Shown here in pieces: positions 1 through 46,645 of a stretch of DNA of 46,645 nt. The DNA is from Thiotrichaceae bacterium. Lineage in GTDB: Bacteria > Pseudomonadota > Gammaproteobacteria > Thiotrichales > Thiotrichaceae. Below the pieces are notes generated by a model. That model did not search any database, was not told the DNA's origin, and was given only the letters and a program-made list of their open reading frames with translations. Location of the stretch: positions 1 through 46,645 of the forward strand of contig JALSJU010000101.1 in NCBI GenBank assembly GCA_026989145.1, given 5' to 3'. The position numbers and the translations under genes were made by a program. Position 1 is the stretch's first letter. Each line of letters begins with the position of its first letter.

Positions 1-499
1 GGCTCAAACCTTGAAACGCTACTAACTTAAAGTTTTTATCAAAGACAGGCGTTGCGCTAACCCCTGTTGCTTGCCACTTTTCTCCATTTCGTTTTTCAAA
101 CTGTGTTGAAGCATCATCAGATATGCGAAGACGTAAATCAGGGCTAATATTTTTATAAGTATCACCACCTAAAGGTGATGAATAAAGTAATGCGCTAGCA
201 CCGACTGTTAGCGGGTTTAGCTTAAGTGCATTTAATGATTTGGGAATGGCTACATTAATTGTAGGCAATTTAGGAACGGTTGTTGGAAAAGTCGCTGTTG
301 CGCCTAGCGCTACAGCCCCACTTATTTTATTTGCTACAGCATCTCTCGCTAAGCTTGTTGATTGGGTTTTATTTAATAGGCTTTGCGCATTAAAATAATC
401 AACTGTTTCTTGGGATGGCTTTTTAAACGATGAAGCTTTTTCAACGTGTGAATTTATATTACTCGCTTTACTACTTGTAATTGATCTTGAATCCGCCAT
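1..499 (-). CDS. Unrecognised protein, N-terminal part (runs off the window)
   Basis: An open frame of 166 codons starts at ATG 499 and runs to the left edge without a stop; the start is preceded by an AAAGGG-like ribosome binding site. The protein begins MADSRSITSSKASN, is rich in Ser, Ala and Lys, has no signal peptide, and has a small-residue and Pro-rich stretch around residues 60-105 (SGAVALGATATFPTTVPKLP). The last ~55 residues look like a folded beta-rich segment (SPDLRLRISDD, VSATPVFDKNFKLVAFQG). I do not recognise the family. A polymorphic toxin or secreted-effector N-terminus is conceivable from the low-complexity start followed by a beta-rich module, but that is a guess. Repeat A1 lies directly upstream. 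Confidence 0.6.
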   Translation of the reverse strand, partial: MADSRSITSSKASNINSHVEKASSFKKPSQETVDYFNAQSLLNKTQSTSLARDAVANKISGAVALGATATFPTTVPKLPTINVAIPKSLNALKLNPLTVGASALLYSSPLGGDTYKNISPDLRLRISDDASTQFEKRNGEKWQATGVSATPVFDKNFKLVAFQGLS

Positions 500-909
500 A
501 ACAAATACCCTTTTGTTTTCAGTATTTATAGATTATCACTAGATTAAGCTAATTTATATACGACCTTTGGCTTAGTTTTGACTTTTCCCAACTAAAAACC
601 GAGTATATTTTGAGCAGTTTAACCAAATTCTAGAAAATAACGATTTACTTTGAACTAGAGGTTTATGCTTTTGCGTCGCAGACACCTAACAGCTTAATTC
701 AAGGAAGCCTGCTCAAGTTCAATTATTTTTAGCTTCCGCTTAAACTGCCGATATTTTCCGCGAAGATCGGCGCATATTTAGTGCTTTGCTTGCAAATGAT
801 TTAAAAGCGAATGCAGAGTGACTATTACGCCTCACTTCGTGAAAAATAGTGACAGTTTTTTCTGCGCTATATCATAATCGACTAATCAGGATTCCCTTAA
901 CACGAACAA
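500..909. other. Gene-free stretch with one repeat element
   Basis: This 410-base stretch lies between the start of the partial gene at 499 and the 3' end of the flavin reductase gene at 910. Its right half (698-900) is repeat copy A1, which ends 10 bases before the reductase stop codon. The left half (500-697) is A+T-rich and should carry the promoter of the leftward gene, but I see no convincing -35/-10 pair. Confidence 0.6.
698..900 (+). repeat. TTAA-ended inverted-repeat element, family A, copy 1
   Basis: This copy of about 203 bases shares with the copies at 15416 and 37501 the left end (AAGGAAGCCTG.TCAAGT), an internal imperfect hairpin (GCCGATATTTTCCGCGAAG, then ATCGGC), the segment CTATTACG...CACTTC.TGAAAAATAG.GACAG, and the right end TAATCGACTAATCAGG.TTCCCTTAA. 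The two ends are inverted repeats of each other. It is longer and more diverged than the other two, with about 30 extra bases after the internal hairpin. It contains no open frame of useful size, so it is a MITE-like non-autonomous element rather than an insertion sequence. Confidence 0.7.
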
Positions 910-1521
910 CTACATCCCATTACCAAACTTATCCGTTTGAGTAACACCACTGTCTCGCACTTGTTTTAGTGCGATGGCATACTCTTTAAGTTGCGCTAAG
1001 GCCCAATCAATGCGTTCTTTAAAATAGGCATCTGCTTCGGTATTGTTATCGCTCGCGTTTTCATTTAACACCGATTCAACGTTACGAATAATTAAATGCT
1101 CTGGCATATAACACAGCTTATTGTTTTTATAACTGCTCATGCGCAACTCTGCAACAGGATAAGAGCCGCCATCTGCAGAGGATACGCCGACAATTAACGC
1201 CGGCTTATGTGATAGCTCATGCTTCCACATTAAAAAGAAATTTTTCAACGCTGCGGGCACTTGCCCGTGATATTCCGGTGCAATGATGACAAAGCCATCG
1301 CTCTCGGTTAACTCTTTTGAGATGGGTTCAAGAATCGACTGCCATGTTTGATCGCCCTCCCAAATGCTTTCATCCCATAGTGGCAGTGGGTTGCCCGCAA
1401 GGCTCAATAAATAAACTTCGTCAGCTAGCTTATGTTCAAGTAAAGAAGCTTCGATATGCTTGGCAACTTTAATACTTTGTGAGTTTTGGCGGTGGCTGCC
1501 GCTGATTATGGCTATTTTCAT
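910..1521 (-). CDS. NADPH-dependent FMN reductase family protein
   Basis: This 203-residue flavodoxin-fold protein belongs to the NAD(P)H-dependent FMN reductase/azoreductase family, which moves hydride from NAD(P)H to flavin, quinones or chromate-like acceptors in the cytosol. The phosphate-binding loop is at residues 7-16 (GSHRQNSQSI). The family signature PEYHGQVPAALKNFFLMW follows near residues 82-99, with a second flavin loop around GVSSADGGSYP. Length is normal for the family. It is a single-gene unit: a terminator at 1643 separates it from the upstream peroxiredoxin gene. The physiological substrate cannot be read from sequence. Confidence 0.88.
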   Translation of the reverse strand: MKIAIISGSHRQNSQSIKVAKHIEASLLEHKLADEVYLLSLAGNPLPLWDESIWEGDQTWQSILEPISKELTESDGFVIIAPEYHGQVPAALKNFFLMWKHELSHKPALIVGVSSADGGSYPVAELRMSSYKNNKLCYMPEHLIIRNVESVLNENASDNNTEADAYFKERIDWALAQLKEYAIALKQVRDSGVTQTDKFGNGM

Positions 1522-1642
1522 GGTTGGTCTCTTTTTTTGGGCTGTAGAGTTTTGTAAATTAAGTCTGGGATGTCATGGGTTAGTCTAAGGTAGATTTTGA
1601 TGTGATGTAAAGTGGCACTGTTAATCGTATTGTCTTAGTGAT

Positions 1643-1675
1643 AAAAAAAGCCACTGTATTAACAGTGGCTTTTTT
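1643..1675 (-). terminator. Rho-independent terminator after the peroxiredoxin gene
   Basis: A GCCACTG/CAGTGGC stem with loop TATTAA is flanked by an A-run on the left and a T-run on the right, so it can work on both strands. It lies about 100 bases past the leftward peroxiredoxin stop, so the minus strand is the likely user. Confidence 0.85.
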
Positions 1676-1740
1676 AGATTTAACCTGAATCCGTGTCTTT
1701 AATGCATAGCGTGCCGTAGTGAAGTCACAATTTAGGTTTA

Positions 1741-1777
1741 ATCTTAAGAAATCTTAAGAAATCTTAAGAAATCTTAA
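1741..1777. repeat. 10-base tandem repeat, 3.7 copies
   Basis: The unit ATCTTAAGAA occurs three times in a row, followed by a partial fourth copy (ATCTTAA). Each unit contains the palindrome TCTTAAGA. The partial unit overlaps the peroxiredoxin stop codon (TAA on the minus strand at 1776-1774), so the array is the start of that gene's 3' untranslated region. Confidence 0.95.
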
Positions 1778-2370
1778 AGATCATTCTCATGCTTTGATAA
1801 GTATTCAGCAACGCCTTCTGTAGATGCCTTCATACCTTCGTCACCTTTTTGCCATCCAGCAGGGCATACTTCGCCATGCTCGTTGGTGAATAGCATGGTG
1901 TCTACCATTCTAATCATTTCATCAATATTACGTCCTAGTGGTAGGTCATTGATTACTGCATGACGAACGGTTTTGTCTGCATCAATTAAGAATGATCCGC
2001 GAAGTGCAACAGCACCATCGAGAAGTACATCGTAATCTTTAGCAATTTGTTTTGAAAGGTCGGCAACTAATGGGTACTTAACTGCGCCAATGCCGCCATT
2101 GTTCACATCTGTTTCACGCCATGCGTGGTGTGAGAATTGTGAGTCAACTGATACGCCAATGACGTTAACGCCGCGTGAGGTAAACTCTTCAATACGGTGT
2201 GAAAAGGCGATTAGCTCTGAGGGGCATACGAAAGTGAAGTCTAGTGGGTAAAAGAAAACAACAGCTCCTTTTGCACCAATATTGTCATAAAGATTGAAAT
2301 CTTCAACGATTGAGCCATCGGCAAGTACAGCAGCTGCGGTAAAGTCGGGTGCGGGGTTTGTTATTAACAT
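1774..2370 (-). CDS. 2-Cys peroxiredoxin (AhpC/TSA family)
   Basis: This cytosolic thiol peroxidase reduces hydrogen peroxide, organic peroxides or peroxynitrite. The peroxidatic Cys49 lies in the motif DFTFVCPSE and the resolving Cys169 in GEVCPAGW, which makes it a typical 2-Cys (Prx1/AhpC-type) enzyme that cycles through an intersubunit disulfide. The 198-residue length is normal, and the extended C-terminus after Cys169 is present. No ahpF or thioredoxin reductase gene lies beside it, so the reductant is probably the general thioredoxin pool (inference). It is divergent from the gene at 2494 and ends in a 10-base tandem repeat and a terminator. Confidence 0.95.
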   Translation of the reverse strand: MLITNPAPDFTAAAVLADGSIVEDFNLYDNIGAKGAVVFFYPLDFTFVCPSELIAFSHRIEEFTSRGVNVIGVSVDSQFSHHAWRETDVNNGGIGAVKYPLVADLSKQIAKDYDVLLDGAVALRGSFLIDADKTVRHAVINDLPLGRNIDEMIRMVDTMLFTNEHGEVCPAGWQKGDEGMKASTEGVAEYLSKHENDL

Positions 2371-2493
2371 AGATATCCTTTTGGGTTACTAATGAAAAAA
2401 AGGCGCAGATTTTAGCTAAAATAAATCTATTTTGATAGTAGAAAAAGTCATTATAATAACTGACGTTTTTTAATTACCTCTGGGGCGATAAAT

Positions 2494-3108
2494 ATGGCTG
2501 GTTCACTTCAAGATCAATTTTTAGCGGCAGGTTTGGTTAAAAAACAAAAAGCAAAAAATATTCAAACAGCTAAGAAAAAAGCAGTAAAGCAAAGTCGTGC
2601 AAATAAAGTAGAGCTTGTGAATGAGGCTACGGAACTTGCAAAAAAAGCTCAGCAGGAGCAGCGTACTAAATCACAGCAACTAAATCAGCGGCATAAAAAG
2701 ACCTTAGATAAAAAAGCATCATTGGCGCAGATTCGCCAGATCATTAGTTTAAACAGTATTCCTAAAGCTTCAACTGATAGTGTCGAAGATGAATTGTTGA
2801 GTTATAATTTTACTCATAATAATAAAATTAAAACGCTTACTGTATCGGCTGAAAATCATGGTTTGATCACACGGGGTGTAATTGCGATCGCTTACTTGGT
2901 ATCCAGCGAACAGCAAGGGGTTGATTATTACTTAATTCCTGCGGCTGCTGCTAAAAAGATTAAGCAACGTGATAGTGAGTTTATCGTATTGCTAAATGAC
3001 TTTGTTCCAAAGAATAGCGGGGGGAAGCAAGTTAATAAGGAAGCTGATAATGATCAGGAAGATGATCCATATTCAGGCTTTGAAGTTCCTGATGACTTGA
3101 TGTGGTAG
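2494..3108 (+). CDS. yaiL: YaiL-like DUF2058 family protein
   Basis: The 204-residue protein begins MAGSLQDQFLAAGLVKKQKA, the hallmark of the DUF2058 family (E. coli YaiL), which has been described only loosely as nucleic-acid associated. Residues 15-80 are a very Lys/Gln/Ala-rich, probably coiled-coil segment. Residues ~85-165 are the more ordered part (IISLNSIPKA, YLVSSEQQGVDYYLIPAAAA), and the end is acidic (DNDQEDDPYSGFEVPDDLMW). It is somewhat longer than E. coli YaiL because of the acidic tail. It stands alone, facing amtB across a short convergent gap. Function is unknown; the assignment is to the family only. Confidence 0.8.
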   Translation: MAGSLQDQFLAAGLVKKQKAKNIQTAKKKAVKQSRANKVELVNEATELAKKAQQEQRTKSQQLNQRHKKTLDKKASLAQIRQIISLNSIPKASTDSVEDELLSYNFTHNNKIKTLTVSAENHGLITRGVIAIAYLVSSEQQGVDYYLIPAAAAKKIKQRDSEFIVLLNDFVPKNSGGKQVNKEADNDQEDDPYSGFEVPDDLMW

Positions 3109-3122
3109 GTAGTGATTACAGA

Positions 3123-3156
3123 GCTAACACACCAAGAAATATCAGGGTGCGTTAGC
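3123..3156. terminator. Inverted repeat between convergent genes
   Basis: GCTAACACACC and GGGTGCGTTAGC can pair around an 11-base loop. It sits in the 66-base gap between the converging yaiL-like and amtB genes, which suits a shared terminator, but there is no long T-run on either side. Confidence 0.4.
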
Positions 3157-3174
3157 AGATTTAAATTTTAGATT

Positions 3175-4368
3175 TTACATGTCGTAGCCGCGTTCTTCAT
3201 GATCAATAATATCAAGGCCTTGTGTTTCTTCATCCTTGTCCACGCGTAAACCGGTAATCATACCTACAATTTTAAGTAAAAGATAAGTCACAATTGCAGT
3301 ATAAACGAAGGTAGCTATCACCCCGATAGTCTGTATTTTTAGCTGCTCGCTAATTGAGGAAATTCCCTCAGCAAAGCCTTGTCCGCTAAAGATGCCTAAT
3401 TCGGTGGAAGCAAATATGCCTGCCATAAGTGTACCTATGATGCCGCCGACCCCATGCACAGGGAATACATCTAAAGAGTCATCAATTTTCCACTTTTGCT
3501 TAATGATAGTTACAGCGTTAAAACATACGATACCCGCTATAAACCCAATCACTAGCGCACCTGCGGGGCCAACAAAACCAGAGGCGGGCGTAATCGTGCC
3601 TAAACCAGCGACCATGCCTGTTACCGTACCAAGGGCTGTTGGCTTGCCGAATTTAATCCATTCATAAGACATCCAAGTGATTGCTCCGGTGGCTGCTGAT
3701 ATGTGGGTAACTAACATTGCCATTGAGGCATCACCATTAGCAGCGAGTGCACTACCGCCGTTAAAACCAAACCAGCCGACCCAAAGCATGCCTGTACCGG
3801 TTACTGTCATAGTGAGGTTGTGTGGCGTTGTTGATGATTTGCCAAAACTTTTTCGTGGGCCAATTACAATGGCAGCGACTAATGCCGCGACACCTGCAGT
3901 GATGTGAACTACTGTCCCGCCTGCAAAATCTAGTAGTCCCATCTGTTGTAGCCAGCCACCTCCCCATACCCAATGCGTAATGGGTGCGTAGACTAAAATT
4001 AACCACAGCGAAGAAAATAAAACTACGGCTGAAAATTTTGTACGCTCTGCAAAACCACCAATAATGAGTGCAGGGGTGATAATCGCAAAAGTCATTTGGA
4101 ACATAGCAAATAATGATTCTGGGATATCGCCGGCTAAGGTTGATTCAGAAATTCCGTTAAAAAAAGCCTTACCAAAACCACCAAAATAAGGATTGCCTTC
4201 ATCAAAGGCGATGCTGTAACCGACGAAAACCCATAAAATACTAGCGATGCCAGCAATGGCAAAACATTGCATTAGGATGGATAAAATATTTTTACTTCTG
4301 ACTAAGCCACCATAAAACAGCGCAAGGCCGGGTAAGGTCATCATTAAAACCAGCGCAGTCGCCGTCAT
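3175..4368 (-). CDS. amtB: Ammonium transporter AmtB, membrane body (signal peptide cut off by a TGA)
   Basis: Open from ATG 4368, this is the 397-residue body of an Amt/Rh-family ammonium channel of the inner membrane. It starts within TM1 (MTATALVLMMTLPGLALFYGG) and contains both pore histidines in FAGGTVVHITAG and FPVHGVGGIIG. The C-terminal tail, which binds GlnK, is present. Reading upstream in the same frame, the codons are ATT, then TGA (4374-4372), then a complete signal peptide starting at ATG 4476, two bases after the glnK stop. Homologues usually have Trp at the TGA position (TAW-x-x-TATAL), so one TGG-to-TGA change explains the break. Translation might restart at 4368, five bases after the TGA, but the product would lack the signal that sets an outside N-terminus. 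Mutation, assembly error or coupled restart cannot be separated here. Confidence 0.9.
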   Translation of the reverse strand: MTATALVLMMTLPGLALFYGGLVRSKNILSILMQCFAIAGIASILWVFVGYSIAFDEGNPYFGGFGKAFFNGISESTLAGDIPESLFAMFQMTFAIITPALIIGGFAERTKFSAVVLFSSLWLILVYAPITHWVWGGGWLQQMGLLDFAGGTVVHITAGVAALVAAIVIGPRKSFGKSSTTPHNLTMTVTGTGMLWVGWFGFNGGSALAANGDASMAMLVTHISAATGAITWMSYEWIKFGKPTALGTVTGMVAGLGTITPASGFVGPAGALVIGFIAGIVCFNAVTIIKQKWKIDDSLDVFPVHGVGGIIGTLMAGIFASTELGIFSGQGFAEGISSISEQLKIQTIGVIATFVYTAIVTYLLLKIVGMITGLRVDKDEETQGLDIIDHEERGYDM

Positions 4369-4371
4369 AAT

Positions 4372-4476
4372 TCATGCTGTGTTGGCGGCATTTAATTCGT
4401 CTGCTTGAGTGATAAAAGGGAGTAAGGTTAAAAGTGAAAGGGCAAAAAGCTTAAACGTTCTGTGAGTCGCAATCAT
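4372..4476 (-). pseudogene. amtB: Detached AmtB signal peptide ending at an in-frame TGA
   Basis: This is a 34-codon frame: MIATHRTFKLFALSLLTLLP, followed by FITQADELNAANTA and TGA. It has a basic start, a hydrophobic core and an Ala-rich end, as in AmtB precursors, which unusually carry a cleaved signal peptide. It is in the same frame as the transporter body beginning at 4368, and it begins two bases after glnK, the normal glnK-amtB spacing. Together the two pieces would give a 433-residue AmtB, the normal family length. Confidence 0.85.
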
Positions 4477-4478
4477 TA

Positions 4479-4845
<367 letters not shown>

Positions 4846-4863
4846 TAGAATACATGAGTTGGA

Positions 4864-4882
4864 ACTATTTTTCGAGAATAGT
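4864..4882. promoter_or_regulatory. Perfect dyad upstream of glnK
   Basis: ACTATT-TTTCGAG-AATAGT lies midway between the stop of the helicase-fragment gene (4893) and glnK. It may be an operator for glnK or a weak terminator for the upstream gene. Confidence 0.3.
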
Positions 4883-4892
4883 GTTCTGATTA

Positions 4893-5585
4893 TTAAGCAT
4901 GCAAGTAACGAACATCAGCTTTAGTTTCTGATTCATTGCTAGGAATATAAAAGTGAGGGGAGGTAAATGCAGATGGTATTTCATCCGCTGTTATTAATAG
5001 TGTGAGTTCTTGTTTTGCTCGACTCATCGCAATAGTGAGTTGTCGTGCATTTTTCATAATTAAATCTTGTTCTTTTTCTGCATCGTTATGGAATTGTTTC
5101 TCACTGGCTGCTTGTAAGTGTATGTCACTGATAAAAACATATAGTGCGCTCAAGTTATACTCGTGTAAGAAGGATAGCGTGCAGATGGCAATATGATCAG
5201 GCGTACGTTGGATGTTCTCATTATTTAAACAGCTACAAGGAGCACCTAAAGTATTTTCGATAAGGTTCTTGAGTGATTGTTGGGCGGTCTTGCTGGTGGT
5301 TACTAATAAAATGTTATTAGCGCTTACATCATTATGAATAAGCTTTTTAAGCTCTGATAATAATCTGTTTCTTTCATCTTGTTGCTGAATAAAATGCAAT
5401 AATTTAGGGCGCTGAAACTTAGAGTCAGTCACTTTGTAATCTTTAATAGGGATTACTTGGGCATCAAGCTTCTTTCTTAAATAGGCATTCGCGGCAATAA
5501 GAATTAACGGGTTGCTGGTTTTTTTTCTTGTTAAGCTGGTTGTCATATTGATTATTATAAAATTATTGTTCAATAACTTTAGCAT
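4893..5585 (-). CDS. Orphan UvrD/Rep-like helicase C-terminal domain protein
   Basis: The protein has 230 residues. The segment LLVTTSKTAQQSLKNLIENT followed by HIAICTLSFLHEYNLSALYV and, near residues 185-203, ARQLTIAMSRAKQELTLLI resembles the second RecA-like domain of superfamily I helicases, the last stretch matching motif VI (normally AMTRA). There is no Walker A, no DExx box and no motif III, so helicase activity is not expected. The start is uncertain: ATG 5585 and ATG 5546 both lack a clear ribosome binding site. It could be a decayed helicase end or a stand-alone domain. The product is probably cytosolic; function is unknown. Confidence 0.55.
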   Translation of the reverse strand: MLKLLNNNFIIINMTTSLTRKKTSNPLILIAANAYLRKKLDAQVIPIKDYKVTDSKFQRPKLLHFIQQQDERNRLLSELKKLIHNDVSANNILLVTTSKTAQQSLKNLIENTLGAPCSCLNNENIQRTPDHIAICTLSFLHEYNLSALYVFISDIHLQAASEKQFHNDAEKEQDLIMKNARQLTIAMSRAKQELTLLITADEIPSAFTSPHFYIPSNESETKADVRYLHA

Positions 5586-5695
5586 GGCTTAAATGAACCT
5601 AAGGTAAATAAGTAGTCTTACTTTAGTGGAATGCGATAAACGGGCGTTTTTTAAAATCGTCATGCAAAGGAAAATATTAAGTAAAGGAAGCTAGT

Positions 5696-6529
5696 TTGGC
5701 TATATATGCAATAGGGGATCTACAAGGTTGTTATGACTCATTACAACGTTTGTTAGAAAAATTAGAGTTCTCGCCAGAGAGTGATCAGCTATGGCTGGTG
5801 GGTGATTTGGTTAATCGGGGTAAAAAATCTTTAAAAACGCTTCGTTTAATTCAAAGCTTGGGTGATTCGGCTATTACAGTGTTAGGTAATCATGATATTA
5901 GTTTAATAGCGATGCATTATGGTGTGCTTTCCCCGAGCAAAACATTGAAAAAATTTCTAGGCTCTCCGTATCGTGAGGAGCTTGTCGATTGGTTGCGTCA
6001 CAAGCCTTTTTTGCATGTGGATGAAAGTTTGGGTTTCTGTTTAGTGCATGCCGGTATTTCGCCACAATGGACATTGGCAGAGGCGCAAATACACGCCAAG
6101 GAAATTGAGGTAGCTCTTCAAGGTGATGATCAAGCGGTTGCTGAGTGGTTAAAGCATGCTTACGGTAATAAACCACGGATCTGGTCTGAAAATTTGTCAG
6201 GGATGGAGCGCCATCGCTATATTCTCAACGCTTTTACCCGTATGCGCTACTGTAACGCCAAAACCAACTCTTTAAACTTTAAGCTCACCAAACCACCTAG
6301 AATAAAAAAAGTAAAAACGGCTAAGCATGTGCCGTGGTTTCTTGCGAAAGATAGAAAGCAACTGCCTGTCACAGTGGTGTTTGGTCATTGGTCAAGCCTA
6401 GGTTACTACCAAGATGACAATGTTTTGGCGCTTGATACAGGTTGTGTCTGGGGTGGGCAATTGACTGCGGCTCGTTTAGACGCGTCTCCCATTACCTTAG
6501 TTAGCGAAACCTGTCGGGAGAAAAAATAA
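5696..6529 (+). CDS. apaH: Symmetrical bis(5'-nucleosyl)-tetraphosphatase ApaH
   Basis: This cytosolic metallophosphatase cleaves Ap4A to two ADP and also removes Np4-type RNA caps. The phosphoesterase motifs are present in order: GDLQGCYDSLQRLL (residues 7-20), GDLVNRGKKSLKTLRL (~36-51) and GNHD (~64-67), with histidines later in LVHAGISPQW and VFGHWSSLG. At 277 residues it has normal length. The start is TTG 5696, supported by AAAGGAAG nine bases upstream; no ATG fits. Five bases separate it from the next gene, so the two are probably co-transcribed. Confidence 0.95.
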   Translation: MAIYAIGDLQGCYDSLQRLLEKLEFSPESDQLWLVGDLVNRGKKSLKTLRLIQSLGDSAITVLGNHDISLIAMHYGVLSPSKTLKKFLGSPYREELVDWLRHKPFLHVDESLGFCLVHAGISPQWTLAEAQIHAKEIEVALQGDDQAVAEWLKHAYGNKPRIWSENLSGMERHRYILNAFTRMRYCNAKTNSLNFKLTKPPRIKKVKTAKHVPWFLAKDRKQLPVTVVFGHWSSLGYYQDDNVLALDTGCVWGGQLTAARLDASPITLVSETCREKK

Positions 6530-6534
6530 AAATC

Positions 6535-7056
6535 ATGAGTGACGAAAGCAAAGATGATAAAGGCAGTTTTGATGATCAAGAGGATCATTACGACTCATTT
6601 AATACACCGTCGGGTAGTTTGAAGTTTGTTATAAAAAATACCGAGTACTTGGTGCGAATTATGCGTCCATCAGGGGGTGCGAGCTTGCATGAGCTGCAAA
6701 AATCATTACAACGTAATCGTGATATGTTGGATGAAAGTTTTAATGCGATGGTAAAAGCTAGCCGTAAAGAAATTATTCAAAAACAGGGTGGGGTTGATTA
6801 TCTTTCACCAACCCAAAATGCCTTGGTCGCACGAGCTAATATAGACCTACTTATTCCATTAATTAATGTGCGTGGTGGGGTAGCGAGCTACAAAGGCAAG
6901 CAAGAAGCTATGCCAATTGAAAAACATATTGAAGGTTTGCGTAAGAAGGCTGTTAAAAAAGTTGAGGCAGAAATATCTTCTACACGTTTAGGTAGCTTTA
7001 TTATTATTACCGTGGTGTTGATTATTGCTGGTTTTTTTTTGTGGTTATTTGTGTAG
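6535..7056 (+). CDS. Unknown tail-anchored membrane protein
   Basis: I do not recognise this 173-residue protein. It starts with a very acidic stretch (MSDESKDDKGSFDDQEDHYD), has a mixed helical middle (residues 30-150, including ASLHELQKSLQRNRDMLDES and a short LLIPLINVRGGVASYKG segment), and ends in a single hydrophobic helix (residues ~153-173, SFIIITVVLIIAGFFLWLFV) with nothing after it. That is a tail-anchor layout with the bulk in the cytosol. It starts five bases after apaH and is likely in its operon. Confidence 0.75.
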   Translation: MSDESKDDKGSFDDQEDHYDSFNTPSGSLKFVIKNTEYLVRIMRPSGGASLHELQKSLQRNRDMLDESFNAMVKASRKEIIQKQGGVDYLSPTQNALVARANIDLLIPLINVRGGVASYKGKQEAMPIEKHIEGLRKKAVKKVEAEISSTRLGSFIIITVVLIIAGFFLWLFV

Positions 7057-7152
7057 ATGCTTTTATTTCGAAAGACATGATGAGAAAAAATTGCTTAATT
7101 TTCATACTTCCACAGGAGTCATGTTGAATAGCGCTGATGGATGTTAATCAGA

Positions 7153-7186
7153 TTTTTACTCGTCATCCGACTCCGTGCAAAGGTCT
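7153..7186. repeat. Fragment of repeat family C (one end only)
   Basis: TTTTTACTCGTCATCCGACT followed by CCGTGCAAAGGTCT matches one end of the family C repeats at 25637, 34528 and 37711. The rest of the element is not recognisable. Two similar short pieces follow (TCGTGCAAAGGCTTCAT near 7199 and GAGACCTTGGTTCGTC near 7241), so the lon upstream region seems to hold eroded repeat ends. Confidence 0.5.
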
Positions 7187-7326
7187 TGCTATATATTTCG
7201 TGCAAAGGCTTCATGTAACAAATTTAATTTCAAGGTATACTGAGACCTTGGTTCGTCAGAGTGTGGTAATTGATAACTATTAATGTGTCCCAATACTCAA
7301 CAACAACGTTATAAAAAGGTAGCCCT

Positions 7327-9783
7327 ATGTCAAATTCAGAGACAAAATCAGAAAGAAGCAAAGTCATTAATAATATTCCTGTGCTCACCCTAAGGGATGT
7401 TGTTGTATATCCGCATATGGTGATTCCTTTGTTTGTTGGACGAGAAAAATCAATTCGTTCTTTAGATGAAGCGATGGAGAATGATAAACAGATTTTACTG
7501 GTTGCACAAAAAAGTGCAGAAGTTGATGAGCCGGGCACGGATGACGTTTTTGAGATTGGCACTTTGGCGACAATTTTACAGTTGTTAAAGTTGCCGGATG
7601 GCACGCTCAAGGTACTGGTTGAAGGCGTTGAGCGAGTAAAAATCGCATCTATGGATACTGGCGGTGAGTATTTTACGGCTAATGTAAGTGTGGTTTCTGA
7701 TAGTAATATTGGCGATGATGACGACCAAAGAAAGACGGAGCTATTGTCACGTGCCTTAGTGAACTTGTTTGATAAATACGTTAATCTAAATAAAAAAGTC
7801 CCTCCTGAGATACTTTCTTCCTTATCAGGTATTGATGAGCCAGATCGCTTGTCAGATGCGATCGCTGCACATTTGGGTTTGAAGGTGACTCAAAAACAAA
7901 AAATTCTAGAAATTATCTCAATAAAAGACCGTCTTGAGCATTTAGTTTCCTTAGTAGAAGGTGAGATTGATTTACTGCAAGTTGAAAAACGTATTCGCGG
8001 GCGCGTAAAGCAACAGATGGATCGCAGTCAGCGCGAATATTACCTTAATGAGCAAATGAAGGCGATTCAAAAAGAGTTGGGTGATTTGGAAGATACGCCT
8101 GAAAATGAAATGGATGAATTGGCTGCAAAGCTAGAAAAAGCCAAAATGCCTAAAGAAGCAAAAGAGAAGGCTGAAGAAGAGCTTAAAAAATTAAAAATGA
8201 TGTCACCAATGTCGGCAGAAGCAACGGTAGTGCGAAACTATATTGATTGGATGGTGGGTTTACCGTGGAGCAAAAAATCTAAAATATCGAAAGATTTATC
8301 AAAAGCACAAAAAATTCTTGATCAAGATCACTACGGCTTGGATGAAGTGAAAGAACGCATTGTTGAATACCTCGCCGTACAGCAACGTGTTAAGAAATTA
8401 AAAGGTCCAATAATGTGTTTGGTTGGCCCACCGGGTGTGGGTAAAACCTCACTGGGTAAATCACTAGCACGTGCGACTGGGCGTAAGTATACCCGTATGG
8501 CACTCGGTGGTGTGAGAGATGAGGCTGAAATCCGAGGTCATCGCCGTACATATATAGGTGCCTTGCCGGGTAAAATTATCCAAAATTTGTCACGTGTAAA
8601 AGCACGTAACCCGCTATTTTTACTGGATGAAATTGATAAAATGGCAACAGATTTCAGGGGTGATCCTGCATCAGCGATGCTTGAGGTGTTGGATCCTGAG
8701 CAAAATAGTGCCTTTGCTGATCATTATTTAGAAGTCGATTTTGATTTATCGGACGTAATGTTTGTGGCAACCGCAAACAGTCTAAATATTCCCGGTCCCT
8801 TATTAGATCGAATGGAAATAATCCGTATCCCTGGTTATACCGAAGATGAAAAACTAAATATTGCGAAAAACTACCTTATCCCTAAGCAATTTAAAGACAA
8901 CGGTGTTAAAAAAGGTGAGGTGTCGATTAGTGACTCAGCTATTTTGTCTATTATCAGGCATTACACGCGTGAGGCAGGCGTACGTGGGTTAGAGCGAGAA
9001 GTTTCCAAGATATGCCGTAAAGTGATTCGTGAGCATTTATTAGGTAAGAAATCAAAATCAGCCATCTCCGCTAAAAATATTTCTAAATACCTTGGTGTTG
9101 AAAAGTTTGATTTTGGCAGAGCTGATAAAAAGAACCAAGTAGGGCAGGTGACAGGCTTAGCGTGGACATCGGTTGGAGGCGAGCTACTAACGATTGAAAG
9201 TGTGGTTGTTGCCGGTAACGGGCATGTTAAGAGCACAGGTAGCCTTGGAAAAGTGATGCAAGAATCTATACAAGCTGCAGAGACGGTGGTTAAAAGTCGT
9301 TCGCGCCTACTTGGTATTACACAAAAGTTCTTAAAGAAAAATAACGTACATATTCATGTGCCCGAAGGTGCTACGCCTAAAGATGGGCCGAGTGCGGGTG
9401 TCGGGATGGTCACAGCGATTGTCTCTTCTATGACAGGAATACCTGTAAAAGCAGAAGTTGCTATGACAGGTGAAATCACTTTACGCGGTGAGGTGTTACC
9501 TATCGGTGGCTTAAAAGAGAAGTTATTAGCCGCGCATCGAGGTGGAATCACGACGGTACTGATTCCGAAGGATAATGAAAAAGATTTGGCGGATGTGCCT
9601 GATAATGTCAAAAAAGGCTTAGCGATAAAACCGGTCAAATGGATTGATGAGGTGTTAGAGCTAGCTTTGGAGTCGCTTCCTGTCGCGTTAACGGAAGAGG
9701 AGGACGAGGATATTTCCGATGAAAATGATAAAAAGTCACAGTCTTCAGATTATGAAAAAGATGATGAGTTGCGCGCCCATTAA
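7327..9783 (+). CDS. lon: ATP-dependent protease Lon
   Basis: This cytosolic hexameric AAA+ serine protease degrades misfolded and regulatory proteins. The 818 residues contain an N-terminal substrate-binding LON domain (to ~210), a coiled-coil region (~220-320), Walker A GPPGVGKTS at 367-375, Walker B FLLDEIDK near 436, and the C-terminal protease domain with catalytic Ser689 in PKDGPSAGV and Lys732 in GGLKEKLLAA. The tail after ~790 is unusually acidic (EEEDEDISDENDKKS). hupB follows, as in many relatives, but clpX does not precede it. Eroded repeat C pieces lie in the upstream region. Confidence 0.98.
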   Translation: MSNSETKSERSKVINNIPVLTLRDVVVYPHMVIPLFVGREKSIRSLDEAMENDKQILLVAQKSAEVDEPGTDDVFEIGTLATILQLLKLPDGTLKVLVEGVERVKIASMDTGGEYFTANVSVVSDSNIGDDDDQRKTELLSRALVNLFDKYVNLNKKVPPEILSSLSGIDEPDRLSDAIAAHLGLKVTQKQKILEIISIKDRLEHLVSLVEGEIDLLQVEKRIRGRVKQQMDRSQREYYLNEQMKAIQKELGDLEDTPENEMDELAAKLEKAKMPKEAKEKAEEELKKLKMMSPMSAEATVVRNYIDWMVGLPWSKKSKISKDLSKAQKILDQDHYGLDEVKERIVEYLAVQQRVKKLKGPIMCLVGPPGVGKTSLGKSLARATGRKYTRMALGGVRDEAEIRGHRRTYIGALPGKIIQNLSRVKARNPLFLLDEIDKMATDFRGDPASAMLEVLDPEQNSAFADHYLEVDFDLSDVMFVATANSLNIPGPLLDRMEIIRIPGYTEDEKLNIAKNYLIPKQFKDNGVKKGEVSISDSAILSIIRHYTREAGVRGLEREVSKICRKVIREHLLGKKSKSAISAKNISKYLGVEKFDFGRADKKNQVGQVTGLAWTSVGGELLTIESVVVAGNGHVKSTGSLGKVMQESIQAAETVVKSRSRLLGITQKFLKKNNVHIHVPEGATPKDGPSAGVGMVTAIVSSMTGIPVKAEVAMTGEITLRGEVLPIGGLKEKLLAAHRGGITTVLIPKDNEKDLADVPDNVKKGLAIKPVKWIDEVLELALESLPVALTEEEDEDISDENDKKSQSSDYEKDDELRAH

Positions 9784-9932
9784 AAAAGGATTTTAACTAC
9801 AAAGCCTTTGCGTGGTATGCCATATAAAGACTGAAACTCTTGTTTAGCTGAGAATTTTTAGGCTCTTTTTTTGGGGAGGGTAATTATTTATAGCCAAATA
9901 CCCAAATAAAAGCATTTTTATAGTTTATTCGG

Positions 9933-9961
9933 TTGAAAGTTTGTAGAAGCACTGGTATAAA
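9933..9961 (+). promoter_or_regulatory. Sigma-70-type promoter for hupB
   Basis: TTGAAA (9933-9938) and TATAAA (9956-9961) are spaced by exactly 17 bases, about 105 bases before the hupB start. The 285-base lon-hupB gap otherwise shows only A+T-rich sequence. Confidence 0.6.
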
Positions 9962-10068
9962 TGCATCGCTTACAGGGATGGGGTAATATAAGCCTTAAAC
10001 GATGATAATAAGAACTGTAAATATTTTTAAAGATCACACATTATTACAACCAATGGAAGGAAATTAAA

Positions 10069-10341
10069 ATGAATAAATCAGAACTAATCGAAGCAGTTGC
10101 AGGTAAATCAGGTTTAACAAAAGCTGATGCAGAACGTGCAGTAAAGGGTTTCATTGAAACAGTCACAGACACGCTAAAAGCAGGCGACCCTGTAACATTA
10201 ATTGGCTTTGGTACTTTCCTCGTGCGTGAGCGTAAAGCACGCCAAGGTCGTAATCCTCGCACTGGTGAAACAATCCAAATTAAAGCTGCAAATAATCCTG
10301 CATTTAAGGCTGGTAAAGCACTTAAAGATGCAGTAAACTAG
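10069..10341 (+). CDS. hupB: DNA-binding protein HU (beta type)
   Basis: This 90-residue histone-like nucleoid protein binds bent or nicked DNA as a dimer. It starts [20 protein letters not shown] and carries the canonical arm sequence [20 protein letters not shown] with the intercalating Pro, followed by the [15 protein letters not shown] end. Position directly after lon supports the HU-beta assignment. A strong AAGGAAATTAAA ribosome binding site precedes ATG 10069, and its own promoter lies at 9933. Confidence 0.97.
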
Positions 10342-10347
10342 CGCGCT

Positions 10348-10382
10348 TTCTGAGGTGAAGCAATATGCTTATAACCTCAGAA
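10348..10382 (+). terminator. Long hairpin after hupB
   Basis: TTCTGAGGT and ACCTCAGAA form a 9-base stem. The loop contains a second small dyad, AAGC-AATAT-GCTT. It starts 6 bases after the hupB stop. No T-run follows, so it may be a terminator or a 3'-end stabilising or processing structure. Confidence 0.45.
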
Positions 10383-10388
10383 CCACTT

Positions 10389-10410
10389 GGTATTTTGTTG
10401 GTAAAATACC
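10389..10410 (+). other. Hairpin just upstream of tRNA-Val
   Basis: GGTATTTT-GTTGGT-AAAATACC is a perfect 8-base-stem hairpin ending 4 bases before the tRNA 5' end. It could be a processing or termination structure between hupB and the tRNA pair. Confidence 0.4.
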
Positions 10411-10414
10411 CTGT

Positions 10415-10490
10415 GGGTGATTAGCTCAGTTGGTAGAGCGTCGCCCTTACAAGGCGAATGTCGGGAGTTCGAATCTCTCATCACCCACCA
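10415..10490 (+). tRNA. tRNA-Val (anticodon TAC)
   Basis: This is a 76-base cloverleaf with acceptor arms GGGTGAT/ATCACCC, D-arm TAGCTCAGTTGGTAGAGC, anticodon loop CTTACAA giving TAC (Val, GTA), T-arm GGGAGTTCGAATCTCTC-like, and encoded CCA. It is the first of two tRNAs behind hupB. Confidence 0.97.
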
Positions 10491-10528
10491 TTATTTTTTT
10501 GTTTTTTTGTCTTAATAAAAAAGCGACT

Positions 10529-10605
10529 GGAGCGGTAGTTCAGCTGGTTAGAATACCGGCCTGTCACGCCGGGGGTCGCGGGTTCGAGTCCCGTCCGCTC
10601 CGCCA
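10529..10605 (+). tRNA. tRNA-Asp (anticodon GTC)
   Basis: This is a 77-base cloverleaf with acceptor arms GGAGCGG/CCGCTCC, anticodon loop CTGTCAC giving GTC (Asp), T-arm GCGGGTTCGAGTCCCGT, discriminator G and encoded CCA. It lies 38 bases after tRNA-Val, probably in the same transcript. Confidence 0.97.
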
Positions 10606-10612
10606 TATAAAT

Positions 10613-10647
10613 AAGGCGCTATGTGTAAACATAGCGCTTTTTTTTTG
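10613..10647 (+). terminator. Rho-independent terminator of the tRNA unit
   Basis: GGCGCTATGT-GTAA-ACATAGCGC-type stem followed by nine or more T residues, 8 bases after tRNA-Asp. Confidence 0.93.
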
Positions 10648-10746
10648 CCTGAGAAAAGTGAAATTAAAGACAGATTTCTAGTGTAATTATGTATTGAGTG
10701 TAAGTTACGATAGACTAGTAAAAATTCTTTTAGTAATAGGTGATTC

Positions 10747-11148
10747 GTGGATAAGAACGATATTAAGCAAGCAGGTTTAAAAATAACCAAGCCCCGCATT
10801 GAAATATTAAAATTACTTGAAACCTCAAAAAAACAACATTTTACGGCGGAAGAAATCTATCAAGAACTATTAGCGCATGACACAAAAGTGGGGATTGCAA
10901 CTGTCTACCGCGTATTGACTCAGTTTGTTGCTGCTGGCTTGATTATGAAGCATAACTTTGAAGGTGATCAATGTGTGTTTGAGCTTGATCGTGGTGAGCA
11001 TCATGACCATATGGTTGATATGAAATCAGGGAGAATTGTCGAGTTTCACGACGAAGTTATTGAGCAAAGACAAAGAGAAATTGCCAAAGAGCACGGTTTT
11101 GAGTTGTTAGACCACTCGCTGACACTTTATGGTGAATTTAAAGATTAG
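10747..11148 (+). CDS. fur: Ferric uptake regulator Fur
   Basis: This 133-residue cytosolic repressor uses Fe2+ as corepressor for iron-uptake genes. The N-terminal winged helix (to ~80) includes TPxGIATVYR-like TKVGIATVYRVLTQF. The dimer and metal region has HHDH at 85-88, then E and H ligands in RIVEFHDEVIE. The usual CxxC after HHDH is absent: the segment reads HHDHMVDMKSGRIVEF, and only one Cys exists in the protein (DQCVFEL). Fur proteins without CxxC are known. The start is GTG 10747. Fur boxes upstream of the next gene, fbpA, link the two. Confidence 0.95.
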   Translation: MDKNDIKQAGLKITKPRIEILKLLETSKKQHFTAEEIYQELLAHDTKVGIATVYRVLTQFVAAGLIMKHNFEGDQCVFELDRGEHHDHMVDMKSGRIVEFHDEVIEQRQREIAKEHGFELLDHSLTLYGEFKD

Positions 11149-11188
11149 TTATTAGAACTCAATCAGATTATTCAGAACTTCTTAAAAT

Positions 11189-11207
11189 GTAAATGATAAT
11201 GGTTATT
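11189..11207. promoter_or_regulatory. Fur box 1 upstream of fbpA
   Basis: The 19 bases GTAAATGATAATGGTTATT match the classical GATAATGATAATCATTATC at 14 of 19 positions. It overlaps a TTGACA -35 element (11206-11211); the matching -10 is TATAAT at 11227-11232 with a rather short 15-base spacer. Confidence 0.75.
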
Positions 11208-11232
11208 GACAACTATAATTCAGATGTATAAT
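11206..11232 (+). promoter_or_regulatory. Promoter of the fbpABC operon
   Basis: TTGACA (11206-11211) and TATAAT (11227-11232) are both perfect hexamers, separated by 15 bases, shorter than the ideal 17. Fur boxes cover the -35 region and lie just downstream of the -10, the arrangement expected of iron repression. Confidence 0.6.
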
Positions 11233-11247
11233 ATCGACCCTCGTATT

Positions 11248-11266
11248 AAGAATAGTTCTCATTATC
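11248..11266. promoter_or_regulatory. Fur box 2 upstream of fbpA
   Basis: AAGAATAGTTCTCATTATC matches the 19-base Fur consensus at 13 positions, including a perfect CATTATC half. It lies 16 bases past the -10, near or just after the expected transcript start. Confidence 0.6.
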
Positions 11267-11338
11267 TATTGCATCTTATTCCTAACGTTAGTGTAGGCAG
11301 GTAATAACACTAATAATAGAAGTTATGGAGATCACCAT

Positions 11339-12382
11339 ATGTCAGTACAATTTAACAATATCGCAATCAAAGTATTAATAGGAAGCTTGGTTCTAAGTTT
11401 TGCGGTTGCCCCGCTTATAGCAACGGCAGATGGCGAAGTAAGTCTTTACTCAGCACGCAAAGAAAAATTAATTAAGCCTTTGTTAGATAAATTTACGGCA
11501 TCAACGGGTATTAGCGTTAACCTTGTCACTGGGAAGGCTGATGCATTATTGAAGCGCTTAGAAGTTGAAGGAAAAAATAGCCCCGCTGATTTATTTATTA
11601 CTACCGATGCAGGTCGTTTGCACCGCGCAAAAGTGGCAGGTGTATTACAAAAAGTTGAGTCTGAGGTGTTAAATAAAGCCATCCCGAGCAACTTACGCGA
11701 TAATGACGGCATGTGGTTTGGAATATCGCAACGTGCGCGCCCCATCATGTATGTGAAAAGCAAAGTGAAACCCGATGAACTATCAACTTACGAAGCCTTG
11801 GCTGATAATAAGTGGAAGAAGCGTATTTGTATTCGTGGCTCAGGTAATATTTACAACCAATCTTTAGTCGCTTCAATGATTGCGAATAACGGTGTTGAAA
11901 AAACTGAAGCATGGGCAAAGAAATTTGTTACAAACTTTGCGCGCCCACCAAAAGGTGGTGACCGAGATCAAATAAAAGCGGCAGCAGCAGGGCAGTGTGA
12001 TATTGCCATCGCCAATACTTACTACCTAGGTAAAATGATTCACGGCAAAGATGAAGCTCAAAAGAAAGCGGCAGATGCTGTTGCCATTTTTTGGCCAAAT
12101 CAAGAGGGTCGCGGCGCACACGTTAATGTTAGCGGCGTAGCGATGACAAAATCTGCTAAAAATAAAGACAATGCTAAAAAGCTGATGGAGTTTTTAGTCA
12201 GCAAAGCCTCACAACAATGGTATGCAAGTTCAAACCATGAATACCCAGTAGTAGCTGATACCCAATGGTCAGATACGTTAACTAGCTGGGGAAAGTTTAA
12301 AGCGGATCAGCTTAATCTTTCGAAATTAGGGGAGTTGAATGGCGATGCAGTGAAACTGATGGATCGAGCGGGTTGGAAATAA
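11339..12382 (+). CDS. fbpA: Periplasmic Fe(III)-binding protein (FbpA/FutA type)
   Basis: The 347-residue substrate-binding protein of an iron ABC importer has a signal peptide to about residue 30 (SLVLSFAVAPLIATADG). The mature part starts EVSLYSARKEKLIKPLL, as in ferric-binding proteins, with the Tyr ligand region IANTYYLGKM near residue 227 and the GRGAHVNVSGVAMTKSAKN segment near 259. It collects free ferric iron in the periplasm for the permease encoded next. Control by Fur is strongly suggested by two boxes upstream. A terminator at 12445 separates it from the permease gene, so some read-through or a second promoter is needed. Confidence 0.93.
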   Translation: MSVQFNNIAIKVLIGSLVLSFAVAPLIATADGEVSLYSARKEKLIKPLLDKFTASTGISVNLVTGKADALLKRLEVEGKNSPADLFITTDAGRLHRAKVAGVLQKVESEVLNKAIPSNLRDNDGMWFGISQRARPIMYVKSKVKPDELSTYEALADNKWKKRICIRGSGNIYNQSLVASMIANNGVEKTEAWAKKFVTNFARPPKGGDRDQIKAAAAGQCDIAIANTYYLGKMIHGKDEAQKKAADAVAIFWPNQEGRGAHVNVSGVAMTKSAKNKDNAKKLMEFLVSKASQQWYASSNHEYPVVADTQWSDTLTSWGKFKADQLNLSKLGELNGDAVKLMDRAGWK

Positions 12383-12444
12383 CCGGTAGGATAATGTATT
12401 TAGCGATAAATGATAATGCTTCTTATTTAATATTAAGCTAAAAT

Positions 12445-12480
12445 AAAAGCCCATTCATATCATCGTGAGCGGGCTTTTTT
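12445..12480 (+). terminator. Terminator between fbpA and fbpB
   Basis: AAAAGCCC and GGGCTTTTTT pair around an 18-base loop and end in a T-run. Placed inside an iron-uptake operon, it may be a partial terminator that keeps the binding protein in excess over the membrane parts. Confidence 0.75.
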
Positions 12481-12505
12481 GTATAGGTCTCAAAATATTT
12501 TCGCT

Positions 12506-14185
12506 ATGCCACAAGCATTCTCTTCTCATACGCCCCGCAAAGTTGTTAGTTTTAAAACGCCAAACCGTTGGGTGGTTTTAACACTAACAATTGCGTTGAT
12601 TATGTCTTTGCCTGTGTTGGTGGTGGGCAATGCAATTTTCGAGCCGTTTAATGAAAATTGGCAGCACCTGAAAGAGTTTTTATTAGCAGAATACATTACT
12701 AACTCGCTTATTTTAATGGTGGGTGTGAGTGTAGGTGTTCTCACAATGGGCGTTATTACAGCATGGTTGACTAGTATGTGTGAGTTTCCTTTGCGGCGCA
12801 TATTTTCATGGTTATTATTGCTGCCGTTGGCGATTCCAGCCTATATTATTGCTTACACTTATACAGGTTTATTGGATTTTTCTGGGCCGATTCAAACTCA
12901 ATTGCGTGAATTAAGTGGTTGGGGCTATGGCGATTATTGGTTTCCTGAGGTGCGTTCTATCGAAGGTGCGATTGTGATGTTGTCGCTGGTTTTGTACCCT
13001 TATGTTTACATGATGGCACGAGCGGCTTTTTTAGAGCAATCAGTGGGCGCACTTGAGGCGAGTCGAACGTTAGGTAGTTCACCCTTGAATGGTTTTTTCC
13101 GTGTGGCGCTGCCACTGGCTCGACCCGCTATCATTACGGGATTATCATTGGCTTTGATGGAAACTCTGGCTGACTTTGGTACGGTGCAATACTTTGGAAT
13201 TGCCACATTCACGACAGGTATTTTTCGTACTTGGTTTGGCGTGGGGGATGGCACTACTGCATCGCAATTAGCGGTGATGATGCTATTTTTTGTATTTGCA
13301 TTAATATTGTTGGAGCGTTGGTCGCGTAAGCGCGCAAAATTTCACAATACCAGTCAAAAACAAACAGCGATTAAACGTTTTCAACTTAAAGGCGCTAAAG
13401 CGTTTTGGGCATGGTTCGCGTGTCTATTGCCCGTTTTCTTTGGTTTTATATTGCCAGCTTTACAGTTGCTATGGTGGGTTTTTACTACGGCAGAAGAGAC
13501 CATTGACGCATCCTTTTTCAGTTTAACCTTTAATACCATGTTATTAGCAATAGCTGCGGCATTGATTGCTGTAAGCATCGCTTTATTATTAGCGTATGGA
13601 AAACGCTTGCATCATAAACCATTGATTCGCACAGGTGTTTCTATCGCCTCTCTTGGTTATGCGGTGCCTGGTACGGTCATTGCTGTAGGGATTATGACAC
13701 CACTTGCGTTTTTAGATAATTCATTTGATGCTTGGATGCGCGAGACCTTTGATGTCTCGACAGGATTGCTTTTATCAGGAACGGTATTTGCTTTGTTGTT
13801 TGCCTACACGGTACGATTTTTAGCGGTATCAGTGAATGCGATTGAATCAGGCTTAGGGAAAATTAAACCAACCATGGACGATGCAGGTCGTTCAATGGGC
13901 TTATCACCTCTCGGGGTGTTACAGCAGATTCACTTGCCCTTGATGCGTGGCACGGTGTTAACCGCTTTGCTTTTAGTGTTTGTTGATGTGCTAAAAGAGC
14001 TGCCAGCAACTTTGATTTTACGGCCTTTTAATTTTAATACGCTCGCGGTTCGTGCGCATGAATTGGCTGCTGATGAGCGCTTAGCTGATGCTGCGACCCC
14101 TGCGTTAATGATTGTATTAGTGGGTATTTTACCGGTAATCTTATTGAGCCGGGCTATTAGTCATTCGCGTGCAGGAGAGCAATAA
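12506..14185 (+). CDS. fbpB: Fe(III) ABC transporter permease (two-domain FbpB type)
   Basis: This inner-membrane permease fuses two binding-protein-dependent transport domains in one chain. EAA-like cytosolic loops appear in each half: LEASRTLGSSPLNGFFRVALPLARP and, in the second half, MDDAGRSMGLSPLGVLQQIHLPL; about twelve hydrophobic helices are present. I chose ATG 12506 (559 residues). A TTG at 12479 is in frame but lies in the T-run of the preceding terminator. Neither has a convincing ribosome binding site. The stop is directly followed by the ATPase start, so the two are translationally coupled. Confidence 0.93.
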   Translation: MPQAFSSHTPRKVVSFKTPNRWVVLTLTIALIMSLPVLVVGNAIFEPFNENWQHLKEFLLAEYITNSLILMVGVSVGVLTMGVITAWLTSMCEFPLRRIFSWLLLLPLAIPAYIIAYTYTGLLDFSGPIQTQLRELSGWGYGDYWFPEVRSIEGAIVMLSLVLYPYVYMMARAAFLEQSVGALEASRTLGSSPLNGFFRVALPLARPAIITGLSLALMETLADFGTVQYFGIATFTTGIFRTWFGVGDGTTASQLAVMMLFFVFALILLERWSRKRAKFHNTSQKQTAIKRFQLKGAKAFWAWFACLLPVFFGFILPALQLLWWVFTTAEETIDASFFSLTFNTMLLAIAAALIAVSIALLLAYGKRLHHKPLIRTGVSIASLGYAVPGTVIAVGIMTPLAFLDNSFDAWMRETFDVSTGLLLSGTVFALLFAYTVRFLAVSVNAIESGLGKIKPTMDDAGRSMGLSPLGVLQQIHLPLMRGTVLTALLLVFVDVLKELPATLILRPFNFNTLAVRAHELAADERLADAATPALMIVLVGILPVILLSRAISHSRAGEQ

Positions 14186-15280
14186 ATGCCAAAATCTCAA
14201 AATAAATTAAAGCATCATAAAATAATGCTCGCTGTCAACGATGTTTCCATTGCCTATGGGAAAAGCACCGTGGTAAAAGATGTTTCGTTGCAATTGGAAA
14301 AGGGTGAGATCGGTTGTTTTCTCGGCCCTAGTGGCTGCGGAAAAACCACGTTATTGCGTGCTATTGCAGGTTTTGAGCCTCTGAAGCAAGGCGAAATACG
14401 GTTAAATGAAAATAGTGTTAGCAGTACCGGTACGCATTTAGCTCCTGAGAAACGTAATATCGGCATGGTGTTCCAAGATTTTGCGCTATTTCCGCATCTA
14501 ACGATTGCCGATAATATTGCGTTTGGTATCCGCTCTTTAAAGCAAGCTGAGCAAAAGCTGAGAACTCAGCAGTTATTGGAAATGGTCTCACTAGGTGATT
14601 ACGGAAAACGTTATCCGCATGAGTTATCTGGCGGGCAGCAACAACGTATTGCGCTAATTCGTGCTTTAGCGCCTAAGCCTGATTTGCTCTTAATGGATGA
14701 GCCTTTCTCAAGTATGGATGTGGAACTGCGTCAAGAACTTGCTACTGAAATAAGAGATATTCTCAAGCAGGAAAACATCACCGCAATCCTCGTCACGCAT
14801 GATCAAAACGAAGCTTTTTTAGTTGCGGATACAATCGGCGTAATGCAGCATGGAAAACTCACTCAGTGGGCAGAAGGTTATGAGCTTTATCATCAGCCAG
14901 CTAATGCCTTTATAGCTGATTTTATAGGGCAGGGCGTGTTTATCGAAGGGGAGGTCCTGTGCGAACACAGTATTAAAACGCCACTAGAGATAGTTCATGA
15001 AAAAGTGCCTAAAGGATGTCAGCCGGGGTGTAAGGTCAATGTATTTATACGACCAGATGATATAATTCTTGATGAGAATGCAGACTTGAAAGCGACCGTG
15101 GTAGGGCGAGAGTTTCGAGGTGCAAATTTTATATACACCCTTGAGCTTGCTGATGGTAATAAACTGTTAACACTAGAGCATTCACATCATTATTATAATA
15201 TTGGCGATGAGGTTGGTTTGCGCCTTGATTTAGAGCATGTGATTGTTTTTAAGGAAAGGCCCAATAAATGCTCTGACTAA
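14186..15280 (+). CDS. fbpC: Fe(III) ABC transporter ATP-binding protein
   Basis: This 364-residue cytosolic ATPase powers the FbpA/FbpB iron importer. Walker A GPSGCGKTT lies near residues 48-56, Q-loop FQDFALFPHL follows, then signature LSGGQQQRIAL, Walker B LLLMDEPFSSMD and switch His in LVTHDQNEAF. The region after ~240 has a TOBE-like regulatory fold (VFIRPDDI, VVGREFRGANF). It starts immediately after the fbpB stop. No further iron gene follows; repeat A2 occupies the downstream gap. Confidence 0.94.
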   Translation: MPKSQNKLKHHKIMLAVNDVSIAYGKSTVVKDVSLQLEKGEIGCFLGPSGCGKTTLLRAIAGFEPLKQGEIRLNENSVSSTGTHLAPEKRNIGMVFQDFALFPHLTIADNIAFGIRSLKQAEQKLRTQQLLEMVSLGDYGKRYPHELSGGQQQRIALIRALAPKPDLLLMDEPFSSMDVELRQELATEIRDILKQENITAILVTHDQNEAFLVADTIGVMQHGKLTQWAEGYELYHQPANAFIADFIGQGVFIEGEVLCEHSIKTPLEIVHEKVPKGCQPGCKVNVFIRPDDIILDENADLKATVVGREFRGANFIYTLELADGNKLLTLEHSHHYYNIGDEVGLRLDLEHVIVFKERPNKCSD

Positions 15281-15415
15281 GTCGCGCTAGCTTAATTAGG
15301 GCGGCGATCTAGTAAGGCATCAACTTTGTTGTTGTAGATTTTTCGGGGAAATAACTATTCTCAAAATATACGCCTAGAATGTGATGTCTTGTAAGTTAGT
15401 GGAATTTTATGTGAC

Positions 15416-15584
15416 TTAAGGAAACCCTGAGCAAGTCCAATTATTATACGAATTCACGCTAAATACGCCGATATTTTCCACGAAGATCGGCGCAATAGAA
15501 TAACTATTACGTCGTCACTTTATGAAAAATAGCGACAGATTTTTCTGCGCTAAATTCTAATCGACTTAATCAGGTTCTCCTTAA
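15416..15584 (+). repeat. TTAA-ended inverted-repeat element, family A, copy 2
   Basis: This 169-base element begins TTAAGGAAACCCTGAGCAAGTCC and ends GACTTAATCAGGTTCTCCTTAA; the ends are inverted repeats. It carries the internal hairpin CGCCGATATTTTCCACGAAG/ATCGGCG and the segment CTATTACG...TATGAAAAATAG. It is nearly identical to copy A3 over most of its length and contains no gene. Confidence 0.8.
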
Positions 15585-15623
15585 TCAGGCTGTCGCCTAC
15601 AGTAAGAAGACTTGCGATTAAAC

Positions 15624-15637
15624 TTGATATAAGTCAA
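15624..15637. promoter_or_regulatory. FNR/Anr-like site upstream of aprM
   Basis: TTGATATAAGTCAA differs by one base from the FNR consensus TTGAT-N4-ATCAA. It sits 31 bases upstream of a TATACT hexamer (15668-15673), somewhat too far for the standard -41.5 placement, so assignment is tentative. Confidence 0.35.
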
Positions 15638-15819
15638 AATATTTAAAATAATGTTCTCTAGATAAGTTATACTAATAGCTTTGGATAAATTTTGTTTTTA
15701 AATTTAATTGAAATAAAGCCTTGTAAGTGCTAGTGTAGAAATGTGAAATATCACCGCTAACCGTTGCTCTATATAAGCTTTCTCTTATTTAGATGCACTT
15801 ACTAAGGAGTCTCAATAAT

Positions 15820-16668
15820 ATGTTAACTACCAACCCATTCGCAGAGCTTGCAAATGTCTCAGAGCTAATCTCGCCGACAACGATGCAAATTTATGCGGTT
15901 TTAATGTTTCTTTTAGTTGTCGGGGGGACCATCCTTGACATCGTTCATAAAAAAAGTATGAAGTACTTTAATGAATACACCGACAAGGCTGCTGCTAAAG
16001 CGACAAGGCAAGTAAGCGCAGCTGATATGACGGGAATGCGAGTAAAGGTTCTAACGAGTGAAGTTTTAACCTCGTCTGAGTTTTCAAATCAAAAACGTCG
16101 CATGTCGCATTTACTAACAATGTATGGCTTTACGCTTTTTGTTATTACATCAGCGATTATGATCTTTTTCTACGGCGATGCCTCGGGTGGGAAAACGCCA
16201 GCAATTTGGCCAGTACTATGGCACCTTGGTGCACTAATGCTATGTGTGGGTGGTTACTGGTTCTGGTTTGCTATCCGTGTGGATGTTGCGGCAGAAGGTA
16301 AGAAGTGGTACGACATCGCGCCAAAAGCTGATATGTTTATTCTTTCTTTGTTGGGTACATGTACCTTTGCATTGCTTTGGTCCTTTACCAGTGGTGCTGG
16401 AATTTTCTTCCTACTCTTCCTCATTTCTAGCTTGTTCTTATTTGGTGGTGTGTACTGGTCAAAATTTGCTCATATGTTCTTTAAGCCTGCTGCTGCTTAT
16501 CAGAAGAAAGTGCTTGAAGCGAATGGGCATAACCAGAACCTTCCTTATGTTCCTGATTTATCAAGTGCTGAAGTACATGAAAAGTACCCTGATATTCCTA
16601 CTTATATGGGTAAAAACCCGCCTAATATGGGTCCGGGTATCAGACGTGAACCTGCAAATCATTACTAA
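15820..16668 (+). CDS. aprM: APS reductase membrane subunit AprM
   Basis: This inner-membrane protein is thought to anchor AprBA and pass its electrons to the quinone pool in sulfur oxidisers that lack QmoABC. It has 282 residues and about five hydrophobic helices: TMQIYAVLMFLLVVGGTILD, then MYGFTLFVITSAIMIFFYG, PVLWHLGALMLCVGGYWFWF, FILSLLGTCTFALLW and IFFLLFLISSLFLFGGVYW. The start is ATG 15820 because AAGGAG lies 10 bases upstream; an earlier in-frame ATG at 15793 has no such site. aprB follows 39 bases after the stop. I infer AprM from operon position and topology. Confidence 0.85.
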   Translation: MLTTNPFAELANVSELISPTTMQIYAVLMFLLVVGGTILDIVHKKSMKYFNEYTDKAAAKATRQVSAADMTGMRVKVLTSEVLTSSEFSNQKRRMSHLLTMYGFTLFVITSAIMIFFYGDASGGKTPAIWPVLWHLGALMLCVGGYWFWFAIRVDVAAEGKKWYDIAPKADMFILSLLGTCTFALLWSFTSGAGIFFLLFLISSLFLFGGVYWSKFAHMFFKPAAAYQKKVLEANGHNQNLPYVPDLSSAEVHEKYPDIPTYMGKNPPNMGPGIRREPANHY

Positions 16669-16707
16669 ATCAAATTAACCGTTAGAAGAATTTAAGAGGA
16701 ATTTATT

Positions 16708-17190
16708 ATGCCTACATATGTACATATGACTCGATGTGATGGTTGTGGCGAATGTGTTGACATTTGTCCATCAGATATCATGCATATTGATAAAACGATA
16801 CGCCGTGCTTACAACATAGAACCTAATATGTGTTGGGAGTGTTACTCGTGTGTAAAAGCTTGCCCACATCATGCAATTGATGTGCGAGGTTATGCGGACT
16901 TTACCCCACTAGGAAGTTCTGTTCGTGTACACCGTGATGAAGAAAAGGGTGTCATTGCTTGGAGAATCATCTTTCGTAATGGAAGTAAAGATTTTGAATT
17001 ACTTGCACCAATTACTACGAAACCATGGGGAGAAGGTATTCCTGATTTAAACACTGTTTCAGCGCCGAGTGATGAAATGCGTAATAGTCAGCTTCTTTAT
17101 AATGAGCCGAAGTATATTCGTATGGATGAGGGTGGTTTACATACACTTGAATCTAACAAGTTAACAATGAAAGAAGGAGTGTACTACTAA
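16708..17190 (+). CDS. aprB: Adenylylsulfate reductase beta subunit
   Basis: The 160-residue iron-sulfur subunit carries electrons from the FAD of AprA. Two [4Fe-4S] motifs are visible: CDGCGECVDICPSD (residues 10-23) and CWECYSCVKACPHHA (~46-60), followed by the long C-terminal arm that wraps AprA. In sulfur oxidisers the enzyme runs in reverse, joining sulfite and AMP to APS in the cytosol. Its TAA stop overlaps the aprA ATG (TAATG), so translation is coupled. Confidence 0.97.
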   Translation: MPTYVHMTRCDGCGECVDICPSDIMHIDKTIRRAYNIEPNMCWECYSCVKACPHHAIDVRGYADFTPLGSSVRVHRDEEKGVIAWRIIFRNGSKDFELLAPITTKPWGEGIPDLNTVSAPSDEMRNSQLLYNEPKYIRMDEGGLHTLESNKLTMKEGVYY

Positions 17191-19097
17191 TGGCTTATAA
17201 GACAATTATTGAAGATGATATTGATGTACTTGTTGCAGGTGCAGGCTTAGGTGGTACAGGTGCTGCTTTTGAAGCGAGATACTGGGGCAAAGACAAGAAG
17301 ATTATTATTGCTGAGAAAGCAAATATTGACCGTTCTGGTGCTGTTGCACAGGGTCTTTATGCAATTAACTGTTACATGGGTACACGTTTCGGTGAGAATA
17401 ACCCAGAGGATCACGTACGTTATGCGCGTATGGATTTAATGGGAATGGTTCGTGAGGACTTGCTGTTTGATATGGCTCGTCACGTGGATTCGGCAGTACA
17501 CCAGTTTGAAGAATGGGGTATGCCAATCATGAAAGACCCAAAGACAGGTAACTACCTGCGTGAAGGACGTTGGCAGATTATGATTCACGGTGAATCTTAT
17601 AAGCCTATGGTTGCAGAAGCGGCTAAGAAATCAGCAGATAAAGTGTATAACCGTATATGTGTTACTCACCTACTTATGGATGAGTCTACTGATAACCGCG
17701 TTGCAGGTGCTGTTGGTTTTAACGTGCGTACCGGAAACTACCACGTATTTAAGTCAAAGACTGTTATTGTTGGTGCTGGTGGAGCTTCAAATATCTACAA
17801 GCCGCGTTCAGTCGGTGAAGGTGCAGGGCGTGTTTGGTACGCACCATGGTCATCAGGTTCTGCTTACGGTCTTATGATTGAGGCAGGTGCTAAAATGACT
17901 CAGATGGAGAACAAAATCGTTCTCTGTCGTTTCAAAGATGGTTACGGCCCTGTTGGCGCATACTTCTTGCATCTTAAGACTTACACGCAAAATGCTGCGG
18001 GTGAAGAATATGAATCAAAGTGGTTCCCATCTTTATCAAAAGATATTGTAGGTAAAGAATACCTAGATACAGAAGGTCAGCATTTATCTCATAAGCCAAT
18101 TCCTACCTGTTTGCGTAATCATGCATTTATCAATGAGGTAAATGCAGGTCGTGGTCCCATTTACATGGTAACGACAGAAGCATTCCAAGATCCACATCTT
18201 GAAGAAATTGGATGGCATAACTTCTTAGGTATGACAGTTGGTCAGGCGGTACTTTGGGCTGCAACAGATGTTGACCCTAAATACGAAAACCCTGAGCTAA
18301 CAACGTCAGAGCCTTACGTAATGGGTTCTCATGCTACCGGTTGTGGCGCTTGGTGTTCTGGCCCTGAAGATCTATCACCAAAAGAATACTTCTGGGGGTA
18401 TAACCGTATGACAACCGTACAAGGTCTTTTCGGTTGTGGTGATGCAGTTGGTGGAACGCCGCATGCATTCTCATCGGGTTCATTTACTGAAGGTCGTTTA
18501 GCGGCAAAAGCTGCAATTCAATATATTGCAGATGGTAAAGCTGATGGTATTAATGTTAGTGATGCTCAGATTGAAAAACGTCGTGAAGAAGTTTATAAGC
18601 CAATGGATATTTACCGTACTTACCGTAATCATATTACAGCAGGTTCAGTAAACCCTTATTACATTAACCCAAGACAAGGCCTAGATCGTTTGCAAAAGAT
18701 TATGGATGAGTACTGTGGTGGTGTAACGGTAAGTTACATGACGAATGCTAATCTTTTAAATATTGGTCTTAAAAAGATGGGTCTGCTTGCTGAAGATTGG
18801 CAAAACGGTATTGCTGCAGAAGATATTCATGAATTATTGCGTGCATGGGAGCTTAAGCATCGTATATTGACTTCTGAATCTGTTTTACAGCATACACTTT
18901 TCCGTGATGAGACTCGTTGGCCTGGTTATTACTACCGTGGTGATAAGATGAAATTGGATGATAAGAACTGGCATGTATTAACAGTTTCTCAGCGTAACCC
19001 TGAAACTGGTGAGTACACGATGGAAAAAGCACCGCTTTATCATTTGGCTGATAATGATGAAGGTGGTAAAGCTGGTAAGCTAGAGAAAAAGAAGTAA
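17190..19097 (+). CDS. aprA: Adenylylsulfate reductase alpha subunit
   Basis: This 635-residue flavoprotein of the succinate dehydrogenase/fumarate reductase superfamily interconverts APS with sulfite and AMP. The FAD dinucleotide loop is near the start (VLVAGAGLGGTGAAFEARYW), with the flavin end motif FGCGDAVGGTPHAFSSGSF near residues 415-433. The conserved RWPGYYYRGDKMKLD lies near 570-585. Length and order match AprA of sulfur-oxidising bacteria. It ends the operon, 40 bases before a terminator. Confidence 0.98.
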   Translation: MAYKTIIEDDIDVLVAGAGLGGTGAAFEARYWGKDKKIIIAEKANIDRSGAVAQGLYAINCYMGTRFGENNPEDHVRYARMDLMGMVREDLLFDMARHVDSAVHQFEEWGMPIMKDPKTGNYLREGRWQIMIHGESYKPMVAEAAKKSADKVYNRICVTHLLMDESTDNRVAGAVGFNVRTGNYHVFKSKTVIVGAGGASNIYKPRSVGEGAGRVWYAPWSSGSAYGLMIEAGAKMTQMENKIVLCRFKDGYGPVGAYFLHLKTYTQNAAGEEYESKWFPSLSKDIVGKEYLDTEGQHLSHKPIPTCLRNHAFINEVNAGRGPIYMVTTEAFQDPHLEEIGWHNFLGMTVGQAVLWAATDVDPKYENPELTTSEPYVMGSHATGCGAWCSGPEDLSPKEYFWGYNRMTTVQGLFGCGDAVGGTPHAFSSGSFTEGRLAAKAAIQYIADGKADGINVSDAQIEKRREEVYKPMDIYRTYRNHITAGSVNPYYINPRQGLDRLQKIMDEYCGGVTVSYMTNANLLNIGLKKMGLLAEDWQNGIAAEDIHELLRAWELKHRILTSESVLQHTLFRDETRWPGYYYRGDKMKLDDKNWHVLTVSQRNPETGEYTMEKAPLYHLADNDEGGKAGKLEKKK

Positions 19098-19136
19098 TTA
19101 CTATTAATTGCGTTTTATAAACGTATTTAATGTAGT

Positions 19137-19169
19137 TAAAAAGCCAGCATTCTTTGCTGGCTTTTTTTA
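19137..19169 (+). terminator. Terminator of the aprMBA operon
   Basis: AAAAAGCCAGCA-TTCTT-TGCTGGCTTTTTTT: strong stem followed by a T-run, directly after aprA. Confidence 0.93.
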
Positions 19170-19256
19170 TCCTTAACTTCAAGTGCTGTATCCTAGATGC
19201 TAGGATAGTGAATCTTTAACGGTAACAGTTTGAAGTAATTAAATATTGGAAGAAAC

Positions 19257-19607
19257 ATGAATATTATTGACCTTAAAGATGAAGATATATTAAAAGTTGC
19301 CAACCCTTATTGGGACGACCTTGTTAAGTACTCAAATAACAAGAATTATGGCGCTTTTACAAGACACTTTTCTTACGAAATGAAATTAGCAGCCAATGAG
19401 GTTGAAATTGGTAAACAATTTGCAAAAAGCCAGCTAACTAAAAATTTAGCAAAAGAGAGAGAATACTTAGGTATCATTCGTCGTGGGGAGCATGTAACTG
19501 TTCTTTACAAGCAAACAAATACCAAGCAAGAAGGTGAGTGGCTAGGGCGCTTAGTTTTAGGTTTTGAGAACGAAGAAATTAAAATTTTTGGCGCTACTCT
19601 TTTTTAA
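19257..19607 (+). CDS. Unknown small protein downstream of aprA
   Basis: This 116-residue soluble protein has no signal peptide, no cysteines and no motif I recognise. It starts MNIIDLKDEDILKVANPYWD and has a helical first half (ARHFSYEMKLA-like TRHFSYEMKLAANEVEIGKQ) and a beta-rich second half (YLGIIRRGEHVTVLYKQ, EWLGRLVLGFENEEIKIFGA). The second half resembles the small cone-like folds of the NTF2/SnoaL type only in a general sense. It is the first of four co-directional small genes between aprA and ppiD. Confidence 0.7.
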   Translation: MNIIDLKDEDILKVANPYWDDLVKYSNNKNYGAFTRHFSYEMKLAANEVEIGKQFAKSQLTKNLAKEREYLGIIRRGEHVTVLYKQTNTKQEGEWLGRLVLGFENEEIKIFGATLF

Positions 19608-19695
19608 AAAGTATTACTTTTTTACCGTAGATGGGGATTGAAAGCTCATTTAAATATGATTACCTTTACACTGTAGTATGGATTGCTAATAAATT

Positions 19696-20208
19696 ATGAT
19701 GAAAGAAATTATTCAAAAGGATAAGTTAGTTGAACTTAGCTATAAAATTGTCGACCAAAAATCAGGAGAAGTTTTAACATTGGTTGAGTTTCCTGTGGCG
19801 TATGTCCAAGGAGCAAGCTCTGTTTTAGCTCCTGAGGTGACTGCAGAATTAGAAGGTAAGTCGGTCGGTGATATTATTGAAGTACCTATTGATTGTAATC
19901 AACTTTACGGCCCTAGAGACGAGTCGTTGGTGTTTACTGATCGGATTGAGAATGTTCCTAAGGAGTATCATGAGATAGGGTTGACGATCACTATGGAAAA
20001 TGAAAAGGGTGATCCTAAAAACTTTATTGTCACTCGTTTTGATGATGAAACACTAACGGTTGATGGTAATAATCCGTTATGTGGCAGAGAAGTGATTTTT
20101 AAACTTGAAATCTTATCAGTGAGGGATGCAACAGAAGAGGAGATAGCGCTAGGTGGTAAGCCTGATGATGATTCTGCTCCTGAAATAGACGGGATGGTTG
20201 AAATCTAA
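19696..20208 (+). CDS. SlyD-like FKBP-type peptidyl-prolyl isomerase
   Basis: The 170-residue cytosolic protein has a split FKBP domain with an inserted IF chaperone domain, as in SlyD: VELSYKIVDQKSGEV at the start, FPVAYVQGASSVLAPEVTAE, then the IF insert (VPIDCNQLYGPRDESLVFT, where SlyD has AYGxxDxxLV), and the closing strand PLCGREVIFKLEILSVRDAT. The His/Cys-rich metal-binding tail of E. coli SlyD is missing; the tail is short and acidic. Two ATGs in tandem (19696, 19699) are possible starts. Prolyl isomerase and holdase activity is inferred from family. Confidence 0.82.
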   Translation: MMKEIIQKDKLVELSYKIVDQKSGEVLTLVEFPVAYVQGASSVLAPEVTAELEGKSVGDIIEVPIDCNQLYGPRDESLVFTDRIENVPKEYHEIGLTITMENEKGDPKNFIVTRFDDETLTVDGNNPLCGREVIFKLEILSVRDATEEEIALGGKPDDDSAPEIDGMVEI

Positions 20209-20256
20209 TCAGGAAAGACTTGGAGCGAGAGTCTCTAAAACCAATAGGGCAATAAA

Positions 20257-21096
20257 ATGATTAATAAATCACTAGCAGTATTTGAAAAAGAACTTACAAG
20301 CTTAGATGAAAAATTAGCACCATTAGAATGGGCTACGCCAAGAAATAATTTAGGTTATGCATTGATTGCTGTCGGTCAAACAGAATCTGGTGTTGCCTAC
20401 TTAAAAAAAGCCATTGCTGAAATGGAAGATGCGCTGGAACTAGTTAATCCAAAAGAGGCGCGTGATGAGTGGATTTCTCTACAACTTACCTATGCCGCTG
20501 CACTTCATGCTTTAGGTCAACGTAACACAGGAGAAACGGTCTCGCTTCTTAATAAATCAATGGAAGCTTATAAAAAAATATTGCCGCTACTGAAGCGTCA
20601 AGAAGCTCCCTTGGAATGGGCGCTAATGATGCATAATATCGCCATGGTTTTTCAAGATTTAGGCGAGCATTCAGAAGGATCAAGAACCTTAGAACGGTCA
20701 ATTACCGCGTACAATAACGCTCTAACGCAGCGCTCTGCAAATGTGGTTCCTTTGCAGTGGGCGCTTTCTCAAAATAATGCTGCAGTATCGTTACAAGTAT
20801 TGGGAGAATTACAACGGGATCCAAAAATCTTAGATGATGCTGTTGTGTCATATGGCAATGCCTGTCATAAATTGACACAGTCAAAACACGCTGTGGCTTG
20901 GGTTATTACAACAGGTAATTTAGGCTGTGTGCGTACAATATTGGCAGAAATAAATAGCGATGCCGAAATGGGGCGACAAGCGCTAAATAACCTAAATGAG
21001 ATTGTCGAGTTTTTAACTGAAGCCACGAACACAAAATACTCAGAAATTGCAGAACGCTACCGAGATAAGGCGCAAGCGGTTTTAGATAATATATAA
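20257..21096 (+). CDS. TPR-like repeat protein
   Basis: The 279-residue soluble helical protein has at least four repeats of about 55 residues, each opening with a PLEWA-like motif: APLEWATPRNNLGYALIAVG (~22), ARDEWISLQLTYAAALHALG (~70), APLEWALMMHNIAMVFQDLG (~123) and VPLQWALSQNNAAVSLQVLG (~175), then HAVAWVITTGNLGCVRTIL (~222). This is a long variant of tetratricopeptide repeats and suggests a protein-protein scaffold. There is no signal peptide. It lies 48 bases after the FKBP gene, so both may act together (inference). Confidence 0.8.
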   Translation: MINKSLAVFEKELTSLDEKLAPLEWATPRNNLGYALIAVGQTESGVAYLKKAIAEMEDALELVNPKEARDEWISLQLTYAAALHALGQRNTGETVSLLNKSMEAYKKILPLLKRQEAPLEWALMMHNIAMVFQDLGEHSEGSRTLERSITAYNNALTQRSANVVPLQWALSQNNAAVSLQVLGELQRDPKILDDAVVSYGNACHKLTQSKHAVAWVITTGNLGCVRTILAEINSDAEMGRQALNNLNEIVEFLTEATNTKYSEIAERYRDKAQAVLDNI

Positions 21097-21140
21097 GCAT
21101 GACCTTGTGTTGTGCCTACCACACGTAAGAGGATGAAATT

Positions 21141-21551
21141 TTGGCAATAAATGAAGCAACAGTGGCCTTCGTGATGGGTGGCTACAGTTTTGATACAGAT
21201 GAAGTGTCGCAGATTCTAGAAATAGAACCTACAGGTGTCATGAACGGTGGTACCCGAGTGGGAGATGATCTACCTGCAGTGAGTTCATGGGAGTATGCAT
21301 CTGAAAAGGTACTCGATGATGAAATTGATATTTATTACATGACACGTATGTTGATTAAGGAAATTGAACCTGCTAAAGATAAAATTATCATTGCAGCAGA
21401 GCGTTATAACTTGGTGCCTAAAATCGTAGTCAAACTCATCATTTCATCTGATAAAGACGAGGCAGTTCCTGATATTGGTATAAGTACTAGAAACCTACGA
21501 TTTTTATCAGAGATAGGTGCATTTGTTGATATAAATATTAAAAAACGATAG
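21141..21551 (+). CDS. DUF4279-like small protein
   Basis: The 136-residue soluble protein resembles the DUF4279 family: a paired beta-alpha layout beginning ATVAFVMGGYSFDTDEVSQI with the family-like EIEPTGVMNGGTRVGDD and the segment VSSWEYASEKVLDDEIDIYY. The start is TTG 21141, with AAGAGGATG-like sequence upstream. DUF4279 proteins turn up beside toxin immunity and other small defence or regulatory genes, but no function is known and nothing here proves one. It ends the small-gene run before ppiD. Confidence 0.65.
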   Translation: MAINEATVAFVMGGYSFDTDEVSQILEIEPTGVMNGGTRVGDDLPAVSSWEYASEKVLDDEIDIYYMTRMLIKEIEPAKDKIIIAAERYNLVPKIVVKLIISSDKDEAVPDIGISTRNLRFLSEIGAFVDINIKKR

Positions 21552-21628
21552 GTTCTTCAGGTCAAGTCTCATTAAACCTGAGTTTCTTGGAATCTGTGAA
21601 TTAATTAATGTAAAATAAACCACTTGAG

Positions 21629-21665
21629 ATTCAGCTTTCGAAGGGCTTTGCTGAATATTTTTAGA
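21629..21665 (+). terminator. Possible terminator after the small-gene run
   Basis: ATTCAGC and GCTGAAT pair around 14 bases and are followed by ATTTTTA. This would end the transcript from the 19257-21551 genes before ppiD. The T-run is short. Confidence 0.4.
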
Positions 21666-21727
21666 GATCTTTGCAATGTGCTCTGCACAATGTAACGTTT
21701 TTTACCAGACTATAAAAAAGAGATATT

Positions 21728-23614
21728 ATGCTTCAGAGTATTAACGATAGAGCGAGCAGTTGGCTGGCTTATGTAATTATTGGATTGATTGTATTTTCAT
21801 TTGCGCTATTTGGAATTGGCTCATACCTAGGAGGGAGTGGTGCACTCGTTGCAGCGACAGTAAACGGCGAAGAAATTCTGGCTGACCGGATTCAAAGCAC
21901 CGTTGTTTCATTGCGCCAACGTGGTCAGAATGATCCTGCAATTAAACAAAAAGTTTTAGAAGCGGCAGTTAATGATGTTATTTTAAGTCAGCAAGCCAAA
22001 GAAAATGGTTTTAGAGCAAGTAACCAAGAAGTCTATGACTGGATTTCATCAAATCCAGAGTTCCAAAAAGACGGAAAATTTGATCCTGTAACTTATGAGT
22101 TATTACTCGCGTCATCGCGACGTTCTAAAGCCGATTATGAAGCGGGTATAAGAACCATGTTAACGAATCAACAAATGACTCGTACTATCAGTGATTCCGC
22201 CTTTTTACCGGCAGCCGAATTAGAGCGTTTTCAAAAATTACAAAATCAAATGCGTAGTGGGGAAACATTCACCTTAAAAATGTCTGACTATGAATCTAAA
22301 GTAACGATAAATGATGCTGACATTAAACAGTATTACGATACAAATCTTGCGAAGTTCATGACGAAAGAGAAAGTGAAACTACAAGCTGTTACGTTGAACC
22401 AAGCTGATTTAGAAGATAAAGTAGAATTAATGGATGATACTTTACAAGCAATTTACGATGATAATCTTGATCGTTACGTGGAGCCTGAGCAACGTAAGTT
22501 AGCACATGTTTTAATTAAAATAGGCGAAGGGCCTGATGCGGAAACACAGGCAAAAGAGAAAGCCTTAACACTTTTTGATGACATAATTGCAGACAAAATT
22601 ACATTCGAAAAGGCAGCAACAACGATTTCTGAAGATAAAATTGCTGCGAAGAAATCAGGTGAGCTAGGTTTGATTGTTCGTGGTGATATGGGAAAAGCAT
22701 TTGAAACGGCTGCATTCTCATTAGAAAAAGGTAAAATTTCTGAGCCAACATTAACTGACGCCGGTTTTGAAATTATTAAGTTACTGGATATTATACCTTC
22801 AAAGCAAAAAACATTTGATGCAGTCAAAGTGGATATCGAGAAGGAATATCGTACAGAGCAAGCAGAAAAAACCTTTGCTAATAACTCTGAAAAACTAGAA
22901 ACCCTAGCCTTTGAAAATGACTCTAATTTAGACATGGCAGCAGATTCACTTGAAACTAAAGTTCAACAATCCGGTTGGATAGAAAAGAGTGCAGTGTTAA
23001 AGCCAAGCCCTGATAATATTTTTATGTCACCCAAAATATTGGGAACAGCATTCACTGAAGATGTATTAAATAAAGGGAAGAATTCTGAGTTAATAGAGAT
23101 TGATAGTCAAACGGTGGCAGTAATACGTGTGCAAGATCATCAGTTGCCACAGCAAAAGTCTTTGGCAGATGTTGCTGAAGATATTAAAGCTATTTTAAGG
23201 GTTGATAAAACCCGTAAGTTATTAATAGAAAAAGGTGAATTGGCACTTAAAAAACTGAAAGATTCTGCTCAATGGAGCTCAATCATAGATACCATCGGAT
23301 CAACAGAAAGTCTTGAAAAACTAGAGGCAGTAAAGCGTACTGATAGAAAAGTACCAGCAGAACTTATTGATAAGCTCTTTAGTATGGGTAAACCGAGTAC
23401 TAATAAACCACTGTTTTCAAATGTGATATTGCCATCGGGTGATTATGTTTTAGTGGGTTTGAATGAGGTTAAAGAAGGTGTGGCTGAAAAAACAGAGGGT
23501 GATATTATGCAGACTGTTTTAACAAGTGCGTATGCCTCTGCAGAGCAAAATGCTTTGCTAAAGTCTTTACGAGACAAGGCTAAGGTAGAGTTTTTTCTTG
23601 AGAATATAGAGTAA
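21728..23614 (+). CDS. ppiD: Periplasmic folding chaperone PpiD (SurA/parvulin type)
   Basis: This 628-residue protein is anchored in the inner membrane by one N-terminal helix (WLAYVIIGLIVFSFALFGIG, residues ~14-33) and exposes a SurA-like chaperone domain and a parvulin domain to the periplasm. The N-terminus MLQSINDRASSWLAYVI is typical of PpiD. The parvulin-like core lies near residues 255-345 (RKLAHVLIKIGEG, SGELGLIVRGDMGKAFETAA). It helps newly exported proteins at the Sec translocon. In E. coli it directly follows hupB; here it is 11 kb away. Confidence 0.93.
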   Translation: MLQSINDRASSWLAYVIIGLIVFSFALFGIGSYLGGSGALVAATVNGEEILADRIQSTVVSLRQRGQNDPAIKQKVLEAAVNDVILSQQAKENGFRASNQEVYDWISSNPEFQKDGKFDPVTYELLLASSRRSKADYEAGIRTMLTNQQMTRTISDSAFLPAAELERFQKLQNQMRSGETFTLKMSDYESKVTINDADIKQYYDTNLAKFMTKEKVKLQAVTLNQADLEDKVELMDDTLQAIYDDNLDRYVEPEQRKLAHVLIKIGEGPDAETQAKEKALTLFDDIIADKITFEKAATTISEDKIAAKKSGELGLIVRGDMGKAFETAAFSLEKGKISEPTLTDAGFEIIKLLDIIPSKQKTFDAVKVDIEKEYRTEQAEKTFANNSEKLETLAFENDSNLDMAADSLETKVQQSGWIEKSAVLKPSPDNIFMSPKILGTAFTEDVLNKGKNSELIEIDSQTVAVIRVQDHQLPQQKSLADVAEDIKAILRVDKTRKLLIEKGELALKKLKDSAQWSSIIDTIGSTESLEKLEAVKRTDRKVPAELIDKLFSMGKPSTNKPLFSNVILPSGDYVLVGLNEVKEGVAEKTEGDIMQTVLTSAYASAEQNALLKSLRDKAKVEFFLENIE

Positions 23615-23672
23615 TATTATTCAGAGGATCCCCTTAAGTTAAATGAGTTTCTCTTGATATAGTATTGTTGCT

Positions 23673-23703
23673 AAGCCATGTTATGACTAACATGGCTTTT
23701 TTG
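23673..23703 (+). terminator. Terminator after ppiD
   Basis: AAGCCATGTTA-TGAC-TAACATGGCTTTTTTG: 10-base stem and T-run. Confidence 0.92.
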
Positions 23704-23736
23704 TTTTCGACGAGCGGTTTTTGTAGGTGAGTAATT

Positions 23737-25035
23737 ATGAACATTCATTTAAAAGCATTGGGTTGTCGCCTGAATGAGGCGGAGCTAGAGCAATGGTCAC
23801 GGGATTTCATTATGAATGGGCATCATATTGTCAAGGATGCGCGTGAAGCGGATATCGTGGTGTTAAACACTTGTGCGGTGACGACAGAGGCGACTAAAAA
23901 ATCACGCAAATTAATGAATCGCTTGCACCGAGAAAACCCGCAATCAAAATTGGTTGTTAGTGGCTGTTACGCGACTTTAGAGGAAAGTGATGTAGCAAAT
24001 AGACTAGGGGTAGATTTAGTTGTAAACAATCAAGATAAAGAAAAACTACCGTCAAGAGTCATGCAGGAATTTTCTGCTAATACCATGCCATTAGTAGCTA
24101 TGGAGCCTGAAGAGTCATCGTTATTTTTACGTGGTAAGCAGCGCGCTTTTATAAAAATCCAAGACGGTTGTCGCTATCGCTGTACTTTTTGTATTGTAAC
24201 AGTAGCAAGAGGCGAGGAGCGTAGTCGTCTATTAACTGATATTGTGGATGAGGTAAACCTTCTTTATCAACAGGGCATTCAAGAGGTCGTTTTAACGGGT
24301 GTTCATGTCGGTGGTTATGGCAGTGATATTGAATCTTCTTTGTATCAGCTCGTTAACGCATTATTGGTAGAAACGGATATGCCGCGTATACGCTTTGCAT
24401 CTGTAGAACCGTGGGATCTGCCTGAGGTGTTTTTTGGCTTATTCGAAAACTCACGCTTAATGCCGCATATGCACTTGCCTTTGCAAAGCGGTGCTGACTC
24501 AGTTTTAAGGCGCATGTCACGGCGTTGTAAAATCGCTGACTTTAGCAGTCTAATTAACCAAGCAAGAGATGTTATTCCTAATTTTAATGTGACTACCGAT
24601 ATCATTGTCGGTTTTCCGGGGGAGACGGATGCTGAATGGCAACAAACAATGGAAGCGATTGAGGCAATAGGTTTTGGTCATATTCATATTTTTTCTTATT
24701 CGCCCCGAGAAGGTACTAAAGCTTCTCGTCTCGCTAACCCCGTAGGGAGTGAGATTAAGAAATCCAGAAGCTTAGAGCTTCATGATTTGGCCGATAAGTT
24801 AAAGCAAGCCATGTTACAGCAACAATTAAACCAAACTGTAGAGGTATTATGGGAGAGCCCAAAAGCTTCTGATCTTGTAAATAAGCAGGGTGTGAGATAC
24901 GAGGGTTATACGCCAAACTTTTGTCGGGTTGAAACTTATGTTGAGAATACGGTCTTACTAGAGAGCCGAATAAAATCAACAACATTGATGGGATTGTCGG
25001 ATAACAAAGGCTTCTTAACAGGAAAAGTATCATGA
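23737..25035 (+). CDS. mtaB: tRNA N6-threonylcarbamoyladenosine(37) methylthiotransferase MtaB
   Basis: This radical SAM enzyme turns t6A37 into ms2t6A37 in tRNAs reading ANN codons. It has 432 residues. The N-terminal MTTase domain holds three cluster cysteines (ALGCRLNEAE, NTCAVTTEAT, SGCYATLEE). The radical SAM motif CxxxCxxC is at Cys145, Cys149 and Cys152 (DGCRYRCTFCIV), and a TRAM-like end follows. The CRLNEAE form with DGCRYRCTFC points to MtaB rather than MiaB or RimO. Its TGA stop overlaps the next ATG (ATGA), so the lipoprotein gene is coupled. Confidence 0.9.
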   Translation: MNIHLKALGCRLNEAELEQWSRDFIMNGHHIVKDAREADIVVLNTCAVTTEATKKSRKLMNRLHRENPQSKLVVSGCYATLEESDVANRLGVDLVVNNQDKEKLPSRVMQEFSANTMPLVAMEPEESSLFLRGKQRAFIKIQDGCRYRCTFCIVTVARGEERSRLLTDIVDEVNLLYQQGIQEVVLTGVHVGGYGSDIESSLYQLVNALLVETDMPRIRFASVEPWDLPEVFFGLFENSRLMPHMHLPLQSGADSVLRRMSRRCKIADFSSLINQARDVIPNFNVTTDIIVGFPGETDAEWQQTMEAIEAIGFGHIHIFSYSPREGTKASRLANPVGSEIKKSRSLELHDLADKLKQAMLQQQLNQTVEVLWESPKASDLVNKQGVRYEGYTPNFCRVETYVENTVLLESRIKSTTLMGLSDNKGFLTGKVS

Positions 25036-25634
25036 TCAAAAAACCGTTTAAATTACACGTATTTGTGTTATTGAGCACAATATTTTTTTTATCAGCTTGT
25101 ACCGATAAACAGTCTCCTAAACAGGTAAGCCAGAAGTTTTGGGAGGCTATTCAAAAACGCGATATGGAAACTGCAAAACAGTTATCGACATGGGATTCGG
25201 TTGATTATCTAAAGTACTTGAAAGTCGATAAATTACACCCAGAACGTTTTGAGCTAGGTGAAGAAATGCTAGGTGAAAATAGTGCTCAAATTAGCACGAC
25301 GTTATATACGAGTCGTCAAGGGAAGTCAGGCATTAAAGTACCAGGGACAACCGTGCTAGTAAAAATAGAGCAAGGCTGGAGGGTTGATGTGAAACAAACC
25401 CTTAGTACCGTAGTTAAAGAAACGGTTAACAATGTATTTGAGCAGCTGAATGGTTTGATGCAAGAAGGGGTTAGTGAACTGGATAAGGTGCTATCTGAAT
25501 CAATGGATGAACTGGGTAAAGCGTTAGATCAAGGTACTAAAGAACTGAGGAATGAACTTAACAAGCCGATTTTCCCATCGCCCCGGTCACCTCAATCACA
25601 ACCTTCACAACCGCAGAAGAGTATTGGATTATAG
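25032..25634 (+). CDS. Putative outer-membrane lipoprotein
   Basis: The 200-residue protein has a lipoprotein signal (VFVLLSTIFFLSACTDKQ; lipobox LSAC, Cys ~23). The mature N-terminal ~100 residues look like a small NTF2-like/DUF4878-type fold (SPKQVSQKFWEAIQKRDMET, VLVKIEQGWRVDVKQTL). Then comes a helical amphipathic stretch (~115-180) and a Pro/Ser/Gln tail. Function is unknown. It overlaps mtaB by four bases, an operon link that seems unrelated to tRNA modification. Confidence 0.8.
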   Translation: MIKKPFKLHVFVLLSTIFFLSACTDKQSPKQVSQKFWEAIQKRDMETAKQLSTWDSVDYLKYLKVDKLHPERFELGEEMLGENSAQISTTLYTSRQGKSGIKVPGTTVLVKIEQGWRVDVKQTLSTVVKETVNNVFEQLNGLMQEGVSELDKVLSESMDELGKALDQGTKELRNELNKPIFPSPRSPQSQPSQPQKSIGL

Positions 25635-25636
25635 AT

Positions 25637-25797
25637 TGGATCTTTCACGACATGGATGACGAGTAAAAATGGCTGACATTCTGCTGATTTTCGTTGGAAA
25701 GCTTGCTAATAACCCGCTATCAGCTTTCATTTCCCGCTTCAATCAATGGAATTTCATTCGATTTTTCTTTCACCGGCAACTTGTGCAAAGGTCTCAG
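25637..25797 (-). repeat. Repeat family C, reverse-oriented shorter copy
   Basis: This 161-base copy between the convergent lipoprotein and ygfA genes begins GGATCTTTCACGAC...GACGAGTAAAAATGG and ends CTTGTGCAAAGGTCTCAG. Read in reverse it aligns with 34528-34760, including the core AGCTTGCTAATAACCCGCTA versus ATTGCTAGCAACCCATTATA, but it is about 70 bases shorter in the middle. Confidence 0.6.
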
Positions 25798-25820
25798 GTT
25801 GTAATTTAGCATCGCCATAT

Positions 25821-26435
25821 TTATGGGGTTTGATCTTTCCTTGCGGAAATTAGTCGGCTCTCTGTCGCAATAAAGTCTAACGGGATATCCCAACTTTCAG
25901 CATGCAAAGAAGCGACTTCCTGAAAGTCATAGGCAATACCCATTAATAATGGGCCGCCGGCATTTTTATTTAGAAATGCAAAAGTTCGGTCATAAAAGCC
26001 CCCGCCCATGCCTAAACGGTTGCCCTTTTTATCAAAGCCTAATAAGGGCATTAACACTAAATCTAACGTATTTCCTGCCAGCAGATCATTTTCATTGTAA
26101 ATAGGCTCAGGGATTGAAAAGCGATTCGCCTCAAATTTACTTTGGTTTGTCGTGCGCGCAAATAATAAAGGCTCATCTTCTGCTTGAAGAATAGGTAGTG
26201 AGAATTGCTTGTTAGCGCTAGAAGGGGTGTTTAGTTGGGTGAGTGGAAGAAGATCAACTTCACCTTGAACAGGGTAGTACAAGGCAATATGGTAAGCTGA
26301 TGTGTATGCAGATGATTGTTCAATATTTAATACAATGCTTTTAGACTTTTCCTTTTGCAGTGTGCTTGAAAGCTTGCTACGTTGCTGGCGAAGTATTTTT
26401 CGTAATGCATCTTTGTCGTTTGAAGGTGGTTTCAT
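25821..26435 (-). CDS. ygfA: 5-formyltetrahydrofolate cyclo-ligase
   Basis: This 204-residue cytosolic enzyme converts 5-formyl-THF to 5,10-methenyl-THF using ATP. The N-terminal KDALRKILRQQRSKL helix, the phosphate/folate region YYPVQGEVDLLPL and the signature NRLGMGGGFYDR (~135-146) are in place. The start ATG (26435-26433) shares its first base with the end of a TTAA repeat element, so the element supplies the whole leader, and only a weak AGG lies 10 bases upstream. In many relatives 6S RNA precedes this gene; I see none here. Confidence 0.93.
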   Translation of the reverse strand: MKPPSNDKDALRKILRQQRSKLSSTLQKEKSKSIVLNIEQSSAYTSAYHIALYYPVQGEVDLLPLTQLNTPSSANKQFSLPILQAEDEPLLFARTTNQSKFEANRFSIPEPIYNENDLLAGNTLDLVLMPLLGFDKKGNRLGMGGGFYDRTFAFLNKNAGGPLLMGIAYDFQEVASLHAESWDIPLDFIATESRLISARKDQTP

Positions 26436-26615
26436 TAAGGAAAGCCTGATTAAGTCCTATAAAATTCTGTAAGTCTATAGGGCAGTATATCCTAGGCGTA
26501 TTTTGAAATGAATGCTTATTGCCTTCATGAGAAATACAACAACGGAGATGCTGCCCTAGAGCCTTGCCCTTTGGCGTTGCCAGAATTTATTGGGACTTGA
26601 TCAGGCTTTCCTTAA
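26435..26615. repeat. TTAA-ended inverted-repeat element with 35-base arms (type B)
   Basis: The left arm begins TTAAGGAAAGCCTGATTAAG and runs to 26469; the right arm, 26581-26615, ends TGATCAGGCTTTCCTTAA. The two 35-base arms match at all but a few positions. The outer ~20 bases are shared with family A, but the ~110-base core (AGGGCAGTATATCCTAGGCG...) is unrelated. No gene lies inside. The right TTAA also begins a further short partial arm (TTAAGGAAAGCCTTATTGA), as if elements were stacked. Confidence 0.8.
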
Positions 26616-26652
26616 GGAAAGCCTTATTGATTAGCCTGCTAAATTATGGCAA

Positions 26653-26682
26653 TAAAAAAGCCACCTGAAAAGGTGGCTTGAA
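26653..26682 (-). terminator. Terminator of mltD
   Basis: On the minus strand: AAGCCACCT-TTTC-AGGTGGCTTTTTT, 10 bases past the mltD stop. Confidence 0.92.
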
Positions 26683-26691
26683 GATAGGATG

Positions 26692-28194
26692 CTAAGAGTA
26701 TCGTTTGCTTTTTCTTAAAGCAACTTTGAGTCGTTTCCCAGGCCAGATTTTATTACTACGCAACTTGTTTAAACGTTTTAAACGTTTAACCGAGATACCA
26801 TGTCTTTTCGCAATTTGGTAAAGGTTGTCACCGAGTCGCACTTTTACATAGCGGTAACGTCTCTTCTTAGAGTAGCGCTTTTTATAGCGTCTTTTCTTTC
26901 TGGGTTGGTAAGCGTATTTGTTGTGTACATCACGGGCCGCAGGCAAACGGTGAATAATTTGTGTTAAACGCCCTGCATAACGTCGTGGTAAAAGTATTTC
27001 ATTCGATGTGCGTGGTGTAGTGATACCGTGTAAAAATGCAGAGTTGAGTATCGTTAAGGTATCTGAAGGTAGGCCTGCAGTCGCGGCTGCCTTTCTTAAA
27101 TTGACTGCTTTGTTAACGCGAATACTGGTTAATGCGACTTGATTTGGGATGCCGCGTAACTGAACACCATAAGCTCTTGGGTTGCGGAATATTTGTTTGA
27201 AAGCTAGCAGACGTGGTACATATTGTTTGGTTTCCCGAGGGAGGTTCAAGCTCCAATAATCAGTACGCATACCACGACGTCTGTTATTGGCAATTTCACG
27301 TGCCACACGGTATTCGCCACAATTATAAGCGGCGAGTGAAAGTAACCAATCCCCTCTGAATTGACGGTTTAATGTTTGTAAGTAGGAGAGGGCAGCTTTA
27401 GTTGCTTTAAGAGGGTCCAAGCGAGCATCATAACTGCGTGTACGGTGTAGGCCAAAACGGCGACCTGTCGCAGGAATAAACTGCCACATTCCTGCGGCTC
27501 CTGCATGAGAATATGCTGCGTTACGGTAAGCACTTTCTACGAAGGGAAGTAATGCAAGTTCTGTTGGCATATTACGGCGGTTGATCTCATTCACAACCAT
27601 GTATAAAAAGTCAGATGAGCGATTAGCTAATTGTTGGATTCTTGCTGGGTTTCTTGAAAACTCTCGTGTAAAACGTTGTACCAATGGTTGGTAGTTATAA
27701 TCCCTAATTCTAAAGCCTTGGTAAATGCGACCCCATACATTGTTATGTGTCTGTTGCGGGCGGTATGGTCGCCTTGCTTGTGGAGTATGGTAACTTGGAC
27801 GGGCGTTATTAACATGTCTAGCTTGAGCAAGTTGACGTTGCCTACGTTGATTTTGTTGTTGTACAGCTAATCTATTAAGGTGGGCTTTTCGGCGAGCGGC
27901 ATTTTCTTTTAGTATTTGTAAGCGTCTAAGGGCATAGGGATCAGAATGTCTAGTTTGTCTGATTCTTTGTAGTTGTGTGGTTGGAGCTTGCTTTAGAATA
28001 CTCGCGAGCTTAGTTGTTCTGGCTTGTGGTGCGCGATAAACGGGTTGGGTTGTAGTGAGGCCGAGTTTAGCAGCAGCATCACGTAAGTCATCATTGGCTG
28101 GCTGAGCAAGCACAGGAGTATTGAAAAAGCTGGCGCAAAAAACGAGTGTGGTAACAAACGAAAGTGTTACCTTTGGCGGTATTTTATCAGTCAT
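26692..28194 (-). CDS. mltD: Membrane-bound lytic murein transglycosylase D with one LysM
   Basis: This 500-residue exported enzyme cleaves peptidoglycan glycan strands. A signal peptide covers ~1-30 (FVTTLVFCASFFNTPVLAQ). Residues ~75-160 are a very Arg/Gln/Asn-rich linker. The SLT domain (~165-330) has the catalytic Glu near 218 in LLPFVESAYRNAAYSHAGAA and the GMWQFIPATGRRFGL motif. A single LysM module ends the protein (YVKVRLGDNLYQIAKRHGIS). E. coli MltD has two LysM modules and a lipobox, which I do not see here. The protein is extremely basic throughout. It is divergent from the methyltransferase gene, as in E. coli. Confidence 0.92.
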   Translation of the reverse strand: MTDKIPPKVTLSFVTTLVFCASFFNTPVLAQPANDDLRDAAAKLGLTTTQPVYRAPQARTTKLASILKQAPTTQLQRIRQTRHSDPYALRRLQILKENAARRKAHLNRLAVQQQNQRRQRQLAQARHVNNARPSYHTPQARRPYRPQQTHNNVWGRIYQGFRIRDYNYQPLVQRFTREFSRNPARIQQLANRSSDFLYMVVNEINRRNMPTELALLPFVESAYRNAAYSHAGAAGMWQFIPATGRRFGLHRTRSYDARLDPLKATKAALSYLQTLNRQFRGDWLLSLAAYNCGEYRVAREIANNRRRGMRTDYWSLNLPRETKQYVPRLLAFKQIFRNPRAYGVQLRGIPNQVALTSIRVNKAVNLRKAAATAGLPSDTLTILNSAFLHGITTPRTSNEILLPRRYAGRLTQIIHRLPAARDVHNKYAYQPRKKRRYKKRYSKKRRYRYVKVRLGDNLYQIAKRHGISVKRLKRLNKLRSNKIWPGKRLKVALRKSKRYS

Positions 28195-28364
28195 GATTCC
28201 CTTTTAATTCCTTTATAATCCGCTCGATAGAAGCCATTTGGAAGCTTTGTTTTATTTCATGTTAGTCATAAAAACCCATGAAAAATATAAAGTTTTTAGT
28301 ATGTTTGTCGAGCGGTGGCTAAATATAGTACGATATGGCTCTAATCGCAAGGAGATAATGGTTT

Positions 28365-29186
28365 ATGAAACCGAAAAAAAATATAATTGAGTCTCTGTCA
28401 GCGTGGTATCAAACGCAATCAGGGCAGGCCACTTTAAGTAAATTAGATGAGCAGTGTGCCGAGGTATTGTCGGAAATATTTGGTTATTATGCGATTGAGA
28501 CGGGGGTGTTAAGTGGACAGCATAGCTTGTTGCAGCAAACTAGGATAGCCACAAGTTTTACGCTAATTGATAAAGAAAGGAATAACCTATCTTCTATTGA
28601 GCCTAAACAAAGAATTGAAGGAGATCAATTAGAGACTTTTTCATCAATCATTTCTAGTAATGAACAACTGCCTTTAGCAACGGATAATATTGATTTAGTC
28701 CTAGGTACTCATGTATTGGAATTGTCTAAAGACCCGCATCAAGTGCTCCGAGAAATTGATAGAGTCTTAGTCCCAGAAGGGCATTGTATCTTAATAGGTT
28801 TTAATCCATTTGCTATAAGTAGTTTGGCGAAGCAATTGCGATCAAAGGTTTCGCGACAGAAAGACTCAGTTAAGTTGCGGAGTGCTTCGAGGATAAGGGA
28901 TTGGTTTTCGTTATTAGGGTTTGAGGTTTTAGAGGTTCAGTATATGGGGTTGCGCCCAAATGTAAAAAATAAAAAAGTATTCGAGAGTCTTTCTAAATTA
29001 GAAGATTGGAGTGAAATTGCAGGGCCATTACTGGGTAAGTTATATATGATTCATGCCAAAAAACAGGTGGTAGCTATGACACCCTATAAAAAAGTCTGGC
29101 GTGCACCTGCAGTGTTAAGTGGCGGCAAGGTTGTGTTGAATAATACAGCACAAAAAATCCGTCGTGAAAACTTTTCAAATTATTAA
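28365..29186 (+). CDS. Class I SAM-dependent methyltransferase, YafS-like
   Basis: This 273-residue cytosolic protein of the Methyltransf_11 group occupies the place of E. coli yafS, between mltD and rnhA. The post-I and motif IV region is clear ([20 protein letters not shown], then [20 protein letters not shown]), but the glycine-rich SAM loop (DxGxGxG) is not recognisable at its expected place near residues 50-65. It may bind SAM in an altered way or be a degenerate member. The substrate is unknown. It is the first gene of an operon with rnhA and dnaQ. Confidence 0.8.
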
Positions 29187-29203
29187 CGTGTAGTGTATTA
29201 ATT

Positions 29204-29662
29204 ATGTCTGCGAATGAAAATAAAGTAACGGTTTACACCGATGGTGGTTGTCGGGGTAACCCTGGTCCAGGTGGTTGGGGAGCGGTTTTAGAATATGGGG
29301 ATTCTAGTAAAGAATTGTATGGCTACGAACCAGAAACTACCAATAATCGTATGGAGTTAATGGCAGCTATTCAAGCTTTAGAGCTTCTTAAACGACCTTG
29401 CGCAGTATCCTTAACCACCGACTCTCAATATGTTCGGCAAGGCATACTCGAATGGATGCAGGGATGGAAGGCTCGGGGATGGAAAACTGCGGCTAAAAAG
29501 CCAGTAAAAAATAAAGACTTGTGGCAACGACTTGATGATGCTACTCAAAAGCATGAGATTGAATGGCATTGGGTAAAAGGCCATAGTGGGCATGCAGGTA
29601 ATGAACGTGCGGATGAGTTAGCTAATCGCGCGATGGATGAAAAAGCAGGGAATACAAAGTAA
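29204..29662 (+). CDS. rnhA: Ribonuclease HI
   Basis: This 152-residue cytosolic nuclease cuts RNA in RNA-DNA hybrids. All four carboxylates and the His are present: Asp in [17 protein letters not shown], Glu in [10 protein letters not shown], Asp in [12 protein letters not shown], the flexible-loop His in [11 protein letters not shown] and Asp in [10 protein letters not shown]. The basic protrusion ([17 protein letters not shown]) is intact. TAATG overlap couples it to dnaQ. Confidence 0.97.
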
Positions 29663-30372
29663 TGGCAGAAGAACTTCGACAAATCTTTTTAGATACTGAA
29701 ACCACGGGTTTAGAAATACGTGAAGGCAATCGAATTATCGAAATAGGTTGTGTTGAAATGATTGATCGTAAATTGACGGGTAACAATTACCATCAATATA
29801 TAAAGGTAGATCGTGAAAGTGAGGAGGGAGCGTTAGCGGTTCATGGTATAACCACCGAGTTTTTATCAGATAAGCCATATTTTTCAGATATTTCTGAGGC
29901 ATTCCTTAGCTATATTCAAGGGGCAGAATTAATTATTCATAACGCTCCATTTGATGTAGGTTTCTTGAATAATGAATTAAAACTTGTGAATAGCGTTCAA
30001 AAAATTGAAACACTGTGTGAAATTAACGATAGCCTCGTGCTGGCAAGGCAAATGCATCCAGGCCAAAGAAATACTTTGGATGCATTATGTAAACGTTATG
30101 ATATAAAAAATGAACACCGTACCTTACACGGCGCACTGTTAGACTCAGAAATACTTGCAGATGTGTACCTTGCGATGACGGGGGGGCAAAAGGGGTTATC
30201 GTTTGGAGAGGAGAGCGCGGGTGACTCGGGTGTTATTAACTATGCATTTGAGAAGCTATCAAGTCAACGAACGCCAACTATGGTGGTTAAAGCTTCAGGT
30301 GATGAGTTGCAAGCGCATCAACAATATCTAGATAATTTAGAAAAGAGTGGTGTTAAGCCACTTTGGCATTAA
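29662..30372 (+). CDS. dnaQ: DNA polymerase III epsilon subunit (3'-5' proofreading exonuclease)
   Basis: This 236-residue DEDDh exonuclease is part of the Pol III core. Exo I is FLDTETTGLEI (residues ~9-19), Exo II is HNAPFDVGFLNNEL (~93-106), and Exo III is HRTLHGALLDSEILADVYL (~153-171) with the His and Asp. A Pol III alpha-binding tail follows (~190-236). Its start overlaps the rnhA stop. It converges on smpB. Confidence 0.97.
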   Translation: MAEELRQIFLDTETTGLEIREGNRIIEIGCVEMIDRKLTGNNYHQYIKVDRESEEGALAVHGITTEFLSDKPYFSDISEAFLSYIQGAELIIHNAPFDVGFLNNELKLVNSVQKIETLCEINDSLVLARQMHPGQRNTLDALCKRYDIKNEHRTLHGALLDSEILADVYLAMTGGQKGLSFGEESAGDSGVINYAFEKLSSQRTPTMVVKASGDELQAHQQYLDNLEKSGVKPLWH

Positions 30373-30380
30373 AACCCTGT

Positions 30381-30403
30381 TCACACTTGAAATACGAGTG
30401 TGA
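30381..30403. terminator. Dyad between converging dnaQ and smpB
   Basis: TCACACT and AGTGTGA form a perfect 7-base stem with a 9-base loop just after the dnaQ stop. There is no T-run, so termination is only a possibility. Confidence 0.3.
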
Positions 30404-30469
30404 TGCAGGAATTTGATTGTATTGACTTTTCTGGGTGTTAATTGGGGTGAAAAAAAGGGGGTTAAAGAG

Positions 30470-30952
30470 CTATCGACCTTTTAATATACGTTGCTTATCA
30501 CGATTCCAGTCCCTTTCTTTTGATACTGCACGTTTATCGTGGGATTTTTTACCTTTACCCACGCCAATTTCAAGTTTGACCTTGTTGTGTTTCCAATATA
30601 AAGATAGAGGTAAAATTGTGTAACCTTTACGGTCTACCGCAGCTGCTAACTTAACGATTTCATAATCATGTAATAATAATTTTCGAATCCGTGTTGCCAT
30701 CGGGTTAATATGAGTTGAAGCTGAAAGTAGAGGTGTGATTTGTGCACCCGACATCCAGACTTCCCGATTTTTGATAAAAACATAGGCTTCTTTTAGTTGC
30801 GCACGACCATCCCGTAGGCTTTTTACTTCCCAGCCTTCAAGGGCGAGACCTGCTTCAAAGGTATCTTCAATAAAATAATCATGGCGAGCAACTTTGTTAG
30901 TTGCAATATTTTTTCCGCCGTGACCTTTCTTTTTTTTGTTTTTCTTTGCCAT
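30470..30952 (-). CDS. smpB: SsrA-binding protein SmpB
   Basis: This 160-residue partner of tmRNA rescues stalled ribosomes. The OB-fold core reads [20 protein letters not shown], then [20 protein letters not shown], and the C-terminal tail that mimics mRNA in the decoding centre is intact ([20 protein letters not shown]). The first ~15 residues are a Lys/Gly-rich extension. No ssrA gene is seen nearby. It is divergent from ratA. Confidence 0.96.
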
Positions 30953-31052
30953 GTGATTTTGTTGTAAATGGGGTTAATATTAAAAAGAGGATTATAACGC
31001 AACACACTGCTAGAATGCCTCTCATATTTCAGAAACTTGGATTTTTAAAAGA

Positions 31053-31484
31053 ATGCCTCATATCTCTCGGAGCGCTTTAGTACCCTTTAGTGCGGAACAA
31101 ATGTATCAACTAGTGGATAATGTTGATGCTTATCATGAGTTTTTACCTTGGTGTGGTTATTCGCAAGAGATAGATCGTGGAGATGATTGGGTTGAAGGTT
31201 CGGTAACGATAGAAAAGGGCGGTCTAAATAAAACTTTTACAACAAAGAACTTTCTTAAAGAAAATAAACAAATAGAACTAACTTTGGTGGATGGGCCTTT
31301 TAAAGAGTTACAGGGTTTTTGGACGTTTGATGCGCTAAAAGAAGATGCATGTAAAATTTCCTTAGAGTTAGATTATGAATTTTCCAGTAAAATGCTAGGT
31401 CTCGTCGTTGGGCCTGTTTTTAATCAAATTGCTAATGCGATGGTCGATTCATTCGTTAAAGAGGCGCGTGTTAAATATGGCTGA
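31053..31484 (+). CDS. ratA: RatA/Coq10-like START-fold protein
   Basis: This 143-residue SRPBCC-fold protein starts MPHISRSALVPFSAEQMYQL and has the family's VDNVDAYHEFLPWCGYS. In E. coli RatA was reported to bind 50S subunits; the eukaryotic relative Coq10 binds ubiquinone, and which role dominates is debated. Its stop overlaps the start of rnfH by eight bases. The smpB | ratA-rnfH | bamE arrangement is conserved in Gammaproteobacteria. Confidence 0.93.
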   Translation: MPHISRSALVPFSAEQMYQLVDNVDAYHEFLPWCGYSQEIDRGDDWVEGSVTIEKGGLNKTFTTKNFLKENKQIELTLVDGPFKELQGFWTFDALKEDACKISLELDYEFSSKMLGLVVGPVFNQIANAMVDSFVKEARVKYG

Positions 31485-31812
31485 TAAAACTCTTGTTGTT
31501 GAGGTTGTTTATGCATTGTCTAATGAGCAAACTTTACTGAGTGTAAATGTCGACGAAGGTGCTACTGTTAGAGATGCCATCTTACAATCTGCAATATTGC
31601 AGGAATACCCTGAGCTGGATATAGAATCTCTCTCTGTCGGTTTATTCGGTAAAGCTACCAAAATGACTCAAATCGTTCGCGAAAAAGATAGGGTTGAAAT
31701 TTATCGCCCTTTAATTGCAGATCCAAAGGAAGTCCGAAAACGTAAAGCGGCAGAAGGGAAAAAATTAAAAAAAGGCGGTGCTGAAGCTCAAGAAAATAAG
31801 GCGAAAAAATGA
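31477..31812 (+). CDS. rnfH: RnfH/RatB family ubiquitin-fold protein
   Basis: The true start is ATG 31477 (MADKTLVVEVVYALSNEQ), giving 111 residues. It has a beta-grasp core (LLSVNVDEGATVRDAILQSA, GLFGKATKMTQIVREKDRVE) with the family's IYRPLIADPKEVRKRKAAEG and a Lys/Ala-rich tail. It overlaps ratA by eight bases. Function is not established. Confidence 0.92.
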   Translation: MADKTLVVEVVYALSNEQTLLSVNVDEGATVRDAILQSAILQEYPELDIESLSVGLFGKATKMTQIVREKDRVEIYRPLIADPKEVRKRKAAEGKKLKKGGAEAQENKAKK

Positions 31813-31826
31813 GAGGAATGGTGCCA

Positions 31827-32075
31827 ATGGATCCGCAAACAAGCGTATCCCAACAACAGTTTGCGCTGGTTTATTTGCCAAATAAAGGTCTTTCAGTTAA
31901 AAAGCGTCGTAATAAGCGCTTTCCAGCAAGCTGTGTAGAACTGAAGGAGTCAAAAGAAGATGCGATTGAATCGGCTAAAGCTAGTGATAAAAAATATGCT
32001 GCGATTGTTATAGGTCCTTCAAAATCATCGGAAGGCCAGTTCATCTACTACTTGCAAGCATGGTTGGAATCATAA
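31827..32075 (+). CDS. Unknown small basic protein in the ratA-rnfH operon
   Basis: The frame opens at ATG 31809, overlapping the rnfH TGA, but GAGAGGA at 31811-31817 best serves ATG 31827, giving 82 residues (MDPQTSVSQQQFALVYLPNK). The sequence is soluble and basic in the middle (LSVKKRRNKRFPASCVELKE) and ends in FIYYLQAWLES. I do not recognise it. Clear translational linkage makes it a real gene. Confidence 0.65.
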   Translation: MDPQTSVSQQQFALVYLPNKGLSVKKRRNKRFPASCVELKESKEDAIESAKASDKKYAAIVIGPSKSSEGQFIYYLQAWLES

Positions 32076-32112
32076 TCGTTAATCATTAGCAGAACTAAAA
32101 GTGATTCAGGAT

Positions 32113-32409
32113 TTAATTTTTGATGCTTGTTAACTGCTCGTTTTTGAAAATGAGTGTAATATTTTTTTTGAAAGACGCTGTTCTTCCTTTTTTAGTGAAA
32201 TAAAGATAGTCCCAGCGGTTGCTCCTAAAATTATCTTGCAAGAGTGGTGTGCCAAGTAGAGCAACTACTTGTGATTTACTCATACCTGTTTTTAATTGCG
32301 TTATAGTTTCACCCGAAAGAATATTCCCTTGTTGAACCTCCATTTTATAAATAGAGCAACTGCTTAGAAAAAGGCTAAGAGAAATAATGAAGAGTGGTGT
32401 TTTTTTCAT
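32113..32409 (-). CDS. bamE: Outer membrane assembly lipoprotein BamE
   Basis: This 98-residue lipoprotein of the BAM complex helps BamA and BamD fold outer-membrane barrels. Signal and lipobox: LFIISLSLFLSSCSIYKMEV (LSSC). The mature core has the BamE signature TQLKTGMSKSQVVALLGTPL, then FRSNRWDYLYF. It converges on the rnfH operon, its usual neighbour. Confidence 0.95.
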   Translation of the reverse strand: MKKTPLFIISLSLFLSSCSIYKMEVQQGNILSGETITQLKTGMSKSQVVALLGTPLLQDNFRSNRWDYLYFTKKGRTASFKKNITLIFKNEQLTSIKN

Positions 32410-32529
32410 AATATTTAAGTATTGCTAATGACTAGGTTCGCTATTTATTCTACCGTAGGCATGAGTTCAGCGCAGTAGTTTTAATTCGTAATTTAAAATT
32501 GAACATGATTTTAGTTTAAATGGTGCGTA

Positions 32530-32560
32530 AAAAGTCAAAATATTTCTATATTTGACTTTT
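32530..32560. promoter_or_regulatory. A+T-rich dyad upstream of rpsU
   Basis: AAAAGTCAAAATAT and ATATTTGACTTTT are inverted repeats around a TTCT loop, about 20 bases upstream of TATAAT (32581-32586) and 70 bases before rpsU, in the bamE/rpsU divergent region. It may be an operator. Confidence 0.4.
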
Positions 32561-32632
32561 ATTTTATGTTCATGAGGGCGTATAATGTGTCGTTTAGTTT
32601 ATTAAATAATATATCAAAAGAGTTATTAAACC

Positions 32633-32848
32633 ATGCCAAGCGTAAAATTAAGAGATAACGAGCCGTTTGAAATTGCACTACGTCGTTTTAAGCGTACCTG
32701 CGAAAAAGCAGGCGTTGTAGCCGAAGTGAGAAGTCGTGAATATTACGAAAAGCCTACTTCAGTACGCAAAAGAGAAAAAGCAGCTGCGGTTAAGCGTAAT
32801 ATTAAAAATCTAAAGCGTGAAATTAATCGTCGCGTTAGAATGTACTAA
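32633..32848 (+). CDS. rpsU: Ribosomal protein bS21
   Basis: This 71-residue, very basic small-subunit protein is full length ([20 protein letters not shown], tail [13 protein letters not shown]) and acts in initiation through the anti-SD region of 16S rRNA. yqeY follows after 33 bases, a common pairing; dnaG and rpoD, the usual next genes, are absent. Confidence 0.98.
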
Positions 32849-32881
32849 GCTAGTTTAATACACTTAAATAAATTAATAATT

Positions 32882-33334
32882 ATGCTATCTTCTCTACAAC
32901 AACGTATTACAGGCGATATGAAGTCTGCAATGCGTGCCAAAGAGAAAGATCGATTGATGACGATTCGCAATATTCTCGCAGCGATTAAGCAGCAAGAAGT
33001 TGATACACGCGAATCCTTGGATGATACTGCTGTACTCGCCATCGTTGATAAAATGTGTAAGCAGCGTCGTGAATCGATATCACAATTTAGTGATGCAGGG
33101 CGTGATGACTTGGTTGCTCAAGAAGAACTGGAGTTAGGTTTTCTACAAGACTATCTACCAGAAGCTATGAGTGATACAGAAGTACAAGCGTTAATTCAAG
33201 AAGCGCTTAAAGCCACTGGCGCAAGCAGTATGAAAGACATGGGTAGCGTGATGGCTTATATAAAACCTAAAGCGCAAGGACGAGCTGATATGGGAAAAAT
33301 TAGTGGCCTTATTAAGTCAGCCATAGGTAGTTGA
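32882..33334 (+). CDS. yqeY: GatB/YqeY domain protein
   Basis: This 150-residue cytosolic protein is related to the C-terminal tRNA-contacting domain of GatB. It has the normal start (LQQRITGDMKSAMRAKEKDR), the RRESISQFSDAGRDDLVAQE helix pair and the GADMGKISG-like end (GRADMGKISGLIKSAIG). Its function is not settled; adjacency to rpsU suggests a translation role. It is co-directional with hemE, 113 bases downstream. Confidence 0.93.
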   Translation: MLSSLQQRITGDMKSAMRAKEKDRLMTIRNILAAIKQQEVDTRESLDDTAVLAIVDKMCKQRRESISQFSDAGRDDLVAQEELELGFLQDYLPEAMSDTEVQALIQEALKATGASSMKDMGSVMAYIKPKAQGRADMGKISGLIKSAIGS

Positions 33335-33447
33335 TTTTAAAAAGCGTTTATTGAACTTCTCATTAATCCAAAATTCTTACCTTAGCGTTTTTATTTTTCC
33401 TCTAGATACATACCTCCAATTATATACCTTCAAGTTAGGTTTTTCTC

Positions 33448-34506
33448 ATGATTGAATTAAAAAACGATCGTTTTTTACGTGCATTATTAAGACAACCCGT
33501 CGATACCACCCCTATTTGGATTATGCGTCAAGCAGGTCGATACTTGCCAGAATATAAAGCGACACGTGCGAAAGCAGGTAGTTTTATGGACTTGTGTGAA
33601 AATCCTGATTTAGCCTGTGAAGTAACATTACAGCCGCTTAAGCGATATGACTTAGATGCAGCGATACTGTTTTCAGATATTTTAACAATTCCTGATGCGA
33701 TGGGGATGGGGCTTTACTTCTCTGAAGGTGAGGGGCCTAAGTTTAAAAATCCTGTACGTGATTTAGCTAGTATTCGAAATTTGCCTGACCCTGATCCTGA
33801 GCAAGAACTACGTTATGTTATGGATGCAGTTCGCACGATTCATCGAGAGTTAGGCGGTAGTGTGCCCTTAATTGGGTTTTCTGGTAGTCCGTGGACCTTA
33901 GCAACCTATATGGTTGAAGGTGGAACGACTAAAGATTTTGGCAAAGTAAAAGGTCTGCTGTTTGAATCACCTGAAGCGATGCACTTATTGTTGGATAAGC
34001 TAGCTAATAATGTAATAAAATATTTAAATGCACAAATTGCAGCAGGCGCTCAAGCTGTGATGATTTTTGATACATGGGGTGGGGTATTATCACCCGAAAA
34101 TTACAAGCTCTTCTCTTTAGCTTACATGCAAAAGATTGTATCTGGTCTGACTCGTGAAGCGGGTGGGCGACGAGTTCCAGTGACTTTGTTTACCAAAGGT
34201 GGTGGTCAATGGTTAGAGATTATGGCTGAAACGGGTTGCGATGCGTTGGGCTTGGATTGGACACAAGATATTGCAGATGCTCGTAAACGGGTAGGAAATA
34301 AAGTAGCCTTACAAGGAAATATGGACCCTTCAGTATTATACGGTTCACCAGAGGTGGTTCGTGAAGAGGCAAGAAAAGTCATGCAAGGTTTTGGTGAGGG
34401 TGATGGTCATGTGTTCAATTTAGGGCATGGTATTCATCAACATGTGAACCCTGATAACGTCAGTGTGCTTGTCGATGCCGTGCATGAGTTTGGCAAGCGG
34501 AATTAA
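33448..34506 (+). CDS. hemE: Uroporphyrinogen decarboxylase
   Basis: This 352-residue cytosolic enzyme makes coproporphyrinogen III from uroporphyrinogen III in haem synthesis. Active-site sequence is intact: [20 protein letters not shown] (Arg pair and loop near residues 22-40), the catalytic Asp in [33 protein letters not shown] (~143-159), and [16 protein letters not shown] near the end. It appears to be a single-gene unit. Confidence 0.97.
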
Positions 34507-34830
34507 TAACTGCTACTAATTATTTAGTGAGACCTTTGTGCAACCTTGGAGACGATAGAAACGGCTGAAGCCCTAATTATCAAATTATTCATTTGAAATA
34601 ACAAAACAGTAAGATCGCTAAAATCGGATAAAAACACCACTAATTGAGGTGGGGATGAAGCTATAATGGGTTGCTAGCAATTTTTTCAACAAGAAGTGGT
34701 AGGTTTTTTGTTACAGTCTCGTTATTTTCACTCGTTCCACGAGTCGTGAAAGGTCTCTCATTTGTGTCTGTGTGGCTAAAAATATTTGAGCACGGTTTCT
34801 TCGTATAGAAGTAAGTTATCGATAAATGTG
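34507..34830. other. Gap between hemE and mrcA, mostly repeat C3
   Basis: The 324-base convergent gap is largely filled by the repeat at 34528-34760. The remaining 70 bases next to mrcA show no obvious terminator. Confidence 0.6.
34528..34760 (+). repeat. Repeat family C, full copy
   Basis: This 233-base element begins TGAGACCTTTGTGCAACC and ends CACGAGTCGTGAAAGGTCTCTCA; the ends are inverted repeats. Shared with 37711-37931 are GAAACGGCTGAA.CTCTAAT, ACAGTAAGATCGCTAA..TCGG, GGGTTGCTAGCAA.TTT.CAACAA and ATTTTCACTCGT. No coding frame was seen. The termini look like insertion-sequence ends, so a MITE derived from an IS is likely. Confidence 0.7.
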
Positions 34831-37440
34831 TCAATTAGCTCCTCCTTGAAGTTGTTGCAAACGTTGCTGTTCTCTTTGGCGAGCAATTGCTCGGCGTTCT
34901 TCATTTTGTTGACGTTGTAGTGTTTCACGGCGAATTCGTTCCAATTGCCTTATTCTACTAGCTTCATCGATTTCGTTTAAAGAAGATCTTTCAAGACGAA
35001 ACTGCTCTAGTACACGTTCTTTGGTTGCTTCGTCAGCATTTACCAGTGATCTCATGAGGCGCTTTTCCAGTATTTCATCAAGGTGTTCTTTCATATAAGA
35101 ACGAATCTCTTCTTCAGTAGGGATTTGCTCTGCTGTTAGTGCTTCTGTGATCGTTTCTTCTGTGTATTGGTTTGGTGGTATGCCTGTTTCTGCGTCAAGC
35201 TCTACATTGATTAAACCGCTGGGTGCAAAAAGTGGTAGTGGTTGGGTATCTTTTAGTGCGGTTTTCATAAAATCAATCCACAATGGTAAAGCAGCTCCTG
35301 CTGCAGTTTCTCTACGCCCGAGTGGTTTGATACGATCAAATCCAATCCATACTGTTGTTACATTGTTGGGGGTAAAACCACAGAACCACGCATCTTTTTG
35401 ATCATCTGTGGTTCCTGTTTTCCCCGCTAAGTCTTGACGACCTAGGATGGCACTTGCGCGGGCTGCGGTTCCGACTTGCGCAACACTGCGTAACATACTA
35501 TTAATCTGATAATTCACGTAGGGCTTCATAATACGTTTAGCAGGGTTTTTCATACTGTTCTTTAATAGTTCGCTGTTTGGTTTGCAGTTACTGGCACACA
35601 CTGCAACTGGGTCAGCGTTATAGACTTCCTCACCATTTCGATTAACAATCTTGCGGATGAAGTAGCTGTCAACTTTAAATCCGCCGTTTGCAAAGCTGGA
35701 ATAGGCTGTCGCCATTTCTAACGGTGTAGCTGAACCTGTTCCTAGGGTTAGAGTTAAATTATTAGGTAGGGTTTTTTCTTTAAAGCCAAACTTTTTTGCA
35801 TAGTTTATGGCATAGCCTAAGCCGATTTCTTGTAGCAAACGAATGGATACTAAATTTTTGGATTTAGCAAGCGCTGTTCTTAAGCGCATTGAGCCACTGT
35901 AATTATGGCCGTAGTTTTTGGGGTTCCAATTATTTTTATTGTTTTTAATTTCAATTGGCTCATCTAAAACGGTGGTTGCAGGTGAATAGCCCTTTGCGAG
36001 AGCAGCTGCATAAATAAAGGGTTTAAAGCTAGAGCCCGGCTGTCTTTGTGCTTGGGTAGCACGGTTAAACTTACTTAAATTATAATCAAAACCGCCGGCA
36101 ATGGCTTCAATAGCTCCATTATCTGGATTCATTGAAACCAGTGCTCCTGATACCTTTGGTAGTTGAGCGAGTTGCCAGTTTCCTTCTTTGTCTCTTTGTA
36201 CGCGTACAATATCTCCTACTTTTAGTACATCAGTGACTTTTTTAGGTCTTTTTCCACGTTTGTTTTCGTTGATATAAGGTTTAGCCCATTTAAGGCTTTT
36301 TAGTGATAGTGTAATCGGCTGGTTTTCTTTGTAAACGATTAAAGAGGCTTGTTTTTTTTCAGATTCTATAACTAGCGCGGGGTACAAGTCAGCGTATACA
36401 TGATAGCTTTTCAGCTTTTTTTGTTGATCTTTTAGAGAAGGGAAGTCACTTAATTGAATTGTATCTTCGCTGCCTCGATAACCATGGCGTTTCGTATATT
36501 TTAAAAGGTGCTTTCTGAGTAAAGAAATTACATTTTGTTGGGCTTTACTATTTAGAGTGGTATATATATTGAGACCAAGCTTGTAGATATTAGCCTCACC
36601 AAAGCGTTTAATGGCATCCGTACGCACCATCTCCGCCATGTAAGGGGCATAGGTTTGTGTTTCAACGCTATGAACTGCAGCACTTAATTCTTCGCTGACA
36701 GCAGCTTGGTATTGCTCGTTAGTTATGTAACTGAGCTCAAACATTCTTTTTAGAATGTAATCGCGGCGTGTTTTTGCTCGTTTAGGGTTACGTATGGGGT
36801 TGTAGGCAGAGGGGGCTTTGGGTAAACCTGCTATCATGGCACTTTGTGCAAGGCTAAGCTCTGCTACTTTTTTGCCGTAATATATTTCAGCTGCTGAGCC
36901 TACACCATATGAGCGTTTGCCTAGAAATATTTTATTGAGATAAAGTTCAAGAATCTCTTCTTTAGATAACTCCTCTTCAATCTTTAGCGCTAACAGTGCT
37001 TCCTTTAATTTACGGGTAATACTTCTTTCATTTGTTAGGTAAAAATTACGCGCCACTTGCATTGTAATGGTGCTTGCACCTTGGGTGATCCTACCTTTTT
37101 TAAGTACAGCAACAGCGGCACGGGCAATACCACGATAATCAACCCCTTTATGCTGATAAAACCTCGCATCTTCAATGGCGACAAATGCATTTTTTAAATT
37201 ATCAGGCGTCTCTTCAATATTTACTGGGCGACGCCTGTGTTGTCCGAATTCAGCAATCAGTTGATCATCAGCACTATAAACCCTGAGTGGTAATTGTAAT
37301 TGTGTATTTTTTAATTCATTAACAGAAGGTAGTTGTGGTAGATAGTAGAAGTACATGCCAACGATGGCAATGACCCCTATTATTGAGAGCATGACTATAG
37401 GTGCAATAAGGTATCGGTTGATAAATTTAAATAGTTTCAT
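34831..37440 (-). CDS. mrcA: Penicillin-binding protein 1A
   Basis: This 869-residue bifunctional murein synthase is anchored by one N-terminal helix (LIAPIVMLSIIGVIAIVGMY). The GT51 domain has catalytic Glu near 92 in VAIEDARFYQHKGVDYRG. An OB-like insert follows (~310-440). The transpeptidase domain has SSFK near 465 (RQPGSSFKPF), SKN near 520 (LAKSKNLVSI) and KTGT near 674. The C-terminal ~80 residues are a Glu/Arg/Gln-rich coil. It is divergent from pilM, the classic mrcA | pilMNOPQ order. Confidence 0.97.
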   Translation of the reverse strand: MKLFKFINRYLIAPIVMLSIIGVIAIVGMYFYYLPQLPSVNELKNTQLQLPLRVYSADDQLIAEFGQHRRRPVNIEETPDNLKNAFVAIEDARFYQHKGVDYRGIARAAVAVLKKGRITQGASTITMQVARNFYLTNERSITRKLKEALLALKIEEELSKEEILELYLNKIFLGKRSYGVGSAAEIYYGKKVAELSLAQSAMIAGLPKAPSAYNPIRNPKRAKTRRDYILKRMFELSYITNEQYQAAVSEELSAAVHSVETQTYAPYMAEMVRTDAIKRFGEANIYKLGLNIYTTLNSKAQQNVISLLRKHLLKYTKRHGYRGSEDTIQLSDFPSLKDQQKKLKSYHVYADLYPALVIESEKKQASLIVYKENQPITLSLKSLKWAKPYINENKRGKRPKKVTDVLKVGDIVRVQRDKEGNWQLAQLPKVSGALVSMNPDNGAIEAIAGGFDYNLSKFNRATQAQRQPGSSFKPFIYAAALAKGYSPATTVLDEPIEIKNNKNNWNPKNYGHNYSGSMRLRTALAKSKNLVSIRLLQEIGLGYAINYAKKFGFKEKTLPNNLTLTLGTGSATPLEMATAYSSFANGGFKVDSYFIRKIVNRNGEEVYNADPVAVCASNCKPNSELLKNSMKNPAKRIMKPYVNYQINSMLRSVAQVGTAARASAILGRQDLAGKTGTTDDQKDAWFCGFTPNNVTTVWIGFDRIKPLGRRETAAGAALPLWIDFMKTALKDTQPLPLFAPSGLINVELDAETGIPPNQYTEETITEALTAEQIPTEEEIRSYMKEHLDEILEKRLMRSLVNADEATKERVLEQFRLERSSLNEIDEASRIRQLERIRRETLQRQQNEERRAIARQREQQRLQQLQGGAN

Positions 37441-37500
37441 AGTTTACGTAGTAAAGCCCAGCGATTAAATAATGAGTGTTTTTATTTTGAGATAACACCA

Positions 37501-37677
37501 TTAAGGAAACCCTGATTAAGTCCAATTATTTTTAGCTTGCCAAATCCGCCGATATTTTCCACGAAGATCGGCGCAATAGATCGGCGCAATAGAATAACTA
37601 TTACGTCTCACTTCATGAAAAATAGCGACAGATTTTTCTGCGCTAAATTCTAATCGACTTAATCAGGTTCTCCTTAA
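37501..37677 (+). repeat. TTAA-ended inverted-repeat element, family A, copy 3
   Basis: This 177-base element begins TTAAGGAAACCCTGATTAAG and ends CTTAATCAGGTTCTCCTTAA, a clear inverted pair. Its core matches copy A2 closely but contains a 13-base direct duplication (ATCGGCGCAATAG at 37567-37579 and 37580-37592). Confidence 0.85.
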
Positions 37678-37710
37678 ATAAATATGCATTTATATGATGA
37701 ATCTTTATTA

Positions 37711-37931
37711 TGAGAGCATTGCACGAGTCGCTGGAAAAAGAAACGGCTAAAACTCTAATAATTGAGTTATCCATTTAAATTGCAAACGGTAAGCTCACTA
37801 AGGTCGGCTGAATTTTCCTGATAGAGGCGAAAAATGCTGTTAGTAACGGGTTGCTAGCAAGTTTCCAACAAAAAGTAGTGAAACTTCTGTTATTTTTACT
37901 CGTCAGCCGAGTCGTACAAAAATGTCCCATT
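37711..37931 (+). repeat. Repeat family C, second full copy
   Basis: This 221-base copy begins TGAGAGCATTGCACGAGTCG and ends CCGAGTCGTACAAAAATGTCCCA, with the same internal landmarks as 34528-34760. Ends are more eroded than in that copy. It lies upstream of pilM. Confidence 0.65.
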
Positions 37932-38131
37932 ATACGGAACGATCAGACAAAACCGAAGCAGAACCGTTCAATTTTAAAGAAATACTACCGCCTGTCTAAA
38001 GTAAGGGCCATTTAAGAGAAAGAAGGTAGACACTCCCTGATAAGCTCGCTAGTATTACTTAAAGAAATAAAAGGTGACGCACAAATCTAATGTGTATCAT
38101 AAAATAATAACAATAAATAGGACTAGAATCT

Positions 38132-39187
38132 GTGTTTTCTTTATCCAGTAAAAAAGGCAATTTGCTTGGCATTGATATAAGTTCATCAGCGGTTAAGTTG
38201 ATCGAACTATCTCGTAGCAAAGGCAATAACTACCGTGTTGATAGCTATGCAGTAACTTCGCTTGCCGAAGGTGTAACTAGTGAACGTGATATCAATGAGG
38301 CTGAGCAAGTAGGCGAAGCGATTAAGCAAGTGGTTAAAAAGAGCCGCACTAAGAGCCGTCGTTGTGCTTTGGGGATTCCATCATCTCAAGCGATTAATAA
38401 AATAATCTCATTACCTGCTTCAATACCAGCATCTGAAATGGAAGCTCAAGTATCACTTGAAGCAGAACAATATATTCCTTATCCAATGGATGAAGTTAAC
38501 TTTGATTTTGAGGTGTTAGGCCCCTCAGCAACATCATCAGAAATGGTTGATGTGTTGATTGCGGGTACGCGCACTGAGAATGTTGAGGTACGACTTGCGG
38601 CTGCTGAGATGGCGGGGCTTGATGTTGAAATTATCGACTTAGAGTCTCACGCGGTTGAATTACTTTTTAAAACCATGATTGATGACCTTGATAAGCATGA
38701 AGTATTGGCTACGGTTGACTTTGGTGCATCAATGACAGGTATTAACGTGTTTGAAAACGGTAAAGTGGTATTCTCTCGAGAGCAAGTTTTTGGTGGTAAA
38801 CAACTTACTCAAGAGATTACGCAACGTTATGGTCTGACTTATTCTGAAGCGGGTCTTGCTAAAAAGACAGGTAATCTTCCTGAAGGTTATATTCCTGAGG
38901 TCTTAGATCCTTTTAGAGAGAATATGGTAAGACAGGTACAACGTTTTTTACAGTTCTATTACGCATCAACACAAAACGATAAAGTGGATAAAGTCTTATT
39001 ATCAGGTGGTTGCGCAAGTCTTCCAGGAATCGATGAGCAAATTCAAGAAGTGATTGGTATACCAACAGCTTTGGCGAATCCATTTGCTAATGTCGTTTTA
39101 CATTCAAAAGTAAATCCTGCACGTTTTACCAGTGATATCCCCGCGATGTTAGTTCCTGCAGGTTTAGCTTTAAGAGGGTTTGAATAA
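38132..39187 (+). CDS. pilM: Type IV pilus inner-membrane platform protein PilM
   Basis: This 351-residue cytosolic actin-like protein forms the PilMNOP alignment complex with the N-terminus of PilN. It has the phosphate-1 loop LGIDISSSAVKLIELS near residues 12-27, later FGASMTGINVFENG, and the adenosine motif LLSGGCASLPGI near 290. The start is GTG 38132 with AGGA upstream. TAATG overlap couples it to pilN. Confidence 0.96.
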   Translation: MFSLSSKKGNLLGIDISSSAVKLIELSRSKGNNYRVDSYAVTSLAEGVTSERDINEAEQVGEAIKQVVKKSRTKSRRCALGIPSSQAINKIISLPASIPASEMEAQVSLEAEQYIPYPMDEVNFDFEVLGPSATSSEMVDVLIAGTRTENVEVRLAAAEMAGLDVEIIDLESHAVELLFKTMIDDLDKHEVLATVDFGASMTGINVFENGKVVFSREQVFGGKQLTQEITQRYGLTYSEAGLAKKTGNLPEGYIPEVLDPFRENMVRQVQRFLQFYYASTQNDKVDKVLLSGGCASLPGIDEQIQEVIGIPTALANPFANVVLHSKVNPARFTSDIPAMLVPAGLALRGFE

Positions 39188-39777
39188 TGTCAGGCATTAA
39201 TTTACTACCATGGCGTGAAGCGGCTCGTAAAAAGAGTCAGCAACAATTTGTTATGTCTGTTGTGGGTGCATTAGCGGTAGGTGCTGCTGTTGTAGCTGGT
39301 GGTTACACTTATATGGAGGGGCAAATATCTTATCAAAATGAGCGTAATGCCTATATTGATAAAGAGATTAAGCGACTTGATAAAGTGTTAGCTGAAATTA
39401 AAACGTTGGATGCAAACCGTAAAGCATTATTAGATCGCATTGCGGTTATTGAACGTTTACAGTCAACACGACCTGGAATCGTACATTTATTTGATGAAAT
39501 GGTTAATGCATTACCCAAAGGTTTGTATTTAACCAAACTGCAGCAAACAAATGATAAAATCAAGCTGGAAGGAAAAGCAGAGTCAAGTGCACGCGTATCA
39601 AGTTATATGAATCGTTTAAATTCATCACCTTGGTTGAGCTCATCTGATTTGAATACAATTTCTATTGATACTAAAAATAAAAATAAGGCTGGTTATAGCA
39701 ATCTACGTTACTTTAGTTTGAATGTGACACAGCTATTAAAGTCAGGTGAAGATAAGGAGCAAGACAATGGCAATTGA
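39187..39777 (+). CDS. pilN: Type IV pilus assembly protein PilN
   Basis: This 196-residue bitopic inner-membrane protein has the PilM-binding N-terminus INLLPWREAARKKS, one helix (~20-40, FVMSVVGALAVGAAVVAGGY), a coiled coil (IDKEIKRLDKVLAEIKTL) and a periplasmic ferredoxin-like domain (LVNALPKGLYLTKLQQ-like). It overlaps pilO. Confidence 0.95.
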   Translation: MSGINLLPWREAARKKSQQQFVMSVVGALAVGAAVVAGGYTYMEGQISYQNERNAYIDKEIKRLDKVLAEIKTLDANRKALLDRIAVIERLQSTRPGIVHLFDEMVNALPKGLYLTKLQQTNDKIKLEGKAESSARVSSYMNRLNSSPWLSSSDLNTISIDTKNKNKAGYSNLRYFSLNVTQLLKSGEDKEQDNGN

Positions 39778-40387
39778 TCTACAAGAATTAAATAGCTTAA
39801 TCGAAGATCCAGCTAATGTATCAATGCCGATTAAAGCTGGAGCGGTAGCAGCTGTATTTGGCCTGGTACTATTTATGGGATACAAGCTGGTGATCGTAGA
39901 TCAGTTGGCTGCTCTCAAAAAGGTCGAAGCTCAGGAAAAAGAAAAGCGTGCAGCTTATGTTATCAAGCAAAAGCGCGCCAATAAATTACCTGCGTTTAAA
40001 ACACAACTAGAAGAGATGGAAACATCGTTTAGTGCGTTGAAAGATCAGCTACCGAGTGATACTGAAATACCAGGATTAATTCTTGATATATCAGAGAAAG
40101 GTTTAAGTAACGGTCTGGAAATTGATTTATTCGAACCTAAGCCTGAAATTCATAAAGAGTTTTTTGCTGAAAAGCCGATAAAACTTAAAGCAAAAGGGAC
40201 ATATAATGAGTTGGCTGGTTTTGTTAGTGATTTATCCGCATTACCACGAATTGTAACGATTAATGATATTCATTTAACGAGTATTGTTGATAAGGCTGAT
40301 AAAAAGAAAAGAAAAGGAAATCAAAAGCTCGTGTTAGATGCAACTATCAAGACATTTAGATATTTAGATGAAGAAGAGGGTAGCTAA
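39767..40387 (+). CDS. pilO: Type IV pilus assembly protein PilO
   Basis: The start is ATG 39767 (MAIDLQELNSLIEDPANVSM), preceded by AAGGAG, giving 206 residues. A single helix lies near 24-42 (AAVFGLVLFMGYKLVIV), then a coiled coil and a periplasmic domain with the family segment LPSDTEIPGLILDISEKGLS. It dimerises with PilN in the alignment complex. It overlaps pilN by 11 bases. Confidence 0.94.
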   Translation: MAIDLQELNSLIEDPANVSMPIKAGAVAAVFGLVLFMGYKLVIVDQLAALKKVEAQEKEKRAAYVIKQKRANKLPAFKTQLEEMETSFSALKDQLPSDTEIPGLILDISEKGLSNGLEIDLFEPKPEIHKEFFAEKPIKLKAKGTYNELAGFVSDLSALPRIVTINDIHLTSIVDKADKKKRKGNQKLVLDATIKTFRYLDEEEGS

Positions 40388-40388
40388 A

Positions 40389-40961
40389 ATGTTATTCAAT
40401 CATAATAAAAATAAATCATTGGGTTTTGTAAAAACATTTAAAAAAGCACCTTTAGCAATTGGTTTGTGTAGTTCATTATTGTTGCTCTCAGGTTGTAATG
40501 ACAGTATCAGTGATTTAGACCAGTTTTTTGCAGAAGAAAGGGCAAAACCAGCTGCACCGATAGCGCCTATTCCAGAGGTTAAACCCTACTTACGCTACGC
40601 TTATCCAGCGCATGATAAAGATCCGTTTAACGCGGCAATGATGGCACCAGAACCTGGACAACGTGAAGTGAGTGATAACGGTATTCGTATTGATACCACA
40701 CGAGTTCCGGAGTTTTTAGAAGGTTACCCTTTAGATAGTTTAAGAATGGTAGGTACTGTTCATAAAGATAATACTTTATGGGCTCTAATTAAAATTCCTG
40801 ATGGCGCCGTTCAGAGTGTAAAAGCCGGTAATTACCTTGGACAAAACTACGGAAAAATTGTTTCAATTTCAGATGTGAAATTAGAGCTAAAAGAAACAGT
40901 GTCAAATGGGTTGGGTGGTTATGAAAAGAAAGAAACATCCATCGCACTAAATCAAGATTAA
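40389..40961 (+). CDS. pilP: Type IV pilus lipoprotein PilP
   Basis: The start is ATG 40389, with AGAGGG nine bases upstream; an earlier in-frame ATG at 40368 lies inside pilO. The 190-residue product has a lipoprotein signal (LGLCSSLLLLSGCNDS-type; LSGC), a Pro-rich stretch (AAPIAPIPEVKPYLRYAYPA) and the HR-fold domain that meets the PilQ N0 domain (LDSLRMVGTVHKDNTLWALI, VKAGNYLGQNYGKIV). Confidence 0.94.
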   Translation: MLFNHNKNKSLGFVKTFKKAPLAIGLCSSLLLLSGCNDSISDLDQFFAEERAKPAAPIAPIPEVKPYLRYAYPAHDKDPFNAAMMAPEPGQREVSDNGIRIDTTRVPEFLEGYPLDSLRMVGTVHKDNTLWALIKIPDGAVQSVKAGNYLGQNYGKIVSISDVKLELKETVSNGLGGYEKKETSIALNQD

Positions 40962-41019
40962 CGAACCATCAAATTACAATAACTAATATATTAAAAATAA
41001 AAAGAAGTGGGTTAAAAAC

Positions 41020-43266
41020 ATGAAAATTATTACACGTACACTACTCGGTTTGAGCTTGCCAGCGTTACTGCTTGCAACAGGTACTACTTATGCTGAAGCA
41101 CGTTTACAAAGTATTGACTCTGCAGTACAAGCTGGTAAAACAACATTGCGTTTACACTTTGATAGTAAGGTGGGAATGCCGAAGAGCTTTGCGATGAGAG
41201 GTGGAAAAAGTATCGTGCTTGATTTCCCAGGAGCAGACTCATCCATACTTAAGCGTAGTAAGCGTTTTAACTCCCGCTCATTAAAAGATGTTAAATTTGC
41301 TAAAGGTGCCAATAAACTTCGCGTTATGGTGTCACTTAACAAATTAACCAAATACTCAACACGATTGCAAGGCAATGATGTGGTATTAACTTTTGATGAT
41401 AATCAAGGTAACCGTCAACAACCACGTTTAGCGGCACAAGCTGCGCAACAGAAACGTATTCAAGCACAAAGACAAGCTCAAGCGCAACGAAACGCCCTGG
41501 CACAAAGAAATGCAAACGCCGCTAGACAAAAAGCGGTCAGCCGTCGGGCAGTAGCTAGTAACTATGTTGCTCGTCCACCGGCTCAGACATCACGCTTTAA
41601 CCCAAGACAACAAAATGTCGCATATAGAGCGCCTCAACAGCGTGCGCAACACGGTGGTGCAAGAGTATTGGGTGCTATTGACTTCCAAAGAACGCAGGCA
41701 GGTGGCGGACGTGCGGTCATAAAACTACCACATCCTTCCACAGTCGTTGAGTCACGTAAAGTGGGTAACGTCGTTGAAATCACGGTTAAAAATGTACGCG
41801 CACGTAGTGGGAATAAACGTATCGACGTAACAGACTTTGCAACACCAGCATCTTATTTGGATGTGACTCAAAGCGGTCGTGATGTGAAAATTAGAGTGTT
41901 GGCTAATGCAGCATTTAATTACAATGCACTTAAACAAGGTAATAACTATGTAGTTAACTTCAAAAAAGTTAATGCGAAGGTTGCCAAGAATCCTTTTGAG
42001 CTAAAAAAGAAGCATTACACCGGTAAGAAGCTTTCTTTAAACTTCCAAGATATTGAAGTTCGCTCTGTATTACAGCTACTTGCTGACTTTACTGATAAAA
42101 ATATTGTTGTAAGTGATACCGTGAAAGGCAATATCACACTGCGTTTAAAAGATGTGCCTTGGGATCAAGCTTTAGATATCGTGCTTGAAACCAAAGGATT
42201 AGCGATGCGTAGTAACGGCAACGTAATTTGGATTGCACCTGCAACTGAGCTAGAAGCTAAAGAGCAACGTGAAATGCAAGCGCTTAAACGCAAACAAGCT
42301 TTAGAGCCATTAGTTACAGAATATATTTCTGTTAACTATGCGAAAGTTGAAGAGCTAGCGGGTCTTGTAAAATCATCAGCAGGCAAAGATGAAGGCTCAT
42401 TATTATCTAAGCGAGGCAGCGTATCGGTCGATAAACGTACTAATACCTTGTTAGTACAAGATACTGCGGATCGCGTAAGTGAAATCCGTGCGATGGTAAA
42501 GACCTTAGATGTTTCTGTTAGACAGGTATCGGTTGAATCACGTATCGTTATTGCATCGGATGAGTTTAGTAAAGATTTAGGTACACGATTTGGTGTAACT
42601 CAATTTGGTAAAAACCTATCAACTTCAGGAAGCCTTGCTTCAACCTCATCAATGAGTAATGACTTATTAGGTGGCTCTGGAAATGTTGGTCTACCTTCAT
42701 TGAATGATCGCTTAAATGTTAATATGCCGATACCAGGCGCGGCCAAAATGGCTTTCTCTATCCTAAGTAAAGATTACTTGATTGACCTTGAGCTATCAGC
42801 ACTTCAGGCGGAAAACAAAGGTGAGATCGTATCAACACCGCGTGTGGTAACGGCTGATAAAAAGAAAGCGATGATCGAGCAAGGTGTTGAAATACCTTAT
42901 AAGACAGTGAGTTCATCAGGTACCAAAGTACAGTTTAAGAAGGCCGTACTGGCTCTTGAAGTAACGCCGCAAATCACACCAGATGAGCATGTTATTATGG
43001 ACCTTAAAGTCAGCCAAGATACAGTTGGTGCGATTTATGATGGTGTGCCAAGTATTAATACTCGTGAAGTGAATACACAGGTATTAGTTGAAAATGGACA
43101 GACTGTTGTATTGGGTGGTGTTCATGAAGAAATTAACTCGAAGAAAATTGATAAAGTACCCGTGCTAGGTGATGTACCGATCATTGGTAAGCTCTTTCAG
43201 AGAACCTTCAATCGTGACAATAAACGTGAGCTACTTATTTTTGTAACACCAAAAATATTGAAATAA
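41020..43266 (+). CDS. pilQ: Type IV pilus secretin PilQ
   Basis: This 748-residue outer-membrane channel for the pilus has a signal peptide at ~1-26 (LLGLSLPALLLATGTTYAEA). Two AMIN peptidoglycan-binding domains (~28-130 and ~215-320) are separated by an unusually long Gln/Arg/Ala-rich linker. An STN/N0 domain follows (~335-405, ISLNFQDIEVRSVLQLLAD-like), then N1 and the secretin barrel (~570-748) ending VPVLGDVPIIGKLFQRTF. It closes the pil operon; a terminator follows. Confidence 0.97.
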   Translation: MKIITRTLLGLSLPALLLATGTTYAEARLQSIDSAVQAGKTTLRLHFDSKVGMPKSFAMRGGKSIVLDFPGADSSILKRSKRFNSRSLKDVKFAKGANKLRVMVSLNKLTKYSTRLQGNDVVLTFDDNQGNRQQPRLAAQAAQQKRIQAQRQAQAQRNALAQRNANAARQKAVSRRAVASNYVARPPAQTSRFNPRQQNVAYRAPQQRAQHGGARVLGAIDFQRTQAGGGRAVIKLPHPSTVVESRKVGNVVEITVKNVRARSGNKRIDVTDFATPASYLDVTQSGRDVKIRVLANAAFNYNALKQGNNYVVNFKKVNAKVAKNPFELKKKHYTGKKLSLNFQDIEVRSVLQLLADFTDKNIVVSDTVKGNITLRLKDVPWDQALDIVLETKGLAMRSNGNVIWIAPATELEAKEQREMQALKRKQALEPLVTEYISVNYAKVEELAGLVKSSAGKDEGSLLSKRGSVSVDKRTNTLLVQDTADRVSEIRAMVKTLDVSVRQVSVESRIVIASDEFSKDLGTRFGVTQFGKNLSTSGSLASTSSMSNDLLGGSGNVGLPSLNDRLNVNMPIPGAAKMAFSILSKDYLIDLELSALQAENKGEIVSTPRVVTADKKKAMIEQGVEIPYKTVSSSGTKVQFKKAVLALEVTPQITPDEHVIMDLKVSQDTVGAIYDGVPSINTREVNTQVLVENGQTVVLGGVHEEINSKKIDKVPVLGDVPIIGKLFQRTFNRDNKRELLIFVTPKILK

Positions 43267-43286
43267 ATATCGTTTATATGTTTAAC

Positions 43287-43317
43287 AAAAAGGCTGGGTA
43301 CCCCAGCCTTTTTTTAT
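43287..43317 (+). terminator. Terminator after pilQ
   Basis: AAAAAGGCTGGG-GTA-CCCCAGCCTTTTTTT: strong stem with T-run, separating pilQ from aroK. Confidence 0.93.
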
Positions 43318-43387
43318 TGCTTTAAAAAATTGCCTTAAAAGTTAGTTTAACTTGATTCCTGCTGAAGCAACTGGCATAAAAGACAGT

Positions 43388-43924
43388 ATGATTAAAAACC
43401 AAAATATAATACTTGTCGGTCTTATGGGGGCAGGAAAGTCAACCATAGGTAGAAACATCGCCAAACGCCTAAATAAAGACTTTTATGATTCAGATCGTGT
43501 GATTGAAGAACGAACGGGTGTCGATATTTCCACCATATTTGAGATCGAAGGTGAGAAAGGTTTTAGAGATAGGGAAGAGCAAGTGATTGAAGAACTGTGT
43601 CAAATGAATAACGTCGTAATCGCCACAGGTGGTGGGAGTATTTTACGTGAACGAAGTCGTAAAAACATGCGTAAATATGGGCATGTTGTATACCTGAAAA
43701 CTAGTGCAGAATTACTTTACTCACGTATACGCTATGATAAAACTCGTCCTTTAATGCAAACCAACAGCCCCTTGGATACGCTAAAAAAACTACTCAGCGA
43801 TCGAGAACCCTATTATCTTGAATTAGCAGACACCATCATAAAAACGGGTAAACAAAAAGCAGGGGTGGTAATAAGGCGGCTAGAAGAATCTTTAACGGCA
43901 TCCACACAGCAAGGGTCAGTTTAA
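43388..43924 (+). CDS. aroK: Shikimate kinase
   Basis: This cytosolic enzyme phosphorylates shikimate in aromatic amino acid synthesis. The start is ATG 43388 (MIKNQNIILVGLMGAGKSTI), giving 178 residues; the TTG at 43352 is also in frame but is not needed. Walker A is GLMGAGKST, the shikimate-binding DSDRVIEERTGVDIS follows, then the GGGS loop (VIATGGGSILR) and lid RYDKTRPLM. TAATG overlap couples it to aroB. Confidence 0.95.
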   Translation: MIKNQNIILVGLMGAGKSTIGRNIAKRLNKDFYDSDRVIEERTGVDISTIFEIEGEKGFRDREEQVIEELCQMNNVVIATGGGSILRERSRKNMRKYGHVVYLKTSAELLYSRIRYDKTRPLMQTNSPLDTLKKLLSDREPYYLELADTIIKTGKQKAGVVIRRLEESLTASTQQGSV

Positions 43925-45009
43925 TGAACGTATTAGAGGTTGACCTAGGCACACGTAGTTATCCTATTTATATTGGCGCTGGTATCCTAGAGGACAGTGG
44001 TTTTATCCAAAAAAATATCCAGAAGCATATTAAGGGCGTCAGTACTGTAACCGTCTCAAACAGAACCGTCGCGCCACTGTATTTAGAAAAAATCCACTCG
44101 CTTATTAGCCCTTTTAAAAATACCGACATTATTCTCCCTGATGGCGAACAGTACAAAACCCCTGAAACATTAGATTTAATCTACACCCAGATGTTAGAAG
44201 CACGCTGTGATCGCAAAACCACCTTGTTGGCGCTCGGCGGTGGCGTGGTGGGAGATGTGTCAGGTTTTGCCGCAGCCAGTTATCAACGTGGCATAAATTT
44301 CATTCAAATCCCTACCACCTTGTTAGCCATGGTTGACTCATCGGTGGGTGGTAAAACAGGTGTCAATCATCCCTTGGGTAAAAATATGATTGGTGCGTTT
44401 CATCAACCGCAATGCGTGATTATAGATACTGAAACACTGAACACATTGGATGATCGGCAGCTCAGTGCAGGTATCGCTGAAATCATCAAATACGGCTATA
44501 TTAATGATCTCGAATTTATTGACTGGTTGGATGAAAATATGAGCCAGCTACTCAAACGTAATCCAGAAGCTTTAGCCTACGCCATTCACCGGTCATGCAA
44601 ACACAAAGCCGATATAGTTGCCGCCGATGAAAAAGAAGCAGGGCAGCGTGCTTTATTAAACTTAGGCCATACCTTTGGGCATGCGATAGAAACCGGCATG
44701 GGTTATGGAAACTGGCTACACGGAGAAGCAATTTCAGCGGGCATGGTAATGGCGGCAGAGCTTTCGCAAAAGCACGGCTGGGTCAGCGAAAGTGAAGTAG
44801 CAAGTATTCGTGCGCTGTTAAAAAAAGCCAACTTACCCGTTGAGCCACCTACAGATATCAACGCAGAACAATTTTCAAATCTAATGTCGATTGATAAAAA
44901 AGTCCAAGACGGCGTGTTACATTTAGTGTTAATGAAATCATTAGGTGAAAGTATTATTAGTAGCGACTTTGATAAAACAGCGTTACAACAGGTGTTAGCA
45001 CGTGCCTGA
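43924..45009 (+). CDS. aroB: 3-dehydroquinate synthase
   Basis: This 361-residue, NAD- and metal-dependent enzyme converts DAHP to 3-dehydroquinate. It has the DGEQYKTPETLDLIYTQML helix, the glycine loop ALGGGVVGDVSGFAAASYQR, IPTTLLAMVDSSVGGKTGVN, and metal ligands in HKADIVAADE, LNLGHTFGHAIE and LHGEAISAGM. The stop codon is TGA. The position after aroK is typical of Gammaproteobacteria. Confidence 0.97.
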   Translation: MNVLEVDLGTRSYPIYIGAGILEDSGFIQKNIQKHIKGVSTVTVSNRTVAPLYLEKIHSLISPFKNTDIILPDGEQYKTPETLDLIYTQMLEARCDRKTTLLALGGGVVGDVSGFAAASYQRGINFIQIPTTLLAMVDSSVGGKTGVNHPLGKNMIGAFHQPQCVIIDTETLNTLDDRQLSAGIAEIIKYGYINDLEFIDWLDENMSQLLKRNPEALAYAIHRSCKHKADIVAADEKEAGQRALLNLGHTFGHAIETGMGYGNWLHGEAISAGMVMAAELSQKHGWVSESEVASIRALLKKANLPVEPPTDINAEQFSNLMSIDKKVQDGVLHLVLMKSLGESIISSDFDKTALQQVLARA

Positions 45010-45038
45010 TCTTCGTCAACAAACCTAGTCAGTAAAAT

Positions 45039-46196
45039 ATGAATAAACAAAAAGCACCGTATGCAGCAATGCCAACAACCAGCAGAGGGCGGCGCTTTAA
45101 AGAAACCTCACCAACCTATCGCTCAGAATTCCAACGTGATCGGGACCGGATTATTCATTCGACAGGCTTTCGTCGGCTTGAATATAAAACCCAAGTATTC
45201 GTCAATCATGAAGGAGATCTATACCGCACACGGTTAACCCATTCATTAGAAGTTGCACAAATAGCACGATCAATTTCTCGTACGTTACGCTTAGATGAAG
45301 ACTTAACCGAAGCTATTGCCTTAGCACATGATATTGGTCATACGCCCTTTGGTCATGCGGGGCAAGATGCACTTAATGCCTGCATGAAACAATACGGTGG
45401 CTTTGAGCATAACTTACAATCTTTGCGCATCGTTGATGAACTAGAAACACTCTATGCTGATTTTGCAGGCTTAAACTTGTGTTTTGAAACACGCGAAGGG
45501 ATTCTTAAGCATTGTTCTTTAAAACACGCTAAAGAATTAGGAGAAGTAGGGGAACGCTTTTTAAATAAAAAGCAAGCCTCGCTCGAAGCTCAACTAACCA
45601 ATATTGCCGATCAAATCGCCTATAACAACCATGATATTGATGATGGACTACGCTCGGGGTTGATTACTATTGAGCAAATGAGAAATGTTGAATTATTTAG
45701 TGCACAATACGATAAAGTCATGTGGAAATATCCTGATTTAACCGGTAATCGTTGCGTGCATGAAACCATACGACGAATGATTGGCGAACAAGTAGTAGAC
45801 TTGGTTGAAACCAGTCGTGCTACGATACAAACAGCTGATCCACAGAGTATAGAAGATATTAGAAATCACTCAGAGCAGCTAATTAAATTTAGCGAAGAAA
45901 TGCGCACTAAAAACCAACAATTAAAAAAATTCCTACGTGAAAATTTGTATTTTCATCATAAAGTGTACCGCATGACCCGTAAAGCACATCAAGTCATAGA
46001 AGCCTTGTTTACCGTTTTTATGGAAGATACCCGACTATTGCCACCAGAACATCAGCATCTTTGTCGAGATGCCTTATTAGAGGCAGGCGAAATAGGCCAA
46101 GCCCGCGTCATTGCAGATTATGTGGCAGGCATGACAGACCGTTATGCTACTAAAGAATACGCACGCTTATTCGGAGTGCGCGGTGATGTATTTTAA
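45039..46196 (+). CDS. dgt: dGTPase-like HD-domain triphosphohydrolase
   Basis: This 385-residue cytosolic HD hydrolase is of the type-2 Dgt group, which removes triphosphate from dNTPs. The HD motif is intact: [15 protein letters not shown], then [20 protein letters not shown], and a late Asp in [17 protein letters not shown]. The N-terminal [20 protein letters not shown] and [18 protein letters not shown] are family hallmarks. It lies 29 bases after aroB, so it may share its transcript. Confidence 0.94.
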
Positions 46197-46499
46197 TAAT
46201 TGAGTAGTATTTTTAAAAAAAGACTGGAATATAACGAGTCGTTGTCTCAAAAGCTTAAACTATGAAGTGCATGAAGTGCATGAAGAAAAGAAAAGTTAAA
46301 ATAATTTACCACGAAGGACACGAAGTTCACGAAGGAAAAAAACTTATCCTCCTTCGTGATTCTTCGTGCCTTCGTGGTCAAATTAAATCTTTTAGGTAAT
46401 GGATAGTTGACTACGAAGTTAAGTTCTCAGAGCCCAGAAGGTTTTTACCTTCATGTACTTTATGCCCTTTATGGTTCAAGCTTTTGTTTTTAAATCTGC
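46197..46499. other. Convergent gap dgt/recN with nested inverted repeats
   Basis: Almost all of this 303-base gap is the double inverted repeat described at 46249-46485. No other feature was seen. Confidence 0.7.
46249..46485. repeat. Nested double inverted repeat
   Basis: The outer arms, 46249-46285 and 46449-46485, begin and end AAAAGCTT...AAGCTTTT and match at 31 of 37 positions; each carries the tandem motif GAAGTGCAT (or its variant). The inner arms, 46302-46338 and 46346-46385, are built from short repeats of CACGAAGG/CACGAAG (ACCACGAAGGACACGAAGTT versus CCTTCGTGGT). Similar CACGAAGG-type elements are scattered in many proteobacterial genomes. Confidence 0.85.
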
Positions 46500-46645
46500 T
46501 CAATTCACCAACATTTCTTCAGCCAAATTAAGCGTCGATTGGGTTATTTCTAGCCCCCCCATCATCCGCGCAAGCTCATCTACCCGTTGTTTTTTATCTA
46601 ACACAATCATGCCCGTTGAGGTGGACTCTGCGCCTTTAATTTTAG
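46500..46645 (-). CDS. recN: DNA repair protein RecN, C-terminal end
   Basis: A reverse-strand frame enters from the right edge and ends at TGA (46502-46500). The 47 visible residues (STSTGMIVLDKKQRVDELAR, then MMGGLEITQSTLNLAEEML) match the RecN tail, where E. coli has LNKEARLQELARLLGGSEVT. RecN is an SMC-like ATPase of double-strand-break repair. The head and coiled-coil parts lie outside the window. Confidence 0.85.
   Translation of the reverse strand, partial: KIKGAESTSTGMIVLDKKQRVDELARMMGGLEITQSTLNLAEEMLVN

Follow-up and report, generated by a model that had tools for sequence, protein, structure and literature searches.

A putative IS5-group MITE beside ygfA in a Thiotrichaceae bacterium with a truncated copy of a predicted twin-hairpin core that recurs on different transposon ends in Gammaproteobacteria

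Introduction

MITEs are usually viewed as decayed transposons whose middles are disposable. REPIN/BIME repeats are inverted pairs of REP hairpins, and they are not known to have terminal inverted repeats or a target duplication. ERIC/IRU-like elements are palindromic MITEs that are intergenic and present in many copies. The element described here, which lies beside ygfA in a Thiotrichaceae genome, can be compared with each of these. IS5-group insertion sequences (NF033581, PF01609 + PF05598) and their MITEs are like it in their ends and in a 4-base, YTAR-like duplication, and the IS5-mobilized MITEs also in the absence of coding capacity. It differs from that group in that no relation of its core to the IS gene has been noticed and in that its twin-hairpin module is found on several end types. 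As in REPIN/BIME, two inverted hairpins form one repeated intergenic unit; however, the units here are approximately 100 bases long and sit inside terminal inverted repeats with target duplications, neither of which REPIN/BIME are known to have. By description, the element is likened to ERIC/IRU-like MITEs as an intergenic, palindromic, multi-copy repeat, and it is set apart from them by a core that is separable from the ends.

The IS5 target is given as YTAR (PMC10359306). For the large sulfur bacterium Ca. Thiomargarita nelsonii, another report describes numerous MITEs of palindromic form, including a hupL MITE with 10-bp direct repeats and a dsrA MITE with TATAG (PMC4853749); on that description, these repeats set them apart from the present element.

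Results

The window, by which we mean the whole 46,645-nucleotide stretch analyzed, is contig C101 of a 2.63-Mb draft genome in 133 contigs (Table 1). Read inward from TTAA, the arms of the element are identical at 31 of 35 bases, and TTAA is present on both sides, in agreement with a first-pass annotation that had described 35-base arms and a right TTAA. That annotation also held that the element shares its ends with family A while having a different core. This was borne out: counted with TTAA, the outer 20 bases agree with the family A arms, of which five were compared, at 15, 17, 18, 18, and 19 of 20 positions, and the cores differ. The left end does abut the ygfA start codon, the A of the ATG being the last TTAA base on the minus strand (26435). 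The interval first proposed, 26435–26630, has the correct start, but its end lies 15 bases past the right TTAA and takes in the partial arm. The suggestion that this partial arm reflects stacked insertions agrees with its 18/23 match and with copies elsewhere that stack on a common TTAA. Elsewhere in the window, a third family A copy, diverged and with weaker arms, lies at 698–901, and a decayed hairpin unit directly adjoins the family A element at 15416.

Table 1. Features of the window in and around the element beside ygfA, with family A elements
Feature	Position	Strand	Remarks
Short-form element	26439..26611	+	173 bp, internally deleted; no ORF >=80 aa inside
Left TTAA of target duplication	26435..26438	.	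first T on + strand pairs with the A of the ygfA ATG
Right TTAA of target duplication	26612..26615	.	
Left terminal inverted repeat	26439..26469	+	35 bases when counted from TTAA
Right terminal inverted repeat	26581..26611	-	
First hairpin unit H of core	26468..26568	+	covariance model, 97.9 bits, E 6.2e-25
TTTGG at deletion junction	26570..26574	.	long form has ~106 more bases here (most of inverted second unit)
Remnant of another arm, stacked on right TTAA	26616..26634	+	18/23 match, TTAA included
ygfA, 5-formyltetrahydrofolate cyclo-ligase, PF01812	25821..26435	-	
mltD-like gene (SLT + LysM)	26692..28194	-	
Terminator-like hairpin of mltD	26658..26679	-	upstream of element in ygfA direction
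Family A element, TTAA to TTAA	37501..37677	+	
Family A element, TTAA to TTAA	15416..15584	+	
Second, decayed hairpin unit H	15303..15401	-	42.8 bits, E 1.6e-9

The genome was searched with the arms and with the whole element, where the first-pass annotation had proposed the arms and the core separately, and both searches revealed a multi-copy repeat. With up to three mismatches, the arm pattern has 124 matches (both strands summed), compared with one for a reversed-pattern control, and the whole element recurs at other places with identities of up to 97%; together, these results exclude chance. Close copies of the core come in two forms, a long one of 265–287 bases and a short one of 179–181 bases that is without approximately 106 bases between two TTTGG repeats. 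The junction of the short form is at the same place in five copies (C101, C72, C123 twice, and C54), some with later point changes. A single deletion derivative has therefore probably spread; judging from these sequences, the short form probably arose by one deletion and transposed independently afterwards.

The flanks also point to movement. Matching flanks other than TTAA are found as TTTA/TTTA (C123:37412 and L008), TAAA/TAAA (L273, L299, L301, and L302), and TTAT/TTAT (L271 and L274); unequal flanking 4-mers occur in L010 (TTTA/TTAA) and in L013 and L019 (TAAA/TTAA). As target duplications vary between copies yet agree on both sides, the element transposes. The alternative that TTAA belongs to the inverted repeat was rejected, since other copies have TTTA, TAAA, or TTAT on both sides. 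An end-TTAA-end junction pattern (up to three mismatches) gave 10 forward and 10 reverse matches in this genome and 30 and 29 in the same-genus genome G009, counts that are largely of the same sites because the pattern reads almost identically on the opposite strand; its reversed control gave 0 matches in all 7 genomes. G009 (loci L142–L149) contains 319 arm matches. One of its loci, L145, carries triple head-to-tail copies with TTAA in common, and its contig C70, considered as an autonomous element on the basis of arm spacing, in fact holds two MITEs around other genes. Elements of 58–66 bases that are nearly arms alone were seen in L286, L287, and L147. Under a crude ORF rule, no frame runs across 35 of 36 copies. 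At L005, L006, and L011, TTAA overlaps the end of the neighboring frame (right gap -3), apparently its stop codon, so that target choice may spare genes.

A likely partner was found in relatives. In a Thiotrichaceae MAG (G031, WFWY01000154.1), L151:94-1266 is an IS5-family element with a 321-aa transposase that matches NF033581 at 325.9 bits (cutoff 140). Its ends, GGAAGCCCTGATTAAGTC and GGAAATCCTGATTAAGTC, are those of our element, and TTAA lies beside both. In the same-genus genome G004, an IS5 element with an internal deletion (L152:1403-1940) retains both ends and a 159-aa N-terminal piece of the transposase; it is an intermediate between IS and MITE and illustrates how a short form can arise. 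Of 80 related IS loci from other genomes, 34 were examined; many of these have GGAA-CTGA ends, and in some a 4-base duplication (TTAG, CTTA, or TTTA, for example) agrees on both sides. No intact cognate transposase was found in the 133-contig draft assembly of the genome itself, where PF01609 is represented by an IS4-like gene (our naming) without these ends and by a contig-end fragment, and where the sole result of a family-wide protein search was a stretch of a 139-aa frame with 42% identity. Among the loci collected for study, the search for autonomous elements with other end types yielded two spans, in L147 only; a transposase was identified for GGAA ends alone.

The element thus has the attributes of an IS5-group MITE, namely terminal inverted repeats (31/35), a 4-base target duplication, and no internal ORF of at least 80 aa, together with ends common to an autonomous IS5 element that is present in the relative (L151) and was not found in its own assembly. 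It is best classified as an IS5-group MITE, ordinary in kind. The earlier expectation that one transposase mobilizes several non-autonomous elements is supported by our finding that several such elements have the ends of one IS5-family element. Inspection by eye brought out no resemblance between the core and the IS5 gene, so a simple origin by deletion from the IS is not supported so far.

The full core begins and ends with a terminal inverted repeat; between these lie two hairpin units of approximately 100 bases, the second one inverted, on either side of a small CCC-GGG hairpin. When the second hairpin (H2) is compared with the reverse complement of the first (H1), up to 73 of 89 aligned positions agree, which makes the core a pair of inverted units flanking the CCC-GGG hairpin. 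For the same reason, namely that H2 is an inverted relative of H1, a kissing loop between complementary hairpin tips was rejected as independent evidence. Long copies are predicted to fold over their whole length (L272, -129.6 kcal/mol, z -15.7). Covariation was assessed in alignment A1, which holds 34 copies from five genomes, out of 38 long copies extracted (L273, L293, L310, and L015 were excluded), and in A3, which holds 25 cores picked for diversity (L325, L328, L339, and L340 were excluded); A2 has 28 rows after dropping rows identical over its stretch, and A4 comprises 23 units chosen among H1 and H2 of A3. Double changes occur in 45 of 86 pairs in A1 and in 54 of 69 in A3. Compensatory cells number 317 in A1 against 99.6 +/- 9.4 after shuffling, and 383 in A3 against 110.4 +/- 8.6 (at most 60 with partners slid); 0 of 500 shuffles reach the observed value in either case, a figure that is not a probability because the shuffles ignore the relatedness of the copies. 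Stems change in compensation, and the loop motifs AGGC and AAC are nearly invariant. At gathering score, Rfam matches in the window were two tRNAs only, and at E 10 nine loci with the element gave chance-level matches only. The core in the window is not arbitrary filler, a point missed by the first-pass annotation; it is a shortened copy of a structured module that is widespread.

A common core was found on several sets of ends that are unrelated to one another, namely between GGAAnnCCTGATTAAGTCC, GGAAnCTCTGAAtAACCTAG, and GGGYAC-TCTATTAATTAGG arms, and also between CTAG-flanked TACTCCA, TACATCAAC, TACTCTTTCAAGG, and other arms. The end types were compared over 16 core spans entered by hand; in a motif-based look at 15 loci, the motif in several fell on the wrong place or on none. 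Two loci of this genome, L015 and L018, have one end of the GGAAnnCCTGATTAAGTCC type and the other of the GGAAnCTCTGAAtAACCTAG type. Where the 4-base flanks of core-bearing elements are clear, they are YTAR or nearly so. The motifs and predicted fold of the core are conserved in many gammaproteobacteria, and the terminal repeats vary. Within the family, a model of the first hairpin (R1) had matches in 19 of 63 genomes, belonging to 3 of 8 genera. The covariance model built for the unit (R2) matched 98 of 369 Gammaproteobacteria genomes, including this one, and 77 of 272 genera, often with at least 11 candidates per matching genome. As a negative control, R2 had 0 matches at E <= 0.001 in 77 IS loci (348 kb); in 26 other loci, it had one, in G009.

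In four plasmids, of Pseudomonas aeruginosa PA83, Azotobacter chroococcum (two), and Halomonas sp. PA16-9, a copy spans 80% or more of the query, and the PLSDB gene table, which is incomplete, places no feature beneath any of the four. On a conjugative P. aeruginosa plasmid, L358:3843-4112 is a twin-hairpin element without annotation and with GGTCTGTTGACG ends. Searches by blastn with two family members per collection returned no match among plasmids or phages; the exact core pattern found 0 stretches in the genome-contig collection, and a pattern run on viral contigs found 0. Our literature search, which lay outside most subscription papers, found no description of this core, and the module is unnamed in the sources searched.

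Discussion

We consider it very probable that the locus holds an IS5-group MITE moved in trans, a deletion derivative whose structured core has served successive transposases. An IS5-group transposase acting in trans would have attached to the GGAAnnCCTGATTAAG ends and inserted the element at the ygfA start codon, into a TTAA. In the window copy, a deletion between the TTTGG repeats would have removed the second of the inverted pair of hairpin units, and the short form was then probably mobile on its own after this single deletion. Over a longer history, one structured passenger may have served successive transposases with 4-base YTAR-like targets, its ends being changed and its core kept. The distinctive aspect is this core, a conserved and widespread twin-hairpin module with changeable ends. 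The middle is here the conserved part and the ends are variable, with matches in 77 of the 272 genera sampled. Two questions thereby become testable. One is whether small transposons can exchange one transposase for another through replacement of their ends; the other is whether a structured element present in many copies has a function of its own.

Two accounts of how the fold is kept were weighed. The core may function as a structured RNA, or as folded single-stranded DNA, for which the ends are a vehicle, with selection on the sense-strand fold of each unit; we hold this tentatively. The near-invariant loops on covarying stems favor it, as does the balance of wobble pairs. In counts that exclude one unit-2 pair per alignment (in A3, U-G in all 25 rows), G-U against A-C in A3 was 35:11 in unit 1 and 7:15 in unit 2 (Fisher p 0.001). 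This opposite bias hints at a constraint on each unit to fold as a single strand in its own sense orientation. However, the unit-2 bias of A3 is not significant by itself (p 0.13), and A1, the set of closer copies, shows a weak bias that falls short of significance and does not reverse in unit 2 (14:8 and 6:4). Across 40 model-aligned units, G-U outnumbers A-C by 89 to 18, although these counts come from a model that may favor G-U. Against function stands the loss of one unit from the window copy, and the module has no known transcript or promoter.

Hairpins are easily corrected by template switching, and a fold could be kept without function if one arm of a palindrome were corrected from the other, which yields compensatory changes. 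The two-fold symmetry of the element and the predominance of Watson–Crick pairs (1021 of 1188 cells) fit this explanation, to which we give slightly less credence than to selection on the fold. Such correction is possible for stems, less readily for conserved loops, and the unpaired loop motifs are conserved across genera; nor does correction alone predict an opposite G-U bias between units. If selection does maintain the fold, the hairpin unit could represent a structured module of a new class, RNA or single-stranded DNA, that has spread among Gammaproteobacteria as inverted twins and persists by switching transposon ends, a proposal that we put forward with less than even confidence.

At ygfA itself, the insertion is lineage-specific. 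The relative G004 has the same gene order and terminator with 20–30 bases instead of the element, and model R2 (E <= 1) had no match in the ygfA loci of 18 relatives (L113–L130). A role as ancestral regulatory leader of ygfA would suit the element's place between mltD and this gene, as well as the fold predicted for it in a transcript, but it was rejected as extremely improbable given these absences and the near-identical copies at other loci. The first-pass annotation had looked to a relative lacking the insertion, which G004 supplies, and had named as contrary evidence the same ygfA leader in distant genera, which was not seen in G004 or the 18 loci. Its view of the effect on the gene fared less well. 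A poor ribosome-binding site had been attributed to the insertion; by eye, however, the bases before the ATG are GGCTTTCCTTA both with the element and with the flanks joined, because the flank itself is an arm remnant, so the insertion left the immediate ribosome-binding context as before. The syntenic relative L113 likewise has no clear site before ygfA by eye. The native leader, said to be replaced, is instead displaced, with the mltD terminator and the spacer downstream of it intact on the far side. A promoter scan gave one sigma-70-like match, upstream of the element and at chance level (shuffles averaged 0.9). The element as a transcript has a predicted fold of -75 kcal/mol (z -9.8), and, if ygfA is transcribed from upstream of the element, its leader would gain a strongly folding stretch.
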